Source of the DNA: Desulfobacteraceae bacterium
Lineage (GTDB): Bacteria > Desulfobacterota > Desulfobacteria > Desulfobacterales > Desulfosalsimonadaceae
DNA length: 64,000 nt
NCBI GenBank assembly: GCA_011390465.1
Contig: JAABSH010000010.1
Span: forward strand, 1-64,000
Direction: 5' to 3'
Position 1 is the first letter of the stretch. Each line of letters opens with the position of its first letter. A program made the translations under genes and the position numbers. Below the pieces are notes generated by a model. That model saw only the letters and a list, made by a program, of their open reading frames with translations, did not search any database and was not told the origin of the DNA. Positions 1 to 64,000 of the stretch are shown piece after piece.

Positions 1-2
1 CC

Positions 3-566
3 AAGAAAATCGCCTTTATCCAGTGCGTGGGCAGCCGGGATGAAAATCTCGGAAATCCGTGGTGTTCCCAGGTCTGTTGCCCCTATGCCCTGCGGAGTGC
101 GGAATCTCTGAAACACAAAGATCCGGATCTTGATCTTACGGTATTTTATATGGATATCCAGAATACCGGCAAAAGCTTTCCGGCGTTCTATGAAGCCTGT
201 AAAAACGACATCCGGTTTATCCGGAGCATTCCGGTGGACATTTTCCCGGTGGAAAACGACAACCTGGACATGCGGCTGTTTGATGAAGCCGAAGGCCTGC
301 CAGTCACGGAAACCTTTGACATGGTGGTGCTCTCCATCGGCATTACACCCAATGCCCAAAATCCGGACCTTGCCGGCCATCTGGGCATCGGCCTTGATGA
401 AGACGGATTTTTCAAAACCGCGGATGCGTTTGACAAAACCCGAACCTCAAATAACGGGATATTTATTGCCGGCACCGCACAGGGGCCGAAAAGTATCGCC
501 GCATCCATGGCGCATGCCGGACAGGCCGCCAGCGGCGTCCTGACCTATCTGGGGGTGACCAAATGA
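3..566 (+). CDS. HdrA-like FAD/Fe-S protein, C-terminal part (5' end outside window)
   Basis: The reading frame is open from base 3, so the gene starts upstream of the window and only its last 187 residues are visible. These match the end of heterodisulfide-reductase subunit A-like flavoproteins: a Cys-rich stretch (QCVGSRDE, then WCSQVCCPYALR), the FAD/NAD-domain segment DMVVLSIGITPN, and the closing GIFIAGTAQGPKSIAASMAHA block that contacts FAD. In such proteins FAD and Fe-S clusters carry electrons between soluble donors and a quinone or disulfide module. The stop overlaps the next gene's start by 4 bp (ATGA), so the two are translationally coupled and probably form one complex, in the way QmoA pairs with QmoB. 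The exact subtype (HdrA, QmoA, BamE-like) cannot be decided from this fragment. Confidence 0.85.
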   Translation, partial: KKIAFIQCVGSRDENLGNPWCSQVCCPYALRSAESLKHKDPDLDLTVFYMDIQNTGKSFPAFYEACKNDIRFIRSIPVDIFPVENDNLDMRLFDEAEGLPVTETFDMVVLSIGITPNAQNPDLAGHLGIGLDEDGFFKTADAFDKTRTSNNGIFIAGTAQGPKSIAASMAHAGQAASGVLTYLGVTK

Positions 567-2203
567 ATACAACACAGCAAATGGAAAAACTTACCTTAGC
601 AACCCAAGTGGCGGTAATTGGCGCCGGTTATGCGGGGCTCAAAACCGCGGCCCGGCTTTCCGCCAACGGTTATCCGGTGATTCTGGCACCGCAGCACAAA
701 GACAAAAATACCAATTTTGCCATGCTGGATGTGCCGGAAACAGAAACAGACCAGGTAAAAGCCCTGGAAACCGAAATTTCAAATAACAAGAACGTGGAAG
801 TGCTGCCCGTCTGCACCCTGGTGGAAACGGCTGGAATGCCCGGAGATTTCACTCTTACCTTCCGTTCCGCGGACGGTGTGCTCAAGAAAACCGCCGGCGC
901 GGTAGTCGTGGCAACGGATACGGCGGCCAGCCCGCTGAACCAGATTTACGGCTTAACCCCCTCAGACCGGGTGGTTTCCGTATCTGAATTTGAAACCCTG
1001 CTGGCGGATGACGCCCAGAAAAAATCCCTTCAGGACGGCAAAAAAATTGTGGCGTTTCTGGTGGGATTTGCCCAGGAAGGCTCGCCGCTGTTGATGAAAC
1101 GGGTGCTGAAATGCGTCTCGGACATCGTGGCCATGGACGACTGCACCGCCTATGTTTATGCAAACAACATCAAAGTAGGGGATGACGGCCTGGAGCGGCT
1201 TTACACCCAGTGCCGGGACAAAGGGGCGGTTTATTTCAAGCTTCAGCAGGCGCCCACCGTGAGCCAGGAAAATGACAATCTGGCCATCCGGTTCCATGAT
1301 CCGGTAATCCGTTCGGATATTGAAACCACCCCGGATATCATTGTGTGCGAAGAAAGCATTATCGCCGATGAGCTCAATCTCAGCCTGGCCGAAGCCCTGC
1401 GCGTGGATGTGGGGCCGGTGGGATTTCTGCAGACGGAAAACGTTCACCGCCTGCCCGTGGAATCCAACCGGGAAGGCATTTTCGTGGTCGGTCCGGCCCG
1501 GGATGTTCAGGATCTGTCCAGATCATGGATGGATGTGGACAATGTCATGCTCCGGGTGAAGCAACTTATCGGTGATGGCGAAAAAACCGTTACGGCAAAA
1601 GCCGTGGTGGACCGGGAAAAATGCGTCACCTGCCTGACCTGCTTCCGCTGCTGTCCCCATGGCGCCATTTCCTGGGATGACAAGGCGGTTATCTCGCCGG
1701 TGGCCTGCCAGGGATGCGGCATCTGCGCCAGTGAGTGTCCCATGGACGCCATTCAGCTGGTGGATTTTACGGACACGGAAATAACAGACCGGATTCAGGA
1801 AGCAGCATCGGCATCTGCGGACAGTCCGAAAATTGTGGCCTTTTGTTGCCAGAATTCCGCTTATGAAGCCGGCATGGCGGCAAAAGCATTTGACTACGCA
1901 CTTCCGGCCGGATTACAAATGGTCCAGGTGCCCTGTGCCGGCAAAATCGATATCCACTATATCCTGAATGCCCTGATAGAAGCTGACGGCGTTCTGGTAC
2001 TGGCCTGCCACACAGGCAACTGCAAATCTGAAGTTGGCAACACCTATGCCAACTGGCGGATCAACGAAACCTACAAAAAACTGGAACAGGTGGGAGTTGA
2101 TAAGGATTGTCTGAAATTTGCCACCCTGGCTTCCAACATGGCCATTGATTTTTCACGCATTACCGTTGAAATGGAAACCAAAATCCGTGAAATGAAAAAA
2201 TAA
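563..2203 (+). CDS. HdrA-like flavoprotein fused to MvhD-type electron-transfer domain
   Basis: 546 aa. Residues about 14-50 form a Rossmann FAD site (VIGAGYAGLKTA). Around residues 350-400 lie two 4Fe-4S motifs (CVTCLTCFRCCP and CQGCGICASECP). Residues about 415-546 are an MvhD/FrhD-type module with CCQNS, PCAGKIDI and ACHTGNCKSEVGN. MvhD links hydrogenase or other donors to HdrA, and the same HdrA+MvhD fusion occurs in QmoB, though QmoB is usually about 200 residues longer. It overlaps the upstream HdrA-like gene by 4 bp. The likely role is passing electrons between cytoplasmic low-potential carriers and a membrane or thiol partner, possibly by bifurcation. The partner genes are outside the window, so substrate and direction are unknown. 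Confidence 0.85.
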   Translation: MNTTQQMEKLTLATQVAVIGAGYAGLKTAARLSANGYPVILAPQHKDKNTNFAMLDVPETETDQVKALETEISNNKNVEVLPVCTLVETAGMPGDFTLTFRSADGVLKKTAGAVVVATDTAASPLNQIYGLTPSDRVVSVSEFETLLADDAQKKSLQDGKKIVAFLVGFAQEGSPLLMKRVLKCVSDIVAMDDCTAYVYANNIKVGDDGLERLYTQCRDKGAVYFKLQQAPTVSQENDNLAIRFHDPVIRSDIETTPDIIVCEESIIADELNLSLAEALRVDVGPVGFLQTENVHRLPVESNREGIFVVGPARDVQDLSRSWMDVDNVMLRVKQLIGDGEKTVTAKAVVDREKCVTCLTCFRCCPHGAISWDDKAVISPVACQGCGICASECPMDAIQLVDFTDTEITDRIQEAASASADSPKIVAFCCQNSAYEAGMAAKAFDYALPAGLQMVQVPCAGKIDIHYILNALIEADGVLVLACHTGNCKSEVGNTYANWRINETYKKLEQVGVDKDCLKFATLASNMAIDFSRITVEMETKIREMKK

Positions 2204-2714
2204 TTATTTCAACTGATACCCAGTGACATTCTTTCCGTTATCAGGGGGCTGAAAAACAACTGATTTTCTGTTTATCAGTCCACGATAAGGAGGCTTGATC
2301 GTCACACCACTTTGTTTTATTAACAGGGAGGGGCTGCCAGAGCAGATGCTGAATCCAAATCTGCCCCGGTTGCCTGCTCCCTGTTTTGCGTTACGGCCCC
2401 CGAAATAACCCAAAAAGGCATGTCCCAGGTCAACTATCAAAATTACGTAAAGTTATCGATATGGTGCATTTTTGATTTTTTTGCATTACTGACGGTTGCG
2501 TGCTATCTTCATAGTCATTAAGATATCAGCATTCATCTAATAAAAATGGCGCTGAGACGTCAATTTTCTTCACAATTGTATTAAAGAAATGCTTTTACAT
2601 ACGATATATGCTTATGATTTTCCTTCAAACCACAACATAGGACCTCAATGAAGCTGATTGTTAAAAAAATCTTGCAAGCGACCATTTTGAGGTTTATATT
2701 TATATAAACTGATT
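2204..2714. other. Non-coding gap with an imperfect hairpin and an operator-like repeat
   Basis: About 510 bases with no convincing gene. From about 2440 the DNA becomes markedly AT-rich, marking the edge of the TAC island. It holds the nested hairpin at 2322-2385 and, just before the toxin gene, an inverted repeat (ACCTCAA at 2642-2648, TTGAGGT at 2687-2693) followed by TATA-rich sequence. The latter could be the TAC promoter/operator. This is inference from position only. Confidence 0.5.
2322..2385. repeat. Nested inverted repeat (64 nt)
   Basis: Outer arms AACAGGGAG (2322-2330) and CTCCCTGTT (2377-2385) are perfect complements. Inner arms GCAGAT (2342-2347) and ATCTGC (2359-2364) are also perfect. 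The two 11-12 nt spacers pair only partly. It could fold as a long hairpin downstream of the HdrA operon. There is no clear T-tract, so it is not called a terminator. Confidence 0.45.
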
Positions 2715-3107
2715 ATGCCAATACCTTCAGACATCCAATATTGTAAAGGTCGCTTTTTTACAATAATATTTGCAAAAAAAGATAACGGAGAATGCCCGGC
2801 AAAAGATTTTTTGGCTTCCACCAAACCACCTGATTGGGGGAAGTTGGACCGAATCCTAAAAAGATTGGCCGAGCGTGGTAAAATTATTAATAAAGAGCAA
2901 TTTAGAAAAGTAGACGGGCAATTATATGAGGTAAAAGGAGGGGGTAAACGGATAGTCGGTTTTTTTATCCCCAAGCATTTTGTTTTGACACATGGATTTA
3001 AAAAACGCGGGGGAGGAAAATCAGCCAATAAATTCCCAAAATCAGAGAAGGAAAAAGCTTTACAAATTAAAGAAGACTTTGAATCTTCATACCTCAGGGG
3101 AAACTAA
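2715..3107 (+). CDS. HigB/RelE-family toxin of a toxin-antitoxin-chaperone module
   Basis: 130 aa, basic. The middle and C-terminal parts (LDRILKRLAERG, LYEVKGGGKRIVGFF, VLTHGFKKRGGG, followed by a helix rich in Lys and Glu) fit the HigB/RelE fold (phage Gp49-like), ribosome-dependent mRNA interferases. It is followed 10 bp later by a helix-turn-helix antitoxin and then a SecB-like chaperone, the order of known TAC modules. AT content is clearly higher than in the flanking genes, which suggests horizontal acquisition. The start at 2715 fits the HigB length; a clear ribosome-binding site is not obvious. Toxicity is inferred from family and context. Confidence 0.8.
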   Translation: MPIPSDIQYCKGRFFTIIFAKKDNGECPAKDFLASTKPPDWGKLDRILKRLAERGKIINKEQFRKVDGQLYEVKGGGKRIVGFFIPKHFVLTHGFKKRGGGKSANKFPKSEKEKALQIKEDFESSYLRGN

Positions 3108-3117
3108 GGAGGATATA

Positions 3118-3492
3118 ATGGCCAAAAATGATTACAGAAATATATTGATACAAGATCCAAAATTTGCTTTGGAGGCTGTCAAAGGTGACTTTATTATGGA
3201 TGTGACAGAGTCTATTTGTGAAATTTTGGAAAATGAAGAAATAGATCGTAAGGATCTCGCTAATAAAATGAATAAGACTAAAGGTTATATTTCACAGCTT
3301 CTCAATGGAGACAGAAATATGACCTTAGCAACTTTGGCTGAAATACTTTATTCTCTTAATTACAAACCTGTCATCAAGTTTGAAAATCAAAACAAAAATA
3401 CGGTTTACAAGGGGAAAGTCGAATCCAATGATCCCCCTCTTACGAATTACCATTTAAGACGGGTAAAAGTGAATCTAAAAAAAGCGGCATAA
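3118..3492 (+). CDS. XRE-type HTH antitoxin (HigA-like) with C-terminal extension
   Basis: 124 aa, starting at ATG 3118 behind a strong AAGGAGG site; a longer in-frame opening from 2992 is rejected. Residues about 45-90 are a Cro/C1 helix-turn-helix (DRKDLANKMNKTKGYISQLL, then NMTLATLAEILYSLNY). The remaining 35 or so residues form a polar/basic tail. In TAC systems such a tail is the chaperone-addiction region that makes antitoxin folding depend on the SecB-like partner; that role is inferred here. It should neutralise the upstream toxin and repress the operon, perhaps at the inverted repeat 2642-2693. Confidence 0.82.
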   Translation: MAKNDYRNILIQDPKFALEAVKGDFIMDVTESICEILENEEIDRKDLANKMNKTKGYISQLLNGDRNMTLATLAEILYSLNYKPVIKFENQNKNTVYKGKVESNDPPLTNYHLRRVKVNLKKAA

Positions 3493-3514
3493 AATATACA
3501 GCAATGGTAGGAAT

Positions 3515-3967
3515 ATGTTAAACAAAGCTAAAGATTTGGCGAAAAACTTAACTTTATCAGATATACATCTTCTGGAAGATAATTGTAGTAGGTGTATGGG
3601 TTTTCCTCCTGAGAACAGTGAAGTATCGGTAGATGTAAATTCAGGGATACTTCAAACTGAGGAGGAAAATATTTTCCCATTTGGAATTAAATTTACAGTA
3701 AAAGCTATTGATAATGAAAGCGATTTAATGGCCTTTCAAATTGATGTTAAATTTGCTGTTGTTTATAGGGCCAAAGAGGATATTGAACCCACGAAAGAGA
3801 GCATAGAAGCTTTTGGTTTAACAAGTGCAGTTTTCAATGCATGGCCATATGCACGTGAATATGTGCAAAATATTTTAGCCAGAATGAAGCTTCCCCAGTT
3901 CGCTATTCCACCTATAACAATAGCACAGCTTGCTAAAATGAGAGAAAAGCCTGATGATAATAAATGA
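3515..3967 (+). CDS. SecB-like chaperone of the TAC module
   Basis: 150 aa, the usual SecB size. The most diagnostic part is near the C-terminus: FNAWPYAREYVQNILARMKL followed by PQFAIPPI, which matches the SecB pattern of an aromatic-PYARE helix and a Pro-rich substrate-groove loop. The central strands (FGIKFTVKAI, FQIDVKFAVVYRA) fit the SecB beta-sheet. SecB proteins bind unfolded chains. When placed third behind a HigBA pair, as in the M. tuberculosis TAC, they protect the antitoxin. Gene spacing is 22 bp and a terminator follows directly. A general export role is less likely given the operon and the foreign base composition. Confidence 0.8.
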   Translation: MLNKAKDLAKNLTLSDIHLLEDNCSRCMGFPPENSEVSVDVNSGILQTEEENIFPFGIKFTVKAIDNESDLMAFQIDVKFAVVYRAKEDIEPTKESIEAFGLTSAVFNAWPYAREYVQNILARMKLPQFAIPPITIAQLAKMREKPDDNK

Positions 3968-3995
3968 TAATAAGTAATTTTTAATTTCACTCTAA

Positions 3996-4020
3996 GCTCC
4001 TTTGATTTAAGGAGCCTTTT
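3996..4020 (+). terminator. Rho-independent terminator of the TAC operon
   Basis: Perfect 7-bp stem GCTCCTT / AAGGAGC around a 6-nt loop, followed by CTTTT, 29 bp after the SecB-like gene's stop codon. Confidence 0.8.
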
Positions 4021-4276
4021 CAATATAGATATTTTTAGAGAAATTCAGTTTTTTATATAGTTTTCCATAAGCCCACAAACAAGCCACTATATAGTGCTCA
4101 CATTCAAAAAATTCCGTTACATTGCATCATACAATAACAATTCGACACCCCCAAAAAGGGCATTCCATCATGAAAAATGACAATTTCGTAAAAAGCTTTT
4201 CACGGTGACGAATCACCACTGTATCAGCAAATAAATTGTCTATCATTTCAATAAATTACGGGTAATTTATTTGGAA

Positions 4277-4414
4277 GTCCGAATTCTTTGTTGCGCTGCA
4301 TCCCCAGCTGCTTCAACGTCCGCCAAGTCCGCATCATTGCTGGGGATCTGTGCGCCTAATTCTTATAAGATTGGTGGATCTTTTTTCTTTGCCATCTAAA
4401 CTTGACTTTTTACG
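4277..4414. repeat. MITE-like dispersed repeat family A, copy A1
   Basis: About 138 bp. It aligns along its whole length with the reverse complement of 17070-17204 (shared CTTTGTTGCGCTGCATCCC, CGCCAAGT, CATTGCT, TTTTTTCTTTGCC and final GACTTTTTACGG). One end keeps the GACTTTTTACG terminal sequence; the other has decayed. It lies in the gene-free stretch 4021-4463, in which nothing else was recognised. Confidence 0.75.
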
Positions 4415-4463
4415 GTTGCATCAAGAAGAGTTGGCGCTAAAAATTCCGGAGAATTCCGGAATA

Positions 4464-5639
4464 TCAGCCTCCCAGGGCCTTCATCATAAGCGGCAGGGCC
4501 ACGAAGGTGCCGATGCTCGAGCCGAGGTTGGTGAAGACCACCACCAGCAGAATCCGGGTGACTTTGTTACGCCAGAACCCCCGGACTGAAAGGATGTCTT
4601 CGGGAAGGGATTCCAGATCCCGGACTTTGGGTTTCCGGGCAAAGGCTTCCACCAGTCCCGACACCCAGCCGGCGGCAACCATGGGATTCAGGGACGTGAC
4701 CGGGGCCGCAAACACCGCCGAAAAAACAGTGAAAGGATGGCCAAAGGCGGCAATGGCGCCGATGCCGGCGAACACAGCATTGGCCGCCACCCACCAGATA
4801 ATCATGTCTTTACCCGCGCCGGCGCCCCCCTGGAAAAATCCGAACACAATCAGGCCGACGATCAGGGCGGGAATCAGCCATTTGAACATGCCGGAAAACC
4901 GGCCTTTGGGCGGCAGGGTTTCCAGGGCCGCCAAGTCACTGTCCGTATGGATATATTTCCGGATCCCGGGTTCGTGCCCGGCCCCCACCACGGCCACAAT
5001 TTTTTTGCCCGGAGCGGTCTTGATCTTCTGGGCCAGATACCGGTCCCGCTCGTCAATCAAAATCTCCCGCAGGGCCGGGTGGGATTTTTCCACTTCAGAC
5101 AGAATGGATTCCAGCATGTCCGCCTGCTTCATCTCTTCAATGTCTTTTTCATCGATCTCATCCACCCCGCCCATGGACAGCACAAGCTGAAAAATTAATT
5201 TTATTTTGCTCCAGAATCCCGTACTTCGCCAGGTCCGGGACAGGGTGATGGTAATATCGCGATCCGCCAGACAAACCTCCGCGCCGGCGGCTTCCGCCGC
5301 ATTTATCGCTGTAATCATTTCCTCCCCGGGTTTTACCCCGAGCTTATCGCCGATGCGCTTCTGAAAAGATGCCAGCATCAGATTGGACAGCAGCAGAAAG
5401 GATTTTTTCTCCTTAATCACTTTGATAATATCCATTTCCTGCCACTGGGCTTTCTTTTTAATGGACTGGAACCGGGACGGACACAGCTCCACACAGACCG
5501 TGTCCGGCTTTTGTGCTTCGATCACGGCAGCCACCTGATCAACGCTTTCTTTGGACACATGGGCCGTGCCCACCAGAATAATTTCCTTGTCATCAATAAA
5601 AATCGAACCAGCCTTTTCAGTTCCGGCAATGGGGGTCAT
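4464..5639 (-). CDS. TraB/PrgY-family membrane protein
   Basis: 391 aa. The N-terminal half carries the conserved TraB motifs: ILVGTAHVSKESV (about 21-33), VCVELCPSRF (about 49-58), and VVGAGHEPGIRKYI (about 217-230). The C-terminal 140 residues contain three or four hydrophobic helices (WLIPALIVGLIVFGFF, MIIWWVAANAVFAGIGAIAA, ILLVVVFTNLGSSIGTFVAL), so that half is membrane-embedded. Enterococcal TraB/PrgY lowers secreted sex pheromone, and the fold is related to Tiki-type metallopeptidases; the role in anaerobic proteobacteria is not established. The single gene is flanked by non-coding DNA on both sides. Confidence 0.85.
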   Translation of the reverse strand: MTPIAGTEKAGSIFIDDKEIILVGTAHVSKESVDQVAAVIEAQKPDTVCVELCPSRFQSIKKKAQWQEMDIIKVIKEKKSFLLLSNLMLASFQKRIGDKLGVKPGEEMITAINAAEAAGAEVCLADRDITITLSRTWRSTGFWSKIKLIFQLVLSMGGVDEIDEKDIEEMKQADMLESILSEVEKSHPALREILIDERDRYLAQKIKTAPGKKIVAVVGAGHEPGIRKYIHTDSDLAALETLPPKGRFSGMFKWLIPALIVGLIVFGFFQGGAGAGKDMIIWWVAANAVFAGIGAIAAFGHPFTVFSAVFAAPVTSLNPMVAAGWVSGLVEAFARKPKVRDLESLPEDILSVRGFWRNKVTRILLVVVFTNLGSSIGTFVALPLMMKALGG

Positions 5640-5840
5640 GCAGTCATCCTTTCATGGCAGCTGTTCAAATCTCCGTAAAATACGCGATAATACCGGATTC
5701 ATATGTCATAGGGGCAACCAACACAAGCATAAACTGACAGGTCCCAATCACATCATCTTATCTGGTTTTAATCTGTTGCCGACGCCGGCCGGTTTCTGCT
5801 TGTCTTTGGTGCTTGTTGGGTATTTGTTGTTGTTTGCTGC

Positions 5841-5869
5841 TTGACCCGGCGGGATATAATACTTAGTAT
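5841..5869 (+). promoter_or_regulatory. Candidate sigma-70 promoter for the 5902 gene
   Basis: TTGACC (5841-5846), a 17-bp spacer and TAGTAT (5864-5869), 32 bp before the ATG at 5902. Prediction by consensus only. Confidence 0.4.
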
Positions 5870-5901
5870 ATACGATAATTTTCACTTTATCGGGAAACAC
5901 C

Positions 5902-6318
5902 ATGCGCATTTATGATTCCACCTATTACTGGGAAGGATGGGGCGGAAAACTCCAGCTGGCCAGCGGCAAATGCCGGTTGCGCATTTATGACCGGTCCAGG
6001 GGCAAAAACACGGGAATTTCCTTTTTAAAACCCTATATTGTCATTGTATCCGATCTTCCGGACAGCAAAATGACCGTCCGAAGCTGTGCCGGCCATATTG
6101 CCACAACCGTCACCCGGGAATTTAATATGGATCCGGACCGGATGCTGTGGGTGGAATATTATCCCCTTGTCACCTATGGAACCAATTTTGAATATGCCAT
6201 CCCGGAGCAATACATTGCCGTGGACTTTGAATGGCATAAAGACAAGGCCCTTCATCCCCAGTGGCGGGAACTGAAATCGCCGCTGCTGGATACGGTGAAA
6301 GACCTGATCGCGACATAA
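5902..6318 (+). CDS. Conserved-looking hypothetical protein, 138 aa
   Basis: No family was recognised. The protein is soluble-looking, rich in Tyr, Trp and Asp, with no signal peptide or membrane segment, and reads like a compact alpha/beta domain (alternating strands KLQLASGKCRLRIYD and PYIVIVSDLP, then a helix). A candidate promoter lies just upstream and a hemerythrin-like gene follows after 58 bp on the same strand, so the two may be co-transcribed. The full-length open frame and normal codon use for the region support it being real. Confidence 0.6.
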   Translation: MRIYDSTYYWEGWGGKLQLASGKCRLRIYDRSRGKNTGISFLKPYIVIVSDLPDSKMTVRSCAGHIATTVTREFNMDPDRMLWVEYYPLVTYGTNFEYAIPEQYIAVDFEWHKDKALHPQWRELKSPLLDTVKDLIAT

Positions 6319-6376
6319 AACGCCTGTAACTGTTTTTTCAAAAGGGCGCCGACCCGCCCCGAAATCCGGAGGACCA

Positions 6377-6868
6377 ATGGATAACGTTTACAATATTAAT
6401 AATCAGGTGGCGAAAATTGCCAAAGAACACAAAATCATCACCGATTATGTGGTAAAATTTAAAGAAAGTCTGAAAAACCGGGACAAAAAATTTTTCAAAG
6501 GACTGGCAACATTTTTTGATTTCCTGGAAAAAGACCTGAAGCAGCACTTTCGGTTTGAAGAAACAATTATTTTTCCCGCCGCCATTTCCGGAGACACGCA
6601 ATACGACAATGTGCTTCTGGTGCTGTCCCTTGCAAAAGAACACGGCATGTTTGAAACGCAACTCCAGGCCCTGCAATCGGAAATTAAACAGATTCAGGTG
6701 TCCCGCGAAAAACTCTCCACCGATCTGATTGACAGAATCAAAGAATTTCTTGATGCCCTCAAAACCCATGCCAAACGCGAAATAACGGATCTTTTCCCAA
6801 TGGTCGACGCCAATCCTGCCAGCAAAGACCTGCTTCAGGTCTATGCAACAGAAATGACCAGAATTTAA
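6377..6868 (+). CDS. Hemerythrin-like (HHE) domain protein
   Basis: 163 aa, all-helical. The metal-ligand pattern of hemerythrin HHE proteins is visible: His in IAKEHKIITDYV, the HxxxE of QHFRFEETIIFP (about 58-62), His in LAKEHGMFETQL, and HAKREITDLFPMVD near residue 135. These bind a di-iron centre; in anaerobes they are proposed to sense or store O2, NO or iron. It is cytoplasmic (no signal peptide). A ribosome-binding GGAGG sits 8 bp upstream of the ATG. Confidence 0.85.
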   Translation: MDNVYNINNQVAKIAKEHKIITDYVVKFKESLKNRDKKFFKGLATFFDFLEKDLKQHFRFEETIIFPAAISGDTQYDNVLLVLSLAKEHGMFETQLQALQSEIKQIQVSREKLSTDLIDRIKEFLDALKTHAKREITDLFPMVDANPASKDLLQVYATEMTRI

Positions 6869-6915
6869 GGCTGCTGCCCGGCAGGGCGGGGGATTTCCGA
6901 GACTTAAACAGCCTG

Positions 6916-7755
6916 TCAGAATCCCTTTGACCAAAAAGACCAGAACACCTCCACACTGTAAACATCTGCTTTTGATTCCGGCTGGTACAGGGAATAATTT
7001 CCGGCAGACACCACATCGGACGGATCAAACCGGAGGGAATCCCAGGTAACACGGGCCCCCCACTGTTTCCACCGGCACCCCAGCGCACCAAAACCGGAAA
7101 CGTCCATTTCCGGTTCAAGCTTCACACTGGGACTGTTATCCAAAAAAAATTCCGCCTCGTTCCGGGTATAAACCGGCACTTTCAGCCCGGCCTCCGAAAA
7201 AACCATGACATCTTCCGTTATTTTGTATTCCGCGCCAATGCCCATGCGGCCATAAACAGAGCCCCACCATTCCCGGGCCCCGTTTACGGCTTCATTATCA
7301 GGGGTTTTGGTGTCATCCAGATCCCGGAGCCAGAATTCGCCGCCCAGACCGGCAAAGGCCATCACCCACACCCCTGACGCCAGACGCATGCCGGGCACCA
7401 GATCCGCGGATAATTTTGATCCCACATACAAAACATCCGTTTTCACCGGAATATCGGTCCAGGTCTGACCGTCATAATCCACCTGGCCGAAAAAAAAATT
7501 TCCGCCCATGCGCCAGCCGATCCTGGATTTCCGGGATTCATACGCACAGAACACCCCAAAAAGGTTGCCGGTCTCTTCAAGCACCCGCCCCTTTTCCCCG
7601 TATTCGGCCCAGGTGTAATCCTGAACCTGGACACCGGCATCAAGCCTTGTGCCAGGCTGCCCGGGTGTGTCTTCACCGGCGGCCGGCCCGGGTATCCACA
7701 GCATAACCACAGCGATTATCCACACGTTCCAATATCTGTTCAGCTTCACATGCAC
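6916..7755 (-). CDS. Predicted outer-membrane beta-barrel protein of unknown family
   Basis: 279 aa. Residues 1-27 form a clear signal peptide (VWIIAVVMLWIPGPAAG). The rest alternates short amphipathic strands with many Trp, Tyr and Gly and ends in a strand finishing SFWSKGF, the C-terminal aromatic typical of outer-membrane barrels. No named family was recognised. Its start overlaps the end of the upstream AlkD-like gene by 10 bp, so they are probably one transcript. Confidence 0.65.
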   Translation of the reverse strand: MHVKLNRYWNVWIIAVVMLWIPGPAAGEDTPGQPGTRLDAGVQVQDYTWAEYGEKGRVLEETGNLFGVFCAYESRKSRIGWRMGGNFFFGQVDYDGQTWTDIPVKTDVLYVGSKLSADLVPGMRLASGVWVMAFAGLGGEFWLRDLDDTKTPDNEAVNGAREWWGSVYGRMGIGAEYKITEDVMVFSEAGLKVPVYTRNEAEFFLDNSPSVKLEPEMDVSGFGALGCRWKQWGARVTWDSLRFDPSDVVSAGNYSLYQPESKADVYSVEVFWSFWSKGF

Positions 7756-8465
7756 CCCTTTAAATAATGATTCCGACGGGTTTTATCCAATTTTTCAATG
7801 GCGTACCGCAGCATGGTGCGCGGCATGATGCGGCAATAGGCTTGTAAAAACGTTTCCAGAACAGTCTGGTCCTGTTTGCCGGCTTCCCGGAGCATCCAGC
7901 CGGTGGCTTTATGGATCAGATCTTCCCGGTCGTCCAGCAATGTTTTTGCAATACCAATAGTATCTGCAAGATCCTGATATCGTATAAAATAAGCCGTGGA
8001 CACAATGGCAATCCGCCGCTCCCATAAATTTTCCGATCCTGCCAGAGCATAGAGGGGCCGGCGGTTTTTGTCGAACAAATACCCCCCGGCAATGGCCGGA
8101 GCGGACACATCTACCAGATCCCAGCTGTTAATCTGCCGGGTGTGATGCATATAATGGGCATATACGGCCTGCCGGATTTCAAAATCGCCCTGCCGGAACC
8201 GGTTTACCAGCACAATCAGGGCCATCATCCGCGTTTCATGGTATGGCGAATACAGCAGTTTTGATGTCACCGGCAGACTGATATCCTGAAATTGCCGTGC
8301 AATTCTCCGCAATACCGGCACCCGAATGCCCAGAAACAGATCTTTTTCCCCGTACTGGCCTTTGCCGGTTTTGAAAAACCGGCAGGACTGGCGGGCCGTG
8401 TTTTCATCGGCCAGACCGCACAGGGTATTCTGAATGTCTTTTGCAATGGCAGTGGTCTTGTTCAC
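7746..8465 (-). CDS. AlkD-type DNA alkylation-repair glycosylase
   Basis: About 239 aa from GTG 8465, which has an AAAGG site 5 bp upstream; an earlier GTG at 8504 would add 13 residues. The HEAT-like repeats and signature stretches of AlkD are present: LGIRVPVLRRIARQF, the motif INSWDLVDVSAPAIAG with the catalytic Trp-Asp, LWERRIAIVSTAYFI, DDREDLIHKATGWMLREAG and MPRTMLRYAIEKL. AlkD excises N3- and N7-alkylpurines. It heads a two-gene unit with the downstream barrel protein; the functional link is unknown. Confidence 0.9.
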   Translation of the reverse strand: MNKTTAIAKDIQNTLCGLADENTARQSCRFFKTGKGQYGEKDLFLGIRVPVLRRIARQFQDISLPVTSKLLYSPYHETRMMALIVLVNRFRQGDFEIRQAVYAHYMHHTRQINSWDLVDVSAPAIAGGYLFDKNRRPLYALAGSENLWERRIAIVSTAYFIRYQDLADTIGIAKTLLDDREDLIHKATGWMLREAGKQDQTVLETFLQAYCRIMPRTMLRYAIEKLDKTRRNHYLKGCM

Positions 8466-8597
8466 TTTTACCTTTTGACCAACGTGAATGAATCGAAAAA
8501 ACACTTCAATTTATAGCGTTCGCAAGCAATATTGACAACAAATTTACCCCTTTTTTTCCTGCTTCCCCCCCTTTGCCGGTCAATTTTCTGACAATTC

Positions 8598-8626
8598 TTG
8601 ACAAGATATCACGGGCCACGTAATTT
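8598..8626 (+). promoter_or_regulatory. Candidate sigma-70 promoter for the DUF748 gene
   Basis: TTGACA (8598-8603), 17-bp spacer, TAATTT (8621-8626), 68 bp upstream of the ATG at 8694. Good consensus match and spacing; not tested. Confidence 0.5.
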
Positions 8627-8693
8627 TAACGCATGGAAACCATTGTTTCATCCCTTTATACACCACTCAAAAGACTTATAAAGAGGCCAATTC

Positions 8694-11600
8694 ATGAGCC
8701 GGAAAAAAAAATTTGCCATTATTTTTGCTACTGTTCTGGTCATCTACGGACTGATCGGCTTTGTCGCCGTCCCCCTGGTACTGGAATCCATTTTACCGGA
8801 TAAAATATCCCAGGCCCTTGACCGGCCGGTGGAGATACAAAATATTCGCCTGAACCCCTTTTCCCTGACCGCTGCGGTGGAAGGACTGGACATCCGGGAA
8901 AAGACGATGGGGCAGCGGTTTGTCGGTTTTGACGAACTCTTTGTCAACCTTCAGTGGGCATCGCTTTTTAAGCTCGGCCTGGTGGCAAAGGAAATCCGCC
9001 TGGAAAAACCAGACATCCGCCTGATCCGGACATCGGAAACCGGGTTTAATTTTTCCGATCTCCTGCCGGAAAAAGACCCAGAGGCCCCGCCGGAACCCCA
9101 GCCCCCTGAATCCGACCCCGCGGATGAAAACAACGCCGGCTTCCGGTTTTCCATTGCCAATATTGCCATTACCGACGGCCGCATCGCGTTTCAGGATCAA
9201 GTGGTGGACACGGCCCATGTCATATCCGCCATCAATCTCAACCTGCCCCTTATTTCCAATTTTGAACACCATATCGACGCTTTTTCAGAACCAATGTTAA
9301 CCACCAGTGTCAACCAGGCCGGCCTGTCCGTGGATGTGGATACCAAACCCTTTCATGACACCCTGGAAACCATAGTGGATCTGTCGCTGTCCGGGCTTTC
9401 CATTCCCTATTATTTTGCCTATGTGCCGGAAAAAAAGGTGGGATTTGAAATCACGGACGGAAGCCTGGACGTAAACGCGCGGATCCTTTTTAAACAGATG
9501 CCGGAAAAATCTGATCTCACGGTTCAGGGGGACATCCGCCTTACGGATCTTCAGATAAAAGACCAGGCAGCGGCCAGGATCCTGATGCTGCCGCAACTGA
9601 GCATGGCAATAGCCCCTTCCCGGCCCCTTGAAGATTCACTGACCCTGGCCTCCGTCACCTTTGAGTCCCCGGAACTGACGGTGGTCCGCGACACCGAAGG
9701 GGTCTTCAACCTGGCCACCCTGGGGCCAGCACCTGATGACAAAGACAATGAAAACGATAAAGCAGACCCAACCAAACCGGCCAAACCGGAAGCAACAGCG
9801 TCTGCCGCTGACAACACCGCGGCGGAAACTTCGCCGTTTATCCTGTCCGTCAACCAGCTCGATCTGAACAATGGCCGAATTTTATACACAGACCACACGG
9901 TAACAACCGACCCGGCCCGTTTCTCTTTAGATGATCTTTCCATCAAGATCTCCGATTTCACCACTGCGCCGGACACCCGGGCCGGGGTTGATATCCAAAC
10001 GCGCATCAATACCAGCGCCCCGGTCACCATCAGTGGTCAGGCCGGGATTACCCCGCTTTTTGTGGACGGGGATTTCAGCATCGCCGACCTGGCCCTGGCC
10101 TGGGGCCAGCCGTATCTGCCGGAAAACATTCACCTGATGCTTTCAGACGGCAAGCTGGCCGCATCCGGGCATGCGGCCGTGGCGCCCGCTGAAAACGGCG
10201 GCATCCAGACCCTTGTTACCGGCAATGCCGCCGTCACAAAAGTTGACACCATGGACAGCGTGAAAAACAAAAAATTTATTGCCTGGGACACCTTTGCCTT
10301 AGACGGCATTGAGGTATCTGTAAATCCCCTTAAGATTCATCTGGATACCATTCTGCTGAAAGATTTTGAAAACCAGCTCATTGTATTTAATGACGGCACC
10401 ACCAATCTGGAAAAAATTTTCCCCACATCTGCTGCGCCTGAAGATGAGCCAGCTTCCCCGGAAGCAAAAAATGCGCCTTCAGAACCCCTTCCGGCTGCCA
10501 CAGCGGACACTGCTCCGGCGGACTCCGTCACGCCCTTTCCCGTGAGCATCGGAGAAGTGGTGCTGGACAATTTTGATTTTCAGTTCTTTGATCATAACAT
10601 TGAGCCCAATTTTTCCACCCGGTTCAATTTGGCCGAACTGCGGGTAACGGGCCTGACGTCCAAAAATTTTGAATCTGCCGACCTTACGGCAAAAGGCAAA
10701 ATCGATGAATACGCGCCGGTCAATATCCAGGGCAAACTCAATCCCCTTGCGGAAACCTTGTTTCTGGACGCCACCTTCAGCCTTTCCGACATGGAACTCA
10801 GCGCCCTGTCGCCGTACACTGGAAAATTTATCGGCCGAACCATTCAAAAAGGAAAACTCAACACTCAACTGTCCTACACCATTGATCAGAAAGTAATCTC
10901 CGCTAAAAATCACCTGCTTCTGGACCAGTTCACCCTGGGCCAAAAAGTTGAGAGTCCGGACGCCCTGAACCTGCCGGTGGGCGTTGCCATTGCGCTGCTC
11001 AAAGACCGCAAGGGCCAGATCAATGTGGACCTTCCCATTGCCGGAAGAACGGATGACCCGGAATTCGGCGTGGTAAAGCCGATTTTAAAAGCCCTGCAAA
11101 ATCTCGTGGTTAAAGCGGCGACATCGCCTTTTGCCCTGGTCGGGTCCATTGTGGGCGGAGGCGAAGAACTCCGGTACATTGAATTTGCCGCCGCGGAAAC
11201 CACCATTTCCCCGGATGCCGCAAAAAAACTGGATGCCATCGGCAAGCTGATGTTTGAGCGGCCGGCCTTGAATCTGGACATTTCCGGATATGTGGACCCG
11301 GAGGCCGACCGCAGTGCATTGAAATCCCTTTTGCTGACCCGAAACATCAAAGCCGCAAGCCTTGAAAAAGACGCGCCCAAAGACCCGGCCATCCTGGACA
11401 GCATGACGCTGGCGCCGGAACAATATCAGGACCTGCTCAAACAGGCGTATGCGGAAGCACGCCTTTCCGATGCGGAAAATAGCGCATCCCTGAAACCGGC
11501 AGATGATCCCAGCCTGAATGTCGAAGAAATGGAAACCCGGCTTCGCGAACAGATTGCCATTTCGGACGCAGCGCTCCGGCTGCTGGCCCTTGAACGGGCA

Positions 11601-11735
11601 AAACAGGTGAAAGGCCATATGCTGGAAAAGCATGATGTTTCCGGCGATCGGCTGTTTCTGACGGAACCTGAAACCCTTGCACCAAAAGAAACTAAGGAAT
11701 TCAAAGCCTCCCGGGTGGAACTGAATGTGCGGTAA
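8694..11735 (+). CDS. DUF748 / AsmA-like envelope protein
   Basis: 1013 aa. One N-terminal membrane helix (about 7-33) is followed by a long periplasmic part of repeated beta-rich AsmA-like units (for example RPVEIQNIRLNPFSLTAAVE at about 44-63). At least three Pro/Glu/Ala-rich linkers occur at about 128-145, 345-380 and 585-615. The C-terminal quarter (VKPILKALQNLV, FALVGSIVGGGEELRYIEF, LDISGYVDPEADR) is typical of DUF748. AsmA-like proteins form long grooves spanning the periplasm and are linked to lipid transport and outer-membrane homeostasis. It has its own promoter and no operon partner. Confidence 0.85.
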   Translation: MSRKKKFAIIFATVLVIYGLIGFVAVPLVLESILPDKISQALDRPVEIQNIRLNPFSLTAAVEGLDIREKTMGQRFVGFDELFVNLQWASLFKLGLVAKEIRLEKPDIRLIRTSETGFNFSDLLPEKDPEAPPEPQPPESDPADENNAGFRFSIANIAITDGRIAFQDQVVDTAHVISAINLNLPLISNFEHHIDAFSEPMLTTSVNQAGLSVDVDTKPFHDTLETIVDLSLSGLSIPYYFAYVPEKKVGFEITDGSLDVNARILFKQMPEKSDLTVQGDIRLTDLQIKDQAAARILMLPQLSMAIAPSRPLEDSLTLASVTFESPELTVVRDTEGVFNLATLGPAPDDKDNENDKADPTKPAKPEATASAADNTAAETSPFILSVNQLDLNNGRILYTDHTVTTDPARFSLDDLSIKISDFTTAPDTRAGVDIQTRINTSAPVTISGQAGITPLFVDGDFSIADLALAWGQPYLPENIHLMLSDGKLAASGHAAVAPAENGGIQTLVTGNAAVTKVDTMDSVKNKKFIAWDTFALDGIEVSVNPLKIHLDTILLKDFENQLIVFNDGTTNLEKIFPTSAAPEDEPASPEAKNAPSEPLPAATADTAPADSVTPFPVSIGEVVLDNFDFQFFDHNIEPNFSTRFNLAELRVTGLTSKNFESADLTAKGKIDEYAPVNIQGKLNPLAETLFLDATFSLSDMELSALSPYTGKFIGRTIQKGKLNTQLSYTIDQKVISAKNHLLLDQFTLGQKVESPDALNLPVGVAIALLKDRKGQINVDLPIAGRTDDPEFGVVKPILKALQNLVVKAATSPFALVGSIVGGGEELRYIEFAAAETTISPDAAKKLDAIGKLMFERPALNLDISGYVDPEADRSALKSLLLTRNIKAASLEKDAPKDPAILDSMTLAPEQYQDLLKQAYAEARLSDAENSASLKPADDPSLNVEEMETRLREQIAISDAALRLLALERAKQVKGHMLEKHDVSGDRLFLTEPETLAPKETKEFKASRVELNVR

Positions 11736-11829
11736 AAAGGGAAAGCAGCTTTGAGCTTTGAGCCATATTTTTTCTATCACCTGAACACTGACATCAGAGA
11801 GCCTTTACATTAAAGCAAGGAGACCTTCC

Positions 11830-11961
11830 ATGGAACTCAATCATCCGGAATTAACCGGACAAGCCCTTGAAATTTTGCGAAGCCCCGCGACCTTTGAATG
11901 GTATTTCATCCCGCTTCTGGCATTTGTGGTCTATATTTATTTTGACGAGAAGACATCTTAA
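11830..11961 (+). pseudogene. 43-aa remnant of a small membrane protein (N-terminal part)
   Basis: ATG 11830 follows an AAGGAGACC site and runs 43 codons to TAA. It contains one hydrophobic segment (EWYFIPLLAFVVYIYF) and then stops. It looks like the first part of a longer multi-span membrane protein, cut after the first helix. The ribosome-binding site means it could still be translated as a small membrane peptide. Recognition as a remnant is an inference, supported by two further remnants immediately downstream. Confidence 0.4.
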
Positions 11962-12161
11962 AAGCATAGATCAATTGCCTTTTTACACCGCACGCCCCGG
12001 ATTCCCATTCAACCGCATGAACTTCCCGCTTTCAATCAAAGGCGGCCTCAAGCAGGATTGATTCCCACCACGCAATCTTTCATTTCCCGTCGCGTCCTTC
12101 TTTCTGCTTTTGATAAATTTACCACTTACTGGTAAAAAATTACCCAGTTCAGGCGACTATA

Positions 12162-12554
12162 ATGGACACCGGCCTTGCCTGCCGGCTCCTGGGAATGGAT
12201 GCGAGCAGGCTCAAGACGGAAGGTGAAATCGCAGGACGCCTGTTTGAAAATTATCTGGTTCTGGAATTGTTCAAACTTTCCTCCTGGGCGGCTGATCTCG
12301 TGAGGCTCCATCATTTTCGGTCACAGGCAGGACAGGAAGTGGATGTGGTCATAGAAGATCGACACGGCAACGTTGTGGGCGTCGAGATCAAGCGATCCGC
12401 CACGGTATCCCCCCGGGATTTCACGGGTCTGAAGGTCTTGCGGGACCATCTCGGGAAAAAATTGGTAAGGGGTGTTCTCATTTACACCGGCAACGACATT
12501 CTGCCGTTTGCACAAAACCTTCACGCCCTGCCGATCCGGCATATTCTATCATAG
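12162..12554 (+). pseudogene. C-terminal remnant of an ATPase with DUF4143
   Basis: 130 codons matching only the end of AAA-type ATPases with a C-terminal DUF4143 nuclease-like domain: DTGLACRLLGM, GRLFENYLVLELFK, RSQAGQEVDVVIEDRHGNVV, VGVEIKRSATV. The usual preceding 250 or more residues with Walker A/B are absent; the sequence upstream of the ATG does not continue the family. It is therefore a 5'-truncated remnant. The E-VD-VI and VEIKRS elements resemble a PD-(D/E)XK-like core. Confidence 0.75.
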
Positions 12555-12737
12555 ATGATATTTTAACCCCGCCTCTCCCGAACGCCCGTTCAACCGCAAG
12601 AACGTTCCGTTTTCAATCACATACACATCCGGCATGCGCGCACCGTTGAAGCCAAAGGGTTCGGTGTACGGCGAGTAATCCAGGGTATAGGCCCCGGTAT
12701 TGAAAAACAGGATGCGGTCCCGATCGAACACCCAAAA
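12549..12737 (-). pseudogene. C-terminal remnant of a PLP-dependent (DapDC/ODC-type) decarboxylase
   Basis: About 60 codons (from GTG 12731 or slightly upstream): DRDRILFFNTGAYTLDYS, FNGARMPDVYVIENG. This is the substrate-binding C-terminal barrel of the alanine-racemase-fold decarboxylases (diaminopimelate, ornithine or carboxynorspermidine decarboxylase), where the GAYT and FNG motifs are conserved. Everything N-terminal, including the PLP lysine, is missing; 5 bp upstream lies the end of a histidine kinase gene. It overlaps the tail of the DUF4143 remnant on the other strand. Confidence 0.7.
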
Positions 12738-12741
12738 AGCG

Positions 12742-14628
12742 TTATTCTGAAATCAGCGGCACAGCCACGCTGACCCGGGTGCCCTTTCCGGGGGTTGAGC
12801 AGATGCGAAAATTGCCTCCCAGATTTTCAACCCGTTCCCGGATGTCAAAAAGGCCGAAGCCCGGCCCTGTATAGTGGTTTTCCGCAAACGAAGATGTGTC
12901 AAACCCCACCCCGTCGTCTGAAATTTCCATGAAAAGATCATCTGCTGTTTTTTCAAGGAATATGGATACGCACTCTGCCCGGGCATGTTTGACAATATTC
13001 TGAAGAATTTCTCTGACCACCCGATAAAGGCTGTGCTTGATCTCATTATTGCAATCTTCGGATTCTCCTTCAAAATCCACGGTGATTTTCAGCCCGTGCC
13101 GGGATTCCAATACCCCGGCCATAGATTTCAGGGCTTCGGGAAATCCAAGAGTATATAAGACCGGCGGACTGAGTTCATGGGTGATTCCCCTGATTTCCCG
13201 GATGGATTGAACGATCTGCGCATTTACAGCTTCCAGATGCTGCTTTTCAGATGAAGTGGAGAGGTTTTTTTTCATGGCCGCCAGCATGAGCTGGGCCGCG
13301 AACAATTCCTGGCTCACTCCCTCATGAAGTCTGGATGCCAGATTTCTGCGCTCACGCGCTTCGGTTCTGGCCAGTTTCATGCCAAGGGCCCTGAGCCGGT
13401 CCTGGTGCTCCATCAGCCGCATCTCCGCCGTCTTGATGGCGGTTATGTCAATCACAATGATATCGGCTTTTTGGGGACGATCCGCCCCTTCAACGACATT
13501 CACCGTCAAAACAGCCCATTTTTTTTCGCCGGATTTGGTAAAAAACGCGTAAACCGAATCATTTGAAACCAGCTTGCCCGCCATTCGCAGTTTCATGCGG
13601 TCCAGAAACAGTTTCCGGCTGTCTGGCGTCATCAGATCCTCTGGCGCCATGGCGGTGATTTCCGATTCAGAATACCCGCAGATATCCAAAAAAGCCTTAT
13701 TCACGCTGAAAATACGGTGGGTCTTATAATCAAACTCCACAATGCCGGCTTTTGCATGCTCCACCAGGCGGCGATACCGGATTTCACTTTGTCTGAGAAC
13801 TTTTTCAGCCGCATCCCGTTCTTTCAGCAGGCTGTCAATTTCAGACTTGATGTAGCTGACGGCCATGGCCGCCTGTTTCATCAAAGGATCGGAAAACATT
13901 TTTCCGTCCGGATCCTTGACGCCCTCTGTATGCCAGTCAATGGAGGCAATGTATTCAAGCAATGCGCTGGTATTTTGACGCCGGATTTTAAGAGAAGAAA
14001 AAAGAGCAGAGGAATGGCTGAAAATTTGAACGTGTTTTGCCAATCGCTGATACAGCAATAGTGGGTTTTTTTGTATTTTCCTGAAAACGGTAAAAATACC
14101 GGTGGCGGCGTCGGGCTGAGATTTTTTTTCCGGCCGGCTGTCCAGCACAAACTGTCTGGCGATTGCAATGGCCTGCCCGTATGAGGTTGCCGTGGCCAGA
14201 TATTTTTCCCCCGCATGCAGCCGTTTGCCAATATTTGCGCTGATCCGGAACAGCAGAGAAAGGTTATAAAATACCCCGCCTGTGATAACCGGACTGTTTT
14301 TGTGGTAAAGCACATACAGCCGCCGGGCTTCCGCATCCGTCCCGGCGATATCCCCATAATCTTCTATCATAAACACGGTGTTTTCCGCATCAAAATATTT
14401 CGACACATAGGCATCTATAAACGCCAGACTTTCAGCCATTTCATAGGATCGCGCGTAGCCGGAGCCCTTTATCAGCAGAAACCGGTCCCCGAGTTTTGCA
14501 ATTTCAACAAAATAATTGGATCCCGGGTGCTGGCTGACAAACATTTCCAGGTGCGATACCGCAAGACCGGAATACGGGCATCGGGAAGCCGTGCGGAACC
14601 AGGGAGGATTTTTAGTGGTATTTACCAT
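12742..14628 (-). CDS. PAS-containing NarX/DegS-type sensor histidine kinase
   Basis: About 628 aa from ATG 14628 (a TTG six codons earlier is possible). The N-terminal 250 residues are a soluble, unassigned sensory region. A PAS domain follows (about 285-400, with KAGIVEFDYKTHRIFSVNKA), then a HisKA_3 helix with the phosphoacceptor His in RRNLASRLHEGVSQELFAAQ, and a HATPase_c domain (VVREILQNIVKHARA, ISDDGVGFD, GPGFGLFDIRERVENLGG). This type phosphorylates LuxR/NarL-type regulators; none lies nearby, so its partner is elsewhere. No membrane segment is visible, so the signal is probably intracellular. Confidence 0.85.
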   Translation of the reverse strand: MVNTTKNPPWFRTASRCPYSGLAVSHLEMFVSQHPGSNYFVEIAKLGDRFLLIKGSGYARSYEMAESLAFIDAYVSKYFDAENTVFMIEDYGDIAGTDAEARRLYVLYHKNSPVITGGVFYNLSLLFRISANIGKRLHAGEKYLATATSYGQAIAIARQFVLDSRPEKKSQPDAATGIFTVFRKIQKNPLLLYQRLAKHVQIFSHSSALFSSLKIRRQNTSALLEYIASIDWHTEGVKDPDGKMFSDPLMKQAAMAVSYIKSEIDSLLKERDAAEKVLRQSEIRYRRLVEHAKAGIVEFDYKTHRIFSVNKAFLDICGYSESEITAMAPEDLMTPDSRKLFLDRMKLRMAGKLVSNDSVYAFFTKSGEKKWAVLTVNVVEGADRPQKADIIVIDITAIKTAEMRLMEHQDRLRALGMKLARTEARERRNLASRLHEGVSQELFAAQLMLAAMKKNLSTSSEKQHLEAVNAQIVQSIREIRGITHELSPPVLYTLGFPEALKSMAGVLESRHGLKITVDFEGESEDCNNEIKHSLYRVVREILQNIVKHARAECVSIFLEKTADDLFMEISDDGVGFDTSSFAENHYTGPGFGLFDIRERVENLGGNFRICSTPGKGTRVSVAVPLISE

Positions 14629-14789
14629 AGGGAAGCAGCCACCCAAACATAACTTTTTTGCTTAAATTCAACTATCGAAATCGGGATCGGGATAAAAACA
14701 CCAAAGGTTGAGAAAGGCAGGTAACCAGAATACTTTTTATACTTATATCTCCCGCAAATGCTGAGGCGCCGCGCGAGACATAAAAGCAT

Positions 14790-15788
14790 TTATTTGAAAG
14801 CATCCAGCCCCTTTTTCAACGATTCTTCCGCCTCTTTGACCATGCGATCAATCAGTTCCGCCACCGTGGGAATATCCGATATCCGCCCTACGGACTGGCC
14901 GATGGTCAGCATGGCTTCTTCCGCGTTGCCTTCTTTCCAGACCTGTTTTGCCCGTTCACCGGAAATAAGCGGCAGCAGTTCGCCCAGGTCCCCGCCGTCA
15001 GCTTCCACTTTTGCCACTTTTGCCATGATTTCATTTTTAAGGGCCCGCACCTGAAGCCCGAACCCGGCCAGCAGGGTCTGAAGCTGCAATGAGGTGTCGG
15101 CTTCGGTTTTTTCCATCAACACCTTGTAGATATTGGGGTGAATGCCGGACTCTTTTGTGGCCAGAAACCGGGTGGCCATCATGATTCCGTCCGCGCCCAG
15201 GGCCAGGGCCGCGGCCATGCTCTTGCCGTCCGCCATGCCGCCGGCGGCCAGCACCGGAATGGACACGGATTCCCGCACTTTGGGCACCAGCACCAGGGTG
15301 GAGACATTGTCTTTGTGGGGAAATCCGCCTTCTTCAAATCCGGCGATGGTGACCGCATCATAGCCTACTTTTTCCGCATGCACGGCATGTTTGACCGTGC
15401 CCACCTTGTGCAGCACTTTGACGCCGGCGGCTTTGGCCATGGGAATAAATTCTTTGCCCAAAAATGTATCCACGGGCGCTCCCGCAACTTCAATGGCGGT
15501 CACCTTTTTTTCGCAGCAGACCCGGAAAAAATCCTGAAGCAGTTCCACGGGCAGGCGGATGGACGGCATGGTGGTGATGTTGACAATAAACGGCTTGTCC
15601 GTGAGGTCCCGGGTGGCGTCAATGGCAGCCCTTAATTCATCGGCGGAATTGTAATTCCCCGAGGTCAGGTTGCCCATGGCCCCGGTATTGCTGATGGCAG
15701 CCGCCAGTTCCGGTTTGGCGATCCACAGCATACCGCCGCACTGAATGGGATACTGAATGCCGAAAAGTTCGGTAATGCGTGTTTTCAT
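14790..15788 (-). CDS. Nitronate monooxygenase / 2-nitropropane dioxygenase-like FMN protein
   Basis: 332 aa TIM-barrel flavoprotein. Typical NMO family blocks: YPIQCGGMLWIAKPELAAAI with GAMGNLTSG at the N-terminus, VLHKVGTVKHA mid-protein, and the FMN-phosphate segment PVLAAGGMADGKSMAAALAL with GADGIMMATRFLAT. The active-site loop, usually GxEAGGHxG, here reads AGFEEGGFPHKDN, so the usual catalytic His position is not conserved. The substrate may therefore differ from nitronates; related proteins act as enoyl reductases. The gene is monocistronic as far as visible, with a repeat-rich 5' region. Confidence 0.75.
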   Translation of the reverse strand: MKTRITELFGIQYPIQCGGMLWIAKPELAAAISNTGAMGNLTSGNYNSADELRAAIDATRDLTDKPFIVNITTMPSIRLPVELLQDFFRVCCEKKVTAIEVAGAPVDTFLGKEFIPMAKAAGVKVLHKVGTVKHAVHAEKVGYDAVTIAGFEEGGFPHKDNVSTLVLVPKVRESVSIPVLAAGGMADGKSMAAALALGADGIMMATRFLATKESGIHPNIYKVLMEKTEADTSLQLQTLLAGFGLQVRALKNEIMAKVAKVEADGGDLGELLPLISGERAKQVWKEGNAEEAMLTIGQSVGRISDIPTVAELIDRMVKEAEESLKKGLDAFK

Positions 15789-15917
15789 CTGATCTCCTGA
15801 TTTCTTCTAAAGATAAAATGATTCTGAAAAATTAATTTACAGACTGTCAAGAAAGCAGTCAGCCTGATCAACCCCAATCGGCCAAAAATATTTGGTTATC
15901 CGGTTCGATCAAGTTCT

Positions 15918-16000
15918 GTCATTGCCAGGGAGGTACGACCGAAGCAATCCCCTGAAAAAAGGGAGATTACTTCGTCGTTCGTTCCTCACTTCTCGTAATG
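15918..16000. repeat. Degenerate REP-like palindrome (family D)
   Basis: The arms CATTGCCAGGGAGG...GAAGCAATCCCC and GGGAGATTACTTCGTCG...CTCGTAATG are imperfect inverse complements around a short A-rich loop. It resembles the palindromes built on CATTGCGAGGAGCG / GAAGCAATCTC that are dispersed in many bacterial genomes. Confidence 0.65.
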
Positions 16001-16074
16001 CCTGCTGGGTTCATGCAGATTACAGCATCAACCTGAGTCAAATGGATAACCCGATAAAAATATTCCTACAATCC

Positions 16075-16090
16075 TGGCACACTAAATGCA
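16075..16090 (+). promoter_or_regulatory. Candidate sigma-54 (-24/-12) promoter
   Basis: TGGCAC, 5 bp, ATGCA: the GG and GC dinucleotides are 10 bp apart as required, and one base differs from the TTGC consensus. It lies about 65 bp upstream of ATG 16156. Prediction only. Confidence 0.35.
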
Positions 16091-16155
16091 ATTTTAAAAT
16101 TCGGAACTTTTTAAATTCAGCAATTGATTTATCTCCCGAAAAAAGGAGGGCCCAT

Positions 16156-16923
16156 ATGATTGACAAAGCATCCTATGAAGTTGATTTTGAATTTTTCTCA
16201 AGCCGGTTTATTGACGGCATCCTGTGGGTTTATTTCAAAAAAAACCTTTTTCTCCAGGCCACCAATCTCATCAACCGGGATGCGCTGTTGTCCTTTCTGA
16301 CCCGGGTCTCAGCCTGCAAATACATCAAAGTAATGGTTTTCCGGTCGTTTCTGGAAGAATCCGGATACAATGAGTATATCAGCTTTTTTGAAAACATCAA
16401 AGCACGGCACAACAATATGGATCTGCACCGGCTGTATAATTTTTATGCCGCTCTGGTGGTAAAACTGACGGAAATGAATAAAATCGTTATTCACGCCACT
16501 TCCGGAAACGTGATTCCCCTGTTTTTAAACACCAGCCTGGCATGCGACTATCGGGTGGCCGCGGATAATACGGTCTTCCGAAACGCCTACCTGGATATCG
16601 GGGTGCTGCCCATTGGCGGCGGGCCGTACTTTCTTTCCCGCATGCTGGGGGAAGGCCGGGCCATGGAACTGCTGGCCCTGAAACCCGCGTTTTCCGCCAA
16701 ACAGGGGTTTGAATACGGTATTCTTGACAGGGTAATCCCCATAGACGATCTGGAGGCTGAAACCATTGCCATTGCCTGTCAGTTTGGCAATGCCGCCGCT
16801 TCCACCCTGAGCGGGCTGAAACGGCTGGTGCGGTTTTCCAGCCGGGACCTTCATCAATACCTGGAGTTTGAAGACCAGGAATTTTTTAAGATTATCCACC
16901 ACCCGGCCTTCCGGTATGCATAA
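16156..16923 (+). CDS. Divergent enoyl-CoA hydratase/isomerase (crotonase) family protein
   Basis: 255 aa from ATG 16156, which follows GGAGGG by 7 bp; an in-frame opening to 15892 is not used. The crotonase fold is recognisable from NTSLACDYRVAADNTVFRNA and YLDIGVLPIGGGPYFLSRML followed by GEGRAMELLAL and a C-terminal helical segment. The first oxyanion-hole loop, normally G-x-x-x-G-G-G, reads SGNVIPLFLN, and the usual catalytic Glu positions are not evident. It may bind CoA thioesters without the usual hydratase chemistry. It is a single gene, probably under the sigma-54-like promoter upstream. Confidence 0.7.
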   Translation: MIDKASYEVDFEFFSSRFIDGILWVYFKKNLFLQATNLINRDALLSFLTRVSACKYIKVMVFRSFLEESGYNEYISFFENIKARHNNMDLHRLYNFYAALVVKLTEMNKIVIHATSGNVIPLFLNTSLACDYRVAADNTVFRNAYLDIGVLPIGGGPYFLSRMLGEGRAMELLALKPAFSAKQGFEYGILDRVIPIDDLEAETIAIACQFGNAAASTLSGLKRLVRFSSRDLHQYLEFEDQEFFKIIHHPAFRYA

Positions 16924-16959
16924 CCTGCCGGCCAGTGATAATCGCGAGACAAAAAAAAT

Positions 16960-17043
16960 GGCCCGCCGGCCATGGAAAGTGGAGGGCAGAAACACCATCT
17001 TTCGGGGGAGAAAAAAGACAGCTGCTTTCCAGGCCGGCGGGCC
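16960..17043. repeat. Long perfect-arm hairpin after the crotonase gene
   Basis: GGCCCGCCGGCC (16960-16971) and GGCCGGCGGGCC (17032-17043) are perfect 12-bp inverted repeats; GGAAAG (16974-16979) and CTTTCC (17025-17030) extend the stem. The loop is about 45 nt. There is no T-tract, so it is not a simple intrinsic terminator; it could protect or end the mRNA. Confidence 0.6.
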
Positions 17044-17069
17044 AAATCCTTGTTTCAGATTATCAGAGC

Positions 17070-17204
17070 CGTAAAAAGTCGGATTTCGACGGCAAAGAAA
17101 AAAGCTCCAAATTCGAGGCGCGCAAATCCCGAGCAATGAGGCGTACTTGGCGTACGCTGAAGCAGCGAGGGATGCAGCGCAACAAAGAATTTGGACTTTT
17201 TACG
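17070..17204. repeat. MITE-like dispersed repeat family A, copy A2
   Basis: 135 bp with 11-bp perfect terminal inverted repeats CGTAAAAAGTC (17070-17080) and GACTTTTTACG (17194-17204). Its reverse complement aligns along its whole length with 4277-4414. It ends 12 bp from the HtrA stop codon. Confidence 0.8.
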
Positions 17205-17216
17205 AAGCCGTCAATT

Positions 17217-18695
17217 TTATTTGATGATCTTGATCACCATAAATCCCCTGTTCATGCGCTTGATAAAAAATTGAACCGCATCGCCGTCATCTATTTTTCC
17301 CATAACATCCTTGTAATCATCCACATTTTTGATGCGCTGATGGTTGATTTCCCGGATGACATCGCCTTTCACAATGCCGGCTTTTGCACCCTTGCTGTTC
17401 GGCCCGACCCCGACCACCATAACGCCGTCCGTGCTGCCCAGATTGAACTGGTCCATCATGTCAGTGGTTATATTGGCAATCTCGATACCCAGGGCGCTTT
17501 CCATGGGAGCGGTATCCCCACTGCCGGCCATGAGTTTGTCATCATCCCGGCGGGCAATTTTCACCTTGAATGATTTTTCTTTGCCATCCCGGACCACCAC
17601 GATTTCCGCTTTGCTGCCCACGGAAAGCCCCGCAATCAGACGGGTCAGATCCCGGGACGATTCCACGGCACTGCCGTTGACGGATACGATAATATCATTT
17701 GCCTTAATCCCGACCGCATCCGCCGGATCGCCCTCAAACACTTCCGCCACCAGCACGCCGGCGGAAATGTCGTAATATTCCTTCAGCTCCGCATCCAGAT
17801 CCTGAATGGCCACTCCCAGCCATCCCCGGGTCACTTCGCCGTTTTCCTTGAGCTGGGCAAACACATCGGTTGCCACATTCACCGGAATGGCAAATCCAAT
17901 ACCGTCCCCGCCCGCCACAATGGCGGTGTTAATTCCCACGACTTGGCCGGCCATGTTGATGAGAGGACCGCCGCTGTTTCCCGGGTTAATGGAGGCATCG
18001 GTCTGAATAAAATCATCATAGGGACCGGCACCGATAACCCGGCCCTTGGCGCTGATAATGCCGGCGGTGACCGTCTGCTCAAGACCGAACGGACTCCCAA
18101 TGGCAAGCACCCACTGGCCGATTTCCAGGGCGTCTGAATCGCCCATGGGCAGCACCGGCAGATCCTTGTCCGCTTTTATCTTAATCAGGGCCAGGTCCGT
18201 GGACGGGTCCTTGCCGATGATTTCCGCGGGATATTCCTTGCCGTCCTTGAGTTTCACCTGAACTTCATCCGCCCCTTCAATCACATGATTGTTGGTGATG
18301 ATGTAGCCGTCCTTGTCCATAATAAATCCGGATCCCAGACTGCTTTGCTTGAATTCCCGGCGGGGCTGGTTTTTAAAAAATTCTTCAAAAAACCGGCCAA
18401 ACGGATCCTGACGGCCCTGGGGACCCTGAAAAAAATGCTCAAACACCCGGCCGCCGCCGGAACTCAAAGTTTTGACCGTGCTGATATTGACCACGGCCGG
18501 ACCGCAGTCCCTGGCCAGCTGGGTAAAATTCCGGGGCACCATCTGCACCTGGGGCGGGGGCGAACACCCGGCCGGCGACGCATGGGAAGAAAACACCAGC
18601 AGAAAAACGGCAAAAAACACACCAGTGGTCAGAATGCCAAGCCATCTGCCGCGTTTGGGCATCCTGCAAGTGGATAAATCATTAGGCAAGCGCAT
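17217..18695 (-). CDS. HtrA/DegP-family periplasmic serine protease
   Basis: 492 aa; ATG 18695 has an AGGAG site 9 bp upstream. Residues about 16-44 are a signal peptide (GILTTGVFFAVFLLVFSSHA). The trypsin-like domain shows the full triad: His in ITNNHVIEGADE, Asp in STDLALIKIKAD and Ser in INPGNSGGPLIN. Two PDZ domains follow (RGWLGVAIQDLD region and GIEIANITTDMMDQ region). DegP-type proteins degrade or refold misfolded envelope proteins. It is last in an array with a stand-alone receiver, a histidine kinase and an OmpR-type regulator, all on the minus strand, which suggests stress-responsive control of the protease by that system. Confidence 0.93.
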   Translation of the reverse strand: MRLPNDLSTCRMPKRGRWLGILTTGVFFAVFLLVFSSHASPAGCSPPPQVQMVPRNFTQLARDCGPAVVNISTVKTLSSGGGRVFEHFFQGPQGRQDPFGRFFEEFFKNQPRREFKQSSLGSGFIMDKDGYIITNNHVIEGADEVQVKLKDGKEYPAEIIGKDPSTDLALIKIKADKDLPVLPMGDSDALEIGQWVLAIGSPFGLEQTVTAGIISAKGRVIGAGPYDDFIQTDASINPGNSGGPLINMAGQVVGINTAIVAGGDGIGFAIPVNVATDVFAQLKENGEVTRGWLGVAIQDLDAELKEYYDISAGVLVAEVFEGDPADAVGIKANDIIVSVNGSAVESSRDLTRLIAGLSVGSKAEIVVVRDGKEKSFKVKIARRDDDKLMAGSGDTAPMESALGIEIANITTDMMDQFNLGSTDGVMVVGVGPNSKGAKAGIVKGDVIREINHQRIKNVDDYKDVMGKIDDGDAVQFFIKRMNRGFMVIKIIK

Positions 18696-18768
18696 TATTC
18701 ATCTCCTCTTAAAAAATCAGATTTTAAAATTTACATTAATCCTTAACATAATGCCGCTATCCGGAATT

Positions 18769-19140
18769 TCAACCTCGCACCGGTTGTTCAGATGACGGCA
18801 TCAGGTGCCGGACTTTCCGGACCAGTTCCGCAAGGCTGTCGGATTTGTCGTAATAGGCATCAGCGCCGGGCACCATCTGCCGCTGATCCGCCAGCGCATA
18901 AACACTGGTAACGATAAATTTTGATTTTTTGCAGAACGTGGTGGCGATGTCATAAAAAAATATGCCATCCACCTCCGGCATATTGATATCCAGCAGCACC
19001 AGATCCGCGGGATCATCCAGCATCATATCATATGCCGCGGCCACACTGTCGGCCGCTCTTACAGAAAAGCCCTGCTGCTGCATAAGGCTAGAAAATATTT
19101 TTCGGATTTTTTGTTCATCATCAATTACCAGCACATCCAT
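18769..19140 (-). CDS. Stand-alone response-regulator receiver domain
   Basis: 123 aa, receiver fold only, no output domain. The acidic pocket (VIDDEQ), phosphoacceptor Asp51 in LVLLDINMPEVDG, Thr78 in IVTSVYA and Lys99 in ADAYYDKSDS are all present, so it should be phosphorylatable. It sits 97 bp after the histidine kinase gene and 73 bp before htrA. It may act as a phosphate sink or a CheY-like relay for the neighbouring kinase. Confidence 0.85.
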   Translation of the reverse strand: MDVLVIDDEQKIRKIFSSLMQQQGFSVRAADSVAAAYDMMLDDPADLVLLDINMPEVDGIFFYDIATTFCKKSKFIVTSVYALADQRQMVPGADAYYDKSDSLAELVRKVRHLMPSSEQPVRG

Positions 19141-19237
19141 GATATCCCTCTTCCGCCTCTGAAAACAGTTTCCTTGCTTTTGGGGTCATCATAGGGGGAT
19201 ACAGGTTAAAAAAGGATTAAAATTATATTAAAATTTT

Positions 19238-20734
19238 TTAATTATTGTCTGGCACCGAAAAGATCACCGGCAGGATGACCCCAAAAACCGTGCCCTCTCC
19301 CGGCCGGCTGTGCACGGTAATATCCCCCTGGTGGGCCCGGGCAATGGAACGGGCCATGCTGAGCCCGAGCCCGCTGCCGGGTTCCGCCTGTTTTTGGGAT
19401 CCGGAACGGAAAAATTTATCAAAAATGCGGTTTAAATCTTTTTCAGCAATGCCCACACCGGTATCAGCAACGCGGATTTCCGCGCTCCGGCCTGAAACCG
19501 CCAGAGAAACAGTGATTTTCCCGCCTTTTGGCGTGAATTTAACCGCATTATTGATCAGATTCAAAAACAGACGCCGCAGATGCAGTTTATCGCCTTCAAT
19601 GACACTCTGATTCGGGGAAGCTTGGAAAGCCGGGGAAAGGCGCAGCTCTGAAAAAAGACCTTTCTGTTCCGCCAGAATATGGGTGTACTCATAAATTTCT
19701 TCCAGAAATGCCGTGAGATGAATTTTTTCAAACTGAAACACATCCGGATTATAATCCAGCCGGGCCAGGAGCAGCAGGTCCTTGATAATCCGGATCAGCC
19801 GGTTTACCTCTTCCAGGCTCACCTGCAGCACCTGCTCGTATTCCGCGGGCTCCCGGGTCCGGGACAGGGCAAGTTCCATCTCCCCCCGGATAATGGCCAG
19901 CGGGGTTTTCAGCTCGTGGGCCACATGGGAGCTGAATTCATTGACATGGGCAAAGGATTTTTCAAGACGTTCCAGCATGGCATTGCAGGAACGGATCAGC
20001 TGCCGCATCTCCGCGTCCGCGGCCATTTCCGGTATTCTTCTGTTTAAATCTTTGTGGGAAATATTATCCACAATGCGGGTCACGTTGAGCACGGGCCGCA
20101 GAATCCGGCGGGTAAAAAATCCGCCCATAAAACTGGTAATCCCCAGAATCACCAGAATGCCGATACCGATAAAATAAAGCAGCTGATTCAGCATGCGGAT
20201 CACGGCGTCCATGGGCGTGGCAATCTGGATAACCAGAAGATTGCGGCTGTTGTATAAAAAAGGCAGATTCAGCGCCCGGAAGGGCCGGCCGGTTTTACGG
20301 ATATTTTTAAGTACCATGAAATCCACGGACAGGGGAAGCTGCTCCTGAAACACCCGGGCGGTTTCTGCGTCAAAATTCTGGCTCCGGATAATGGGCCGGC
20401 CCTGGAAATCTAAAATAACGATATAATCTTTTTTCAGGTTCAGGGCGTCCATGTCCGAGCGCCACAGGTCATCCACAATCAGGCGGGCCCGGTCTTCAAT
20501 GCCCAGGAGCTTGTTCAGCAGATGCTGATGCGGGGTTTCCGAGCGGCTCAGTTTTTCATAGGATTTTAAAATATTGACAATTTCAGAGGATTTAAGCCGC
20601 AGTTCATCATCCAATCCCTGGTACAGCACATACCGGGTCACACTGAAGAGCACCCCGCTGAAAATCACCAGAATCACAAACAAAACAGATGTGTAGAGAA
20701 TACTGGCCTTGAATCGGATGGAGTTGCGGATCAT
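19238..20734 (-). CDS. Membrane sensor histidine kinase (HAMP-HisKA-HATPase)
   Basis: 498 aa. Two membrane helices (about 12-34 and 184-206) enclose a roughly 150-residue periplasmic sensor. A HAMP domain follows (RRILRPVLNVTRIVDNISHK), then HisKA with His in FSSHVAHELKTPLAIIRGEM and HATPase_c (LINNAVKFTPKGG, VADTGVGIAEKD, GSGLGLSMARSIA). This architecture matches the CpxA/CusS group. The OmpR-type regulator gene is directly upstream, separated by a 159-bp spacer filled with simple repeats. It likely senses envelope or metal stress and signals to that regulator. Confidence 0.9.
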   Translation of the reverse strand: MIRNSIRFKASILYTSVLFVILVIFSGVLFSVTRYVLYQGLDDELRLKSSEIVNILKSYEKLSRSETPHQHLLNKLLGIEDRARLIVDDLWRSDMDALNLKKDYIVILDFQGRPIIRSQNFDAETARVFQEQLPLSVDFMVLKNIRKTGRPFRALNLPFLYNSRNLLVIQIATPMDAVIRMLNQLLYFIGIGILVILGITSFMGGFFTRRILRPVLNVTRIVDNISHKDLNRRIPEMAADAEMRQLIRSCNAMLERLEKSFAHVNEFSSHVAHELKTPLAIIRGEMELALSRTREPAEYEQVLQVSLEEVNRLIRIIKDLLLLARLDYNPDVFQFEKIHLTAFLEEIYEYTHILAEQKGLFSELRLSPAFQASPNQSVIEGDKLHLRRLFLNLINNAVKFTPKGGKITVSLAVSGRSAEIRVADTGVGIAEKDLNRIFDKFFRSGSQKQAEPGSGLGLSMARSIARAHQGDITVHSRPGEGTVFGVILPVIFSVPDNN

Positions 20735-20750
20735 GGGGTCAGGTTAAAAA

Positions 20751-20884
20751 AGGCTGAAAGCTGAAAGCTGAAGCCTTTGGAAGAATTGTCCGGAATTAAA
20801 TATTGAACAGGCATCATTCATCATTCATCATTCGTAATTCATCATTCGTAATTCGTAATTCGTAATTCGTAATTTGTAATTCCC
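20751..20884. repeat. Short tandem repeats between regulator and kinase genes
   Basis: GCTGAAA units (about 20752-20775) are followed by a run of 7-10-bp units of the type CATCATT and CGTAATT (about 20815-20882), with many near-identical copies. It fills the gap between the OmpR-type regulator and the kinase. Confidence 0.8.
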
Positions 20885-20893
20885 AACCACCCC

Positions 20894-21562
20894 TCATTCC
20901 TTAACCATATATCCCCGGCCCCGGACGGAGTGGATCAGTTTTTTAGGATATTCCGCGTCCACTTTTTTGCGCACATAATTCACATACACATTAATGACAT
21001 TGGAAAAACTGTCAAAATCCTGGTGCCAGACGTGCTCGGATATCATGGTGCGGGTCACCACCTGGCCGGCATGGATCATGAGATATTCCAGAAGCGCATA
21101 CTCTGTTGCGGTAAGATCAATGGGAGTGCCGGCCCGGGTGACCGTGCGGCTGATCTGGTCCAGCTCCAGGTCCGCCACCTTGTGAAGCGTACTTTTCTGG
21201 CCCTGATTTCTGCGCAGCAGCACCCGGACCCGGGCCAGAAATTCATCAAACGCAAAGGGCTTTGTCAGATAATCATCCGCACCGGAATCCAGGCCGTAAA
21301 CCTTGTCCTGAACATCATCCCGGGCCGTGAGCATGAGAATGGGCATCTCATTGTTCTGCTGCCGCAGCTCCCGGCAGACCGCAAACCCGTCCCGGCCGGG
21401 CAGCATGATATCCAGCACCATCAGATCATAGGGATTGATCTGGGCCAGATACAGCCCTTCATCGCCGTCCCCTGCCACGTCCACGGTATAGTGCTGTTCC
21501 GTCAGCCCCCGTTTGATAAAGGACGCAATTTTTTTTTCATCTTCAACAAGGAGAATGCGCAT
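20894..21562 (-). CDS. OmpR/PhoB-family response regulator
   Basis: 222 aa. The receiver domain has VEDEKK, Asp51 in LMVLDIMLPGRDG, and Lys in ADDYLTKPFAFDE; the C-terminal winged helix (about 125-220) shows TATEYALLEYLMIHAGQVVT and NVINVYVNYVRKKVD with SVRGRGYMVKE at the end. This is the classical DNA-binding partner of a HAMP-type kinase, whose gene follows. Closest in type to CusR/CpxR-like regulators. Probable targets include the downstream kinase/receiver/htrA genes; no operator was identified. Confidence 0.92.
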   Translation of the reverse strand: MRILLVEDEKKIASFIKRGLTEQHYTVDVAGDGDEGLYLAQINPYDLMVLDIMLPGRDGFAVCRELRQQNNEMPILMLTARDDVQDKVYGLDSGADDYLTKPFAFDEFLARVRVLLRRNQGQKSTLHKVADLELDQISRTVTRAGTPIDLTATEYALLEYLMIHAGQVVTRTMISEHVWHQDFDSFSNVINVYVNYVRKKVDAEYPKKLIHSVRGRGYMVKE

Positions 21563-21579
21563 GATGATTTATAAGCCTG

Positions 21580-22170
21580 TTATTTTTCACATAGGGCCAG
21601 CGCCAGGGCCCGGCCCCGGTCATAGGCCTGGTCCAGATATTCTGGATGTTTTTCCACATCTCCGGCCAGATCCAGCTGCCGGAACAGCACCGAATCCCAG
21701 AGTTCCATATCCAGGGTGTCAAAAAAATACTGCATGGTCAGCAGCATGCCGTCAAACAGTTTTTTGCCCCGGGTGGCGCCAACACTGATGACCAGGCCTT
21801 TACGGGTCGGGGTCCATTTTCCGAACGCGGTCTGGTCAATCCAGTATTTTTTCACCCACAGGGACTGGCACCGGTCCATCAACGCTTTAACATGCGCGCT
21901 GACCGTATAAAAAAAAATGGGAGATGCGATGATCAGGCCGTTGGCGCCCAGTATCCGGTCCCGGACCGCTTGGAAATCATCTTTAATGGCGCACTCTCCG
22001 TCTTTTTTGCACCCGTAGATTTCAAGACACGGGGAAATTTTGTAATCTCTTAACACAATTTCATCTACTGCCGCGCCCGCATCCCGGGCACCGGCAACCG
22101 CCTGCCGCATCAGGGCCGCAGTGTTTCCCTTTCTTCTCGGGCTTCCATAAATTGCTGCAATTTCAACCAT
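21580..22170 (-). CDS. NADPH-dependent FMN reductase / flavodoxin-fold protein
   Basis: 196 aa from ATG 22170, behind a purine-rich GGGGAGGGG stretch. The FMN-phosphate loop AIYGSPRRKGNTAAL (about 5-19) and the second flavin loop ASPIFFYTVSAHVKALMDR are those of the iron-sulfur flavoprotein/FMN-reductase family. A CLEIYGCKKDGECAI stretch (about 48-62) carries three cysteines, as in iron-sulfur flavoproteins (Isf), so a cluster is possible. Such proteins move electrons from NAD(P)H or ferredoxin to acceptors. It lies 11 bp after the exonuclease III gene. Confidence 0.8.
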   Translation of the reverse strand: MVEIAAIYGSPRRKGNTAALMRQAVAGARDAGAAVDEIVLRDYKISPCLEIYGCKKDGECAIKDDFQAVRDRILGANGLIIASPIFFYTVSAHVKALMDRCQSLWVKKYWIDQTAFGKWTPTRKGLVISVGATRGKKLFDGMLLTMQYFFDTLDMELWDSVLFRQLDLAGDVEKHPEYLDQAYDRGRALALALCEK

Positions 22171-22181
22171 TTCCCCTCCCC

Positions 22182-22970
22182 TTAAAATTCCAGCACCAGT
22201 CCCACCGGACAATGGTCTGATCCATAGACCGCATTGTCAATAAAGGCTTCTTTCACATGTCCGGCATCCACCAGGTCCCGGGTCACAAAAAAATAATCAA
22301 TGCGCCACCCGGCATTCCGCTCCCGGGCATTGAACCGGTAAGTCCACCAGGAATATTTCACGGTTTCCGGGTACAGATGGCGGAAGGTGTCCACATATCC
22401 CTGATCCACAATTTTGTCCAGCCAGTCCCGTTCAACCCGCAGAAACCCGGACCGGTCCGCATTGGCTTTGGGATTTTTCAGGTCAATTTCATTGTGCGCG
22501 GTGTTGTAATCCCCGCAGATCACCAGACTTCTGCCGGCCTTGCGAAGGCCGCCGGCATAATCAAAAAAATCCCGGTAAAACGCCAGCTTGTATTCCAGCC
22601 GGTCATCCCCCATCTGGCCGTTGGGAAAATAAATATTAAACAGCACAAAATCCTCAAAATCCATCTCCAGAATCCGGCCTTCCGCGTCATAGGCGTCAAT
22701 GCCGATGCCGTTATTGACCGTGCGCGGCGGCATTTTTGTCCAGGCCCCCACGCCGCTGTAGCCTTTTTTTACGGTGCTGTAGGACCAATACGACGCATAT
22801 CCGTCAATATAACGCAGCTCATCCGCCAGCTGGGGTTCCTGCAGCTTGGTTTCCTGAACACAGATCACATCCGCGTCAAATCCCTTAAACGATTCAAAAA
22901 AGCCCTTTTTGGCCACGGCCCGAAGCCCGTTCACATTCCATGAAATCAGCCGGATCTGTTTTTTTGCCAA
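22182..22970 (-). CDS. xth: Exodeoxyribonuclease III
   Basis: 262 aa from TTG 22970, preceded by a strong AGGAGGG site; an upstream ATG at 23009 overlaps the previous stop but lacks such a site. All catalytic elements are present: Asn in ISWNVNGLRAV, Glu in CVQETKLQEPQ, Asp/Asn in ICGDYNTAHNEIDLKN, and the Asp-His pair in YGSDHCPVGL. The enzyme cleaves AP sites and digests 3' ends of duplex DNA. It is placed in a run of minus-strand genes behind the glycyl radical enzyme locus, perhaps only by read-through. Confidence 0.92.
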   Translation of the reverse strand: MAKKQIRLISWNVNGLRAVAKKGFFESFKGFDADVICVQETKLQEPQLADELRYIDGYASYWSYSTVKKGYSGVGAWTKMPPRTVNNGIGIDAYDAEGRILEMDFEDFVLFNIYFPNGQMGDDRLEYKLAFYRDFFDYAGGLRKAGRSLVICGDYNTAHNEIDLKNPKANADRSGFLRVERDWLDKIVDQGYVDTFRHLYPETVKYSWWTYRFNARERNAGWRIDYFFVTRDLVDAGHVKEAFIDNAVYGSDHCPVGLVLEF

Positions 22971-23005
22971 AATCCCTCCTTTCCGTGCTTGTCTTAAATC
23001 ACTTT

Positions 23006-23878
23006 TCATAAAGTCTCAAATTCCGTCACCGGGGTGAGCGGAATTGGCGGATAAATCTGGCCGTGGCAGGGCGGCATGGAATTGTACACCCAGTCAATAT
23101 CCACACTGCGGGCGGCAATCCCCCTGGAGCGTTTTATGGTGCTCAACTTTCCCCGGACCAGCACATCCTCCATTTTCATGGTCAGGCCGAAAACCGCCAC
23201 CGTCTGATCCGGCGCGATTTTCCGAATTTCATCTCCCCAGGCCCACGGGGAAAACACCAGGCGCCGGCTGTCGGCCGCCTGGCACTCCAAGAGCGGGATG
23301 ATCTCCGGAAATCCGTCCTCCCGAACCCAGGCCATGAATTTCAGGGCATCCAGGCGATTGAACAGGGTTTCGCCAAACGGGGTCAGGACCCGGTCCTGAT
23401 CCCGGGCCGGATCTTTGGATGGGGTCACTGTGCCATATTTTGCAATTTTTGTCATCAGGATGGAAAAAATAATTTTTACAAGCGGCAGCCGGTCCGGTCC
23501 CCGGAAATCCACCAAATCCAGATAATGTACGGTGTTAATGCCAAAATAGGCATTGTACCGGAACATGGGAAGCTGGTTGTAGCGCTCATATTCCGGCCCT
23601 TCCCCGCGCAAATGGGTCCATCGGGCATGGCCCCGCCACATTTTCCGGTCCATGGTCAGCACCAGAAAAGCGGTTTTTGAATTTTCCTGGATATGGGATT
23701 TGCCCCGGCCTTTACAGAACTCCCCCAATGTAAGCTGTTTCGGCCCGGATGCCGCAATGGAAGTAATCAGGGTGATATGGGGCAGGCCTTCCGGATTGAT
23801 GGATGCCACCAGCCCGATTTTTTCCGCCGGTGCAAACGCGTTGATCGTTGTTTCATCAAATTCTTTCTGATTATACAT
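23006..23878 (-). CDS. PPOX-like (FMN-binding split barrel) protein
   Basis: 290 aa. The first 130 residues resemble the pyridoxamine-phosphate-oxidase-like split barrel: IGLVASINPEGLPHITLITS, then KTAFLVLTMDRKMWRGHARW. Strands in the second half (KFMAWVREDGFPEIIPLLEC) look like a second, related barrel, giving a two-domain protein. Such proteins bind FMN, F420 or haem; the substrate is unknown. It lies 80 bp after the activase gene and may belong to that locus. Confidence 0.65.
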   Translation of the reverse strand: MYNQKEFDETTINAFAPAEKIGLVASINPEGLPHITLITSIAASGPKQLTLGEFCKGRGKSHIQENSKTAFLVLTMDRKMWRGHARWTHLRGEGPEYERYNQLPMFRYNAYFGINTVHYLDLVDFRGPDRLPLVKIIFSILMTKIAKYGTVTPSKDPARDQDRVLTPFGETLFNRLDALKFMAWVREDGFPEIIPLLECQAADSRRLVFSPWAWGDEIRKIAPDQTVAVFGLTMKMEDVLVRGKLSTIKRSRGIAARSVDIDWVYNSMPPCHGQIYPPIPLTPVTEFETL

Positions 23879-23957
23879 TACCGCCGCCCTCCTGTTGATA
23901 TTTAATTTCCCTCATTCCCGCGGTCCCCCGTGGGAACCGGAAAAAACACAAAAGCCA

Positions 23958-24929
23958 TTATTCCAAACGGGTGCTGCCGGTAGGAACCACCATATCCGGA
24001 TCAACACCGGAACTTTTTGCCGCATCCGCCATTTCATCGACAAAATCCAGGGTCAGCAACTCTTCTTTTTCAAACTCCCACCGCTGCCCCAGACGAAGAT
24101 ATTTGTCCCGGCACAGGTTGTTAAACGCGCACAATTCCCAGCGGGAAACCACGTTCCTGAGGTGCGCGCCAATAAACTGACCAATGGCGCCTATATTTTC
24201 ACGGGTGGCGGTTGCGCGGGGAATAAGGGGGGTGCGGATCCACATTTCCGACGGATGCACATGGGACCGCATATAATCTGCCACATAGTGCAGATTTTCC
24301 AGAATCCGGCGGTTGTCATGGCCGGTAAATTTTTTATGCAGAACCGGGTCCATGAGTTTCATGTCAAACAATACCAGCGCTGAATACGGCAGCACCTGAT
24401 CCAGGGCCTCCCGGCGGCAACACCCGCAGGTGTCAAGGGCCGTATGAATGCCGCGCTGCCGGAGGGCTTTTAAAAATTGCCCTGCAAATTCAGACTGAAG
24501 GGCTGGTTCGCCGCCGGAGACGGTAATGCCGCCTTTGGATGTTTCAAAATAGGCCTGGTCTTTGAGCACTTCGGCTGTCAGGTCATCCAGATCCCAGGTT
24601 TTTCCCATGATTTCCAGGGCCGTGCCGGGACATGCGTCAGCACAGTCGCCGCACCCGGTGCAGCGGGTCCGGTCGATTTCCATGCCGGATTCCGTGAGCG
24701 CCAGGGCATTTTCCCGGCAGACCGATAAACAGGTCCGGCACCCGATGCACCGGTTGCCCACCCACTGAAGCTGGGGGTTCGGGGAAATGCTTTCCGGATT
24801 GTGGCACCAGGCGCAGTGAAGGGAGCATCCCTTAAAAAACACCGTCGTTCTGATGCCCGGCCCGTCTTCCGTGGACATGCGCATGATTTCAAAGATGGTG
24901 GCGAATTCCGCAGTGGAGGAAGGGGTCAT
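23958..24929 (-). CDS. Glycyl radical enzyme activating protein (radical SAM)
   Basis: 323 aa. The radical-SAM cluster motif CX3CX2C is visible (GCSLHCAWCHNPES, about 34-47). Two inserted ferredoxin motifs follow (CIGCRTCLSVCRENA and CTGCGDCADACPGTA), as in activases of dehydratase-type and C-S lyase-type enzymes rather than simple PFL activases. The SAM-binding GG motif is in GGITVSGGEPALQ. It would abstract H from Gly818 of the enzyme encoded upstream at 25131-27662. A MITE-like element lies between the two genes. Confidence 0.92.
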   Translation of the reverse strand: MTPSSTAEFATIFEIMRMSTEDGPGIRTTVFFKGCSLHCAWCHNPESISPNPQLQWVGNRCIGCRTCLSVCRENALALTESGMEIDRTRCTGCGDCADACPGTALEIMGKTWDLDDLTAEVLKDQAYFETSKGGITVSGGEPALQSEFAGQFLKALRQRGIHTALDTCGCCRREALDQVLPYSALVLFDMKLMDPVLHKKFTGHDNRRILENLHYVADYMRSHVHPSEMWIRTPLIPRATATRENIGAIGQFIGAHLRNVVSRWELCAFNNLCRDKYLRLGQRWEFEKEELLTLDFVDEMADAAKSSGVDPDMVVPTGSTRLE

Positions 24930-24973
24930 GTTGGGTGTCCGTTTACAGGGTGAAGGGGTTACAAGTTGCAGGT

Positions 24974-25098
24974 CAATGTCATTAACTTAGGCCATATGCG
25001 TAGGGGAGGGGTTTATCCCCTCCCGGCATGGGTTGCCTCTTTCGCGGGAGGGGGTAAACCCCTCCCCTACATTGAAACCTCTTAAGTTAACGACATTG
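24974..25098. mobile_element. MITE-like element family B, copy B1
   Basis: 125 bp with 18-bp near-perfect terminal inverted repeats (CAATGTCATTAACTTAGG at 24974-24991; CTTAAGTTAACGACATTG at 25081-25098, two mismatches) and large inner inverted repeats of the TAGGGGAGGGG / CCCCTCCCCTA type. The reverse complement occurs at 33781-33904. It sits between the glycyl radical enzyme and its activase. Confidence 0.8.
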
Positions 25099-25130
25099 GG
25101 TTTCAGATTTCAGGTGTCAGGTTTCAGGTG

Positions 25131-27662
25131 TCAGAACTGTTCATGGCTGAGCCGCGCAATCACCTCGTCCTGAAGCTCCCGGCCCACAGAAGTAAAATAC
25201 GCATTGTATCCGGTAATCCGCACCAGCAGGTGCCGGTAGTCCTGGGGATGTTTCTGGGCGTCTTTGAGCATGTCCGGATCCAGGATATTCACCTGCAGAC
25301 AGGTGCCGCCGTTTACGGCATACCCTTTTAAAAATGCTTTGAACTTTTCCCGGTGCGCCGGATCTTTGATAATGGCCGGATTAAACGTCATGGTATGGCT
25401 CGCCCCATTGGGCAGGCTGTTTAGATAAGTTTCCCAGTCCCCGTTTTCAAAATCCTTTCCGCCCAGGGCCTTGCCCACGGAATTGGCATTGGCTGTGGGG
25501 CCGTTAATGTCCGCGCCGTTGGAGGGACAAATGGCATTGGAAAGAAACTGGCCCTTTTTCCGGCCGTCCGCGCTGGCAGCCATGATATACCCGTCGCCGG
25601 CCCAGTAATTCCAGCTCAGCATGCCCGGCCGGAAGCGCCGGCCCGTGGATAGGGTGCAGTGCTTCCAGGTTTCTTCGGTCCAAAGGTCCATCACCTGTTT
25701 TGCCATTTCATCCGCGGCATCATCATCCCGGCCGTACTTGGGGGCTTTATTTTTTGCCAGGGCCTGGAGCACGTTGTGGCCTTCCCAGTTGTCTTCCAGG
25801 GCCTGCCTGAGCTGCCGCATGGTGCATCGTTTCTCGTCAAATACCAGATATTTGATGGCCAGCAGGGAATCCACGGTGGTGGCAAAGGTCACCGCCTCCA
25901 GGGTAACAAAACTAATTTCCGCGGCGCCCCGGGTCACATCCCGTGCTTTTTCCGCGCATCCCTTTACCAGGCACGACAAATAGGGCGTGGGCAGAAACCG
26001 GGCCCGCACGGATTCGGATGTTTCATAGAGATCCACACATTTCCGGATAATATAGGCTGTCTGTTGTCTGTAAGCGCTCCAGAAAGCATCCCAACGCTGA
26101 AATGCCGCGGCATCGCCGGTGGAAGGACCGTCCTGCCGGATCTTCTCTTTTTTCAAGGTCATGGGATCCACAAAGGGAAGCAGATCTTTTCCGCCGGTGA
26201 TGGCCAGTTCCACGGCTTTTAAAAGATTGAGATTGCAGTCCACGGTGCCGGAGCGGTCATTGCCGGCCATGGTATTTTCCAGACAGCCCACCGGGCAGTA
26301 ATCATGCACATTGTCTTTGTTGATTAAATGCCCGATTTCCGCCATTGCCGCTTCCCGCATCATGCCGGCCATGGACCGCTCATCAAAATTGATCAGAAAC
26401 GGCGCACCCTGACTGGATGCCACCATGTCCGTCATTTTATCCAGCAGCGTGTCCGGCGAATCCCGGTGCATCCGGATATTGGGTTTGGGCTCCAGAATCG
26501 GGCTCATCTCATCGATCACCTCCAGAATGGCAAAGGTCAGATCATTGGTCATATCCAGAAGTGTTCCATGACGTTTTCCCAATCCGGACAGGGTAATAAG
26601 CTGGCCGAATCCGGAAGTGATGCCCTGGTTGCCGTTCCGGATCATGGCATCATAGGCGGTGTTGGCATGAATCCAGAAACATTTTAAAATTTCCTTGCCG
26701 AATTCCCGGGACATGCCCGAGGCAATGGAATGTTCCCAGAACGGCAGCAGGTACTGGTCAATGCGGCCGAATGACACCCCGGGACCCGGATAGTTTTCAT
26801 CGCTCATCACCAGCATATGGGTAAGCCACAGGGCCTGGACCGCTTCCCAAAACGTTTCCGGCGGGTTCCAGGGCACTTTTTTCAGGTTTTGTGCCATCTG
26901 CGCCAGCTCGGCTTTTCGTTCCGTGGTATGCGCCGAATTCTTTTCACCGGCACTGAGCCGTTCACAAATTTTTGCGTATTTTCCAGCCAGATCCCGGGGC
27001 AGGGTGGCGGCCGTCATCATGGCCCGGAGCTGGGCGCCTTTCGGCCCTTTGCGATCTGCATCAGACAAGTCGCGGTAAAAATTTTCCAGTTCCTCGTAAA
27101 TTCCTTTCCACCCGATGGAGAGCACCCGGTCATACCCCGGCACCAGGTGGCCGCAAGTGGCGCCGGCATTGCCGTAGCCATGGTTGTGGAACCAGTTCAT
27201 GGCAGACCGGGCCCCGTTTTTGCCGGCTGTCAGGCGGTTAAACTCCGCCTGTTCCGTTTCCGTAAGGCACATGGACGCTTGGATATTGAACCGGCCCCCG
27301 GCAATCAGATCGCCGGGCAGTATTTCCGCGGGCAGGTACTTCACCATCACTTCTTTGATAAACCAGGCCCGGCGCTCCGCCAGGGATTTTGCCCAGAAAT
27401 CCGGCGGCAGGGCCACGGGCCGGGCGCTCTGGCGGTAGGAGGACAACAGGGTCTGCATGAGCATGTAGGTTTCCGGCACAATATAAAAGGTCATTTCGTT
27501 AAACTGCACATCCCATGGCGTGCCGGTGGTCCAGGATGTTGATTCATTGTTCCAGGCCCGCTCAGCTCCGTTAAAATAATACTCCCGGAGCCACTCCATG
27601 CGCGGCGACAGGCCCGCAGGCATCTTGAGCGGTGGGGTGATGTTTTGCGCTACAGCCGTCAT
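25131..27662 (-). CDS. Glycyl radical enzyme of unknown substrate (dehydratase/lyase type)
   Basis: 843 aa. The thiyl-radical Cys460 is in YCPVGCLENTMAGNDRSG, with the general-base Glu462 two residues later. The glycyl radical Gly818 lies in VRITGYNAYFTSVGRELQDE. The Cys-x-Glu pair is shared by diol dehydratases, choline TMA-lyase, hydroxyproline dehydratase, arylacetate decarboxylases and sulfonate C-S lyases; it excludes pyruvate formate-lyase (Cys-Cys) and X-succinate synthases. I cannot assign the substrate. Upstream (26 bp) is a FadR-type regulator and downstream an activase with two extra clusters. There are no microcompartment or transporter genes. The ATG follows GGAG by 7 bp. Confidence 0.9.
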   Translation of the reverse strand: MTAVAQNITPPLKMPAGLSPRMEWLREYYFNGAERAWNNESTSWTTGTPWDVQFNEMTFYIVPETYMLMQTLLSSYRQSARPVALPPDFWAKSLAERRAWFIKEVMVKYLPAEILPGDLIAGGRFNIQASMCLTETEQAEFNRLTAGKNGARSAMNWFHNHGYGNAGATCGHLVPGYDRVLSIGWKGIYEELENFYRDLSDADRKGPKGAQLRAMMTAATLPRDLAGKYAKICERLSAGEKNSAHTTERKAELAQMAQNLKKVPWNPPETFWEAVQALWLTHMLVMSDENYPGPGVSFGRIDQYLLPFWEHSIASGMSREFGKEILKCFWIHANTAYDAMIRNGNQGITSGFGQLITLSGLGKRHGTLLDMTNDLTFAILEVIDEMSPILEPKPNIRMHRDSPDTLLDKMTDMVASSQGAPFLINFDERSMAGMMREAAMAEIGHLINKDNVHDYCPVGCLENTMAGNDRSGTVDCNLNLLKAVELAITGGKDLLPFVDPMTLKKEKIRQDGPSTGDAAAFQRWDAFWSAYRQQTAYIIRKCVDLYETSESVRARFLPTPYLSCLVKGCAEKARDVTRGAAEISFVTLEAVTFATTVDSLLAIKYLVFDEKRCTMRQLRQALEDNWEGHNVLQALAKNKAPKYGRDDDAADEMAKQVMDLWTEETWKHCTLSTGRRFRPGMLSWNYWAGDGYIMAASADGRKKGQFLSNAICPSNGADINGPTANANSVGKALGGKDFENGDWETYLNSLPNGASHTMTFNPAIIKDPAHREKFKAFLKGYAVNGGTCLQVNILDPDMLKDAQKHPQDYRHLLVRITGYNAYFTSVGRELQDEVIARLSHEQF

Positions 27663-27688
27663 CTGTGATCTCCTTTTGTGGTTAAAGG

Positions 27689-28411
27689 TTACTTTGAAAT
27701 CATTCTCCGCAACCGATCCTCGCCATGCACCAGCATCCGTCGCATCAGGTCCGCGGCAAGCTGTTCGTCCTGATTTGCCAGCGCGGATACGATCTTTTTA
27801 TGAAACGCAAACACCTTCTCCACAACATCCGAATCCCGGAAAAACTGGCCGGACAGGTTGGTGTACACCGGCCTGAAAGAATTCAGCATAAGGGGATACA
27901 GCAGGTTGTCTGTACTAATGGCAAGGGTGAGATGAAATTCAAAATCCAGAACCGTAATTTCCTGAACCGCATCCCGGTCCACTGCCGCCTCGGCGGCCAG
28001 GAGCTTACGGAACTCCGCCATCTGGGCCGCGGTTCGGTGCCGGGCGGCCAGTCGCGCGTTTTCCACTTCCATCAGCATCCGCATGTTGAGCAGGCCCTCC
28101 ACCAGCCGGGCATCCAGTTTGCCGTCATGATATTCCAGAAGCGACACCAATAGCGACACCGATCCCTTGCGGCGGAAATCATTCACCATGGCGCCTTTTC
28201 GCGGGGTAATGGTGACCAATCCTTTGGCCGCAACATCCACCAGGGCCTCATGCACCACCGGCCGGCTGACGCCCAGGCGTTTTGCCAGTTCGCGTTCCGG
28301 CGGCAATTTCTCACCGGCCGTGAACGCGCCGGACAAAATCAGCCCCTCAAACCGCTTAATGCAGACATCTTTTAAACTCTCTGTCTTTACAGGATGCAAT
28401 CCATCCAGCAT
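27689..28411 (-). CDS. FadR-subfamily GntR transcriptional regulator
   Basis: 240 aa. N-terminal winged helix: LILSGAFTAGEKLPPERELA and RLGVSRPVVHEALVDVAAKG (about 27-70). The C-terminal all-helical FCD domain (about 95-235) keeps metal-binding positions (Asp and His in LDFEFHLTLAI, His in KVFAFHKKIVSAL). FCD regulators bind carboxylic acids and often control the adjacent catabolic operon, here the glycyl radical enzyme 26 bp downstream. A fitting operator lies 50 bp upstream of its start, so autoregulation is likely. Confidence 0.9.
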   Translation of the reverse strand: MLDGLHPVKTESLKDVCIKRFEGLILSGAFTAGEKLPPERELAKRLGVSRPVVHEALVDVAAKGLVTITPRKGAMVNDFRRKGSVSLLVSLLEYHDGKLDARLVEGLLNMRMLMEVENARLAARHRTAAQMAEFRKLLAAEAAVDRDAVQEITVLDFEFHLTLAISTDNLLYPLMLNSFRPVYTNLSGQFFRDSDVVEKVFAFHKKIVSALANQDEQLAADLMRRMLVHGEDRLRRMISK

Positions 28412-28460
28412 GGGATTTATATCTCCTATGATATTTTTGTTGGTAATGTTTTTTGGCTGG

Positions 28461-28471
28461 TGGTATTACCA
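28461..28471. promoter_or_regulatory. Predicted FadR/GntR operator
   Basis: TGGTATTACCA, a palindrome matching the FadR-subfamily pattern TGGT-N3-ACCA, 50 bp upstream of the regulator's start codon. A further half-site TGGTAAT lies at 28441-28447. Confidence 0.6.
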
Positions 28472-28705
28472 TGGCAACTAAAATTTTATTTTTCAACTGT
28501 TTTATTCGCTTTGGGGATTATTTCCCGGCAACATTCGAAAAAATCCGAAAAATCCCCTGAACCAAACCATCGACCCTGCTTAGCTTGCCGGTCCTGCATT
28601 AATGGCTTTAAATTTTTATGGCTTTAAATTTCTATGGATAAATGATATTCTTATATTTTTTAAAAATAATCACCTTAACCACAGCAACCGGGACAACCAA
28701 AGGCA

Positions 28706-29125
28706 ATGAATGATTTCTGGAACAGACATTCCAACCACTATCTGGAAATGGCTTTCCGCACGGATCGATGCGAAATTGTATCCCATCCGGACGGGTACGG
28801 AAAAAATACCGGCGAATGCGGTGATACCATTGAAATTTTTTTGACACTTTCTAAAAACGATCAAAACGCCAAAGAACCGGGAAAAAACCGAATCAAATGG
28901 GTGGCGTTTGACACGGACGGGTGCATCAACACCCGGGCCTGCGCCAATACCGTAGCAGAGCTGGTGGAAACAAAGCCCCTGGAAGATGCATGGAAAATTA
29001 CCGCAGACGATGTCATTGCCTATCTGGAAACCCTTCCGGAGGATTCCTTCCATTGCGCCGAGCTGGCGGTAGGGGCGCTTTACAAGGCACTGACCAGTGC
29101 CCAAAGTCAACACTCAACAGCATGA
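28706..29125 (+). CDS. IscU/NifU-like Fe-S cluster scaffold protein
   Basis: 139 aa. The pattern of NifU N-terminal/IscU proteins is visible: GECGDTIEIFL (first Cys with its conserved Gly-Asp), FDTDGCINTRACANTVAEL (second Cys region), and SFHCAELAVGALYKAL (third Cys with His). These coordinate a nascent Fe-S cluster. A 20-residue insertion after the first motif (KNDQNAKEPGKN) distinguishes it from standard IscU. No cysteine desulfurase lies next to it. Confidence 0.85.
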   Translation: MNDFWNRHSNHYLEMAFRTDRCEIVSHPDGYGKNTGECGDTIEIFLTLSKNDQNAKEPGKNRIKWVAFDTDGCINTRACANTVAELVETKPLEDAWKITADDVIAYLETLPEDSFHCAELAVGALYKALTSAQSQHSTA

Positions 29126-29273
29126 ATTTGAAAACCCCGTGCCTTCAAATTCCGCTTTCAAAATTGGTACTCGATACCGATTTCGATTTCGATACCGATA
29201 TCGATACTGAAAATGGCAGGACCTCTTAAGCAGAGTGGATAACCCGATTAACTCAATCTGAAAGGACGATAAA

Positions 29274-29975
29274 GTGAAAGACGGATACCGGTTTATGGGT
29301 GCCTTATACGAAATTATCGGCGCAATTTACAGTCTGGGGCGGATTCCGCGCTGCAAAGTCAGCATGCTGAAGCATGTCAAACCCGGGGACCGGGTGCTGG
29401 TGGCCGGCGTGGGGCACGGCACCGAAGCGGTGGCCGCCGCGCGCATGGGAGCTTTGGTCACGGCAGTGGATTTGTCGCCTACCATGATAAAACAATTGCA
29501 GAAAAAAATAGCCAGATCCGGGCTCGACACCTCCGGGCTCGACACCTCCGGTTCAAATGGCTCAAGCCCCTCGCCGCCCCCGATTCAAATGATCAATGAC
29601 AATATTTTGAACGTCACGGATCCGGACGGATATGACATGGTGATTGCCAATTTCTTTCTCAATGTGTTTCCCAGAGAGCTGATGACCGAAATATTCCATC
29701 ATATGACCGGTCTTGTGAAACCCGGCGGCTGCATGGTGATTGGCGACTTTACTCTGCCGGCTGCCGGCGGATGGGTGTTCAGGGTATTTCAAAACATCTA
29801 CTGGTATATTGCGGCCATTTTTTTCTGGATAACGGCGGACAACGCGGTCCACCAGGTGTACGACTACCCGGAAATGCTCAAATCAAAGGGATTTGACATC
29901 CCGGAAATCACTTATTTTAACATCTTCGGCATCAAATCTTACTGGTCAATACTTGGTAAAAAACCAAAGCCCTGA
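29274..29975 (+). CDS. SAM-dependent class I methyltransferase
   Basis: 233 aa from GTG 29274 (GAAAGGA upstream). Motif I VLVAGVGHGTEAVAAA binds SAM, motif II is VTAVDLSPTMIKQL, and motif IV MVIANFFLNVFPRELM. Residues about 83-103 are an inserted, repetitive Ser/Gly/Pro stretch (SGLDTSGLDTSG...) encoded by a short tandem DNA duplication; it falls in a loop and probably does not destroy the fold. The substrate is unknown. The C-terminus has a hydrophobic segment (VFRVFQNIYWYIAAIFFW), suggesting a lipid or quinone-like substrate or membrane contact. Confidence 0.8.
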   Translation: MKDGYRFMGALYEIIGAIYSLGRIPRCKVSMLKHVKPGDRVLVAGVGHGTEAVAAARMGALVTAVDLSPTMIKQLQKKIARSGLDTSGLDTSGSNGSSPSPPPIQMINDNILNVTDPDGYDMVIANFFLNVFPRELMTEIFHHMTGLVKPGGCMVIGDFTLPAAGGWVFRVFQNIYWYIAAIFFWITADNAVHQVYDYPEMLKSKGFDIPEITYFNIFGIKSYWSILGKKPKP

Positions 29976-29985
29976 TTATGGAAAA

Positions 29986-30142
29986 TTGATTATTTGATTA
30001 ACTCAAGTCAGACCGGTCGGCACGGTGGCCGACCCTACAAAGCCCGGAGATTTCGACCGGTTCGTAGGGCAGGCCACCGGGCCTGCCGGAAATGAAATAA
30101 AGGTCTTTATTGTGTATCAACTTGAGTTAATCAGATAACCAA
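29986..30142. mobile_element. MITE-like element family C, copy C1
   Basis: 157 bp. Terminal inverted repeats of 23 bp with two mismatches (29986-30008 and 30120-30142), including a perfect 13-bp core GATTAACTCAAGT / ACTTGAGTTAATC. The interior carries palindromes of the GTCGGCACGGTGGCCGAC and GCAGGCCACCGGGCCTGC type. A related copy is at 38246-38365 in inverse orientation. Confidence 0.75.
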
Positions 30143-30157
30143 ATATGGAAAATTTGG

Positions 30158-30673
30158 ATGACGCAACTGCCCCGAAAAACCAATGTTACGCTGATCGGCA
30201 TGCCAGGGGCCGGCAAAAGCACCATTGGCATTATTCTGGCAAAATATACGGCATCCGGGTTTATTGATACGGATGTCCTGATCCAGCTCAATCAGCAAAA
30301 ATCCCTTCAGCAGATTCTGGATGACGCCGGGTATCTGGATTTACGGCGCATCGAGGAAACCGAAATCCTTAAGCTCAACGTTCGCCACCATGTTATTGCC
30401 ACCGGCGGCAGTGCGGTCTACAGCCAAAAGGCCATGCAGCACCTGCAGACAATCTCTTTTATCGTTTTTCTTCAGGTGGGATACGAGACGCTGAAACAAC
30501 GGATTCATAATTTTTCCACCCGGGGCATTGCCGGACCGAAAACCCAGACCTTTTGGGAGCTGTTTCATGAACGCCGGCAACTGTATGAAAAATACAGTGA
30601 CCGGATTGTGGACTGTGAAGGAAAAAATCAGGAAGCGATTGCCGAGGGCATTGCAGCGCTGATATCCCCATAA
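30158..30673 (+). CDS. aroK: Shikimate kinase
   Basis: 171 aa, standard family length. Walker A GMPGAGKST (about 14-22), the Asp-x-Asp FIDTDVLIQ (about 35-43), the shikimate-binding segment LRRIEETEIL and the GGS of VIATGGSAVYSQ are all present. The enzyme phosphorylates shikimate at O3 in aromatic amino acid synthesis. It stands alone, without other aro genes in the window. The closely following 30720 gene is on the same strand. Confidence 0.88.
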   Translation: MTQLPRKTNVTLIGMPGAGKSTIGIILAKYTASGFIDTDVLIQLNQQKSLQQILDDAGYLDLRRIEETEILKLNVRHHVIATGGSAVYSQKAMQHLQTISFIVFLQVGYETLKQRIHNFSTRGIAGPKTQTFWELFHERRQLYEKYSDRIVDCEGKNQEAIAEGIAALISP

Positions 30674-30719
30674 TATAAAAAACAGCCTGGCCCATCCCCT
30701 CATCGGAGGCATCACCCCT

Positions 30720-31049
30720 ATGCAACAAATCAAAACCGAAATTTGCGCGTTGATCCAAAAATTAGAAAACAACGCATTTGAAAAAGAGACTGTATCTGTA
30801 TCCGTACAGTCACACTTGCAGGCCCTGCTGCACCATATGGAAAAAAATCCTGAAGGCAGCGCAAATCAGCAGATGCAAATGGACGCAGCCTATATCCGCC
30901 TGCGCCAGTTCTGGCTGGATGCGGTGCCCTGGTGTTCTGAGTTGTCCCGGGATGTTGAAAAAATCATTATCCTGTATGCGGACCGGGCGGAAAATGCGCT
31001 CACAGCCACAGACCGCCACAGCGTTGGAAAAAAACATGCAATATCTTGA
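30720..31049 (+). CDS. Small helical hypothetical protein, 109 aa
   Basis: No family was recognised. Predicted mostly alpha-helical and acidic; no signal peptide. A GGAGG site lies 12 bp before the ATG and the gene follows the shikimate kinase gene by 46 bp, so co-transcription is plausible. Confidence 0.5.
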   Translation: MQQIKTEICALIQKLENNAFEKETVSVSVQSHLQALLHHMEKNPEGSANQQMQMDAAYIRLRQFWLDAVPWCSELSRDVEKIIILYADRAENALTATDRHSVGKKHAIS

Positions 31050-31128
31050 TTTGTATTTCACCAGATCGTATATATTATAGGAACAAATTTATTTCAAAAA
31101 CATAAACCCTTTACCCGAGGACATGTTT

Positions 31129-31590
31129 ATGAACGCAAAGCATTTTTGGTTCCTGCCGGTTTCCGTGATGCTGATATTTGTCTTTATGACTGCTGCCGGA
31201 TGCGGCCCCGCAAAAAAATACAGCGGGCCTTATCTGGCGGACCATGAAATTGCCGTTATCCGGCCGGATGATAAAACCTTCACCCACATAAATATTATCT
31301 CTATTGACAAAAAACGGTTGACCACCGGCGAATCCACTGTCTCAGTGCTGCCCGGCCCTCACACCCTGTTTTTTGAAGCGGTCCTGGACTACCCTTTTTT
31401 AAATAACCATCTGTATTTTAATCAGTATTTAACTTTTGACGCCGCCGCCGGACAGGTGTACACCCTGCGCGCCACCATCCAGCCCATGAAAAACCGGGGG
31501 TTTGCATGGATTACCGCAGAAAGTGATCCGGAACAACCCATTGTTAAAAAATACGCTGCCCGGCTGGTCCCCCTTGCCAAAAAACCCTGA
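31129..31590 (+). CDS. Small predicted lipoprotein
   Basis: 153 aa from ATG 31129, which has GAGG at proper spacing; an ATG two codons earlier is too close to it. The signal peptide ends in the lipobox MTAAGC, giving a lipid-anchored Cys at about residue 25. The mature part, with a beta-rich segment (TVSVLPGPHTLFFEAVLDYP, then YTLRATIQPM), resembles small PEGA-like or immunoglobulin-like lipoproteins; no function can be assigned. Confidence 0.65.
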   Translation: MNAKHFWFLPVSVMLIFVFMTAAGCGPAKKYSGPYLADHEIAVIRPDDKTFTHINIISIDKKRLTTGESTVSVLPGPHTLFFEAVLDYPFLNNHLYFNQYLTFDAAAGQVYTLRATIQPMKNRGFAWITAESDPEQPIVKKYAARLVPLAKKP

Positions 31591-31667
31591 TGCATATTGC
31601 TGCCAGCATGCTGCACGCACCAGCTAAAATGTTACATCGCGCAAACTGACCCCAAGGAATCCCGCCC

Positions 31668-32609
31668 ATGACGGAACCGATTTCCAAAATGATTGTCCTG
31701 CCCCAGGACGGCTCTGAATTTGCCATTAAATCAATTGATTATCTGAATCTTATGTTCAAACCGAATCAGAGCATCCGTCCGGTGCTGCTCTATGTAATGC
31801 CGTCCCTGCCGGCCGCCCTCACCACAGCAGGCAAAAACAGCCTTCATGCTGCCGGCGATTTAAAAAAAATCTGTCTGCACAATGAAACATTCGGCGATGA
31901 GGTGCTGAAAACAGCCAAAAATGTGCTTGTCCAGTACGGATTTCCGGAAACCGCCATTGATACGGTCAGTCAGTGCTGCAAAGTGGATGTGGCCCGGGAT
32001 ATCGTAAAATGGGCGGAAGATGAAATGGCGGACACGATTCTGCTGAACAGCCACGGCCGGTCCCGGGTGGAGGCATTTTTTCTGGGCGAGGTTTCCCTGA
32101 AACTGCTGGAATGCAGCCAATGCTGCCCGGTCTGGCTGCTTCGGGGGCATGTGACAAATAAAGATGTGCTCATCGGGGTGGACAATTCTGAAAACGCTTT
32201 AAAAGCAGTGGATCACGCCGGATTTATGCTTAAGGGTACCACCAGCCGGGTGGTGCTGTTCCATGCCCGAAAATCCCTGCAGCGGTTTTTGCCAAAATCA
32301 ATTTCCGAAGATATTCCGGGCCTTGGAAAAATCTGGCAAGAACAGGCGGAACAGGAAATCGCGCCGGTCATGGAAAAAGCAAAACAAATGCTGATAACCG
32401 CCTGCATTGACGAAGCCCGGATTCAGACCATCACGGTGCAGGGCTCCCGGCACACGGAAAAAGACATACTGGCCGCGGCAGCTGAACACAACTGCGGCAC
32501 CATTGTTTTGGGCCGCCAGGGAGAGTCCGGTCTTGCCGGCATGTCTGTAGGCACCAATGCCCGAAAACTGGTTCACGAGGCATCAGACGTTGCGGTCTGG
32601 GTAGTGTGA
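31668..32609 (+). CDS. Tandem universal stress protein
   Basis: 313 aa with two Usp domains. Domain 1 (about 1-155) starts KMIVLPQDGSEFAIKSIDYL and ends NSHGRSRVEAFFLGEVSLKL. Domain 2 (about 163-313) starts DVLIGVDNSENALKAVDHAG and ends LGRQGESGLAGMSVGTNARK, which holds the G-x2-G-x9-G(S/T) ATP-binding pattern. Usp proteins accumulate under growth arrest and stress. Its 3' end overlaps the convergent diguanylate cyclase gene by 27 bp. Confidence 0.9.
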   Translation: MTEPISKMIVLPQDGSEFAIKSIDYLNLMFKPNQSIRPVLLYVMPSLPAALTTAGKNSLHAAGDLKKICLHNETFGDEVLKTAKNVLVQYGFPETAIDTVSQCCKVDVARDIVKWAEDEMADTILLNSHGRSRVEAFFLGEVSLKLLECSQCCPVWLLRGHVTNKDVLIGVDNSENALKAVDHAGFMLKGTTSRVVLFHARKSLQRFLPKSISEDIPGLGKIWQEQAEQEIAPVMEKAKQMLITACIDEARIQTITVQGSRHTEKDILAAAAEHNCGTIVLGRQGESGLAGMSVGTNARKLVHEASDVAVWVV

Positions 32610-33746
32610 TTTTTTGCGCTGCTTTTCCGCATAGAGCTTTTCATCTGATTTTTTAAGCAATGCCGCGGCATGGGGGATTTCCGGATCGCTGGTGGCGGTG
32701 ATGCCGCAACTGAGGGAAATGGGAATGGGGATGCCGTCGTAAATCAGAGGATGCCGTAAAAGAAACTGCTGTACCCGGGACATCATTTTTTCCGCTTTCC
32801 GGGGACCGGTTTCCGGCAGGACCATGACAAATTCATCGCCCGCATACCGGGCCACAATATCTTCCTCCCGGACAAGGGATTGAAAAATTTCCGCCGCATA
32901 AACCAGGGCCGCGTCACCGGCGTCATGACCGTGGTGATCATTTATCTGTTTAAATTTATCCATGTCCAGAAAAACCAGACTGAGATCCTGATTGTGGCGT
33001 TGTGCCCGGGCAAACTCCCGGGTCAGCGCGGTTTCAAGGGCCCGCCGGTTCAAAAGTCCCGTGAGCGGATCATGAAACGCAAACCGCCGCAACTTTTCAT
33101 GGGCCGCTACATTGGACAGGCACAGAGAAATCTTGAGCATCAGCTGCTCTAAAAAATAAGTGTCCATATCCGGCTCAAACCGTCCGGGCCACTCATCCCA
33201 CTGGTTCAGGCTGCCGACGATTTCGCCGTCAATGGCCACAGGCGCCACTGCCATGGAACCGGTGGGAAACTTTTTAATATGGGGCATGAAAACCGAATAC
33301 GGCTCAAAATGCTGACTGATGAGCACAGGCGTTGAAATATTGCCAAGCACCTTTTCAAAATCCCGGGAATTGATGAACCGGGTTTTTTCTATGATAATTT
33401 TTGAGTCAATGAGCGGGTTGATCAGATCCGCCAGGCTGCTCTTTTTAATGACCGTCAGCCACACACAGGGCACATGAAAAATATTTTCCATTTCCGTGAG
33501 CAGAATTTCAAAAAAATCCTGAAGATTCAAAATGGAAAGAATTTTTGACTCCAGCTCGTGGAACCGGCGCTGAATTTTTTCGTTTTCATCCAGCAATTCC
33601 ATAATATACTGGATCGTGTCCGTTTCACCGGATGCCATGACCGAAGGTGCCCCTGGAAAATAAAATCCCTCTGCCTTTTTGGCTTTCCGGGCAGCATCCA
33701 GCAGCTGAACCGGGGGTTGTGGTTTATGATTTTCAACTGAGACCAT
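32583..33746 (-). CDS. Diguanylate cyclase with DUF484/GAF-like sensor
   Basis: About 387 aa from ATG 33746 (a TTG at 33779 at the edge of a repeat is possible). The N-terminal part is a DUF484/GAF-like sensory domain (about 60-215). The GGDEF domain has the variant signature RYAGDEFVMVLPE; AGDEF is known in active enzymes. An RxxD allosteric site (REED) lies five residues before it, so product inhibition is expected. It makes c-di-GMP. A MITE-like element ends directly upstream of the coding region and may affect expression. Confidence 0.88.
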   Translation of the reverse strand: MVSVENHKPQPPVQLLDAARKAKKAEGFYFPGAPSVMASGETDTIQYIMELLDENEKIQRRFHELESKILSILNLQDFFEILLTEMENIFHVPCVWLTVIKKSSLADLINPLIDSKIIIEKTRFINSRDFEKVLGNISTPVLISQHFEPYSVFMPHIKKFPTGSMAVAPVAIDGEIVGSLNQWDEWPGRFEPDMDTYFLEQLMLKISLCLSNVAAHEKLRRFAFHDPLTGLLNRRALETALTREFARAQRHNQDLSLVFLDMDKFKQINDHHGHDAGDAALVYAAEIFQSLVREEDIVARYAGDEFVMVLPETGPRKAEKMMSRVQQFLLRHPLIYDGIPIPISLSCGITATSDPEIPHAAALLKKSDEKLYAEKQRKKSHYPDRNV

Positions 33747-33780
33747 AAAATATCCGACTCTTGTTTTTGGTGTTTGCAAC

Positions 33781-33904
33781 CCAATGTCGTTAATTTAAGA
33801 GGTTTCAATGTAGGGGAGGGTTTACCCCCTCCCGCGAAAAAGGCGACCCATGCCGGGAGGGGATAAACTCCCCTACGCATATAGCCTAAGTTAATGACAT
33901 TGGC
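33781..33904. mobile_element. MITE-like element family B, copy B2, flanked by direct repeats
   Basis: 124 bp, inverse orientation to copy B1, with the same terminal inverted repeats (CAATGTCGTTAATTTAAG / CCTAAGTTAATGACATTG). It is bounded on both sides by TTGCAAC (33774-33780 and 33905-33911), a probable 7-bp target-site duplication. The remaining gap to 34151 shows no gene. Confidence 0.85.
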
Positions 33905-34151
33905 TTGCAACAAAAGATAAAAACGCCGTTTCTGTACACAAAAGCATGCAAAAAAAACGCCACAATGCCGGTTTTTGGTTTTCAGGATTTCTGAATCATG
34001 AATTTGTCAGGATTACAAAGAGATATATCGGATGACCAAACCTGAAAAAAAAGAAAAGATACAGCACATGAAAAAAAAGTTCATTTAAACCCACAACCGT
34101 ATATTTATGTATACAGTTGTACCGCCTGCGGCGGCTGCGCCCGCATCGTCC

Positions 34152-35663
34152 TTAAACCGGCAATACCACCGTAAATACAGACCCCTTTCCCACGTCGCTG
34201 TCAAGAACAATTTCGCCGTTCATGCCATCCACCAGCCCCTTGACAATGGGCAGTCCCAGGCCGGTGCCGGTGATAAAACGGGTATTGTCATCTTTTACCC
34301 GGTAAAAACGCTCAAAAATCTGCTGATGATATTTCGGGGCAATGCCGAATCCATTGTCCGCCACCTGCACTTTTAACCGGCCGTCCGCGGTTGTTCCAAT
34401 GCGCACTTCAATAGTGCCGCCCTCCGGCGTATAGTTGATGGCATTGGCGATGAGATTCCCGAAAATACTTTCCAGGGCCATGGGATCCGCGTTCAGCGTC
34501 GGCAGGGCATCCTTTTCCTGCAAATAGGTCAGGGTCTGATTTTTGGCCGCGGCCCGGGCATTTAAAAATTCCACAATGCTTTTCAACAATGCCCCCGGCT
34601 GCACCGCCTGAATATTATGGCTGACGCCGCCGGCCTCAATACGGGACAGATCCAGCAGATCGCCGATCAGAGAAATCAGGCCATGGGTTTTTTCCTTGGC
34701 CCGCTCAAGAAGATGCTGATCCATGTCTGTTTCATGGACGGATGTTTCTTTGAGCACCATGGCCAGCTGCTCATGAATGGTGGAAAGCGGCGAGCGCAGC
34801 TCATGGGACACCTTGGCCACAAATTCCGATTTCAACTGATCCAGCATTTTCAGACTGGTAATGTTGGCAAAAGTGATCACCGCGCCCATGTGGATATTAT
34901 TTTCATTGATAACCGCCTGGCCCCTGGCCATCAGATATTTGCTGCCGGACACCACCAGCTCACAGGTGGGAGCCTCTGCGGCGGCATCACCCACAAAATC
35001 GCCGGCGGGATCGCCTTTCCCGCAGGAAAGTTTTTCCAGCATCTGGCAAAACCCGGAATCCGGAATAACAGATGCCAGTTTTTTGCCGGCAACAGCGGAC
35101 TCCTCCAGATCCAGGCTTTTTACAAAAGCGGGGTTCATCAGCACAATCTCACCGGCGGTGTTGGTGACCACCAACGCCGTGGGCAGCGCCTCCACAATGG
35201 TACGAATCCGGCTTTTTTCCGTGTCCAGATCCACCAGAGTGCGGGCCCGCTCCGCCTGAAGGGCTTCTGCTTCTCTGGTAAGGCGCAATTTTTCATGGGC
35301 CCGGGCCACCACAATGCGCAGGTGTTCCGGCTCAAAAGGCTTGGGAATAAAATCATACGCTCCCTGTTTCATGGCCTCAATAGCGGTTTCAATGGTGGCA
35401 TAGCCGGTGATGATAATGACAATTATGTCCTGATCAAGCTCCCGGAGGCGCTGGTGCAGCTCCATGCCGTCCATGCCGGGCATTTTAAGATCCAGAATGG
35501 CCAGATCCACAGGTTCAGTTTCAAGAAGCTGAAGCGCGTCTTCCCCTTTTGCCGCCGTGCGCACAACATATCCCATACGCCCCAGAATCCGCTCCACCCC
35601 GTCGCGGATGTCTTTTTCATCATCCACCACCAGAATTTTTAATGCTGCTTTTTGTTCCGCCAT
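34152..35663 (-). CDS. REC-PAS-histidine kinase
   Basis: 503 aa. The receiver comes first (Asp58 in LAILDLKMPGMDGM; Lys in DFIPKPFEPE). A PAS domain follows (about 150-260, VDLDTEKSRIRTIVEALPTA), then HisKA with His in EFVAKVSHELRSPLSTIHEQ and HATPase_c (ANAINYTPEGG, VADNGFGIAPK, GTGLGLPIVKG). A receiver at the N-terminus means its kinase activity is set by phosphorylation, probably from the kinase encoded 2 bp upstream. Soluble. Output partner unknown. Confidence 0.9.
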   Translation of the reverse strand: MAEQKAALKILVVDDEKDIRDGVERILGRMGYVVRTAAKGEDALQLLETEPVDLAILDLKMPGMDGMELHQRLRELDQDIIVIIITGYATIETAIEAMKQGAYDFIPKPFEPEHLRIVVARAHEKLRLTREAEALQAERARTLVDLDTEKSRIRTIVEALPTALVVTNTAGEIVLMNPAFVKSLDLEESAVAGKKLASVIPDSGFCQMLEKLSCGKGDPAGDFVGDAAAEAPTCELVVSGSKYLMARGQAVINENNIHMGAVITFANITSLKMLDQLKSEFVAKVSHELRSPLSTIHEQLAMVLKETSVHETDMDQHLLERAKEKTHGLISLIGDLLDLSRIEAGGVSHNIQAVQPGALLKSIVEFLNARAAAKNQTLTYLQEKDALPTLNADPMALESIFGNLIANAINYTPEGGTIEVRIGTTADGRLKVQVADNGFGIAPKYHQQIFERFYRVKDDNTRFITGTGLGLPIVKGLVDGMNGEIVLDSDVGKGSVFTVVLPV

Positions 35664-35665
35664 CC

Positions 35666-37156
35666 TCAGTTGCCTCCGTCTTCGGGTTTCACGCCGGGCA
35701 GTTCAATAAAAAAAGTGGTCCCTTTTCCCGGCTTGCTTTCCGCGCGGATAGTGCCGCCATGGCTTTCCACAATGCCATAGGCCATGCTCAGTCCCAGGCC
35801 GGTGCCTTTGCCCTGCTCTTTGGTGGTATAAAACGGCTCAAAAATATGGGGCAGCGTCGCCTCAGGAATGCCATGGCCGGTATCGCTGATTTCAATGCAC
35901 ACCATGCCGCGGTCTTTCAGAAAACGGGTTTTCAGGCTCAGTTTGCCGCTTTTTTCCAGGGCATCGGCCGCATTCAGAATAATGTTCATAAAAATGTGAT
36001 TCAGCTGCTGCGAATCCCCCATAATCCGGGGAATATCCGGCGCCAGATCCTTTTCAATCTCAATATTGTGAAAAATAGACTGGTTTTCCAGTAAAAACAT
36101 GGTGCGGGAAATAATATCATTGATATCCTGAGGTTTCATGTCATGGCTGGTCTGCCGGGCAAACTCCAGCAGCTCCTTGACAATATCCTTTGCCCGGTTG
36201 GCATCCCCCAGCACCCGTTCCAGATCGTTTGTCGCATCATCGGTCAGGTCATATTCCTCCATCACCAGCTTGGTGAACAAAATAATCCCGCTCAGCGGAT
36301 TGTTCAGCTGGTGGGCCACGCCGGCGGCCATTTTTCCCAGAGATGCCATTTTTTCCGCCTGCAGCAGCTGAACCTGGGTTTTTTCAAGGGCTTTCTGCAT
36401 GCGGATTTCCTCACGCCGGTCATGAAAAAATCCAATGGTGGCCACTTTTGTTCCATTTTCATAGACAATGGAGGCGTTCAGGCTGATGGGAACAACGGCG
36501 CCGCTTTTATGTTTTGCATCAATATGATAGGAAATCAGCTTTCCTTCGCCACCGTATTCAGGACTCAGCAGCATTTCCATGACTTTCCGGGCCCCGCCTT
36601 CCGGATAAACATCCCGGATGGTGATCTTGTTGAGGGCTTCTTCCACTGAGTAGCCGGATACTTCCGCGGCGGCTTCATTGAAAATCAATATCCGGCCTTT
36701 CATGTCTGAGGCAATCACCCCGTCCACGGCGCTGTGAATCAGGTTTCGAAGAAACGCATTGGAGCGGATGCGTTTTTCCTCCATATTTTTCAATGCCGGC
36801 AGGTCAAAATCAAGCATCACCAGGGCATCCACCTCATCATGGCGGTATACGGGATACGCATAGAGGCAGAGCATATCCGCGGCCCCGCCGATCTCATCAC
36901 AAAGATCATAGCGCAGGGCGGCTTTGCCATTTTTAAGGACTTCGTCCGCCGGGCAATTCGGGCAGGGAGTGCTGCACCCGGGAATGACTTCATAGCAGGA
37001 TTTGCCCACAATGCCCTCGGGGTGATCCTCCATGGCCATTTGATTGGCGGCAAGAATTTTATGATCCGGGGAGATGACCAGCAAACGACGGTTAAAGGCG
37101 TCAATCGCCTCGACCAGATAGTCTTTTTCAGCTTCTGAACGGTATCGTTTTGGCAT
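35666..37156 (-). CDS. PAS-PAS sensor histidine kinase
   Basis: 496 aa. The first PAS (about 13-125) has a Cys-rich loop (VIPGCSTPCPNCPADEVL) typical of PAS domains that bind a metal or Fe-S cluster or sense redox. A second PAS with PAC follows (about 130-250), then HisKA with His in MAAGVAHQLNNPLSGIILFT and HATPase_c (MNIILNAADALEKSG, ISDTGHGIPEATL, GTGLGLSMAYGIVESHGG). It is the first gene of a two-gene unit with the REC-PAS kinase downstream, giving a probable phosphorelay. Confidence 0.9.
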   Translation of the reverse strand: MPKRYRSEAEKDYLVEAIDAFNRRLLVISPDHKILAANQMAMEDHPEGIVGKSCYEVIPGCSTPCPNCPADEVLKNGKAALRYDLCDEIGGAADMLCLYAYPVYRHDEVDALVMLDFDLPALKNMEEKRIRSNAFLRNLIHSAVDGVIASDMKGRILIFNEAAAEVSGYSVEEALNKITIRDVYPEGGARKVMEMLLSPEYGGEGKLISYHIDAKHKSGAVVPISLNASIVYENGTKVATIGFFHDRREEIRMQKALEKTQVQLLQAEKMASLGKMAAGVAHQLNNPLSGIILFTKLVMEEYDLTDDATNDLERVLGDANRAKDIVKELLEFARQTSHDMKPQDINDIISRTMFLLENQSIFHNIEIEKDLAPDIPRIMGDSQQLNHIFMNIILNAADALEKSGKLSLKTRFLKDRGMVCIEISDTGHGIPEATLPHIFEPFYTTKEQGKGTGLGLSMAYGIVESHGGTIRAESKPGKGTTFFIELPGVKPEDGGN

Positions 37157-37278
37157 GGGAGGGCTCCCGTAATGATGCAGAGAAGATTAAATCATCAGAA
37201 TAGTTATAAAAATTATTACCGCACCCGTAAAAACCCGTCAAGTAAAAGCATTTTGGGGCCGGAAAAAATTACGGCAAC

Positions 37279-38160
37279 TTACGGCAGATACGCGGCGGCT
37301 TTGGCTGCCACAGCAGGTTCCCGCACCAGATCATAATGATCCAGCCCTGAAAAATGGGCAATGTGGCTGGCCCCTCGAATTTTTGTGGCGGCAAGGGGGA
37401 CAATCCCGTCATTTTCCATGCCGTAAAACAGCCGCAGCACCGGGCATCCGAAAAACAGCTCACCGCCCCAGCCAAAGGAATCATATCCATCGGAATCCCC
37501 GCTGATTGTGTAAATTTTGCAGGCGCCTTCCCGGTTCGCATCCGGCACCGGGAACCACCGGTTAAAGGCTTCCAGATACGCGGGCGTTAGATTGTCCACC
37601 GCGCTCTGTGCGCCGATAAAAGCCCCCATCCACCAGAAACTGCGGGCCAGGGGCGAGCCGTGATGGGGTGTGGCCAGGGTCACCAGTGCGGCCACCTGGG
37701 CCGGATGATGATGGATATAATGCCGGGCCACCAGGCCGCCCATGCTGTGGGCAATGATGGCAAAAGGCCGGCTCAGGGCGTATTCCGCCTGGAGTTTTGT
37801 CACGGCATGTTCAAGGTATTGGGATTGGGTTTGAATATCATCATCCCCGGCCCCATAGGAATCTTTGCCGCAGCACATCAGTGTTGCGCCATGGATTTCT
37901 TTTTCCCGGACCTGGTCGGTGCTATCGCAATAAACAACATAAACATTTCCCGATCCCCAGATCCGGAGGCACTGATCCAGAAAATCCGCGCTCCAGCCGT
38001 ACATATTGGAAAGGCCGTGCACCAGCACCAGATCGGTTTTTTTCGCCGGCACCTGAAGGGCGTGCCGGTCTTTTACCGGGGAGGCACAACCCGTTGTCAG
38101 TAAAACAAACAACCCCAAAACCACGGGCCAGACGATGGATCGCTTTTCAGGCATCATCAT
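37279..38160 (-). CDS. Lipase-like alpha/beta hydrolase lipoprotein
   Basis: 293 aa. Signal peptide with lipobox LTTGC (Cys about 25). The hydrolase starts LVLVHGLSNMYGWSADF; the nucleophile elbow is IAHSMGGLVARHY (Ser about 140), the Asp/His follow in the last third (NDGIVPLAATKIRGASH, SGLDHYDLV). This is the pattern of bacterial triacylglycerol lipases and PGAP1-like acyl hydrolases. It acts in the periplasm or at the outer membrane; substrate unknown. Confidence 0.82.
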   Translation of the reverse strand: MMMPEKRSIVWPVVLGLFVLLTTGCASPVKDRHALQVPAKKTDLVLVHGLSNMYGWSADFLDQCLRIWGSGNVYVVYCDSTDQVREKEIHGATLMCCGKDSYGAGDDDIQTQSQYLEHAVTKLQAEYALSRPFAIIAHSMGGLVARHYIHHHPAQVAALVTLATPHHGSPLARSFWWMGAFIGAQSAVDNLTPAYLEAFNRWFPVPDANREGACKIYTISGDSDGYDSFGWGGELFFGCPVLRLFYGMENDGIVPLAATKIRGASHIAHFSGLDHYDLVREPAVAAKAAAYLP

Positions 38161-38181
38161 GTTGTCCTTTTCTCATCCTTA

Positions 38182-38410
38182 GACGGCTTCGCAAAAAAGT
38201 CCAAATTCTTTGCCGTCTGAATTCGATTTTTTGGGTATCCATTTGCCTCAAGTTGATACAAAATAAGACCAGCCATTTCCTGATCGGCAGGCACGGTGGC
38301 CTGCCCTACGAATCGGTCAAAATCTCCGCGCTGTGTAGGGTCGGCCACCGTGCCGACCAATACAATTTGACCGAAGCGGATAAGCAGATTCGATTTTTAC
38401 GGTTGCATCA
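38182..38410. repeat. Family A repeat ends (A3) flanking family C copy
   Basis: One A-type end is at 38182-38217 (GACGGCTTCGCAAAAAAGTC... closing GCCGTC) and the other at about 38386-38410 (GATTCGATTTTTACGGTTGC). Between them lies the family C copy at 38246-38365, which suggests that C inserted into A. Confidence 0.55.
38246..38365. mobile_element. MITE-like element family C, copy C2 (ends degraded)
   Basis: About 120 bp that aligns with the reverse complement of the 29986-30142 element (shared CTCAAGTTGATACA, GGTGGCCTGCCCTACGAA, TGTAGGGTCGGCCACCGTG). The perfect terminal repeat is retained only partly at one end. Confidence 0.7.
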
Positions 38411-38416
38411 AAAATA

Positions 38417-38887
38417 TCATGTTCCCCATTTGCAAAACGGCCGGGACACCAGATTCACATTGTAATACCCCGGGTCATCGGTTACTTCCATCAGCACCCA
38501 TGGGGGTTTTTCAAAAGCCTGATCTTCATGGGCCAGTTCAATTTCCGCCACCACCAGCCCGGCGTTTTCCCCCTCAAATACATCCACTTCCCAGGCGGCC
38601 CCGGCATATTCCGTGAAATACCTTGTTTTTTCAATAAACGGACGCGCACAAAGCGTCTCCAGCATCTGATGCGCGTCCGCCGGCGGGATGGAATATTCAA
38701 ACTCGTCTCTTGCCGGGCCAACGGTCTCGCCCTTAATGGTCAGCCAGGCCCGGTCACCCGTGACCCGCACCCGCACCGATGTCCTGCCGGATGCCGGGAT
38801 ATATCCCTGGCGCACCTGGATACCGGCGCCGTCCGGGTGCCATTTTTTCATATCCACGGTAAATTTTCGTTCAATTTCCCTGGCCAT
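38417..38887 (-). CDS. CYTH-domain triphosphate tunnel protein
   Basis: 156 aa. The N-terminal signature AREIERKFTVD contains the ExExK motif that binds triphosphate and Mg. Further strands with alternating charges follow (TSVRVRVTGDRAWLTIKGE, EIELAHEDQAF). The family includes thiamine triphosphatase, inorganic triphosphatase and class IV adenylate cyclase; short bacterial single-domain members are mostly inorganic triphosphatases. Single gene. Confidence 0.88.
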   Translation of the reverse strand: MAREIERKFTVDMKKWHPDGAGIQVRQGYIPASGRTSVRVRVTGDRAWLTIKGETVGPARDEFEYSIPPADAHQMLETLCARPFIEKTRYFTEYAGAAWEVDVFEGENAGLVVAEIELAHEDQAFEKPPWVLMEVTDDPGYYNVNLVSRPFCKWGT

Positions 38888-38944
38888 AATGATCCTCTTC
38901 GCAATTACCCCGGTTGATTGATCCTGCTTTTCGAACAGGTAAAA

Positions 38945-39081
38945 GAATTTGGACTTTTTACGAAGCCGTCATTATTAAATCAAAAAACCCCTCTGCCTGG
39001 CAACGGAAAAACGACTTGATGTATAAAATGAATTCCATTATATTTGGTGTTCTCGTAAAAAGTCGAATTTAGACAGCAACG
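38945..39081. repeat. Family A repeat copy A4 (inverted ends only)
   Basis: GAATTTGGACTTTTTACGAA (from 38945) and TCGTAAAAAGTCGAATTT (39053-39070) are inverted relative to each other around about 85 bp whose centre does not match the A1/A2 interior. Confidence 0.55.
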
Positions 39082-39123
39082 TAAACCACTGTGCAGGGAA
39101 ATAAGGATCCCAAACGATAGCAA

Positions 39124-39600
39124 ATGCCCCACAAGCCCCCCAACCGCATCGGACTGATTTCAGATACCCATGGTCTGCTGAGGCAAACCGCCGTGGATGC
39201 CCTTGCAGATTCAGATCTGATCATTCATGCCGGCGATATCGACACCCTGGAGATCATTGACCGGCTGAAAGAAACCGCCCCTGTGGTGGCAGTGCGCGGC
39301 AATATGGACCGCCCCCCGGCCAGCCGTGTCTTTCCTGCAGTTGAAACTGTTGAGCATGGCGGCATCGCCATTTATGTGCTCCACGATCTGGCACAGCTGG
39401 ATCTGGATCCCGCTGCCGCAGGATTCGACGTAGTGGTTTACGGTCATTCCCACCGGCCCGGCATTAAATACCGGGAAAATGTACTTTACATCAATCCGGG
39501 CAGCGCCGGTCCCAGACGCTTTACCCTGCCGATTTCCGTGGGCCTGCTCGAAATTGAAAACAATCGCGTCACTCCCAGAATTATTGAACTGGAAGCTTAG
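39124..39600 (+). CDS. YfcE/MJ0936-type metallophosphoesterase
   Basis: 158 aa. All metal-binding motifs of the calcineurin-like fold are visible: GLISDTHGLL (D, H), LIIHAGDIDTLEI (D), AVRGNMDRPPA (N), and VVYGHSHRPGIKYR (H, H), with NPGSAGPRRF near the end. These enzymes hydrolyse phosphodiesters; physiological substrates are unclear. A secreted-protein gene follows 35 bp later. Confidence 0.9.
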   Translation: MPHKPPNRIGLISDTHGLLRQTAVDALADSDLIIHAGDIDTLEIIDRLKETAPVVAVRGNMDRPPASRVFPAVETVEHGGIAIYVLHDLAQLDLDPAAAGFDVVVYGHSHRPGIKYRENVLYINPGSAGPRRFTLPISVGLLEIENNRVTPRIIELEA

Positions 39601-39635
39601 AAGTACATTAACAATCAATCAAAGGAGAGGGTCAT

Positions 39636-40241
39636 ATGAAAAAATTTTCAAGCCGGTTTGTTGCAGCAGCGCTGTTTACAATGTTCTTTGCGTTATCGTC
39701 AACGCCCGCCATGGCCGATGATGTAACGGATTATATCAATGAAGCCCTGGAATATTATAAAGACGGGCAATTTTCAGAAGCCGTGTCCAGCCTGAATTTT
39801 GCCGAACAGCTGATTCAGCAGAAAAAAAGCAGCGGCCTGGAAGCCTTTCTGCCGGAACCCCTCAGCGGATGGGGCGCGGAAGCCGCCACCTCCCAGGCAG
39901 CCAGTTCCGCCATGCTCGGGGGCGGCATCAGCGCGGAACGTAGCTACACAAAGGGCGACAGTTCCGTGCAAATCCAGATTGTGGCGGATTCTCCCATGCT
40001 TCAGGGGGTGATGATGATGTTTTCCAATCCCATGTTTGCGGCATCTGACGCCGGAAAAATGGAGCGCATCGGCAAACAGAAAGCCATTGTAAAATATGAC
40101 GCTGCAAATCAGGACGGCGAAATCCAGATTATTGTGGCCAATCGCTTTATGGTGACCATCGAAGGCAGTGAGGTCTCTGACAAAGTATTAAAGGACTATG
40201 CCAAAGCCATTGATTTTGACAAAATGGCCCAGCTTCCGTAA
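39636..40241 (+). CDS. Secreted hypothetical protein, 201 aa
   Basis: ATG 39636 follows AAAGGAGAGGG by 5 bp. Residues 1-26 are a signal peptide ending STPAMA. The mature part starts with an acidic helix pair (DYINEALEYYKDGQFSEAVS, TPR-like) and continues with strands (SSVQIQIVADSPMLQGVMMM, EIQIIVANRFMVTIEG). No family was recognised. Periplasmic or exported; a terminator follows. Confidence 0.7.
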   Translation: MKKFSSRFVAAALFTMFFALSSTPAMADDVTDYINEALEYYKDGQFSEAVSSLNFAEQLIQQKKSSGLEAFLPEPLSGWGAEAATSQAASSAMLGGGISAERSYTKGDSSVQIQIVADSPMLQGVMMMFSNPMFAASDAGKMERIGKQKAIVKYDAANQDGEIQIIVANRFMVTIEGSEVSDKVLKDYAKAIDFDKMAQLP

Positions 40242-40263
40242 TTTGCGTTTTTTTAAAAACAAT

Positions 40264-40301
40264 TAAAAAACCGGGCCTTTCCCCGAAAGGCCCGGTTTTT
40301 C
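40264..40301. terminator. Bidirectional rho-independent terminator
   Basis: AAAAACCGGGCCTTTC / GAAAGGCCCGGTTTTT stem with A-tract and T-tract, between convergent genes 39636 and thrS. Its T-tracts serve both strands. Confidence 0.9.
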
Positions 40302-42217
40302 TAATCCGCAAACAAATCCAGGGTCAGCTTTCTGGCCTTTATATTGTCCCGGGCCGCCCGGATGAACTCATCGGCTGAAATACCGAACCGCACCTTGCCG
40401 TCTAACGTGCGCACAGAAAGGGTGTTGTTTTCCCGTTCTTTTTCCCCGGCCGTGATGATCAAGGGAATCTGGTTGATCTGGGCCTCCCGCACCTTTTTCT
40501 TGAGGCTTTCGGTCCGGTCATCCACGGATGACCTCAGGCCCGCGGCCTCAAAGGTGCGGTGAAGTTCCTCCGCAAACGGGGCCAGATCATCGTTAATGGG
40601 CAGAATCACCACCTGCACCGGGGCCAGCCACAAGGGAAATTTTCCGGCAAAATGCTCGATCAAAATCCCTAAAAACCGCTCAATGGAGCCGTAAATCACC
40701 CGGTGAATCATGACCGGCCGGTGCCTGTCATTGTCCGCGCCCACGTAGGAAAGATCAAACCGCTCGGGCAGGGACATGTCCAGCTGAATGGTGCCGCACT
40801 GCCAGGTCCGGCCGATGGCGTCCTTGATGTGGATGTCGATTTTAGGCCCGTAAAACGCCCCATCCCCTTCATTAATTTTATACCCCATGCCATAGGCATC
40901 CAGTGCGCTGATGAGACCATTGGTGGCGCTATCCCATTGTGCATCACTGCCAATGGATTTTTTCGGGCGGGTGGAAAGCTCCAGATGAAATCCCAGGCCA
41001 AAGGTTTTGTACATCCGGTCCACCAGTCGCAGCACGCCCAGGATTTCATCCTTGATCTGGTCCGGGGTCATGAAAATATGGGCGTCATCCTGATGAAACG
41101 CCCGGACCCGGAACAGACCGGACAACACGCCGGAAAGCTCATGGCGGTGCACCAGTCCCACTTCCGCGGCCCGCAGGGGCAAATCCTTGTATGAATACCG
41201 CTTCCGTTTGTATAGCAGCATGCCGCCGGGGCAGTTCATGGGCTTGATAGCGGACTCGGTGTCATCAATCAAAAGCGTGTACATGTTGTCCCGGTAATTT
41301 TCCCAGTGCCCGCTCTGTTCCCACAGGCTGCGGTTCAAGATAATCGGGGTTTTGGTCTCCACGTAGCCTGCGGCCCGGTGCTCCTCCCGCCAGTATTCCA
41401 GCAGCGCGTTCCAGATCTCCATGCCGTTGGGGTGAAAAAACGCCATTCCCGGGGCTTCATCATGAAAGCTGAACAGATCCAGGGCCGCGCCGATCTTGCG
41501 GTGATCGCGCTTTCTTGCTTCTTCCAGCAGATTCAGATATTGATTGAGTTCTTTTTTATCAAAAAACGCGGTGCCGTAAATCCGCTGAAGCTGTGGATTG
41601 GCCGGATCCGCCCGCCAGTAGGCACCGGAGACCTTCATCAGTTTGATGGCTTTTACAAAACCGGTATGCGGCACATGGGGGCCCCGGCATAAATCCGTAA
41701 ATTCCCCCTGGGAGTAAAACGAGATGGTGCCGTCATCCAGATCATGGATCATTTCCAGCTTATAGGGCTCGTCTTTGTAAAACGCCAGGGCGTCCTTTTT
41801 CGGCACTTCCGTCCGGACAATGGGCAGTTTGGCTTTAATGATTTTTTTGATTTCCGCTTCTATTTTTGGAAAATCATCCTCTGATATGGGCTCCATGTCG
41901 ATATCATAATAAAATCCGTTTTCCACGGTGGGCCCGATGGTGAGTTTGGCGTCCGGATAAAGCGTTAAAATGGCCTGGGCCATGACATGGGCCGCGCTGT
42001 GGCGCAGGATTTCCACGGCTTCGGGATCTTTGGTGGTTAAAAACCGGACCGTTGCGTCCGCATTAATTTTGGCGCTCAAATCCACCAGCACGCCATCAAC
42101 TTCCATGGCCACGCAGTTGCGGGCAAAGCCCTCGGAAATTGACGCGGCAACGGCAAACCCGTCAACGGGCGCTTCAAACTGCTTTACATTTCCATCCGGA
42201 AAGGTGATATTCATCAT
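40301..42217 (-). CDS. thrS: Threonyl-tRNA synthetase
   Basis: 638 aa, standard length. N-terminal TGS domain (about 1-62), editing domain with HSAAHVMAQAI (about 73-83), class II catalytic core with motif 2 (FRVRAFHQDDAHIF) and motif 3 (YGSIERFLGILIEHFAG), the zinc-ligand Cys in MNCPGG and His in VMIHRVIYGS, and a C-terminal anticodon-binding domain (VVILPINDDLAPFAEELHR). It charges tRNA-Thr. Start could be either of two adjacent ATGs (42217 or 42214). No T-box leader was seen. Confidence 0.96.
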   Translation of the reverse strand: MMNITFPDGNVKQFEAPVDGFAVAASISEGFARNCVAMEVDGVLVDLSAKINADATVRFLTTKDPEAVEILRHSAAHVMAQAILTLYPDAKLTIGPTVENGFYYDIDMEPISEDDFPKIEAEIKKIIKAKLPIVRTEVPKKDALAFYKDEPYKLEMIHDLDDGTISFYSQGEFTDLCRGPHVPHTGFVKAIKLMKVSGAYWRADPANPQLQRIYGTAFFDKKELNQYLNLLEEARKRDHRKIGAALDLFSFHDEAPGMAFFHPNGMEIWNALLEYWREEHRAAGYVETKTPIILNRSLWEQSGHWENYRDNMYTLLIDDTESAIKPMNCPGGMLLYKRKRYSYKDLPLRAAEVGLVHRHELSGVLSGLFRVRAFHQDDAHIFMTPDQIKDEILGVLRLVDRMYKTFGLGFHLELSTRPKKSIGSDAQWDSATNGLISALDAYGMGYKINEGDGAFYGPKIDIHIKDAIGRTWQCGTIQLDMSLPERFDLSYVGADNDRHRPVMIHRVIYGSIERFLGILIEHFAGKFPLWLAPVQVVILPINDDLAPFAEELHRTFEAAGLRSSVDDRTESLKKKVREAQINQIPLIITAGEKERENNTLSVRTLDGKVRFGISADEFIRAARDNIKARKLTLDLFAD

Positions 42218-42357
42218 TGCTGTTGTCCATTTAAAATTTATAATAATTGTAAGATATTTAAAAAACAGGGAGTTTTTGGTTAAATTTGAAATTTAGAAAA
42301 AATACACCACAAGGTCAAGGAATTATTCCCATCAAGACTTCTGAAAAACAAAACCTT

Positions 42358-43512
42358 ATGACAGATTCAGGGCCCGGCGCAATTGTTTTCATTAACACGA
42401 CATCCGGTTTAACCGAAATGGTGGAGGATCTGCGCACAAAAAACCTGATCGCGTTTGATCTGGAAGCAGATTCCATGTTTCATTTTCAGGAAAAAATCTG
42501 CCTGATTCAGGCATCTGCAGGCACCATCAGTTATATTGTTGATCCGCTGCCCATTGATGATCTTTCCCCGCTGTCAAAAATTCTGTCCGACCCGGATATT
42601 GTGAAAATTTTTCATGGCGCGGATTATGATGTGCGGAGCCTGCACCGGGATTACGAAATAGAAATTCATAACCTCTTTGACACGGAACTTGCCAGCCGGT
42701 TTCTGGGAATTGCCGAAACCGGACTGAATACCGTGTTAAAAAACCGGTTTAACATCTCCCTGGAAAAAAAATACCAGAAAAAAGACTGGTCCCGGCGGCC
42801 CCTGCCTCCGGAAATGATTGAATATGCGGCCAAAGACGTGCAGTATCTGATTCCGCTCTATGACATCCAGAAAAAAGAATTATCAGAAAAAGGCCGGCTG
42901 GACTGGGTTGAAGAAGAATGCCGGGACCTGACCCTGGTGCGGGCCGCCCCTCCCCATGAGCGGCCCCTGTTTCTGAAAGTCAAGGGAGCGGGCCGGATGG
43001 AACCGCGGCACCTGGCCATCCTGGAAACCCTTCTGGACTACCGGCTGGCCCTGGCCGAGGCAAAGGATCGCCCCCCTTTCAAAATCATGGGCAACCATTC
43101 CCTGCTCACCATTGCCTGCGCCCGGCCGGTCACCATGGATCAGCTTGTCCAAACCCGGGCCTTGAGCGAAAAACAGCGCCATATGTACGGTCATTCCCTG
43201 CTCGTGCGCATCCGGGAAGCCCTTGCGCTCCCGGCGGACGCGCTTCCCGCATACCCCCGAACCCGAACCCGGCGCCTCAGTCAGGAACAATCCGAACGGG
43301 TCAAACGCCTTCGGCAGTGGCGGGAAGAAAAAGCACGAGAGCTTGAAATCGATCCCGGGGTGCTGATCAACAATGCGGTGATCAATGCGGTGGCCGGCAC
43401 AAATCCCAAAACCCCCGAGCAGCTGGATAATGTTTCACCGCTCAAAAACTGGCAGAAAACCGTTCTGGGGCCGGAGATTCTTAAACTTCTGGAACCGGAA
43501 AGGAAAGCGTAA
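42358..43512 (+). CDS. Ribonuclease D-type 3'-5' exonuclease with HRDC domain
   Basis: About 384 aa from ATG 42358; an in-frame TTG at 42286 would add 24 residues, and neither start has a strong ribosome-binding site. The DEDD exonuclease motifs are present: LIAFDLEADSMF (D-x-E), KIFHGADYDVRSLHRD (D) and EMIEYAAKDVQYLIPLYD (D with upstream Tyr). An HRDC domain is seen in the second half (LAILETLLDYRLALAEAKDR) and a second HRDC-like segment near residue 320. RNase D trims tRNA 3' ends. The stop is directly followed by the next gene's ATG. Confidence 0.9.
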   Translation: MTDSGPGAIVFINTTSGLTEMVEDLRTKNLIAFDLEADSMFHFQEKICLIQASAGTISYIVDPLPIDDLSPLSKILSDPDIVKIFHGADYDVRSLHRDYEIEIHNLFDTELASRFLGIAETGLNTVLKNRFNISLEKKYQKKDWSRRPLPPEMIEYAAKDVQYLIPLYDIQKKELSEKGRLDWVEEECRDLTLVRAAPPHERPLFLKVKGAGRMEPRHLAILETLLDYRLALAEAKDRPPFKIMGNHSLLTIACARPVTMDQLVQTRALSEKQRHMYGHSLLVRIREALALPADALPAYPRTRTRRLSQEQSERVKRLRQWREEKARELEIDPGVLINNAVINAVAGTNPKTPEQLDNVSPLKNWQKTVLGPEILKLLEPERKA

Positions 43513-44148
43513 ATGGCGGAAACACCGGTGCATTTTACAACCCGGGATCAGGTGATCCTTGAAGGGCTGTTTTCCGAAGGAAGTTCGGGCCGGGGCGCGG
43601 TCATTGCCCATCCCCATCCGCTTTACGGCGGCGATATGCGCAACATTGTGGTGGAGACCCTCCAGAACGCCTATGCCCGAAACAATCATGCCACCCTGCG
43701 GTTCAACTTCCGGGGCGTGGGAAAAAGCTGCGGCACCTATGATGACGGCGAAGGGGAACAGACAGACATCGCCGGGGCCATGGAATTCTTAAGACAAAAG
43801 GGAATGACGGCAATTGACCTTGCGGGATATTCCTTTGGATGCTGGGTGATTGCCCAAACCCCGGAAAAACATGACGCCGCCGCCATTGTCCTGGTCTCGC
43901 CGCCGGCCGCCCTGCTGGCTTTTGACCCTGCCGCACCCCTTCCCAACCTGAAGCTTGTGATCACCGGCGAACGCGATGAATTCGCGCCCCCGAATCTTTT
44001 AAAAAACTTGATGCCCCAATGGAATCCCGACGCGGAATTTCAAATCATCCCCGGGGCCGACCATTTTTATTTTGGATATACTGAAAAATTATTTGAAATT
44101 ATTCAAAAATATATATCTCCAAAATCTATCCCAGACCAATCTTCTTGA
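43513..44148 (+). CDS. Small alpha/beta hydrolase
   Basis: 211 aa. The pattern of the short 'dienelactone/YdeN-like' bacterial hydrolases: AVIAHPHPLYGGDMRN (oxyanion loop HPHPxxGG), TLRFNFRGVGKSCGTYDDGE, the elbow DLAGYSFGCWVIA (Ser about 114), Asp in ITGERDEFAPP and His in IPGADHFYFG. It is translationally linked to RNase D (ATG begins right after TAA). Substrate unknown. Confidence 0.85.
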   Translation: MAETPVHFTTRDQVILEGLFSEGSSGRGAVIAHPHPLYGGDMRNIVVETLQNAYARNNHATLRFNFRGVGKSCGTYDDGEGEQTDIAGAMEFLRQKGMTAIDLAGYSFGCWVIAQTPEKHDAAAIVLVSPPAALLAFDPAAPLPNLKLVITGERDEFAPPNLLKNLMPQWNPDAEFQIIPGADHFYFGYTEKLFEIIQKYISPKSIPDQSS

Positions 44149-44278
44149 GAGTAAATTTTTGAATTTTATAAAAACCGAATTCAAGTCAGCCTGGCGAATA
44201 CCAAAAAAAGGCAGCGCATCCCTTTATTCAATAAAAGAATTGCTACCAGAATAATGGTGCTGGATAAAGAAAGGTCTT

Positions 44279-44314
44279 CTTCTCCACTTCACTTTTATAA
44301 GTGAAGTGGAGAAG
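44279..44314. terminator. Perfect 16-bp hairpin between convergent genes
   Basis: CTTCTCCACTTCACTT (44279-44294) and AAGTGAAGTGGAGAAG (44299-44314) around a TTAT loop. It lies downstream of both the hydrolase (plus) and the lipoprotein cluster (minus). The flanking T-tracts are weak, so the terminator call is inferred from position and stem strength. Confidence 0.55.
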
Positions 44315-44401
44315 CTAATAAAATAAGATAAAAGCGTCATCCAAAATTTATTTTCCCGGAGATGACACTATTGTTTTCGCAAAAAACCGTATCTTCTATC
44401 C

Positions 44402-44722
44402 TTATTCACCATAAACAATCGTTTTGTATTTACCGATAACTCCTAAAATATTTTCCGCCTCCCAGTCAATATAATGAATTTTAGTGATATTACCATCTTT
44501 TACAGCCGCATCAATACTACAATCCCCCGTTGCAACCCAGCCCATTATACTTTTACACTCAGCTATCCCAACTTTCGTTGCTTTTCCAGAAACAGCCTCC
44601 CCTTCAACTGGAAGTTTGATTTCTGTATAAAGGAAGCCTACGGGATATGGTGTCGCACACCCAATAAGTAAAGGCAATAATACGATTAAAAGAATCAACT
44701 GCATTTTGTTTTTTTTTCTCAT
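44402..44722 (-). CDS. TRL-like small lipoprotein
   Basis: 106 aa; ATG 44722 follows AGGAGGG. The signal peptide ends in the lipobox LLIGC (Cys about 22). The mature part carries the TRL-like family pattern: PVGFLYTEIKLPVEG, KVGIAECKSIMGWVATGDCS, ISIDAAVKDG-type Asp-Ala repeat, then ITKIHYIDWEAENILGVIGK. Same length and layout as the protein encoded at 46337-46657. TRL-like proteins are small exported proteins of unknown function. Last in a row of five minus-strand lipoprotein genes. Confidence 0.8.
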   Translation of the reverse strand: MRKKNKMQLILLIVLLPLLIGCATPYPVGFLYTEIKLPVEGEAVSGKATKVGIAECKSIMGWVATGDCSIDAAVKDGNITKIHYIDWEAENILGVIGKYKTIVYGE

Positions 44723-44839
44723 TTTGTCCCTCCTTTTTTAAATTAGATGCTTTCTTGAACAAAAAAAACAAACATACCTCATGAAAAACTTCTATAAAAT
44801 CCTTTAATCCTTCTCGTCTTAACTTCATGGGATTGGGTC

Positions 44840-45292
44840 TTACCTGTATTGCCCATCAATAATCGATATGCGATCGTCGCCTGCGGAATTAATAATGACA
44901 ACTTTCCCTTTCCCACAGTAAGAGGATCGCCAACTCAACCAGAGATTAACTTCAATTACAGCATCTGCCCCCCACACTCTTGCTTCGTCAGCAAGTTCAT
45001 TAAGAATTCTTTCATAAGCCCAAGATGGCAACCATGGCGGCCAATTTGTTTTGATAGTAATTTCTGTTATTGTTTCATACTCTTCTTTTGCAAAAAATTC
45101 CTTTGTAACAAATACTTTGTGATTATGCAGAGATCGACGCGGGCCATCAAAATATTTTACTGCATCTATCTTTTGATAATAGAAAGGGGGGATATAGCTG
45201 TTTTTTGGATATGAACGAAGAGATGAATTATTTGCACAACTGAAAAAGAATACAAAAGACAGAAAAAGAAGATATATTCTAATCCTGCACAT
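44840..45292 (-). CDS. Small lipoprotein, paralogue of the upstream gene
   Basis: 150 aa from ATG 45292 (four bases after the previous stop); an extended frame to 45334 overlaps the neighbour. The hydrophobic leader ends FFFSC. The mature part aligns with the 45297-45737 protein (KYFDGPRRSLHNHKVFVTKE against the neighbour's KYFDAPIKAKHNNRVFVTEE; GADAVIEVNLWLSW; NSAGDDRISIIDGQYR). The ADAVI segment resembles YbjQ/heavy-metal-binding-like folds. Function unknown. Confidence 0.72.
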   Translation of the reverse strand: MCRIRIYLLFLSFVFFFSCANNSSLRSYPKNSYIPPFYYQKIDAVKYFDGPRRSLHNHKVFVTKEFFAKEEYETITEITIKTNWPPWLPSWAYERILNELADEARVWGADAVIEVNLWLSWRSSYCGKGKVVIINSAGDDRISIIDGQYR

Positions 45293-45296
45293 TATA

Positions 45297-45737
45297 TTAT
45301 CTGTATTCTCCTTGCATACATGCCAGTCGTTCAATCCCCGCTGAATTCAACGCGACAGCCTTCCCATATCCTTGGGGTCCCCAGCCGAATACGCCAAGAA
45401 AAACATAACCTATTAAAAACCATTTCCACCAAACATCAGCCTCAATTACAGCATCAGCGCCAATTTTACGCGCAGAGTCAGCCAGATCGTCCAGTACCCA
45501 GCCATTAATCCAAGGCATTGTTTTGGTAATATGAATTTCCGCCAAAGTTTCATATTCATTCTCAGCCATGGGTTCTTCAGTAACAAAAACCCGATTATTA
45601 TGTTTAGCTTTTATTGGCGCGTCAAAATATTTAGTCACATCAGTCCTAAATATAATTTGGGCACCTCTGTGAGGACCACAGCCGCAAAAAAATAAGAATG
45701 CAACCATTGTCAAAAACGCACAAAATTTCAACGTCAT
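45297..45737 (-). CDS. Small lipoprotein, paralogue of the downstream gene
   Basis: 146 aa. Leader MTLKFCAFLTMVAFLFFCGC with a lipobox-like FCGC. Mature part: KYFDAPIKAKHNNRVFVTEE, ETLAEIHITKTMPWI, DSARKIGADAVIEADVWWKW and the ending GIERLACMQGEYR. Sequence similarity to the 44840 product over nearly the entire length shows a tandem duplication. A weak hydrophobic stretch (FLIGYVFLGVFGWG) is unique to this copy. Function unknown; outer-membrane or periplasmic anchoring expected. Confidence 0.72.
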   Translation of the reverse strand: MTLKFCAFLTMVAFLFFCGCGPHRGAQIIFRTDVTKYFDAPIKAKHNNRVFVTEEPMAENEYETLAEIHITKTMPWINGWVLDDLADSARKIGADAVIEADVWWKWFLIGYVFLGVFGWGPQGYGKAVALNSAGIERLACMQGEYR

Positions 45738-45808
45738 TTTGAAAAATCCATTTATTTTTAAAGCTATTTATCCTAATTTACGGCAATTAAATCTTGACAA
45801 ATTAAAAA

Positions 45809-46195
45809 CTATTTTTCCCTGATAGCAGTCGCCATATAGGTTCTTTCAACCTGGCTTAATATGGGCATCCAAAAGAAGGAAATAGCAGTATAGTCGTAAG
45901 AGTTTGCAATATCCTTTAACCCAGTGACTTTGTCTCCATATTTTCTTACAGCTTCATCCCACAAGAGCGCATCTCCTTCTTTACCTATTGCGATACATCC
46001 TATTATACAAAGAGAATCTCCTCTTGCTGTCACTTTTCCTAAAATTTCATAGTCCTTCGCATCATACATTGTTACGGTACCAGCCCCATTGACATTAACA
46101 GGCTGAATACTTCTTCCGGCAAATTCAATATACGAAGCACAACCATTCATAAAAACAAAACTTACCAACATTAAAACGCAAAACAATTTTCTCAT
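45809..46195 (-). CDS. Small predicted lipoprotein
   Basis: 128 aa from ATG 46195, with GGAGG 7 bp upstream; a longer frame to 46333 runs through the terminator 46269-46303 and is rejected. Lipobox FMNGC (Cys about 18). Mature part: YEILGKVTARGDSLCIIGCI, then DALLWDEAVRKYGDKVTGLK and a C-terminal amphipathic segment. No named family, but the pattern of a short strand followed by Cys-rich loop recalls the TRL-like neighbours. AT-rich, like the whole cluster. Confidence 0.68.
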   Translation of the reverse strand: MRKLFCVLMLVSFVFMNGCASYIEFAGRSIQPVNVNGAGTVTMYDAKDYEILGKVTARGDSLCIIGCIAIGKEGDALLWDEAVRKYGDKVTGLKDIANSYDYTAISFFWMPILSQVERTYMATAIREK

Positions 46196-46268
46196 CCAAA
46201 CCTCCATAGTAAAAACGTTTAAAAACATTTCGTATTTTTGTCTATAAAACTTAAAAAATAAATTAAAT

Positions 46269-46303
46269 AAAGGGAACTGTCCCGTCAAAGACCAGTTCCC
46301 TTT
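46269..46303 (-). terminator. Terminator after the 46337 lipoprotein gene
   Basis: AAAGGGAACTG / CAGTTCCCTTT, 11-bp perfect stem; on the minus strand it is followed by TTTATTTAATTTATTTT. It separates the first lipoprotein gene from the others. Confidence 0.75.
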
Positions 46304-46336
46304 ATCTTTAAAAGCAGGGCAGCAGGTTAACAAGCA

Positions 46337-46657
46337 TTAGTCGCCGGTAATTTTTGTTGTTGTGGTATTGATAATACCCAAAATACTTTCATAATGAACA
46401 TCTACGGTTTTAACTTTGCTGATTCCGGCGCTTTGAGCCGCCGCCTGAACGCTGGCATCGCCCTTGGCCACCCAGCCCAGATAATTCACCATCTGGGACT
46501 CACCAGACTTGGAACCAATATCCAGGCCGGAGGCTTCATCCGGACTGCATGCCGGAAAATTATAATCAGAAACGACCCATCCGGGGGAATACGGGCCTGC
46601 ACATCCCACAAGCATGAACGCACCCATTAACAAAACAAGAAAACCTAATTTTTTCAT
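46337..46657 (-). CDS. TRL-like small lipoprotein
   Basis: 106 aa from ATG 46657 (AAAGGA upstream); the frame extends to 46819 but lacks a start signal there. Lipobox FMLVGC (Cys about 19). The TRL-like pattern is clear: GPYSPGWVVSDYNFPA, SKSGESQMVNYLGWVAKGDA, SVQAAAQSAGISKVKTVDVH, ESILGIINTTTTKITGD. It is a homologue of the 44402 product. Followed by a terminator on the same strand. Base composition is nearer to the regional mean than that of its downstream neighbours. Confidence 0.82.
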   Translation of the reverse strand: MKKLGFLVLLMGAFMLVGCAGPYSPGWVVSDYNFPACSPDEASGLDIGSKSGESQMVNYLGWVAKGDASVQAAAQSAGISKVKTVDVHYESILGIINTTTTKITGD

Positions 46658-46965
46658 CGCTTTTTCCTTTCCCTGTGTATTGATTATGCTGCCCTGCCGA
46701 ATACCTGTCAAAGCCTCGGTCTGCTCCGCCCGCCAGCAGCGGTGCGCCCACAGACATTGGTTCTGACAACCAGCGGCGACTTTGAAAACTAAACGGCATT
46801 CTAACCGGTCATAAAACAATTGGCAACAGAATTATCAAAAAAAATCCCGGCCGATTTTATATGAAATAACCGCCGGCCATCATTCCAAAATAAAAATATC
46901 TTTTTACATTCCAGAATATTATTGATATATAAGCAAAAAATTATCAAACGATCAAACCGATATCC

Positions 46966-49671
46966 ATGACCCATTTATTTGCCGCATATTCTAAAAAACA
47001 GATCATGGCAGGCATCCTGCGATCGACCCTGACAACGGTCTATATGCTGGTGTTCGGCGCCACTCTCTGGCTCTGCCGGGATTTTTCCGCTGCCGATATC
47101 GCGGACCGCATCCTCCCCTATGGCCTGCCGCCATTGCTGAGCCTTGTGTGCGCGGGATTTTTATCGCTTTTTGTGCTGAACCTGGAACAGATCCGCACGG
47201 AAACCTTTTTGTTCTCTATCATCTGCCTGGCTTTTGCCGGGCTGAACCTGGACATATTTCTCCTCTGCATCATCCAGAATCCTGAAATCGCTCTTGTCAT
47301 CTCCCGCATGGACCATTTCCTCCTGGCCCTGATCCTGATCGGCGCCAATCTTCACCTCACCTTTCTTGTGTGCGAGAAACAAACCCACTGGTGGGTGGTT
47401 TATCTCGGCTACGGCATCGGGGCGGTCATGGCCCTGTTTACGCCGACGGATCTTTATTTTCAGGGCGTGCGCCGGTACTTCTGGGGCTTTTTTGCGCAAA
47501 AAGCCATTTTATACGACGTGATCAGCCTGATCTGGCTGGCGGTCACCCTTTATGCCATTTTTCTGCTGTCCGTCACCTATCGCGCCCCCCGGCATCCGCG
47601 CCAGAAAGAAACGGCTGCTTTCATTCTTCTGGGGTTTGTGTGCAGCGGGCTGCTAAGCCTTACCAACACCCCGGCCATGTATGGAGTGGAAATCTATCCG
47701 CTGGGGACATTTACCTTTATTCCCCTGCTGCTCCTGGCCTGGGGTCTGTTTAAAAACAACCTGAGAATCGCTGTTCAGGAAACCCGCGGTATCATTTTCA
47801 CCCTTGGCCGACTGGGCCTCACCGCCGGGCTGGCCCTCCTTCCCGCCGTTCTCCTGCACTGGGAATCTTTTAAATTCAAGCTGGCGGCCGCGGTTGTCCT
47901 GGTGGTTTTTTTTCATAAGCCGGTTTCCCGGTTGTGGGATGCTTTCTTAAACCTGTTCATCCGGCGGTCGTCTGAAGTGCTTCAGAAAGAAATCAATATT
48001 TTGACGGGCCGATTGTCCGAAACCCATCATTTAATCGGCATTCACCGCGAAATCCGGGACTGGCTGTTCCGGGTGTTCCGCAATTCCCAATGCGCCACGG
48101 TTTTTCAAAGCCCGACCCACCATGATTACAGGGGATGGAAAACAATAAATCCTGAATTTTCCAGGGGATTCTTCAACCCGGGCCAGGCAGTTCCCCAAAG
48201 GGATTGCCCGATTCAAATTCCTGCCGATCATCCGGTTCTCCAAAAAATCGCCGCTGCCCGACCCCGGCACGTTCCATTTCATATTATCGCCCAATGGCGG
48301 GAAAACCCACCTTCCGCAACAGAATTTACCCAAAATACCCTGCAAAATACCCTGCAAAATACCAACGACTGCCTGGACCAGGCCGGACTGGTGCTGCCGG
48401 TTTTTTCAAAAAAACAGCTCAAGGGGCTGGTGCTCATCGGCCACCACATAAATGACCGTTCCTACACAAAAACGGAAAAAGAAAACCTGGGAACCATTAC
48501 CGCCATTCTCGGCCCGGTGATTGAAAACGCCCAGGTTCTGGAAAGTCTTGAAGAAAAAATCCAGGCCCGCACCCGGGATCTGAATGCGGCGTTAGAAAGC
48601 CTGAAAGGAAAAAACCGGCGAATTTCCCAGCACCACGGCATCATCCAAAAACAGAACCATATATTTCTTTCGCTTTTTGAAGCCGGCTCCCGCATGCATG
48701 AGCTTGAAGACCTGCACGATCTCTTCGCCGACACCCTGAACCGGCTCCGGACCCTGTTCCCGGATATCGGGTTCGGCATCATCATAGAAGGAGAGCGCGC
48801 CGGAATCCTTGAGACCGGCGCGTTTCTCGGTATTTCAGAAAAAGAACAAACCCTTATCCTGGAACATCGCCATCACCTGAACCAGGACACCATCAATCAG
48901 CTCCTGACCCAAAAAACCGCCTCACCGGAGCAGCCGCCATTTAAGCAGCCGCTGAATCAAAAAAACCCCGCCCCTTCTTCTTACCAATGGCGGGTCCAGC
49001 CCATGCAGGTCCGGGAAAACCGCATCATCGGAAAAATCATCATCAAAGGCGCGAAGCTCGACGGGTTTACCCAGAGAGTGATTTCCATTTTCCTTGCCCA
49101 GGTATCGGCTGCCGCGCACAACAAATTGCTCATGAACAAACTGAAAACCATTGCCAATACCGACGGGCTGACCGGCGTGGCCAACCGGGCCTGCTTTGAC
49201 CGGGAACTGAAAAAAACCATAAAAACCGCCACCCTGTTTCCGGGGGTTTATTTTTCAGTCATCATGATCGATATTAACGGTCTTAAACGGATCAATGACA
49301 ATTTCGGCCATGACAAAGGCGATGAAATGATACGGACGGTGGCGGATATGCTGGCCGAAGAATGCCGGGAGAGCGACACCTTGTCCCGCATGGGCGGTGA
49401 TGAATTCATCCTCCTGCTGCCCGCCACAACCAGCGCGGCAGCAGGTGTGGCGGCTGCCCGAATCCGGGAAAGGGAAAAATCCCTTTGCCTTGTCTGCCGG
49501 CACAAAAACCGCGGCCAAACCACCCTTCCGGTCCGTTTCAGCATCGGCGTTGCCGGCTCCGATGAAACCACTGCTGAAAACGTCATGAAACTGGCGGATC
49601 AGCGAATGTACAGCGACAAGGAAAATTTTTACCAGAAAACCGTGGAAACCAGATATCGGGACCACAGCTAA
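46966..49671 (+). CDS. Membrane diguanylate cyclase with 7TM and GAF domains
   Basis: 901 aa. Residues about 15-330 contain eight or nine hydrophobic helices, the first seven like the 7TM sensor region found in kinases and cyclases. GAF-like segments follow (about 370-535 and 590-730) around a coiled coil (about 540-580, LEEKIQARTRDLNAALESLK). The C-terminal GGDEF domain (about 740-890) has GGDEF at about 810 and an RxxD inhibitory site (RESD) exactly five residues before. It should be active and product-inhibited. Residues about 450-462 repeat NTLQ (short DNA tandem duplication). Signal unknown. Confidence 0.9.
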   Translation: MTHLFAAYSKKQIMAGILRSTLTTVYMLVFGATLWLCRDFSAADIADRILPYGLPPLLSLVCAGFLSLFVLNLEQIRTETFLFSIICLAFAGLNLDIFLLCIIQNPEIALVISRMDHFLLALILIGANLHLTFLVCEKQTHWWVVYLGYGIGAVMALFTPTDLYFQGVRRYFWGFFAQKAILYDVISLIWLAVTLYAIFLLSVTYRAPRHPRQKETAAFILLGFVCSGLLSLTNTPAMYGVEIYPLGTFTFIPLLLLAWGLFKNNLRIAVQETRGIIFTLGRLGLTAGLALLPAVLLHWESFKFKLAAAVVLVVFFHKPVSRLWDAFLNLFIRRSSEVLQKEINILTGRLSETHHLIGIHREIRDWLFRVFRNSQCATVFQSPTHHDYRGWKTINPEFSRGFFNPGQAVPQRDCPIQIPADHPVLQKIAAARPRHVPFHIIAQWRENPPSATEFTQNTLQNTLQNTNDCLDQAGLVLPVFSKKQLKGLVLIGHHINDRSYTKTEKENLGTITAILGPVIENAQVLESLEEKIQARTRDLNAALESLKGKNRRISQHHGIIQKQNHIFLSLFEAGSRMHELEDLHDLFADTLNRLRTLFPDIGFGIIIEGERAGILETGAFLGISEKEQTLILEHRHHLNQDTINQLLTQKTASPEQPPFKQPLNQKNPAPSSYQWRVQPMQVRENRIIGKIIIKGAKLDGFTQRVISIFLAQVSAAAHNKLLMNKLKTIANTDGLTGVANRACFDRELKKTIKTATLFPGVYFSVIMIDINGLKRINDNFGHDKGDEMIRTVADMLAEECRESDTLSRMGGDEFILLLPATTSAAAGVAAARIREREKSLCLVCRHKNRGQTTLPVRFSIGVAGSDETTAENVMKLADQRMYSDKENFYQKTVETRYRDHS

Positions 49672-49818
49672 GGGCCGCGCAGCACCAACACCGATAACCA
49701 TTGGATAATATAAATAACTTGACTTATTTACCCGTTGCACATAGGAAAATACGTATCATCAATTTTTATAAACTGGTATATTCCTATAATTATTCATAAT
49801 TGAGTCACACACAAAAAA

Positions 49819-51348
49819 ATGGCCGCTGACAATAAAGACCCGATTTCCCTGCTGTATCACATCACCCGTATTTTAAATAAAACCCCGGATCTCAAGCAAT
49901 CCCTGTACAATACCCTGGAACTTCTGTCCAAATCCCAGAACATGGTGCGCGGCACCATCACCATTTTAAACCCGTTCAGCGATGAAATCAGCATTGAAGT
50001 GGCCCACGGCATTTCCAGAAGTGCCCTGCAAAAAGGAAAATACAAGCTGGGAGAAGGGATTACCGGCCAGGTGATCCAGACCGGCACGCCGGTCACCATC
50101 AGCAAAATCAGCCAGGATGACCGGTTTCTCAACCGCACCACGGCACGAAAGGCTTTTCAGGATCACGAAATCTCTTTTATCTGCGTGCCCATCAAAAAAG
50201 ACAAGCAGGTGATTGGTGCCCTGAGTGTGGACAAGCCCTATGATGCTTCTTTTTCCTTAGAAGAGGGGGAAAAACTCCTGTCCGTGGTGGCGGCCATGAT
50301 CGCCACCCAGGTGATTCTGCTGGAGCGCCACCGCATTGAAAAGGAAAAACTGGAATCCGAAAACGAGCGGCTTCAGGCGGAACTCAAAAAAAAATACCGC
50401 ATGAAAAATATTATCGGCAACAGCAACAAAATGCGGGAAGTGTATCAGATGATTTCCCAGGTGGCGGAAAGCAACGCCACCGTGCTCATCCGGGGAGAAT
50501 CCGGCACGGGAAAAGAGCTGGTGGCAAACTCCATTCACTACAACAGCCTGCGGGCCAAAAACCCGTTTATCAAGGTCAATTGCGCTGCTATTCCCTCCAA
50601 CCTCATTGAAAGCGAGCTGTTCGGCCATGAAAAAGGCGCGTTTACCGGGGCCCTGCACCAGAAAATCGGAAAATTTGAACTGGCCACCAAAGGCACCCTG
50701 TTTCTGGATGAAATCGGTTCCATAGAGGCGGATGTGCAGGCAAAACTGCTGCGGGTGCTGCAGGAAAAAGAGCTGGAACGGGTGGGCGGCAACAAAACCA
50801 TTAAAGTGGATGTCCGCATTGTGGCGGCCACCAATCGCAACCTTGAAAACGCGGTCACCGACGGCCTTTTTCGCGATGATCTCTACTACCGGCTGAATGT
50901 TTTTCCGATTTACCTGCCCCCGCTTCGGGAAAGACGCACGGATGTGCTGGTGCTGGCGGATTTTTTCCTGGAAAAATACGCCCGGGAAAACAACAAAGAA
51001 ATTCTGCGATTTTCAACACCGGCCATTGACATGCTGATGGCCTATCACTGGCCCGGCAACGTGCGGGAGCTGGAAAACTGTATTGAGCGGGCCGTGCTGC
51101 TGTGTGATGATCAGGTAATCCATGGTTATCACCTGCCCCCCACCCTTCAGACCGGGCAGGTGTCCAACACCCTGCCCAAGGTTTCCCTGGAAAAAGCAGT
51201 GGCCCAGCTGGAACGGGAAATGATTATCGACGCCTTAAAACACACCCGGGGCAACATCACCCAGGCGGCCCGGGCCCTGGACACCACAGTGCGAAAATTT
51301 TCCTACAAAACAGGGAAGTATGATGTTGACCCCCGCCGTTACCACTGA
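49819..51348 (+). CDS. nifA: NifA-like sigma-54-dependent activator
   Basis: 509 aa. Order: GAF domain (about 20-165), coiled-coil linker (about 170-195), AAA+ domain with Walker A GESGTGKE (about 225), the sigma-54 contact loop [12 protein letters not shown] (about 275), Walker [11 protein letters not shown], and a Fis-type HTH at the C-terminus ([20 protein letters not shown] ending [10 protein letters not shown]). A GAF sensor plus this C-terminal end is the NifA architecture. NifA activates nitrogen-fixation promoters. Convergent P-II and, beyond it, GlnE support nitrogen control. No nif structural genes are in the window, so another NtrC-like role is possible. Confidence 0.8.
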
Positions 51349-51354
51349 CGACTT

Positions 51355-51403
51355 CAAAATTGACGGTTTCGCAAAAAAGCCGGATGCTTGCCGTCCAATT
51401 GGC

Positions 51404-51405
<2 letters not shown>
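51355..51405. repeat. Family A repeat end (A5, solo)
   Basis: TTGACGGTTTCGCAAAAAAGCC...CTTGCCGTCC between nifA and the P-II gene resembles the A-type end at 38182-38217, with more mismatches. Confidence 0.45.
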
Positions 51406-51772
<367 letters not shown>

Positions 51773-51842
51773 TCAAGGGATTTTCAAACAGTTAAAAATC
51801 GTCAACACAGTGGTCAACACGATGGCCGCGCTGCGACCCGTG

Positions 51843-51893
51843 TCGCCATAAGCCAAATCGCCATAAACCATACCACCATAGACCAGATCACCG
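51843..51893. repeat. 15-bp tandem repeat upstream of glnB
   Basis: Three consecutive 15-bp units of the form CCATAAGCCAAATCG, CCATAAACCATACCA, CCATAGACCAGATCA, plus a partial start. On the minus strand they would encode a GDLVY-type pentapeptide repeat in a 69-codon frame (51773-51982), but no other evidence supports that as a gene. Confidence 0.6.
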
Positions 51894-52047
51894 TGCCTGC
51901 CTGAAAAAAACAAAAAATTTACCATAATCCCGTGTATTCTTCCCTTGACATATTTCACTGTTTTTTTAAACTGATTTTTCATGAATGGCCCTGACAGACA
52001 CTTATTTTTTTCTTTTTTCCGGATACCGGCCGCCGGAGAATCATCAA

Positions 52048-52539
52048 ATGATAAAAATGCCTGAAAAAATCTACATCACGGAAGACAACACCGCGACCTT
52101 TATCTGCCCGAACTGCCACAAAGTCTCGGTAAAAGACGCCACCCGGTATCTTGAGAAAAACAAACCCATCCGCCTGAAAGTCAAATGCTGCTGCGGCCAC
52201 ACCTATGCCGTGTTTCTGGAAAAACGCCGAAAAATCCGAAAAACTGCTGATCTCTCAGGGGCTTACACCTTCAGCAGCTTTCCCGCTGATCCGGAAAAAC
52301 AGGCGGGCTCGCTGCGGGTAAAAAATCTGTCTTACAGCGGCCTGCGCGTCCAGCTTCAGGCCCCGCCCCTGTTTCACGTCGGGGACACCCTTTTTATAGA
52401 ATTTCATCTGGATGACGCCAACCAGTCCCGCATCCGCAAAAAAGTAATTGTCAAAAATATCCAGGACCTGAGCGTGGGCCTGGCTTACGCGGACCCGCAA
52501 ACCTGTGACAGCGCCCTGGGGTTTTATCTTTTCAACTGA
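52048..52539 (+). CDS. PilZ-domain protein with zinc-ribbon-like N-terminus
   Basis: 163 aa from ATG 52048, with GGAG 9 bp upstream; an in-frame ATG at 51985 lacks a site. Residues about 19-50 hold CPNCHK and CCCGHTY, a possible zinc-binding pair. The PilZ c-di-GMP elements follow: RRKIRK (RxxxR, about 61-66) and KNLSYSGLRVQ (N-x-S-x-x-G, about 94). It should be a c-di-GMP receptor; two diguanylate cyclases are encoded in this window. Its end overlaps the convergent glnE gene by 16 bp. Confidence 0.82.
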   Translation: MIKMPEKIYITEDNTATFICPNCHKVSVKDATRYLEKNKPIRLKVKCCCGHTYAVFLEKRRKIRKTADLSGAYTFSSFPADPEKQAGSLRVKNLSYSGLRVQLQAPPLFHVGDTLFIEFHLDDANQSRIRKKVIVKNIQDLSVGLAYADPQTCDSALGFYLFN

Positions 52540-55505
52540 TCCGTTGGGATTGAGGGGGGCTGATTTTGCGTTTCAAGATAATACCGCCACAGATGCCTTA
52601 CCTGCGCGCGCATGTCCGCAAACTGATCCGCTGCGAGCACTGCCGGCCGCTCCTGCAATGTCAGCCGGTGAATATAATACCGAAATACCAGGTATGCCTG
52701 CTTCAAAATATAAGCGGTTTTATCATCAAAAATACCGGCCAGGGCCAGACTGTTGAGCTGCCGGACAATATCCGTCCATTTGAGCAGAGACGGGTGGCGG
52801 CCGGCATGCTGCATGATAAGAAACTGCACCAGAAATTCAATATCAATCAGACCCCCTGAATCATTTTTGATATCAAACCCCTTTTCCGCCCGTGGTTTTT
52901 TCTCTTTCCGTGCCGTCCGCATGCGGCTGCGCATCTCCCGGATATCCGCTTTCAGACGCAGGGTGTCCCGGGGCAGGGATAAAATTTCACACCGGATGGC
53001 TTCAAACCGGTCCCGGACCTCCATGTCTCCGCCCACGGCCCGGGCTTTTACCAGGGCCTGGTGCTCCCAGTTCCAGGCCCGGTTTCGCTGGTAGTCCGCG
53101 AATCCGTCAATATGGATGACCAGCACTCCGGCATTGCCGCTGGGCCGCAGCCGCATATCCATTTCATAGAGCTTGCCGGTCCGGGTCATGGCACTCATGA
53201 GATGAATAATCCGCTGGCCCAGCCGGACGTAAAACTGCGTGTTATCAATGGGCGGAAAATTTCCGCCGGCAGTATCGCCTTTCTCGCCGGTATGCAGAAA
53301 CACCAGATCCAGATCCGACCCATACCCCAGCTCATAACCGCCGAGTTTTCCATAGCCGATAATGCCGAATTTTTTGTTATGGCCCATGGCGTCCGCACCA
53401 GCAGGCAGGCCGTATTTTTCAACCATATGATCCCAGGCCATGTCCATGAACCACTCAAGAATGGCTTCCGCCAGCCAGGTCAGGCGATCGCTCACCTTCA
53501 TCAGGGGCAGCAGCCCGGCCACATCCGCGGCGCAAATCCTCAGGGTGTTGATCTGCTTGAAAATGCGCAGGTCATCCATCTGGGATTCCAGATCCGTGTC
53601 CGGCAACCGGTCAAACCGCAGCTGAATGGCTTTTTTAAGATCCGATTTTTCAAGGGGTTCGTAAAGGGTGCGCACATCCAGCAGCTCATCCAGCAGCAAG
53701 GGATGTTTTGCGATAAAAGACATGATCCAGGGACTGGCTTCCGCCAGCTGCACCAGGTGCATCAGGGCATCCTTGTTCTCGATGAGCAGCGCCACATAGC
53801 AGGAACGGCGGCTCACTGCCCGGATCAGTTCCAGAATCTGCCCCATCACCGGAACAGGGGTTGCCGATGCCATGGCCGCCTCCACAATATGCGGCACCAG
53901 CCGGTCAATCCGCTTTTTGCCCTGAAGGCTCACGTCTTCGGATTTAATGAGCGCCAGAAACCCTTCCAGCACTTTGAGAAACGGCTCGGGCGGGGTAATT
54001 CCCATGTGCCGGAGGGTTTCCAGATTGGCCTCAGTATTGGCCAGATTGTTCCACACGGCCTCAATGCCCTGCATCCGATCATCACCCCGGGGAGCAGACG
54101 TCTCCCGCGCCAGCAGGGCCTGAAAGTGACGGTGAACATTTTTCATGTGGGTGTTCAGGGTAAGGGAAAAAGGCTGCCAGGCATCAAACCCCATGGACAA
54201 TGCCAGCCGGTAGCGGCTGAAGTCATCGACCGGCAGGGAATGGGTCTGGCGGTCATCGGCCATCTGCAGCCGGTTTTCCACATTCCGCAAAAACACATAC
54301 GCGCCGGCAAGCTCGTCTTTCACCATGGCGGAAATATTCTGTTCCGCGGCCAGGGTCTCAAGAATATTGAGAATTTCCCGCTGCTGATACGCCACATGAA
54401 GTCCCCCGCGGATGAGCTGAAAAATCTGGCCGAAAAACTCCACCTCCCGGATGCCGCCGGGGCCGAGCTTGACATTTTCCGTCATTCCCTTGCGGGTGAC
54501 TTCCCGCTCGATTCTGCGCTTCATTTCCCGCAGAGATTCAAAGGTGCCGTAATCCAGATAGCGCCGGTAAATAAAAGGATTCAGCCGCTCCAGCAGCAGC
54601 CGGCCCCGGGATTTGTCACCCGCCACCACCCGGGCCTTGATAAGGGCGTAGCGCTCCCATTCCCGTCCCTGCTCCTGATAATAATGCTCCATGGCATCAA
54701 AACTCATGACAACGGGACCGGCGTCCCCATAGGGCCGCAGCCGGGCATCCACCCGAAACACAATCCCCTCTGTCATGTTTTTGCCGATCACATCAATCAG
54801 GCGGTGGCAGAGCCGGGTAAAAAATTCCTCACAGTCGATGGGCTTGCCCGGACCAGTCTTGCCCGGACCAGCCTTGCCGCCGAGGGCGCGGGTAACGCCG
54901 GAAGCGGGAAAGGCAAACATCAGATCAATATCAGATGAAAAATTCAGCTCGCGGCCGCCAAGCTTTCCAAAACCGATCACCACCAGATGCTGAGGCGCTC
55001 CGGCCGATGACACCGGTTTCCCATAATCTGCGATCATCTGCTGATAGGTTGCCGCAAGCGCGGCGTCCAGGCAGGCATCGGCAAACGTGGACAAATCATG
55101 GGTGGTTTCTCTGAGCGCGGCATATCCGGCCAGATCCCGGAAAGCGATCCGCATCATTTCCCGGGTCCGGATCTGTCTCAGCACCCGGGCCAGCTTGTCT
55201 ATATCCTCACAAAAAGCCGCCTGTCGGGCAATTTTTTTCGGATATGCCCCCTTATCATAGGATCGCAGCAGATCTCCGGAATCCAGCAAATCCGTCAGCA
55301 CTTCCGGATTCCGGATGCTTTTTCTGGCAAGAAAATCACTGAACAAAAACGTATCTTTTAAAACCGCACAAAGCGCCGCCTGATTTTCCGGCAGCCGAAC
55401 CCCTTTCCGGCCGGCCGCATCAACCATGGCGTCCCATTTTTCCGCAACAAGGGAATTTGCGTCATCAGAAAATTTTTTACAATAATGAACTGGCTGGATT
55501 TTCAT
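52524..55505 (-). CDS. glnE: Bifunctional glutamine synthetase adenylyltransferase
   Basis: 993 aa, full length. The N-terminal deadenylylating domain has VIGFGKLGGRELNFSSDIDL (about 175-195) and the C-terminal adenylylating domain has IIGYGKLGGYELGYGSDLDL (about 710-730); each G(S)D-x-D motif binds metal and nucleotide. Between them lies the all-helical regulatory region that senses P-II. It adds or removes AMP on glutamine synthetase according to nitrogen supply. It is convergent with the PilZ gene. The insertion GGKAGPGKTGPGK at about 206-218 looks like a small tandem duplication in a loop. Confidence 0.95.
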   Translation of the reverse strand: MKIQPVHYCKKFSDDANSLVAEKWDAMVDAAGRKGVRLPENQAALCAVLKDTFLFSDFLARKSIRNPEVLTDLLDSGDLLRSYDKGAYPKKIARQAAFCEDIDKLARVLRQIRTREMMRIAFRDLAGYAALRETTHDLSTFADACLDAALAATYQQMIADYGKPVSSAGAPQHLVVIGFGKLGGRELNFSSDIDLMFAFPASGVTRALGGKAGPGKTGPGKPIDCEEFFTRLCHRLIDVIGKNMTEGIVFRVDARLRPYGDAGPVVMSFDAMEHYYQEQGREWERYALIKARVVAGDKSRGRLLLERLNPFIYRRYLDYGTFESLREMKRRIEREVTRKGMTENVKLGPGGIREVEFFGQIFQLIRGGLHVAYQQREILNILETLAAEQNISAMVKDELAGAYVFLRNVENRLQMADDRQTHSLPVDDFSRYRLALSMGFDAWQPFSLTLNTHMKNVHRHFQALLARETSAPRGDDRMQGIEAVWNNLANTEANLETLRHMGITPPEPFLKVLEGFLALIKSEDVSLQGKKRIDRLVPHIVEAAMASATPVPVMGQILELIRAVSRRSCYVALLIENKDALMHLVQLAEASPWIMSFIAKHPLLLDELLDVRTLYEPLEKSDLKKAIQLRFDRLPDTDLESQMDDLRIFKQINTLRICAADVAGLLPLMKVSDRLTWLAEAILEWFMDMAWDHMVEKYGLPAGADAMGHNKKFGIIGYGKLGGYELGYGSDLDLVFLHTGEKGDTAGGNFPPIDNTQFYVRLGQRIIHLMSAMTRTGKLYEMDMRLRPSGNAGVLVIHIDGFADYQRNRAWNWEHQALVKARAVGGDMEVRDRFEAIRCEILSLPRDTLRLKADIREMRSRMRTARKEKKPRAEKGFDIKNDSGGLIDIEFLVQFLIMQHAGRHPSLLKWTDIVRQLNSLALAGIFDDKTAYILKQAYLVFRYYIHRLTLQERPAVLAADQFADMRAQVRHLWRYYLETQNQPPSIPTDQLKR

Positions 55506-55576
55506 CCGCCCACCTGTTGTTTTTACGATTACCTCAATCTTTAACGTATGCCCCGCACCACGCCGGCCCGTGGCTT

Positions 55577-56119
55577 TTACCGGCAGGAAAGGGTATATTC
55601 CGCAAGCAAACTGTCTTTCCAGTAATTATTTTCCGGCTGTGAGAAAAACCGCCTGAACAGCTCCAGGCTCTCCTCGCGCAGCACATGGGGAACGATTTCC
55701 ACTGCCTTGTCCCGGTAAAGGGGTTCGACACTTTGGAGATCGCATCCGGTGCCGCCGCCCATTACATCTTCATAGGCATAGACGATTCGCCGGATACCGC
55801 TGATCAGAATGGCGCCAAAACACATGAGGCAGGGTTCCATGGTCGCATATACGGTCAGATTTTCCGGATGATCAAGGGCCGTGGTTTGATAAAGGGCCTG
55901 CAATGCCAGTATTTCCGCGTGATCAATTTCATTGGCCCGGATGCCGCTGGTGGCCTGGCGGCAGCCATGGGCATAAATTTTTTCGTTGTCCGCAATAACG
56001 CACCCCACGGGAAATTCTCCGGCAGCAAAGGCTTTTTCCGCGTACACCAGAGCCTGGCGCATAAAATAGGCATCTTTCATTTTTTTCTGTTGTGTCCTGT
56101 GCTGAGGCTTTTCAATCAA
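55577..56119 (-). CDS. Nucleoside (tRNA adenosine/guanine) deaminase family protein
   Basis: Up to 180 aa (TTG 56119; ATG 56080 is the alternative and gives 167). The CDA-fold zinc motifs are clear: His-Ala-Glu in NEIDHAEILALQAL and Pro-Cys-x-x-Cys in ATMEPCLMCFGAILISGIRR. TadA (A34 to inosine) and guanine deaminase share them; the YEDVMGGGTG segment and a downstream tail are not typical of TadA, so a free nucleobase deaminase is possible. Divergent from the hydantoinase gene. Confidence 0.82.
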   Translation of the reverse strand: MIEKPQHRTQQKKMKDAYFMRQALVYAEKAFAAGEFPVGCVIADNEKIYAHGCRQATSGIRANEIDHAEILALQALYQTTALDHPENLTVYATMEPCLMCFGAILISGIRRIVYAYEDVMGGGTGCDLQSVEPLYRDKAVEIVPHVLREESLELFRRFFSQPENNYWKDSLLAEYTLSCR

Positions 56120-56433
56120 TTCTCCTGTAATATGAAACTTTTATCAGAAACAAGCGTTCAGGCAACGGATTTTTTGAAAAAATCCCCTTCAGGGGGTCTT
56201 TTTTTACAGCCTTCCCTGCAAAATACAGTTACCCTTGGCCGGCGCAAGAGGCATATTGACAATAATCTTTTTTTCAGGTTATGGTCAAAAGAGCAAAATT
56301 ACCCATATAATATTCATGCGCCCACCATGCCGGATGTTTCCGGGCCGGATTCTTCCGGCGGCCCGGCAAACGGTTCTTCCCCGCAAGGGAACAAAAATAT
56401 GACCGGCGAGCGCATCAGCTTCAAGGACACACT
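56120..56433. other. Divergent intergenic region with a terminator-like hairpin
   Basis: 314 bases. CCCC-TTCA-GGGG (56184-56195) flanked by AAAAAA and TTTTTTT (to 56205) could terminate on either strand. On the plus strand an open frame of about 100 codons (from 56131) overlaps the hydantoinase start by ATGA; it has no ribosome-binding site and no recognised domain and is not called as a gene. Confidence 0.45.
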
Positions 56434-58146
56434 ATGATCATTGGACTGGATGTCGGCGGCACCCACACAGATATTGTGCTTGTTGGAGAAAACGGTCTGG
56501 AAAGAAAGATCAAGGTACCCACAAACACGTCAGCACTTTTTGAAACCGTCCTCACCGGCATTGAAAAAATCACGCACAACATACCGCCGGAAAAAATTTC
56601 CCACGCTGTTCTCAGCACCACCCTGACCACCAACGCCATTGTCCAGAACAAATTATCCCCTGCCGGCATGATTGTTTCCGCCGGTCCGGGCATTGATCCG
56701 TCCTATTTTCGAACGGATGACCATTATTATACCGTGTCCGGGTCCATTGATCACAGCGGCAGAGAGATTGCACCCATTAACAACGCTGAAATCGAAGAGA
56801 TCGGCCGCCGCCTTGAATCTCAAAAAATCCGGCACATCGGCGTGGTAGGGAAATTCTCCCCCAGAAATCCGGGCCATGAACTCCAGATAGAAAAAATCCT
56901 GGCCCCGCACTTTGACAAAATATTTTTAGGCCACCGGATTTCCGGTCATCTGAATTTTCCCCGGCGCATCGCCACCACTTATTTAAATGCATCAGTCTAT
57001 CCGATACACAAAAATTTTTTTGAAGCCGTCAAATCCAGCCTCCACCAGAAGGGCCTTACCATTCCCATTTATATTCTGAAAGCGGACGGCGGCACCATGC
57101 ACTTTGACGCATCCATTGATTATCCCGGCCAGTCCGTGCTGTCCGGGCCTTCCGCCAGCGTGATGGGGTCAGTGGCCTTTGCACCGGATGACTGCGAAAC
57201 CCTGGTCATGGACGTCGGCGGCACCACCACGGACATGGCCGTGCTCATCAATCAGGTGCCCCTGCTGTCGCCCTCTGGCATTGAAATCGGAAATTACAAA
57301 ACCCTTATCCGGGCCCTGCACAGCTATTCCATCGGCATCGGCGGAGACAGCGTGGTCCGGGTGGAGGACAACACCCTCAAAGTCGGGCCGGAGCGCGTGG
57401 GACCGGCCATGGCCTATGGCGGGCCGGTACCCACGCCCACAGACGCTCTGTTTGTGCTTGGGAAAACCCATGATCCCGCCGGAGACCGCTCAAAATCCGT
57501 CCAGGGAATTACCCCCATCGCCAAGCAGCTTGGGATGTCTGTTGAAGATGCCGCCTTTGAAATTTTTGACCTGGCCTGCCAGGATATCCTGACGGCGGCC
57601 CGGAAAATGATTGAACGGATCAACCGCAAACCGGTTTATACCATCAAAGAAGTACTCACCGGTTATCAACTGCAGCCCCGGCATGTGATGGTGCTCGGCG
57701 GCCCGGCGGCCCATTTTGCCGAACACATGGAACAGATTTCCGAATTCACGGTCCGGACCGTTCCCCAGTGGCCGGTGGCCAATGCCATCGGCACGGCCCT
57801 GTCCCGGACCACCTGCGAAGTCACCTTATTTGCGGATACCCAGAAAGGAATTGCCATCGCACCGGGGGAATCCTTTTCCCAAGCCGTCAAATCCAATTTC
57901 AACCGCAAAGACGCGCTGGAAATGGGCTACGGCCTGCTCCGGGAAAAAGCCCTGCAGAACGGGGCCAGTATGGAAGACCTGGATCTTGATGTGCTCGAGG
58001 ATCTGGAATTCAACATGGTGCGCGGTTTCCGGTTGACCGGCAAAAATATCCGAATCAAACTCCAGATCAAGCCCGGACTGATCCGCCACTACAAAACCAT
58101 TACCGACAAAATTGCCGTCATGCCGACATGTGAGACTGGAGTCTGA
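56434..58146 (+). CDS. Hydantoinase/oxoprolinase A-like (HyuA-type) protein
   Basis: 570 aa. The N-terminal actin-fold ATPase signature IIGLDVGGTHTDIVLV (about 2-17), the second phosphate loop LVMDVGGTTTDMAVLINQ (about 256-273) and the glycine-rich segment MVLGGPAAHFAEH are those of HyuA/methylhydantoinase A. These ATP-dependent amidases open cyclic imides such as hydantoins or 5-oxoproline. It is shorter than typical HyuA (about 690 aa), with no HyuB partner. ATG has AAGGA 7 bp upstream. An HDAC-like gene follows by 141 bp. Confidence 0.85.
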   Translation: MIIGLDVGGTHTDIVLVGENGLERKIKVPTNTSALFETVLTGIEKITHNIPPEKISHAVLSTTLTTNAIVQNKLSPAGMIVSAGPGIDPSYFRTDDHYYTVSGSIDHSGREIAPINNAEIEEIGRRLESQKIRHIGVVGKFSPRNPGHELQIEKILAPHFDKIFLGHRISGHLNFPRRIATTYLNASVYPIHKNFFEAVKSSLHQKGLTIPIYILKADGGTMHFDASIDYPGQSVLSGPSASVMGSVAFAPDDCETLVMDVGGTTTDMAVLINQVPLLSPSGIEIGNYKTLIRALHSYSIGIGGDSVVRVEDNTLKVGPERVGPAMAYGGPVPTPTDALFVLGKTHDPAGDRSKSVQGITPIAKQLGMSVEDAAFEIFDLACQDILTAARKMIERINRKPVYTIKEVLTGYQLQPRHVMVLGGPAAHFAEHMEQISEFTVRTVPQWPVANAIGTALSRTTCEVTLFADTQKGIAIAPGESFSQAVKSNFNRKDALEMGYGLLREKALQNGASMEDLDLDVLEDLEFNMVRGFRLTGKNIRIKLQIKPGLIRHYKTITDKIAVMPTCETGV

Positions 58147-58186
58147 AAAAGTGAGGCTGAAGACCGAAGACTGAAGACTGGAGACG
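58134..58186. repeat. Simple GACTGAA-type repeat before the HDAC gene
   Basis: Runs of GAGACTGGAGTCTG, GAAGACCGAAGACTGAAGAC and similar units between the hydantoinase stop and the HDAC-like gene, like the GCTGAAA units at 20752-20775. Confidence 0.6.
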
Positions 58187-58287
58187 ATGGGCTATAAAGT
58201 AAAATATTTCTGATATCATTAACCCTTTTTTCAATTGTGCGATAAAACCCGAAGGACACGCACCGCCAAAAAAATCCGGAGCCGACC

Positions 58288-59604
58288 ATGCTGAAAGCAA
58301 AACATAAAACCGGCCTTATTTTTTTCCCGGCCTTTGACTGGGCCATCAGCCCTACCCACCCGGAACGGGAAGAACGCATGCTTTACACCCAGGACCAGGT
58401 TTTTGAAGAAGGCCTTCTGGATATCGACGGAATCATTGAATACAAAGCCGGTCTTGTGGAAATCAAGGATGTGCAGCGGGTGCATTTCTGCGCGCCGGAC
58501 GAGCATTCCGTCATGACCCAGTCTCATTTCATCAGTGCCGGGGGCGCTAAAACCATTGCGGATGCGGTAATGAGAAAAAAAATCGACCGGGGATTTGCCC
58601 TGGTCCGGCCGCCGGGGCATCATGCCATGCGCGTGGTGCATGGGGGCCGGGGCTTCTGCAATGTCAACAACGAAGCCATTATGATCGAATATCTCCGGTC
58701 CGCCTATAATGTGGACCGGGTGGCCATCATAGACACGGACTGCCATCACGGCGACGGCACCCAGGATATCTTTTGGCATGATCCGGACACCCTGTTCATT
58801 TCCCTGCACCAGGACGGCCGCACCCTTTATCCGGGTTCCGGCTTTCCCGAAGAGATGGGCGGCCCCATGGCTGCCGGCACCATCCTGAATGTGCCGCTGC
58901 CGCCATACACGTCTGAAGAGGGATTTCTGCATGTCATCCGGGAACTGGTACTGCCGGTGCTGGATGAATTCAAGCCGGATCTGATTATCAATTCCGCGGG
59001 CCAGGACAATCATTTTACCGATCCGCTGACCAACATGAATTTTTCCGCCCAGGGATATGCAAATTTAAACGCATTGCTGAAGCCCGATATTTCGGTGCTG
59101 GAAGGGGGCTATTCCATTGAAGGGGCCCTTCCCTATGTGAATTTGGGCATTATTCTGGCCATGGCCGGGCTGGATTATTCCAATGTCCGGGAACCGGAAT
59201 ATGATTTCTCCAAGCTGCGCCAGTCCGAGCAGATCAGCCGGGTGATTGAACGAACCTGTGATTCCGTGCTCTCCAACTGGAATGCCCGGGAACTGATCCG
59301 GATGCGCATGAAAGGAAACAAAAAATTCGACAAACGGCGGCGGAGCATTATGTACGACACGGAAGGATTCTATGAACACCAGAACGAAACCATCCGCATT
59401 TGCGATGAATGCGGCGGGGTGCTGCAGATTGATTCCACCGCGGACACGGGAAACCATATTCTGGCGGTGCATATTCCCAGAAAAGCCTGCCATGCCTGCA
59501 GGGAACAGGGGCTTGAATGGTTTGACGCCGCCAATACAAGCAAATACGATCTGATCTTCTGCCAGGACCGCACCGATGACACCTACCGGGTGCGAAAAGC
59601 ATAA
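58288..59604 (+). CDS. Histone-deacetylase-superfamily hydrolase with C-terminal zinc-ribbon
   Basis: 438 aa. The HDAC/acetylpolyamine amidohydrolase core shows the catalytic His pair (RPPGHHAMRV), the Zn ligands Asp/His in IIDTDCHHGDGTQDIFWHD and Asp in NSAGQDNHFTDPL, and the catalytic Tyr in LEGGYSIEGA. Residues about 370-415 add CDECGG ... CHACREQG, a possible zinc ribbon not usual in this family. Prokaryotic members deacetylate polyamines, acetoin-related proteins or lysines. ATG at 58288; a repeat-rich 5' region precedes it. The gene for an EpmA-like ligase follows after 32 bp. Confidence 0.87.
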   Translation: MLKAKHKTGLIFFPAFDWAISPTHPEREERMLYTQDQVFEEGLLDIDGIIEYKAGLVEIKDVQRVHFCAPDEHSVMTQSHFISAGGAKTIADAVMRKKIDRGFALVRPPGHHAMRVVHGGRGFCNVNNEAIMIEYLRSAYNVDRVAIIDTDCHHGDGTQDIFWHDPDTLFISLHQDGRTLYPGSGFPEEMGGPMAAGTILNVPLPPYTSEEGFLHVIRELVLPVLDEFKPDLIINSAGQDNHFTDPLTNMNFSAQGYANLNALLKPDISVLEGGYSIEGALPYVNLGIILAMAGLDYSNVREPEYDFSKLRQSEQISRVIERTCDSVLSNWNARELIRMRMKGNKKFDKRRRSIMYDTEGFYEHQNETIRICDECGGVLQIDSTADTGNHILAVHIPRKACHACREQGLEWFDAANTSKYDLIFCQDRTDDTYRVRKA

Positions 59605-59636
59605 TTCTGCCGGATTTTACCTCCACCGACCCTCAG

Positions 59637-60554
59637 ATGACCATCAGACAAGCGCACCGATTCCCTTCCCTTGCCCGCCGGGCCGCAATCTTTCAGGCGG
59701 TGCGGGATTTTTTTACCGGCCAGGGATTTCTGGAAGTCGACACCCCCATCCGCATCCCCGCGCCCGCGCCGGAACCCTTTATCGAAGCGGTAACATCAGG
59801 AGAATGGTATCTCCAGACTTCGCCGGAGCTCTGCATGAAACGGCTGCTGGCGGCCGGGTATCCGAAACTGTTTCAGATCTGCAAATGCTTCCGGGCCAGG
59901 GAACGGGGAAAGCGGCACCTGGAAGAATTCACCATGCTGGAATGGTATGCCGCAAACGCCGGTTGTGATGATCTGATGCATCACTGCGAACAATTGTTCC
60001 AGGCCGTCAGCAGCCGTCTTGAAACCGGCACGGACCTGTTGTACCAGGGCCGTCGCATTGACCTGTCCCCCCCGTGGAAACGGTTGTCCGTGGAAACGGC
60101 GTTTGCGCGATACGCCCCCATGACCCTGGCCGAAGCCCTGGCCCGGGATGCTTTTGATGAAATGATCGCCTTTGAAATCGAGCCGCACCTGGGCCTGGAC
60201 AAACCGATTTTTCTCTATGATTATCCAGCCGCTGCCTGCCCTCTGGCCGCGCCCCGGCCGGGTCAGCCCCATCTGGCCCAGCGGTTTGAACTTTATGTTG
60301 CCGGCCTGGAACTGTGCAATGGCTTTTTTGAACTGACAGACCCGGAGGAACAGCGCAAACGGTTCTCCGAAGAGATAAACCGGCGAAATCAGACCGGTGA
60401 AGCCATTACCCCCATGCCGGAAAAATTTCTCGCGGATCTGCGCCACATGCCAGAATCCGCAGGAAATGCCCTGGGTCTTGACCGGCTGGTCATGTTGTTT
60501 GCCGATGCCGCCGCCATTGATGCGGTGGTGGCATTTACCCCGGAAGAATTATGA
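59637..60554 (+). CDS. epmA: EpmA/GenX-like EF-P lysine ligase
   Basis: 305 aa, the length of GenX/PoxA. Class II LysRS-like core without an anticodon domain: FFTGQGFLEVDTPIRIPAPA (motif 1), YLQTSPELCMKRLLAAGYPK and FQICKCFRARERGKRHLEEF (motif 2), LELCNGFFELTDPEEQRKRF, and motif 3 GNALGLDRLVMLFADAAAI. EpmA attaches beta-lysine or lysine to elongation factor P. No efp or epmB lies next to it, but it follows the HDAC-like gene by 32 bp on the same strand. Confidence 0.9.
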   Translation: MTIRQAHRFPSLARRAAIFQAVRDFFTGQGFLEVDTPIRIPAPAPEPFIEAVTSGEWYLQTSPELCMKRLLAAGYPKLFQICKCFRARERGKRHLEEFTMLEWYAANAGCDDLMHHCEQLFQAVSSRLETGTDLLYQGRRIDLSPPWKRLSVETAFARYAPMTLAEALARDAFDEMIAFEIEPHLGLDKPIFLYDYPAAACPLAAPRPGQPHLAQRFELYVAGLELCNGFFELTDPEEQRKRFSEEINRRNQTGEAITPMPEKFLADLRHMPESAGNALGLDRLVMLFADAAAIDAVVAFTPEEL

Positions 60555-60584
60555 CAAAAAAATTGTAACGGAACCTGCCGCTAT

Positions 60585-60690
60585 TCAACCGATGGTGTCC
60601 ATGGAAGCCAATTTCGGCTCATGCAGGGGAATCAGAATATCTGCCGCTGCTTTTACCTTTTCTGCCGCAGACAAAACGGTTTTTGCAAGG
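60585..60690 (-). pseudogene. Possible C-terminal remnant of an MBL-fold or similar enzyme
   Basis: The minus-strand frame reads AKTVLSAAEKVKAAADILIP LHEPKLASMDTIG and then stops. A helix followed by ADILIPLHEP near a C-terminus is seen in metallo-beta-lactamase-fold lactonases. Start and N-terminal part are absent. Tentative. Confidence 0.25.
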
Positions 60691-60692
60691 GA

Positions 60693-60800
60693 TCATAATC
60701 CGTTGGTTTCCCAAAACACCATCAGCATTTCCGCATCATAAAAATCGGCAGTTGCCCTCATGTTGGCCATAATCGCTTCAAATAATTTTACAAATCCCAT
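60693..60800 (-). CDS. Possible 35-aa small protein
   Basis: ATG 60800 has AGGAAG 3-4 bp upstream; the frame gives MGFVKLFEAIMANMRATADF and 15 more residues (YDAEMLMVFWETNGL). It could be a true small protein, or the start of a gene frameshifted into the remnant at 60585-60690. No family recognised. Confidence 0.3.
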   Translation of the reverse strand: MGFVKLFEAIMANMRATADFYDAEMLMVFWETNGL

Positions 60801-60965
60801 GACTTCCTCTTCTTCTTTAATTCCAATTGGACAATTTAGGCAGTTTTACCTGGCAATCTTTCAGCATTGCCTTAGACCCACCGCAGGCCAGTCAGAAAAG
60901 CATGAAGTTTTCACTCCTTCATATTCGTTTCGCCAGAACTGACGAAACCATGCCCTATCTTTACC

Positions 60966-62792
60966 TTAGAGAAGATCCTCGCTGAGATCAACGCCCACTG
61001 TCGTGCTTTGCAATTCCAGACCAAACATGGATGCTGCTGTCACGCCAAGGTCTGCAATACGGATTTTTCTTTTGTTTTCTCCGGTTCTATGGCCAGGGTC
61101 TGAAATCGCAGCCACAATGGGCAGGGTGTCGACCGAGCCATGGCCTCCATTGTAAACCCTGAACGGCGGGGTCCACTTTGGAGCCTTGATACCGACATTG
61201 GGGATATGACCGTTATAAACCGGTATCTGCCAGCCATTTTTTGCAAGTATAATCAGATCCGGCCATATCATGGTCTGTTCCCGATCCACTTCTATATAAT
61301 ACTTATGGTAAAGCTCTCCGGGAAGACAGATGCCATCAACGCCATTTTTCATATCTTCGCGATCCAGCACCCACCAGGGACATTCTTTTTTTCCGGTCTG
61401 CGGGTTCATGGTTTTATGCGCTTGCAGGATTTGCCTGGCCCTGGCAATTTGTTTTTTATTATTCCTCCAGTACAGGACGCCGTAGCTGCTTACACTGAAT
61501 GCATAGATATTATCATCCTTCACCAGGCCGGCGTTATCAAGCAATCGCATCATATCCGTCGACGTAAAATCATCAGAGTACAAATGGTTCACCGCGGAAT
61601 GATCGCTGAGAAGAATAACCTGGGCATTATCAAGAATTTCCTGTTCTTCCAGACCCTCAATAAGTCGGCCGAACTGAACATCCACATCGCGAACAGCATC
61701 AAGGCAGGCTTCCCGATAGAGAAGCTTATTTCGCTTACTGACCAGTTGATACCCGGGTTTGTTTTCGCAATGCGCCGGCGGTTTATAGGGTACCTCTGCT
61801 TCCGTAAATTCCGACACGTCCCAGGCATTTCCGATACAATGTCCCGCGTCATCGCACTGGGCCAGAAGTACATAGGCCATATCCGGGTTTTCGCGCTGAA
61901 ACAGTTTCAGTGTAGAATCCACAATCCATGAATCATGGGGAAAGTGCTTGGAAAAGTGTTCCATCTGCAATGTCAGAAGACTTCGTTGCCCGGTGTAAAA
62001 CCGTGTCGAAACCTCGCCAAGGCGCCACCCGCTTCCTCCAAACAAACCCAGACGACCGGACTCCGGATCACACTCCCTGTCCGGGTCGGTACTGGGATCG
62101 GCAAAACTTTCTTTTTCCGGGGGATGGATATAGTCCGGATGATCAGGGCCGGTGACAATGAAATCAACCGCTGAGTCGGATTCCGGTTGCCGGAACATCT
62201 CTCCAACCCATTCTTTCCCGGATATTAACAGGGTTTTCGATTTTGGCCATTTGCGCTTCCAGGCATGAAACAGGGTATCCACCTGTCGTCCTTTATCATC
62301 TTTTGCAAAAGACAGGTTTGAGTGAGCGATTACCGGTTCACCGTCATCATTCCACCCGGAAGGCTGCGCCCAGACACCGATAATGCCGTTCTGGGCAGAA
62401 CTCGTGCCGGCCAGCGCATTGAGATGATTCATGTCGGTTGCTGCCGGCAGAAAGGCTTTTGCCTCCGGAAACCACATGGATTTTTTCAGAAACCTGCGAA
62501 CACCCGGCATAAGCCAATTACCGTCACTGCCTCCGGGAAAGCCTTCTGAATCAAGTTCCAGATACTTTGGGTGGAGTCCGTCAATTGCAATAAAAATCAG
62601 CTTTTTCCTCGGCAATTCGGACGGATTGGTTATTTTATTTTTTCCCATACCTGCAAATGCCTTCATGCTCGGAAGCAATCCCATCGCATGCAACGCCAAA
62701 CTGCCAAGCATCGTTGCCGACCATTTAAGGAATGCTCTCTTCCCGGAGAAAACGTCTTGCGTATCATTTTTTGCCGAACCTTTTTTATTCAT
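60966..62792 (-). CDS. Alkaline-phosphatase-superfamily phosphodiesterase/sulfatase-like protein
   Basis: 608 aa. An N-terminal export signal (RAFLKWSATMLGSLALHAMG, about 19-38) resembles a degenerate Tat signal with a single Arg. The superfamily's metal site is visible: IAIDGLHPKYLEL (Asp about 70), the nucleophile region PAATDMNHLNALAGTSSAQN, QCDDAGHCIG, LSDHSAVNH and YNGGHGSVDTLP near the C-terminus. This fits nucleotide pyrophosphatase/phosphodiesterase-type or phosphonoacetate-hydrolase-type enzymes. Extracytoplasmic, with two divalent metals. The cytochrome/TPR gene lies upstream on the same strand. Substrate unknown. Confidence 0.82.
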   Translation of the reverse strand: MNKKGSAKNDTQDVFSGKRAFLKWSATMLGSLALHAMGLLPSMKAFAGMGKNKITNPSELPRKKLIFIAIDGLHPKYLELDSEGFPGGSDGNWLMPGVRRFLKKSMWFPEAKAFLPAATDMNHLNALAGTSSAQNGIIGVWAQPSGWNDDGEPVIAHSNLSFAKDDKGRQVDTLFHAWKRKWPKSKTLLISGKEWVGEMFRQPESDSAVDFIVTGPDHPDYIHPPEKESFADPSTDPDRECDPESGRLGLFGGSGWRLGEVSTRFYTGQRSLLTLQMEHFSKHFPHDSWIVDSTLKLFQRENPDMAYVLLAQCDDAGHCIGNAWDVSEFTEAEVPYKPPAHCENKPGYQLVSKRNKLLYREACLDAVRDVDVQFGRLIEGLEEQEILDNAQVILLSDHSAVNHLYSDDFTSTDMMRLLDNAGLVKDDNIYAFSVSSYGVLYWRNNKKQIARARQILQAHKTMNPQTGKKECPWWVLDREDMKNGVDGICLPGELYHKYYIEVDREQTMIWPDLIILAKNGWQIPVYNGHIPNVGIKAPKWTPPFRVYNGGHGSVDTLPIVAAISDPGHRTGENKRKIRIADLGVTAASMFGLELQSTTVGVDLSEDLL

Positions 62793-62819
62793 ATACTCCT
62801 CCCAGTATCTATACAGTTT

Positions 62820-62985
62820 TTATTCCGTTCCGCCGGATTTCTGAAACGGCATTGTTTTTGGCCGGATGGTTTTCCAGCGCTCCCCCACCGGGCAGGCGCG
62901 CATGCACTCTATGCAGAAATCCACGTCTGTAATATAAATCTGTCCGGTTTCTATCAGAAAATCCCTCTTTTTCATATGCTGGCGA
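62820..62985 (-). pseudogene. C-terminal remnant of a 4Fe-4S protein
   Basis: A frame different from that of the preceding TPR gene reads MIRQHMKKRDFLIETGQIYI followed by TDVDFCIECMRACPVGERWK and a short tail. The CxxCxxxCP(V)G motif is that of the C-terminal ferredoxin part of epoxyqueuosine-reductase-like or reductive-dehalogenase-like proteins. No N-terminal part or start signal is visible. The frame begins immediately downstream of a stop at about 63030, inside the TPR gene's 3' end, so a recombination junction is suspected. Confidence 0.45.
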
Positions 62986-62986
62986 A

Positions 62987-64000
62987 TCATTCGCAGATAG
63001 CCCGGCCACTGCCAGAACCGGGCCGGCGGTCAACGGATTCTTCAGGGCGTTCTCCGGCCAGAAGCATGCCCAGGCTGAATATCGCTTCATGCATTTTTGG
63101 ATCGGCTTTGATGGCCCTGCGAAGATGCATTTCTGCCTGACCGGTCTTTTTCTGTTCGGCTTTCAAAAGCCCCATGTTGAAATTTGCCGTCGCATTGTCG
63201 GGTGATACCGCCAGGGCCATTTTTAAAAATTTTTCGGCTTTTTTGTTTTTCCCGGTTCGCGAATGGGCCATTGCTGCATTGACCATGGGCATGATCGCAC
63301 GGGGCTCAATCGTTATTGCCGTATTATAGGCGGACAGGGCAGACGAAAAATCACCGCTGTCCAGGTAGAAATTGCCCAGATTGTAATGAGATGTCCACTG
63401 GTCCGGGCGGGTTTTCATTGTAGATATATACTCTTGTGTTGCTTTGTTTATAAAATCAGCGTCCTCTTCCGTTTGTGCAGATTCCGGGTGCCCGGCAAGG
63501 GCTGCAGCGGCTTTGATTCTCACCAGCCGGATGTCATCGCCGGTTGCAGACAGTAAAACGGCCCTGGTGGTTTTTAACGGAAACCGGCCGAGAGATTCCA
63601 TGGCACTGGCGCGGACAAGCGGAGAAGAGTCTTTTGCGGCATCCAGGAGGACCGGCAGGACATCCGGATCGGGACAGGGCCTCAGCAACCGGATAAGGGA
63701 TGCCACAAAAACCGCGTCCCGGTCTTTGAGTTTGATGTAATCGAGAATCTCGGAAAGCCGGGTCCAGTCTTGTTTACGTGCCGCATTGATCAATTCGGCA
63801 CGATGCATCAGGGGGGCCTGGTAGTCTGTTTTTCGCCACTTTCTCACCCATTCATCCGCCCATGCGGCATCTTTGTCATCATGACACAGGTTGCAGGCAT
63901 TGGGGGATTCAAAAGCGATGGTGGCAGCTGGTGTGGGCGGAATCATGGAATGATCACTGCGCCGCATTCCGGCAAACGATGTCATGGGCATATGGCAGCG
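62987..64000 (-). CDS. TPR/HEAT-repeat multihaem cytochrome-like protein (5' end outside window)
   Basis: The frame is open to the window edge. Visible residues start RCHMPMTSF, the tail of a haem motif, followed by CNLCHDDKDA (a complete CxxCH). HEAT-like repeats (about 90-165; VLPVLLDAAKDSSPLVRASA) and TPR units follow (HYNLGNFYLDSGDFSSALSA, ANFNMGLLKAEQKKTGQAEM). This is the C-terminal half of the 'cytochrome c554/TPR' proteins, periplasmic electron carriers with protein-interaction repeats. The last TPR breaks off into GERPEESVDRRPGSG and ends, which looks like a 3' truncation. Confidence 0.8.
   Translation of the reverse strand, partial: RCHMPMTSFAGMRRSDHSMIPPTPAATIAFESPNACNLCHDDKDAAWADEWVRKWRKTDYQAPLMHRAELINAARKQDWTRLSEILDYIKLKDRDAVFVASLIRLLRPCPDPDVLPVLLDAAKDSSPLVRASAMESLGRFPLKTTRAVLLSATGDDIRLVRIKAAAALAGHPESAQTEEDADFINKATQEYISTMKTRPDQWTSHYNLGNFYLDSGDFSSALSAYNTAITIEPRAIMPMVNAAMAHSRTGKNKKAEKFLKMALAVSPDNATANFNMGLLKAEQKKTGQAEMHLRRAIKADPKMHEAIFSLGMLLAGERPEESVDRRPGSGSGRAICE

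Follow-up and report, generated by a model that had tools for sequence, protein, structure and literature searches.

Glycyl radical enzymes (GREs) catalyse reactions that are among the hardest in anaerobic metabolism, and new families of these enzymes have often brought new substrates. The product of trans-4-hydroxy-L-proline dehydratase (HypD) goes to P5C reductase and not to a split-barrel protein; we know of no other GRE family with a fixed partner of the split-barrel kind. P5C reductase was used as the coupling enzyme in the HypD work, where Gln variants of E436 and H160 were inactive (PMC7077986). The CxE motif is regarded as the defining mark of GRE eliminases (PMC8473560; PMC7077986), and pyruvate formate-lyase works with the Cys pair C418/C419. 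GRE activases need an external electron source, which is flavodoxin in E. coli (PMC6325248). A PNPOx-type gene, LssP, occurs in the GRE operon of limonenylsuccinate synthase and is given no role by its authors in the parts of that paper drawn on here (PMC12583861); it belongs to a fumarate-adding GRE and is likened to the gene considered below by description, not by sequence. No description of the present GRE family or of its cassette was found in the available text of the open-licence papers searched.

The GRE and its separation from characterised families

The window, i.e., the whole stretch of 64,000 nucleotides that was analysed, contains the following features:

23006..23878, (-) strand: constant partner, a two-domain PNPOx-like split-barrel protein of 290 aa (loci counts, profile, fold)
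23546..23560, (-) strand: RYNxY motif, partner residues 107-111 (alignment)
23958..24929, (-) strand: GRE activase, 323 aa, radical SAM with cysteines for two auxiliary 4Fe-4S clusters (NCBIfam, cysteines)
25131..27662, (-) strand: GRE, 843 aa (Pfam, alignment, structure model)
25209..25211, (-) strand: codon of Gly818, the homology-based radical site, which sits in the R-(I/V)-T-G-Y-N loop (alignments)
26238..26285, (-) strand: Cys loop, residues 460-475 (CLENTMAGNDRSGTVD), with 15 of 16 positions invariant (n = 50)
27147..27149, (-) strand: His172 codon, aligned with His164 of glycerol dehydratase (GD) and His160 of HypD (alignment)
27689..28411, (-) strand: GntR/FCD (FadR-type) regulator, 240 aa (Pfam FCD 71.7 bits, GntR 62.9 bits)
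28454..28471, (-) strand: operator-like palindrome TGGTAATACCACCAGCCA with the core TGGTAANACCA, lying 42 bases upstream of the start of the regulator

The activase gene lies outside positions 25131-28471, to which a preliminary description of this DNA was confined, and the partner gene at 23006-23878 was overlooked there.

The enzyme belongs to the GRE superfamily by its PFL-like domain (Pfam, 366.2 bits), its C-terminal Gly_radical domain (72.5 bits) and its Cys and Gly loops. Its Cys460-x-Glu462 and Gly818, pointed out in the preliminary description, proved to be invariant in an alignment of the window protein with 49 relatives (n = 50), and the CxE motif takes the form C460-L-E462. Position 466 is the sole variable one in the CLENTMxGNDRSGTVD block of this alignment, and the invariant positions of the loop are mostly common to shorter GRE relatives too. 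The structure model (pTM 0.85, the Cys and Gly loops being of low confidence) has a fold in line with known GREs in a Foldseek comparison.

The GRE reaches no NCBIfam cut-off, the best score being 377 bits against a cut-off of 678. Scores and cut-offs (in bits) for the equivalogs were 350/1000 for HpfG, 338/1100 for HypD, 328/1000 for HpsG, 310/1050 for CutC, 223/1100 for IAD, 159/1150 for HPAD and 74/994 for PFL. Among the matches listed from 60 related genomes, 18 whole copies of the family scored 1615-1705 bits, and the GRE that came next reached 382. In the tree, the family and its shorter relatives form one clade with 100/100 support on a long branch. The scores against solved GREs were 282.4 bits for CutC, 145.4 for MasD, 145.1 for TutD and 114 for HPAD (2y8n); a MasD relative, scoring 1429 bits to MasD, has no Gly-Cys in its sequence. 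Thus neither the NCBIfam scores, nor the tree, nor the scores of the family versus the next GRE revealed clustering within a characterised family, and these comparisons leave the GRE outside all the characterised families considered. The earlier opinion that it is neither a pyruvate formate-lyase nor an X-succinate synthase also holds: Gly459 precedes Cys460 with no adjacent Cys-Cys pair, and the enzyme does not group with the synthases, MasD and TutD scoring about 145 bits versus 282 for CutC.

The active site

The comparison of residues around the active site, proposed in the preliminary description, showed that the Glu/His pair of eliminases is kept and that the pocket is otherwise the enzyme's own. 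HypD is similar in the GRE fold, the CxE motif, a TIGR02494-subfamily activase and the alignment of its E436 and H160 with E462 and H172, but it is only 25% identical (Foldseek alignment), and its Asp278, Phe340, Tyr450 and Thr645 are not conserved, being aligned with P294, G353, N477 and W684. The B12-independent glycerol/1,2-propanediol dehydratase shares CxE and the His corresponding to GD His164, whereas P294-G295 replaces GD His281-Ser282 in a loop with two additional residues, and no aldehyde pathway genes recur by the cassette. Isethionate sulfite-lyase (IslA) shares CxE and the fold but differs in R189, Q193 and R678, which correspond to A168, H172 and G680 (by eye on the alignment). 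The sulfonate substrate suggested earlier therefore fails for the one testable binding mode, since these sulfonate ligands of IslA are absent. WNYW, T587-x-E589 and N477 form an invariant set peculiar to the GRE family; both GRE groups have T587 and E589 without exception, and at most two of 15 other GREs have them. As judged from the aligned residues, none of the GREs compared has a similar pocket. By spacing, with no HPAD sequence aligned, E589 falls in the same strand region as HPAD Glu637; none of the 247 phylum genomes searched contains a match above the HPAD cut-off.

The three-gene cassette, its regulator and its surroundings

The GRE, the two-cluster activase and the split-barrel protein make up a conserved three-gene cassette, of which this locus is one copy. 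In 68 loci, the activase accompanies the GRE in all 59 with room on the contig, and the partner follows the activase in all 55 with room. The GRE had been called an orphan enzyme, which it is not, because the PNPOx-like gene constantly accompanies it. All 36 partner-bearing genomes among 395 of the phylum carry the GRE (36/36); one genome that lacks the GRE family (G045) gave a weak match to the partner profile (31.5 bits). The cassette also occurs with shorter GREs at 41-48% identity and, by record titles, in sediment bacteria of at least three phyla (Desulfobacterota, Chloroflexota and Spirochaetota). No relative was found on viral contigs and PADLOC gave no match; plasmid records yielded 141 matches, none at 60% identity or above, the best reaching 31% among the matches listed (15 of 141).

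The window partner scores 23.9 bits with PNPOx_N against a Pfam cut-off of 28.1, a match at E ≤ 0.1 is present in 44 of 45 members, and two partners of the shorter-GRE group exceed the cut-off (L138, 46.6 bits; L148, 38.5 bits). In its structure model (pLDDT 91.7), residues 6-130, the first half of the chain and the part covered by the fold comparison, form a split barrel resembling HupZ (Z 14.8, rmsd 2.8 over 119 residues) and the Desulfovibrio vulgaris FMN-binding protein (Z 12.3). The fold of these residues is common to all three (Z 12-15), but the partner differs from both proteins in a second beta-rich half, in RYNxY and in the constant GRE link, with a profile E-value of 0.006. R107, Y108, N109 and Y111 are invariant in 18 partners from both GRE groups (the window protein and 17 others at 19-53% identity).

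The activase scores 298.7 bits with TIGR02494 (cut-off 174.35). Its radical-SAM cysteines C35, C39 and C42 and eight ferredoxin cysteines are all invariant (n = 14), in agreement with the two clusters ascribed to it earlier. C267 and C273 are likewise invariant in the 14 sequences of the window's group; as a system-wide feature they were rejected, since the eight activases from the shorter-GRE group all lack C267 and some of these eight also lack C273.

The FadR-type regulator previously noticed beside the GRE has both FCD and GntR domains and is the gene immediately upstream in 41 of the 61 loci whose contig leaves room for it. The carboxylate substrate inferred from it earlier is a weak suggestion, because it rests on the FCD regulator, which stands beside the cassette in this lineage and is missing from 20 of the 61. 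Of 32 regulator genes, 31 have close to their start a palindrome around TGGTAATACCA that matches 18-27 of 27 bases; 30 of the 31 have the exact core and the one miss scores 14, the best score in the control (one mononucleotide shuffle per sequence) being 16. The exact core occurs once in the window versus 0.09 expected. The 18-base operator-like site has one exact copy in the genome, where no other site has fewer than two mismatches; no further regulon genes were found, since sites with two or three mismatches number three in the genome and five for the reversed control pattern.

As reported earlier, no microcompartment, transporter or aldehyde dehydrogenase was recognised beside the operon (window ORFs of at least 150 aa inspected by eye, six genes family-scanned). 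Beyond the activase, partner and regulator, no gene cluster recurs in more than five loci within 12 genes at the BLAST threshold used. The neighbourhood was rejected as a guide to the substrate: it holds no consistent pathway, and genes of single loci look like lineage accidents. Such genes include an apparent aldehyde:ferredoxin oxidoreductase in L071 (by eye; no second copy among the neighbours searched), a LivG-type ABC ATPase and acyl-CoA ligases in L038 and L022, and 4-hydroxybenzoyl-CoA reductase-like genes beside the cassette in L025.

Proposed working and alternatives

The family, the cassette, the coupling, the residue pattern and the conserved site are established here. In our opinion, the cassette may be best explained as a self-contained system in which a radical lyase or dehydratase works with a dedicated redox partner, an explanation to which we give a probability of about 0.45. 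By homology, the activase would put the radical on Gly818, from which it would move to Cys460, and the thiyl would take a hydrogen from the substrate. Glu462 and His172 may hold a hydroxyl or an equivalent group of the substrate, as in GRE eliminases; these two residues suggest a radical elimination of water or another leaving group giving a reactive carbonyl, enol or imine product. The split-barrel protein would most likely reduce or handle this product, like P5C reductase after HypD, which is a guess among several redox roles. Through TGGTAATACCA, the FCD protein would probably repress the operon to which it belongs, and the substrate or product may release it. Several observations speak against this explanation, namely the 20 of 61 loci without the regulator, the lack of a consistent neighbour pathway and the weak partner match in G045. 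CxE alone is no proof of elimination, as the arylacetate decarboxylases HPAD and IAD also have a Glu next to Cys (PMC6181972), and T587-x-E589 could serve another reaction; P294 stands at the place of HypD Asp278 and GD His281, and the Cys and Gly loops of the model are of low confidence.

A bolder version is possible, though tentative: a two-component radical enzyme in Desulfobacterota, Chloroflexota and Spirochaetota, in which a split-barrel flavoprotein would be obligate in the GRE cycle, passing electrons to or from the substrate, product or radical centre, and whose substrate would be a sediment metabolite not among any of those known for GREs.

It is rather doubtful that, in a real cassette, the split-barrel protein has no product role and supplies electrons to the activase, taking over from flavodoxin, or else protects or repairs the radical enzyme. 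The outside electron source required by GRE activases (PMC6325248) and the Desulfovibrio FMN-binding protein among the nearest solved folds are consistent with such a role, as is the position of the partner gene: in most loci measured, it either overlaps with that of the activase or has its start no more than about 30 bases away (start codons as called). LssP (PMC12583861) and a PNPOx-type gene about 2.8 kb from the masD-like gene of L136 point the same way. However, other GREs of the same genomes are rarely near a PNPOx gene: outside the family, at least five pairs no more than 6 kb apart were counted by eye among the matches listed, about three being expected by chance (an estimate). Such pairs being near chance level, activases seem not to need a PNPOx protein generally. 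Four of the five lie near a GRE frame of 1025-1063 aa, the fifth being that of L136, and several genes separate the PNPOx gene from the GRE in the two inspected (L134, L135); a general PNPOx-GRE link was rejected as a rule at these numbers.

It seems unlikely that the GRE is of the decarboxylase type and acts on a larger carboxylic acid, perhaps an aromatic one, of which E589 would hold a distal polar group like HPAD Glu637. The distribution of T587 and E589 and the FCD regulator agree with such a reaction, and G353 in place of the strand 3 aromatic F340 of HypD would lengthen the pocket; but the equivalence of E589 and Glu637 is guessed from spacing, HPAD scores below the eliminases, H172 matches dehydratases, and neither a small subunit nor an acyl-CoA pathway recurs nearby. 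A drifted ordinary eliminase of the diol, choline, hydroxyproline, isethionate or sulfopropanediol type, which would share the fold, CxE and His172, is very improbable in view of the listed equivalog scores, all below half of their cut-offs, the replaced IslA and HypD ligands and the long, fully supported stem.

The GRE family is definable by sequence, and a reaction that nobody has assigned thereby becomes testable. The regulator and its operator-like site offer a direct route to the ligand and hence to the substrate, and, thanks to the partner, a need of some GREs for a dedicated flavoprotein can be put to the test. The cassette is present in Desulfatibacillum alkenivorans DSM 16219 (L060), the only one of 67 loci titled as a strain, the others being from MAGs or symbionts.

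Layout and distribution of the cassette

The glycyl radical enzyme (GRE, 843 aa) of the window is encoded within the following set of features, listed in gene order.

Features of the locus
28454-28471, minus strand, operator-like site, first in gene order
27689-28411, minus strand, FCD/GntR regulator
25131-27662, minus strand, glycyl radical enzyme
23958-24929, minus strand, GRE activase
23006-23878, minus strand, PNPOx-like protein (290 aa; the partner), last in order

All 50 aligned sequences (the window protein and 49 relatives with 64-81% identity) carry Cys460, Glu462 and Gly818, and this invariance, together with the minus-strand gene set, bears out the main observation of the preliminary description, namely a GRE with Cys460-x-Glu462 and Gly818. 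The operon was drawn too short there, at 25131-28471, which leaves the activase outside and overlooks the PNPOx-like gene.

Patterns derived from the window protein, run over 84,980 species genomes, picked out at least 67 loci of the family. By record titles, 12 of the 67 belong to Chloroflexota, 6 to Spirochaetes and 49 to Desulfobacterota or 'Deltaproteobacteria' kin; only L060 and L071 have titles that do not say MAG, so that individual placements could be in error. The FCD regulator is lacking in Desulfatibacillum alkenivorans DSM 16219 (L060), which does have the GRE, activase and partner.

An inverted repeat (GTAGGGGAGGGGTTTA and its complement) lies between the GRE and activase genes of the window, at 25000-25070, and may be a mobile palindromic element; its core occurs in 3 of 72 sequences searched, with the same place counted twice (the window and locus L003). 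On the strand of the PNPOx-like gene, a gene at 22182-23009 that by eye resembles exonuclease III shares 4 bases with the end of that gene and is absent from the neighbour-gene clusters recurring at other loci.

Position of the enzyme among glycyl radical enzymes

The best NCBIfam match of the window GRE is the broad PFL2-3 subfamily, at 377 bits versus a cut-off of 678, and no NCBIfam equivalog listed reaches half its cut-off; among solved relatives, the highest score is 282 bits. Overall, the AlphaFold model is of good quality (pTM 0.85), and its best 50 Foldseek matches have query TM-scores of 0.66-0.74 at 18-25% identity, with hydroxyproline dehydratase (HypD) at the top. In 60 related genomes, the family profile found 18 whole copies at 1615-1705 bits, copies cut by contig ends scoring lower, and the next GRE at 382. 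In a tree of 24 GREs, a stem 2.38 changes per site long leads to a single clade (100/100) with nine family members.

A shorter GRE (~800 aa, 575-987 bits) was found in 11 of the 41 genomes matched by the family's GRE profile, and the nine compared have 41-48% identity to the window enzyme. Both groups make up one clade (100/100) in a tree of 32 GREs, the window group being nested among the shorter enzymes.

Because the Cys and Gly loops of the model are poor, residues were compared by sequence, in an alignment with HypD, glycerol dehydratase (GD), CutC, 8id1, 7e7l and 2f3o. E462 and H172 align with the HypD pair E436/H160, variants of which are reported to be inactive (PMC7077986). The surroundings differ: P294 takes the place of HypD Asp278 and GD His281, its loop being longer by one to two residues, and HypD Phe340, Tyr450 and Thr645 are replaced by G353, N477 and W684. 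The sulfonate ligands reported for isethionate sulfite-lyase (IslA), R189, Q193 and R678 (PMC8473560), correspond to A168, H172 and G680, as read from the IslA sequence. Residues invariant in both groups, and shared by no more than 2 of 15 other GREs, include N463, T464, D469, R470, G472, V474, D475, N477, T587, E589, W684, N685, Y686, W687, G353 and others; T817 and N820 (TGYN loop) occur in all family members shown except the broken sG141. Such a fixed pocket suggests a single class of substrate throughout the family, presumably none of those compared.

Joint inheritance of the enzyme and its partner

When neighbouring genes were clustered, only the activase, the PNPOx-like protein and the FCD regulator recurred beside the GRE in more than five loci. 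Six-frame HMM searches covered the 67 loci plus the window; counting those with enough contig beside the GRE, the activase was found in 59 of 59 cases, the partner in 55 of 55 and the regulator in 41 of 61. In 395 genomes of the phylum (partner E<=1e-20, GRE E<=1e-130, at most six partner candidates scored per genome), the partner profile matched in 36 and the GRE profile in 41, all 36 being within the 41. The partner adjoins the GRE at a lower score (64-101 bits) in four of the other five, and the contig of the fifth, G329, stops ~1 kb past the GRE.

A strong partner match was obtained in 23 of the 60 related genomes. Some of the 60 look identical to assemblies behind the 67 loci, so that counts from both sets are not independent. 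Of the GRE-only genomes, G022, G039 and G059 carry the gene at a contig end or close to one, and G028 holds a fragment only; the partner-only case (G032) begins 410 bases into its contig, and G045 gives a weak partner match (31.5 bits) without a family GRE.

The region is on one contig in 9 of 11 genomes with the shorter GRE, and six of these nine loci have GRE, activase and split-barrel protein ordered as in the window. At L139, gene calling missed the partner, which the partner profile search recovered; L141 has no ORF labelled as activase, and at L145 the GRE and activase read as one over a run of N. In the shorter group, the partners have only 19-28% identity to that of the window, yet 12 positions are invariant in 18 sequences from both groups (including R107, Y108, N109, Y111, K180 and P269-P270). 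Such parallel inheritance is strong evidence that the GRE and its partner work together. The eight activases of L138-L140, L142-L144, L146 and L147 (shorter group) miss a cysteine, at the C64 position, of the first auxiliary cluster, and those of the window group have extra C267 and C273. The novelty would lie in a GRE family, as delimited by sequence, with a constant type of partner; no description of the family or cassette was found in open-licence literature among the matches listed.

At L142:7032-16962, a shorter-type cassette lies ~600 bases downstream of tryptophan-operon-like genes (by eye), and at L011 the cassette end is overlapped by a further gene that by eye is PNPOx-like (6136-6765).

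Regulation and putative role of the partner

A palindrome around TGGTAANACCA, in its fullest form TTGGCTGGTGGTAATACCACCAGCCAA, is located near the start of 31 of 32 regulator genes (BLAST cluster), with the exact core near 30; it matches 18-27 of 27 bases, and shuffling each sequence once gave no more than 16. The 18-base operator-like site is the sole one in the window genome with fewer than two mismatches, and therefore the FCD regulator probably controls only this operon, the cassette being self-contained.

The partner matches PNPOx_N weakly. Two beta-rich halves are seen in its model, which is confident (pLDDT 91.7). The first half resembles HupZ (Z 14.8, rmsd 2.8 over 119 residues) as well as the Desulfovibrio vulgaris FMN-binding protein (Z 12.3), and, judging from this fold, the partner is likely to bind flavin. 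In the literature searched, lss was the sole GRE operon found with a PNPOx-type gene, whose role was unknown to the authors (PMC12583861).

In our opinion, the favoured reading is that the GRE would be a radical dehydratase or lyase and the split-barrel protein would handle the product; it counts against this reading that both the product and a reductase activity are putative. The main rival, in which the split-barrel protein serves as electron donor of the activase, is disfavoured by the rarity, among the matches listed, of PNPOx-type neighbours beside other GREs of the same genomes.

At L136, in a genome of the same genus as the window, a PNPOx-type gene (1081-1521) lies ~2.8 kb upstream of a masD-like gene (4315-6861; 1429 bits to MasD). 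A different GRE (1022-1042 aa, loop WSATGCVEPT(I/L)SGKH), recurrent in the genus, was observed at L134, L135 and L137, accompanied by a TetR-type-looking regulator (by eye).
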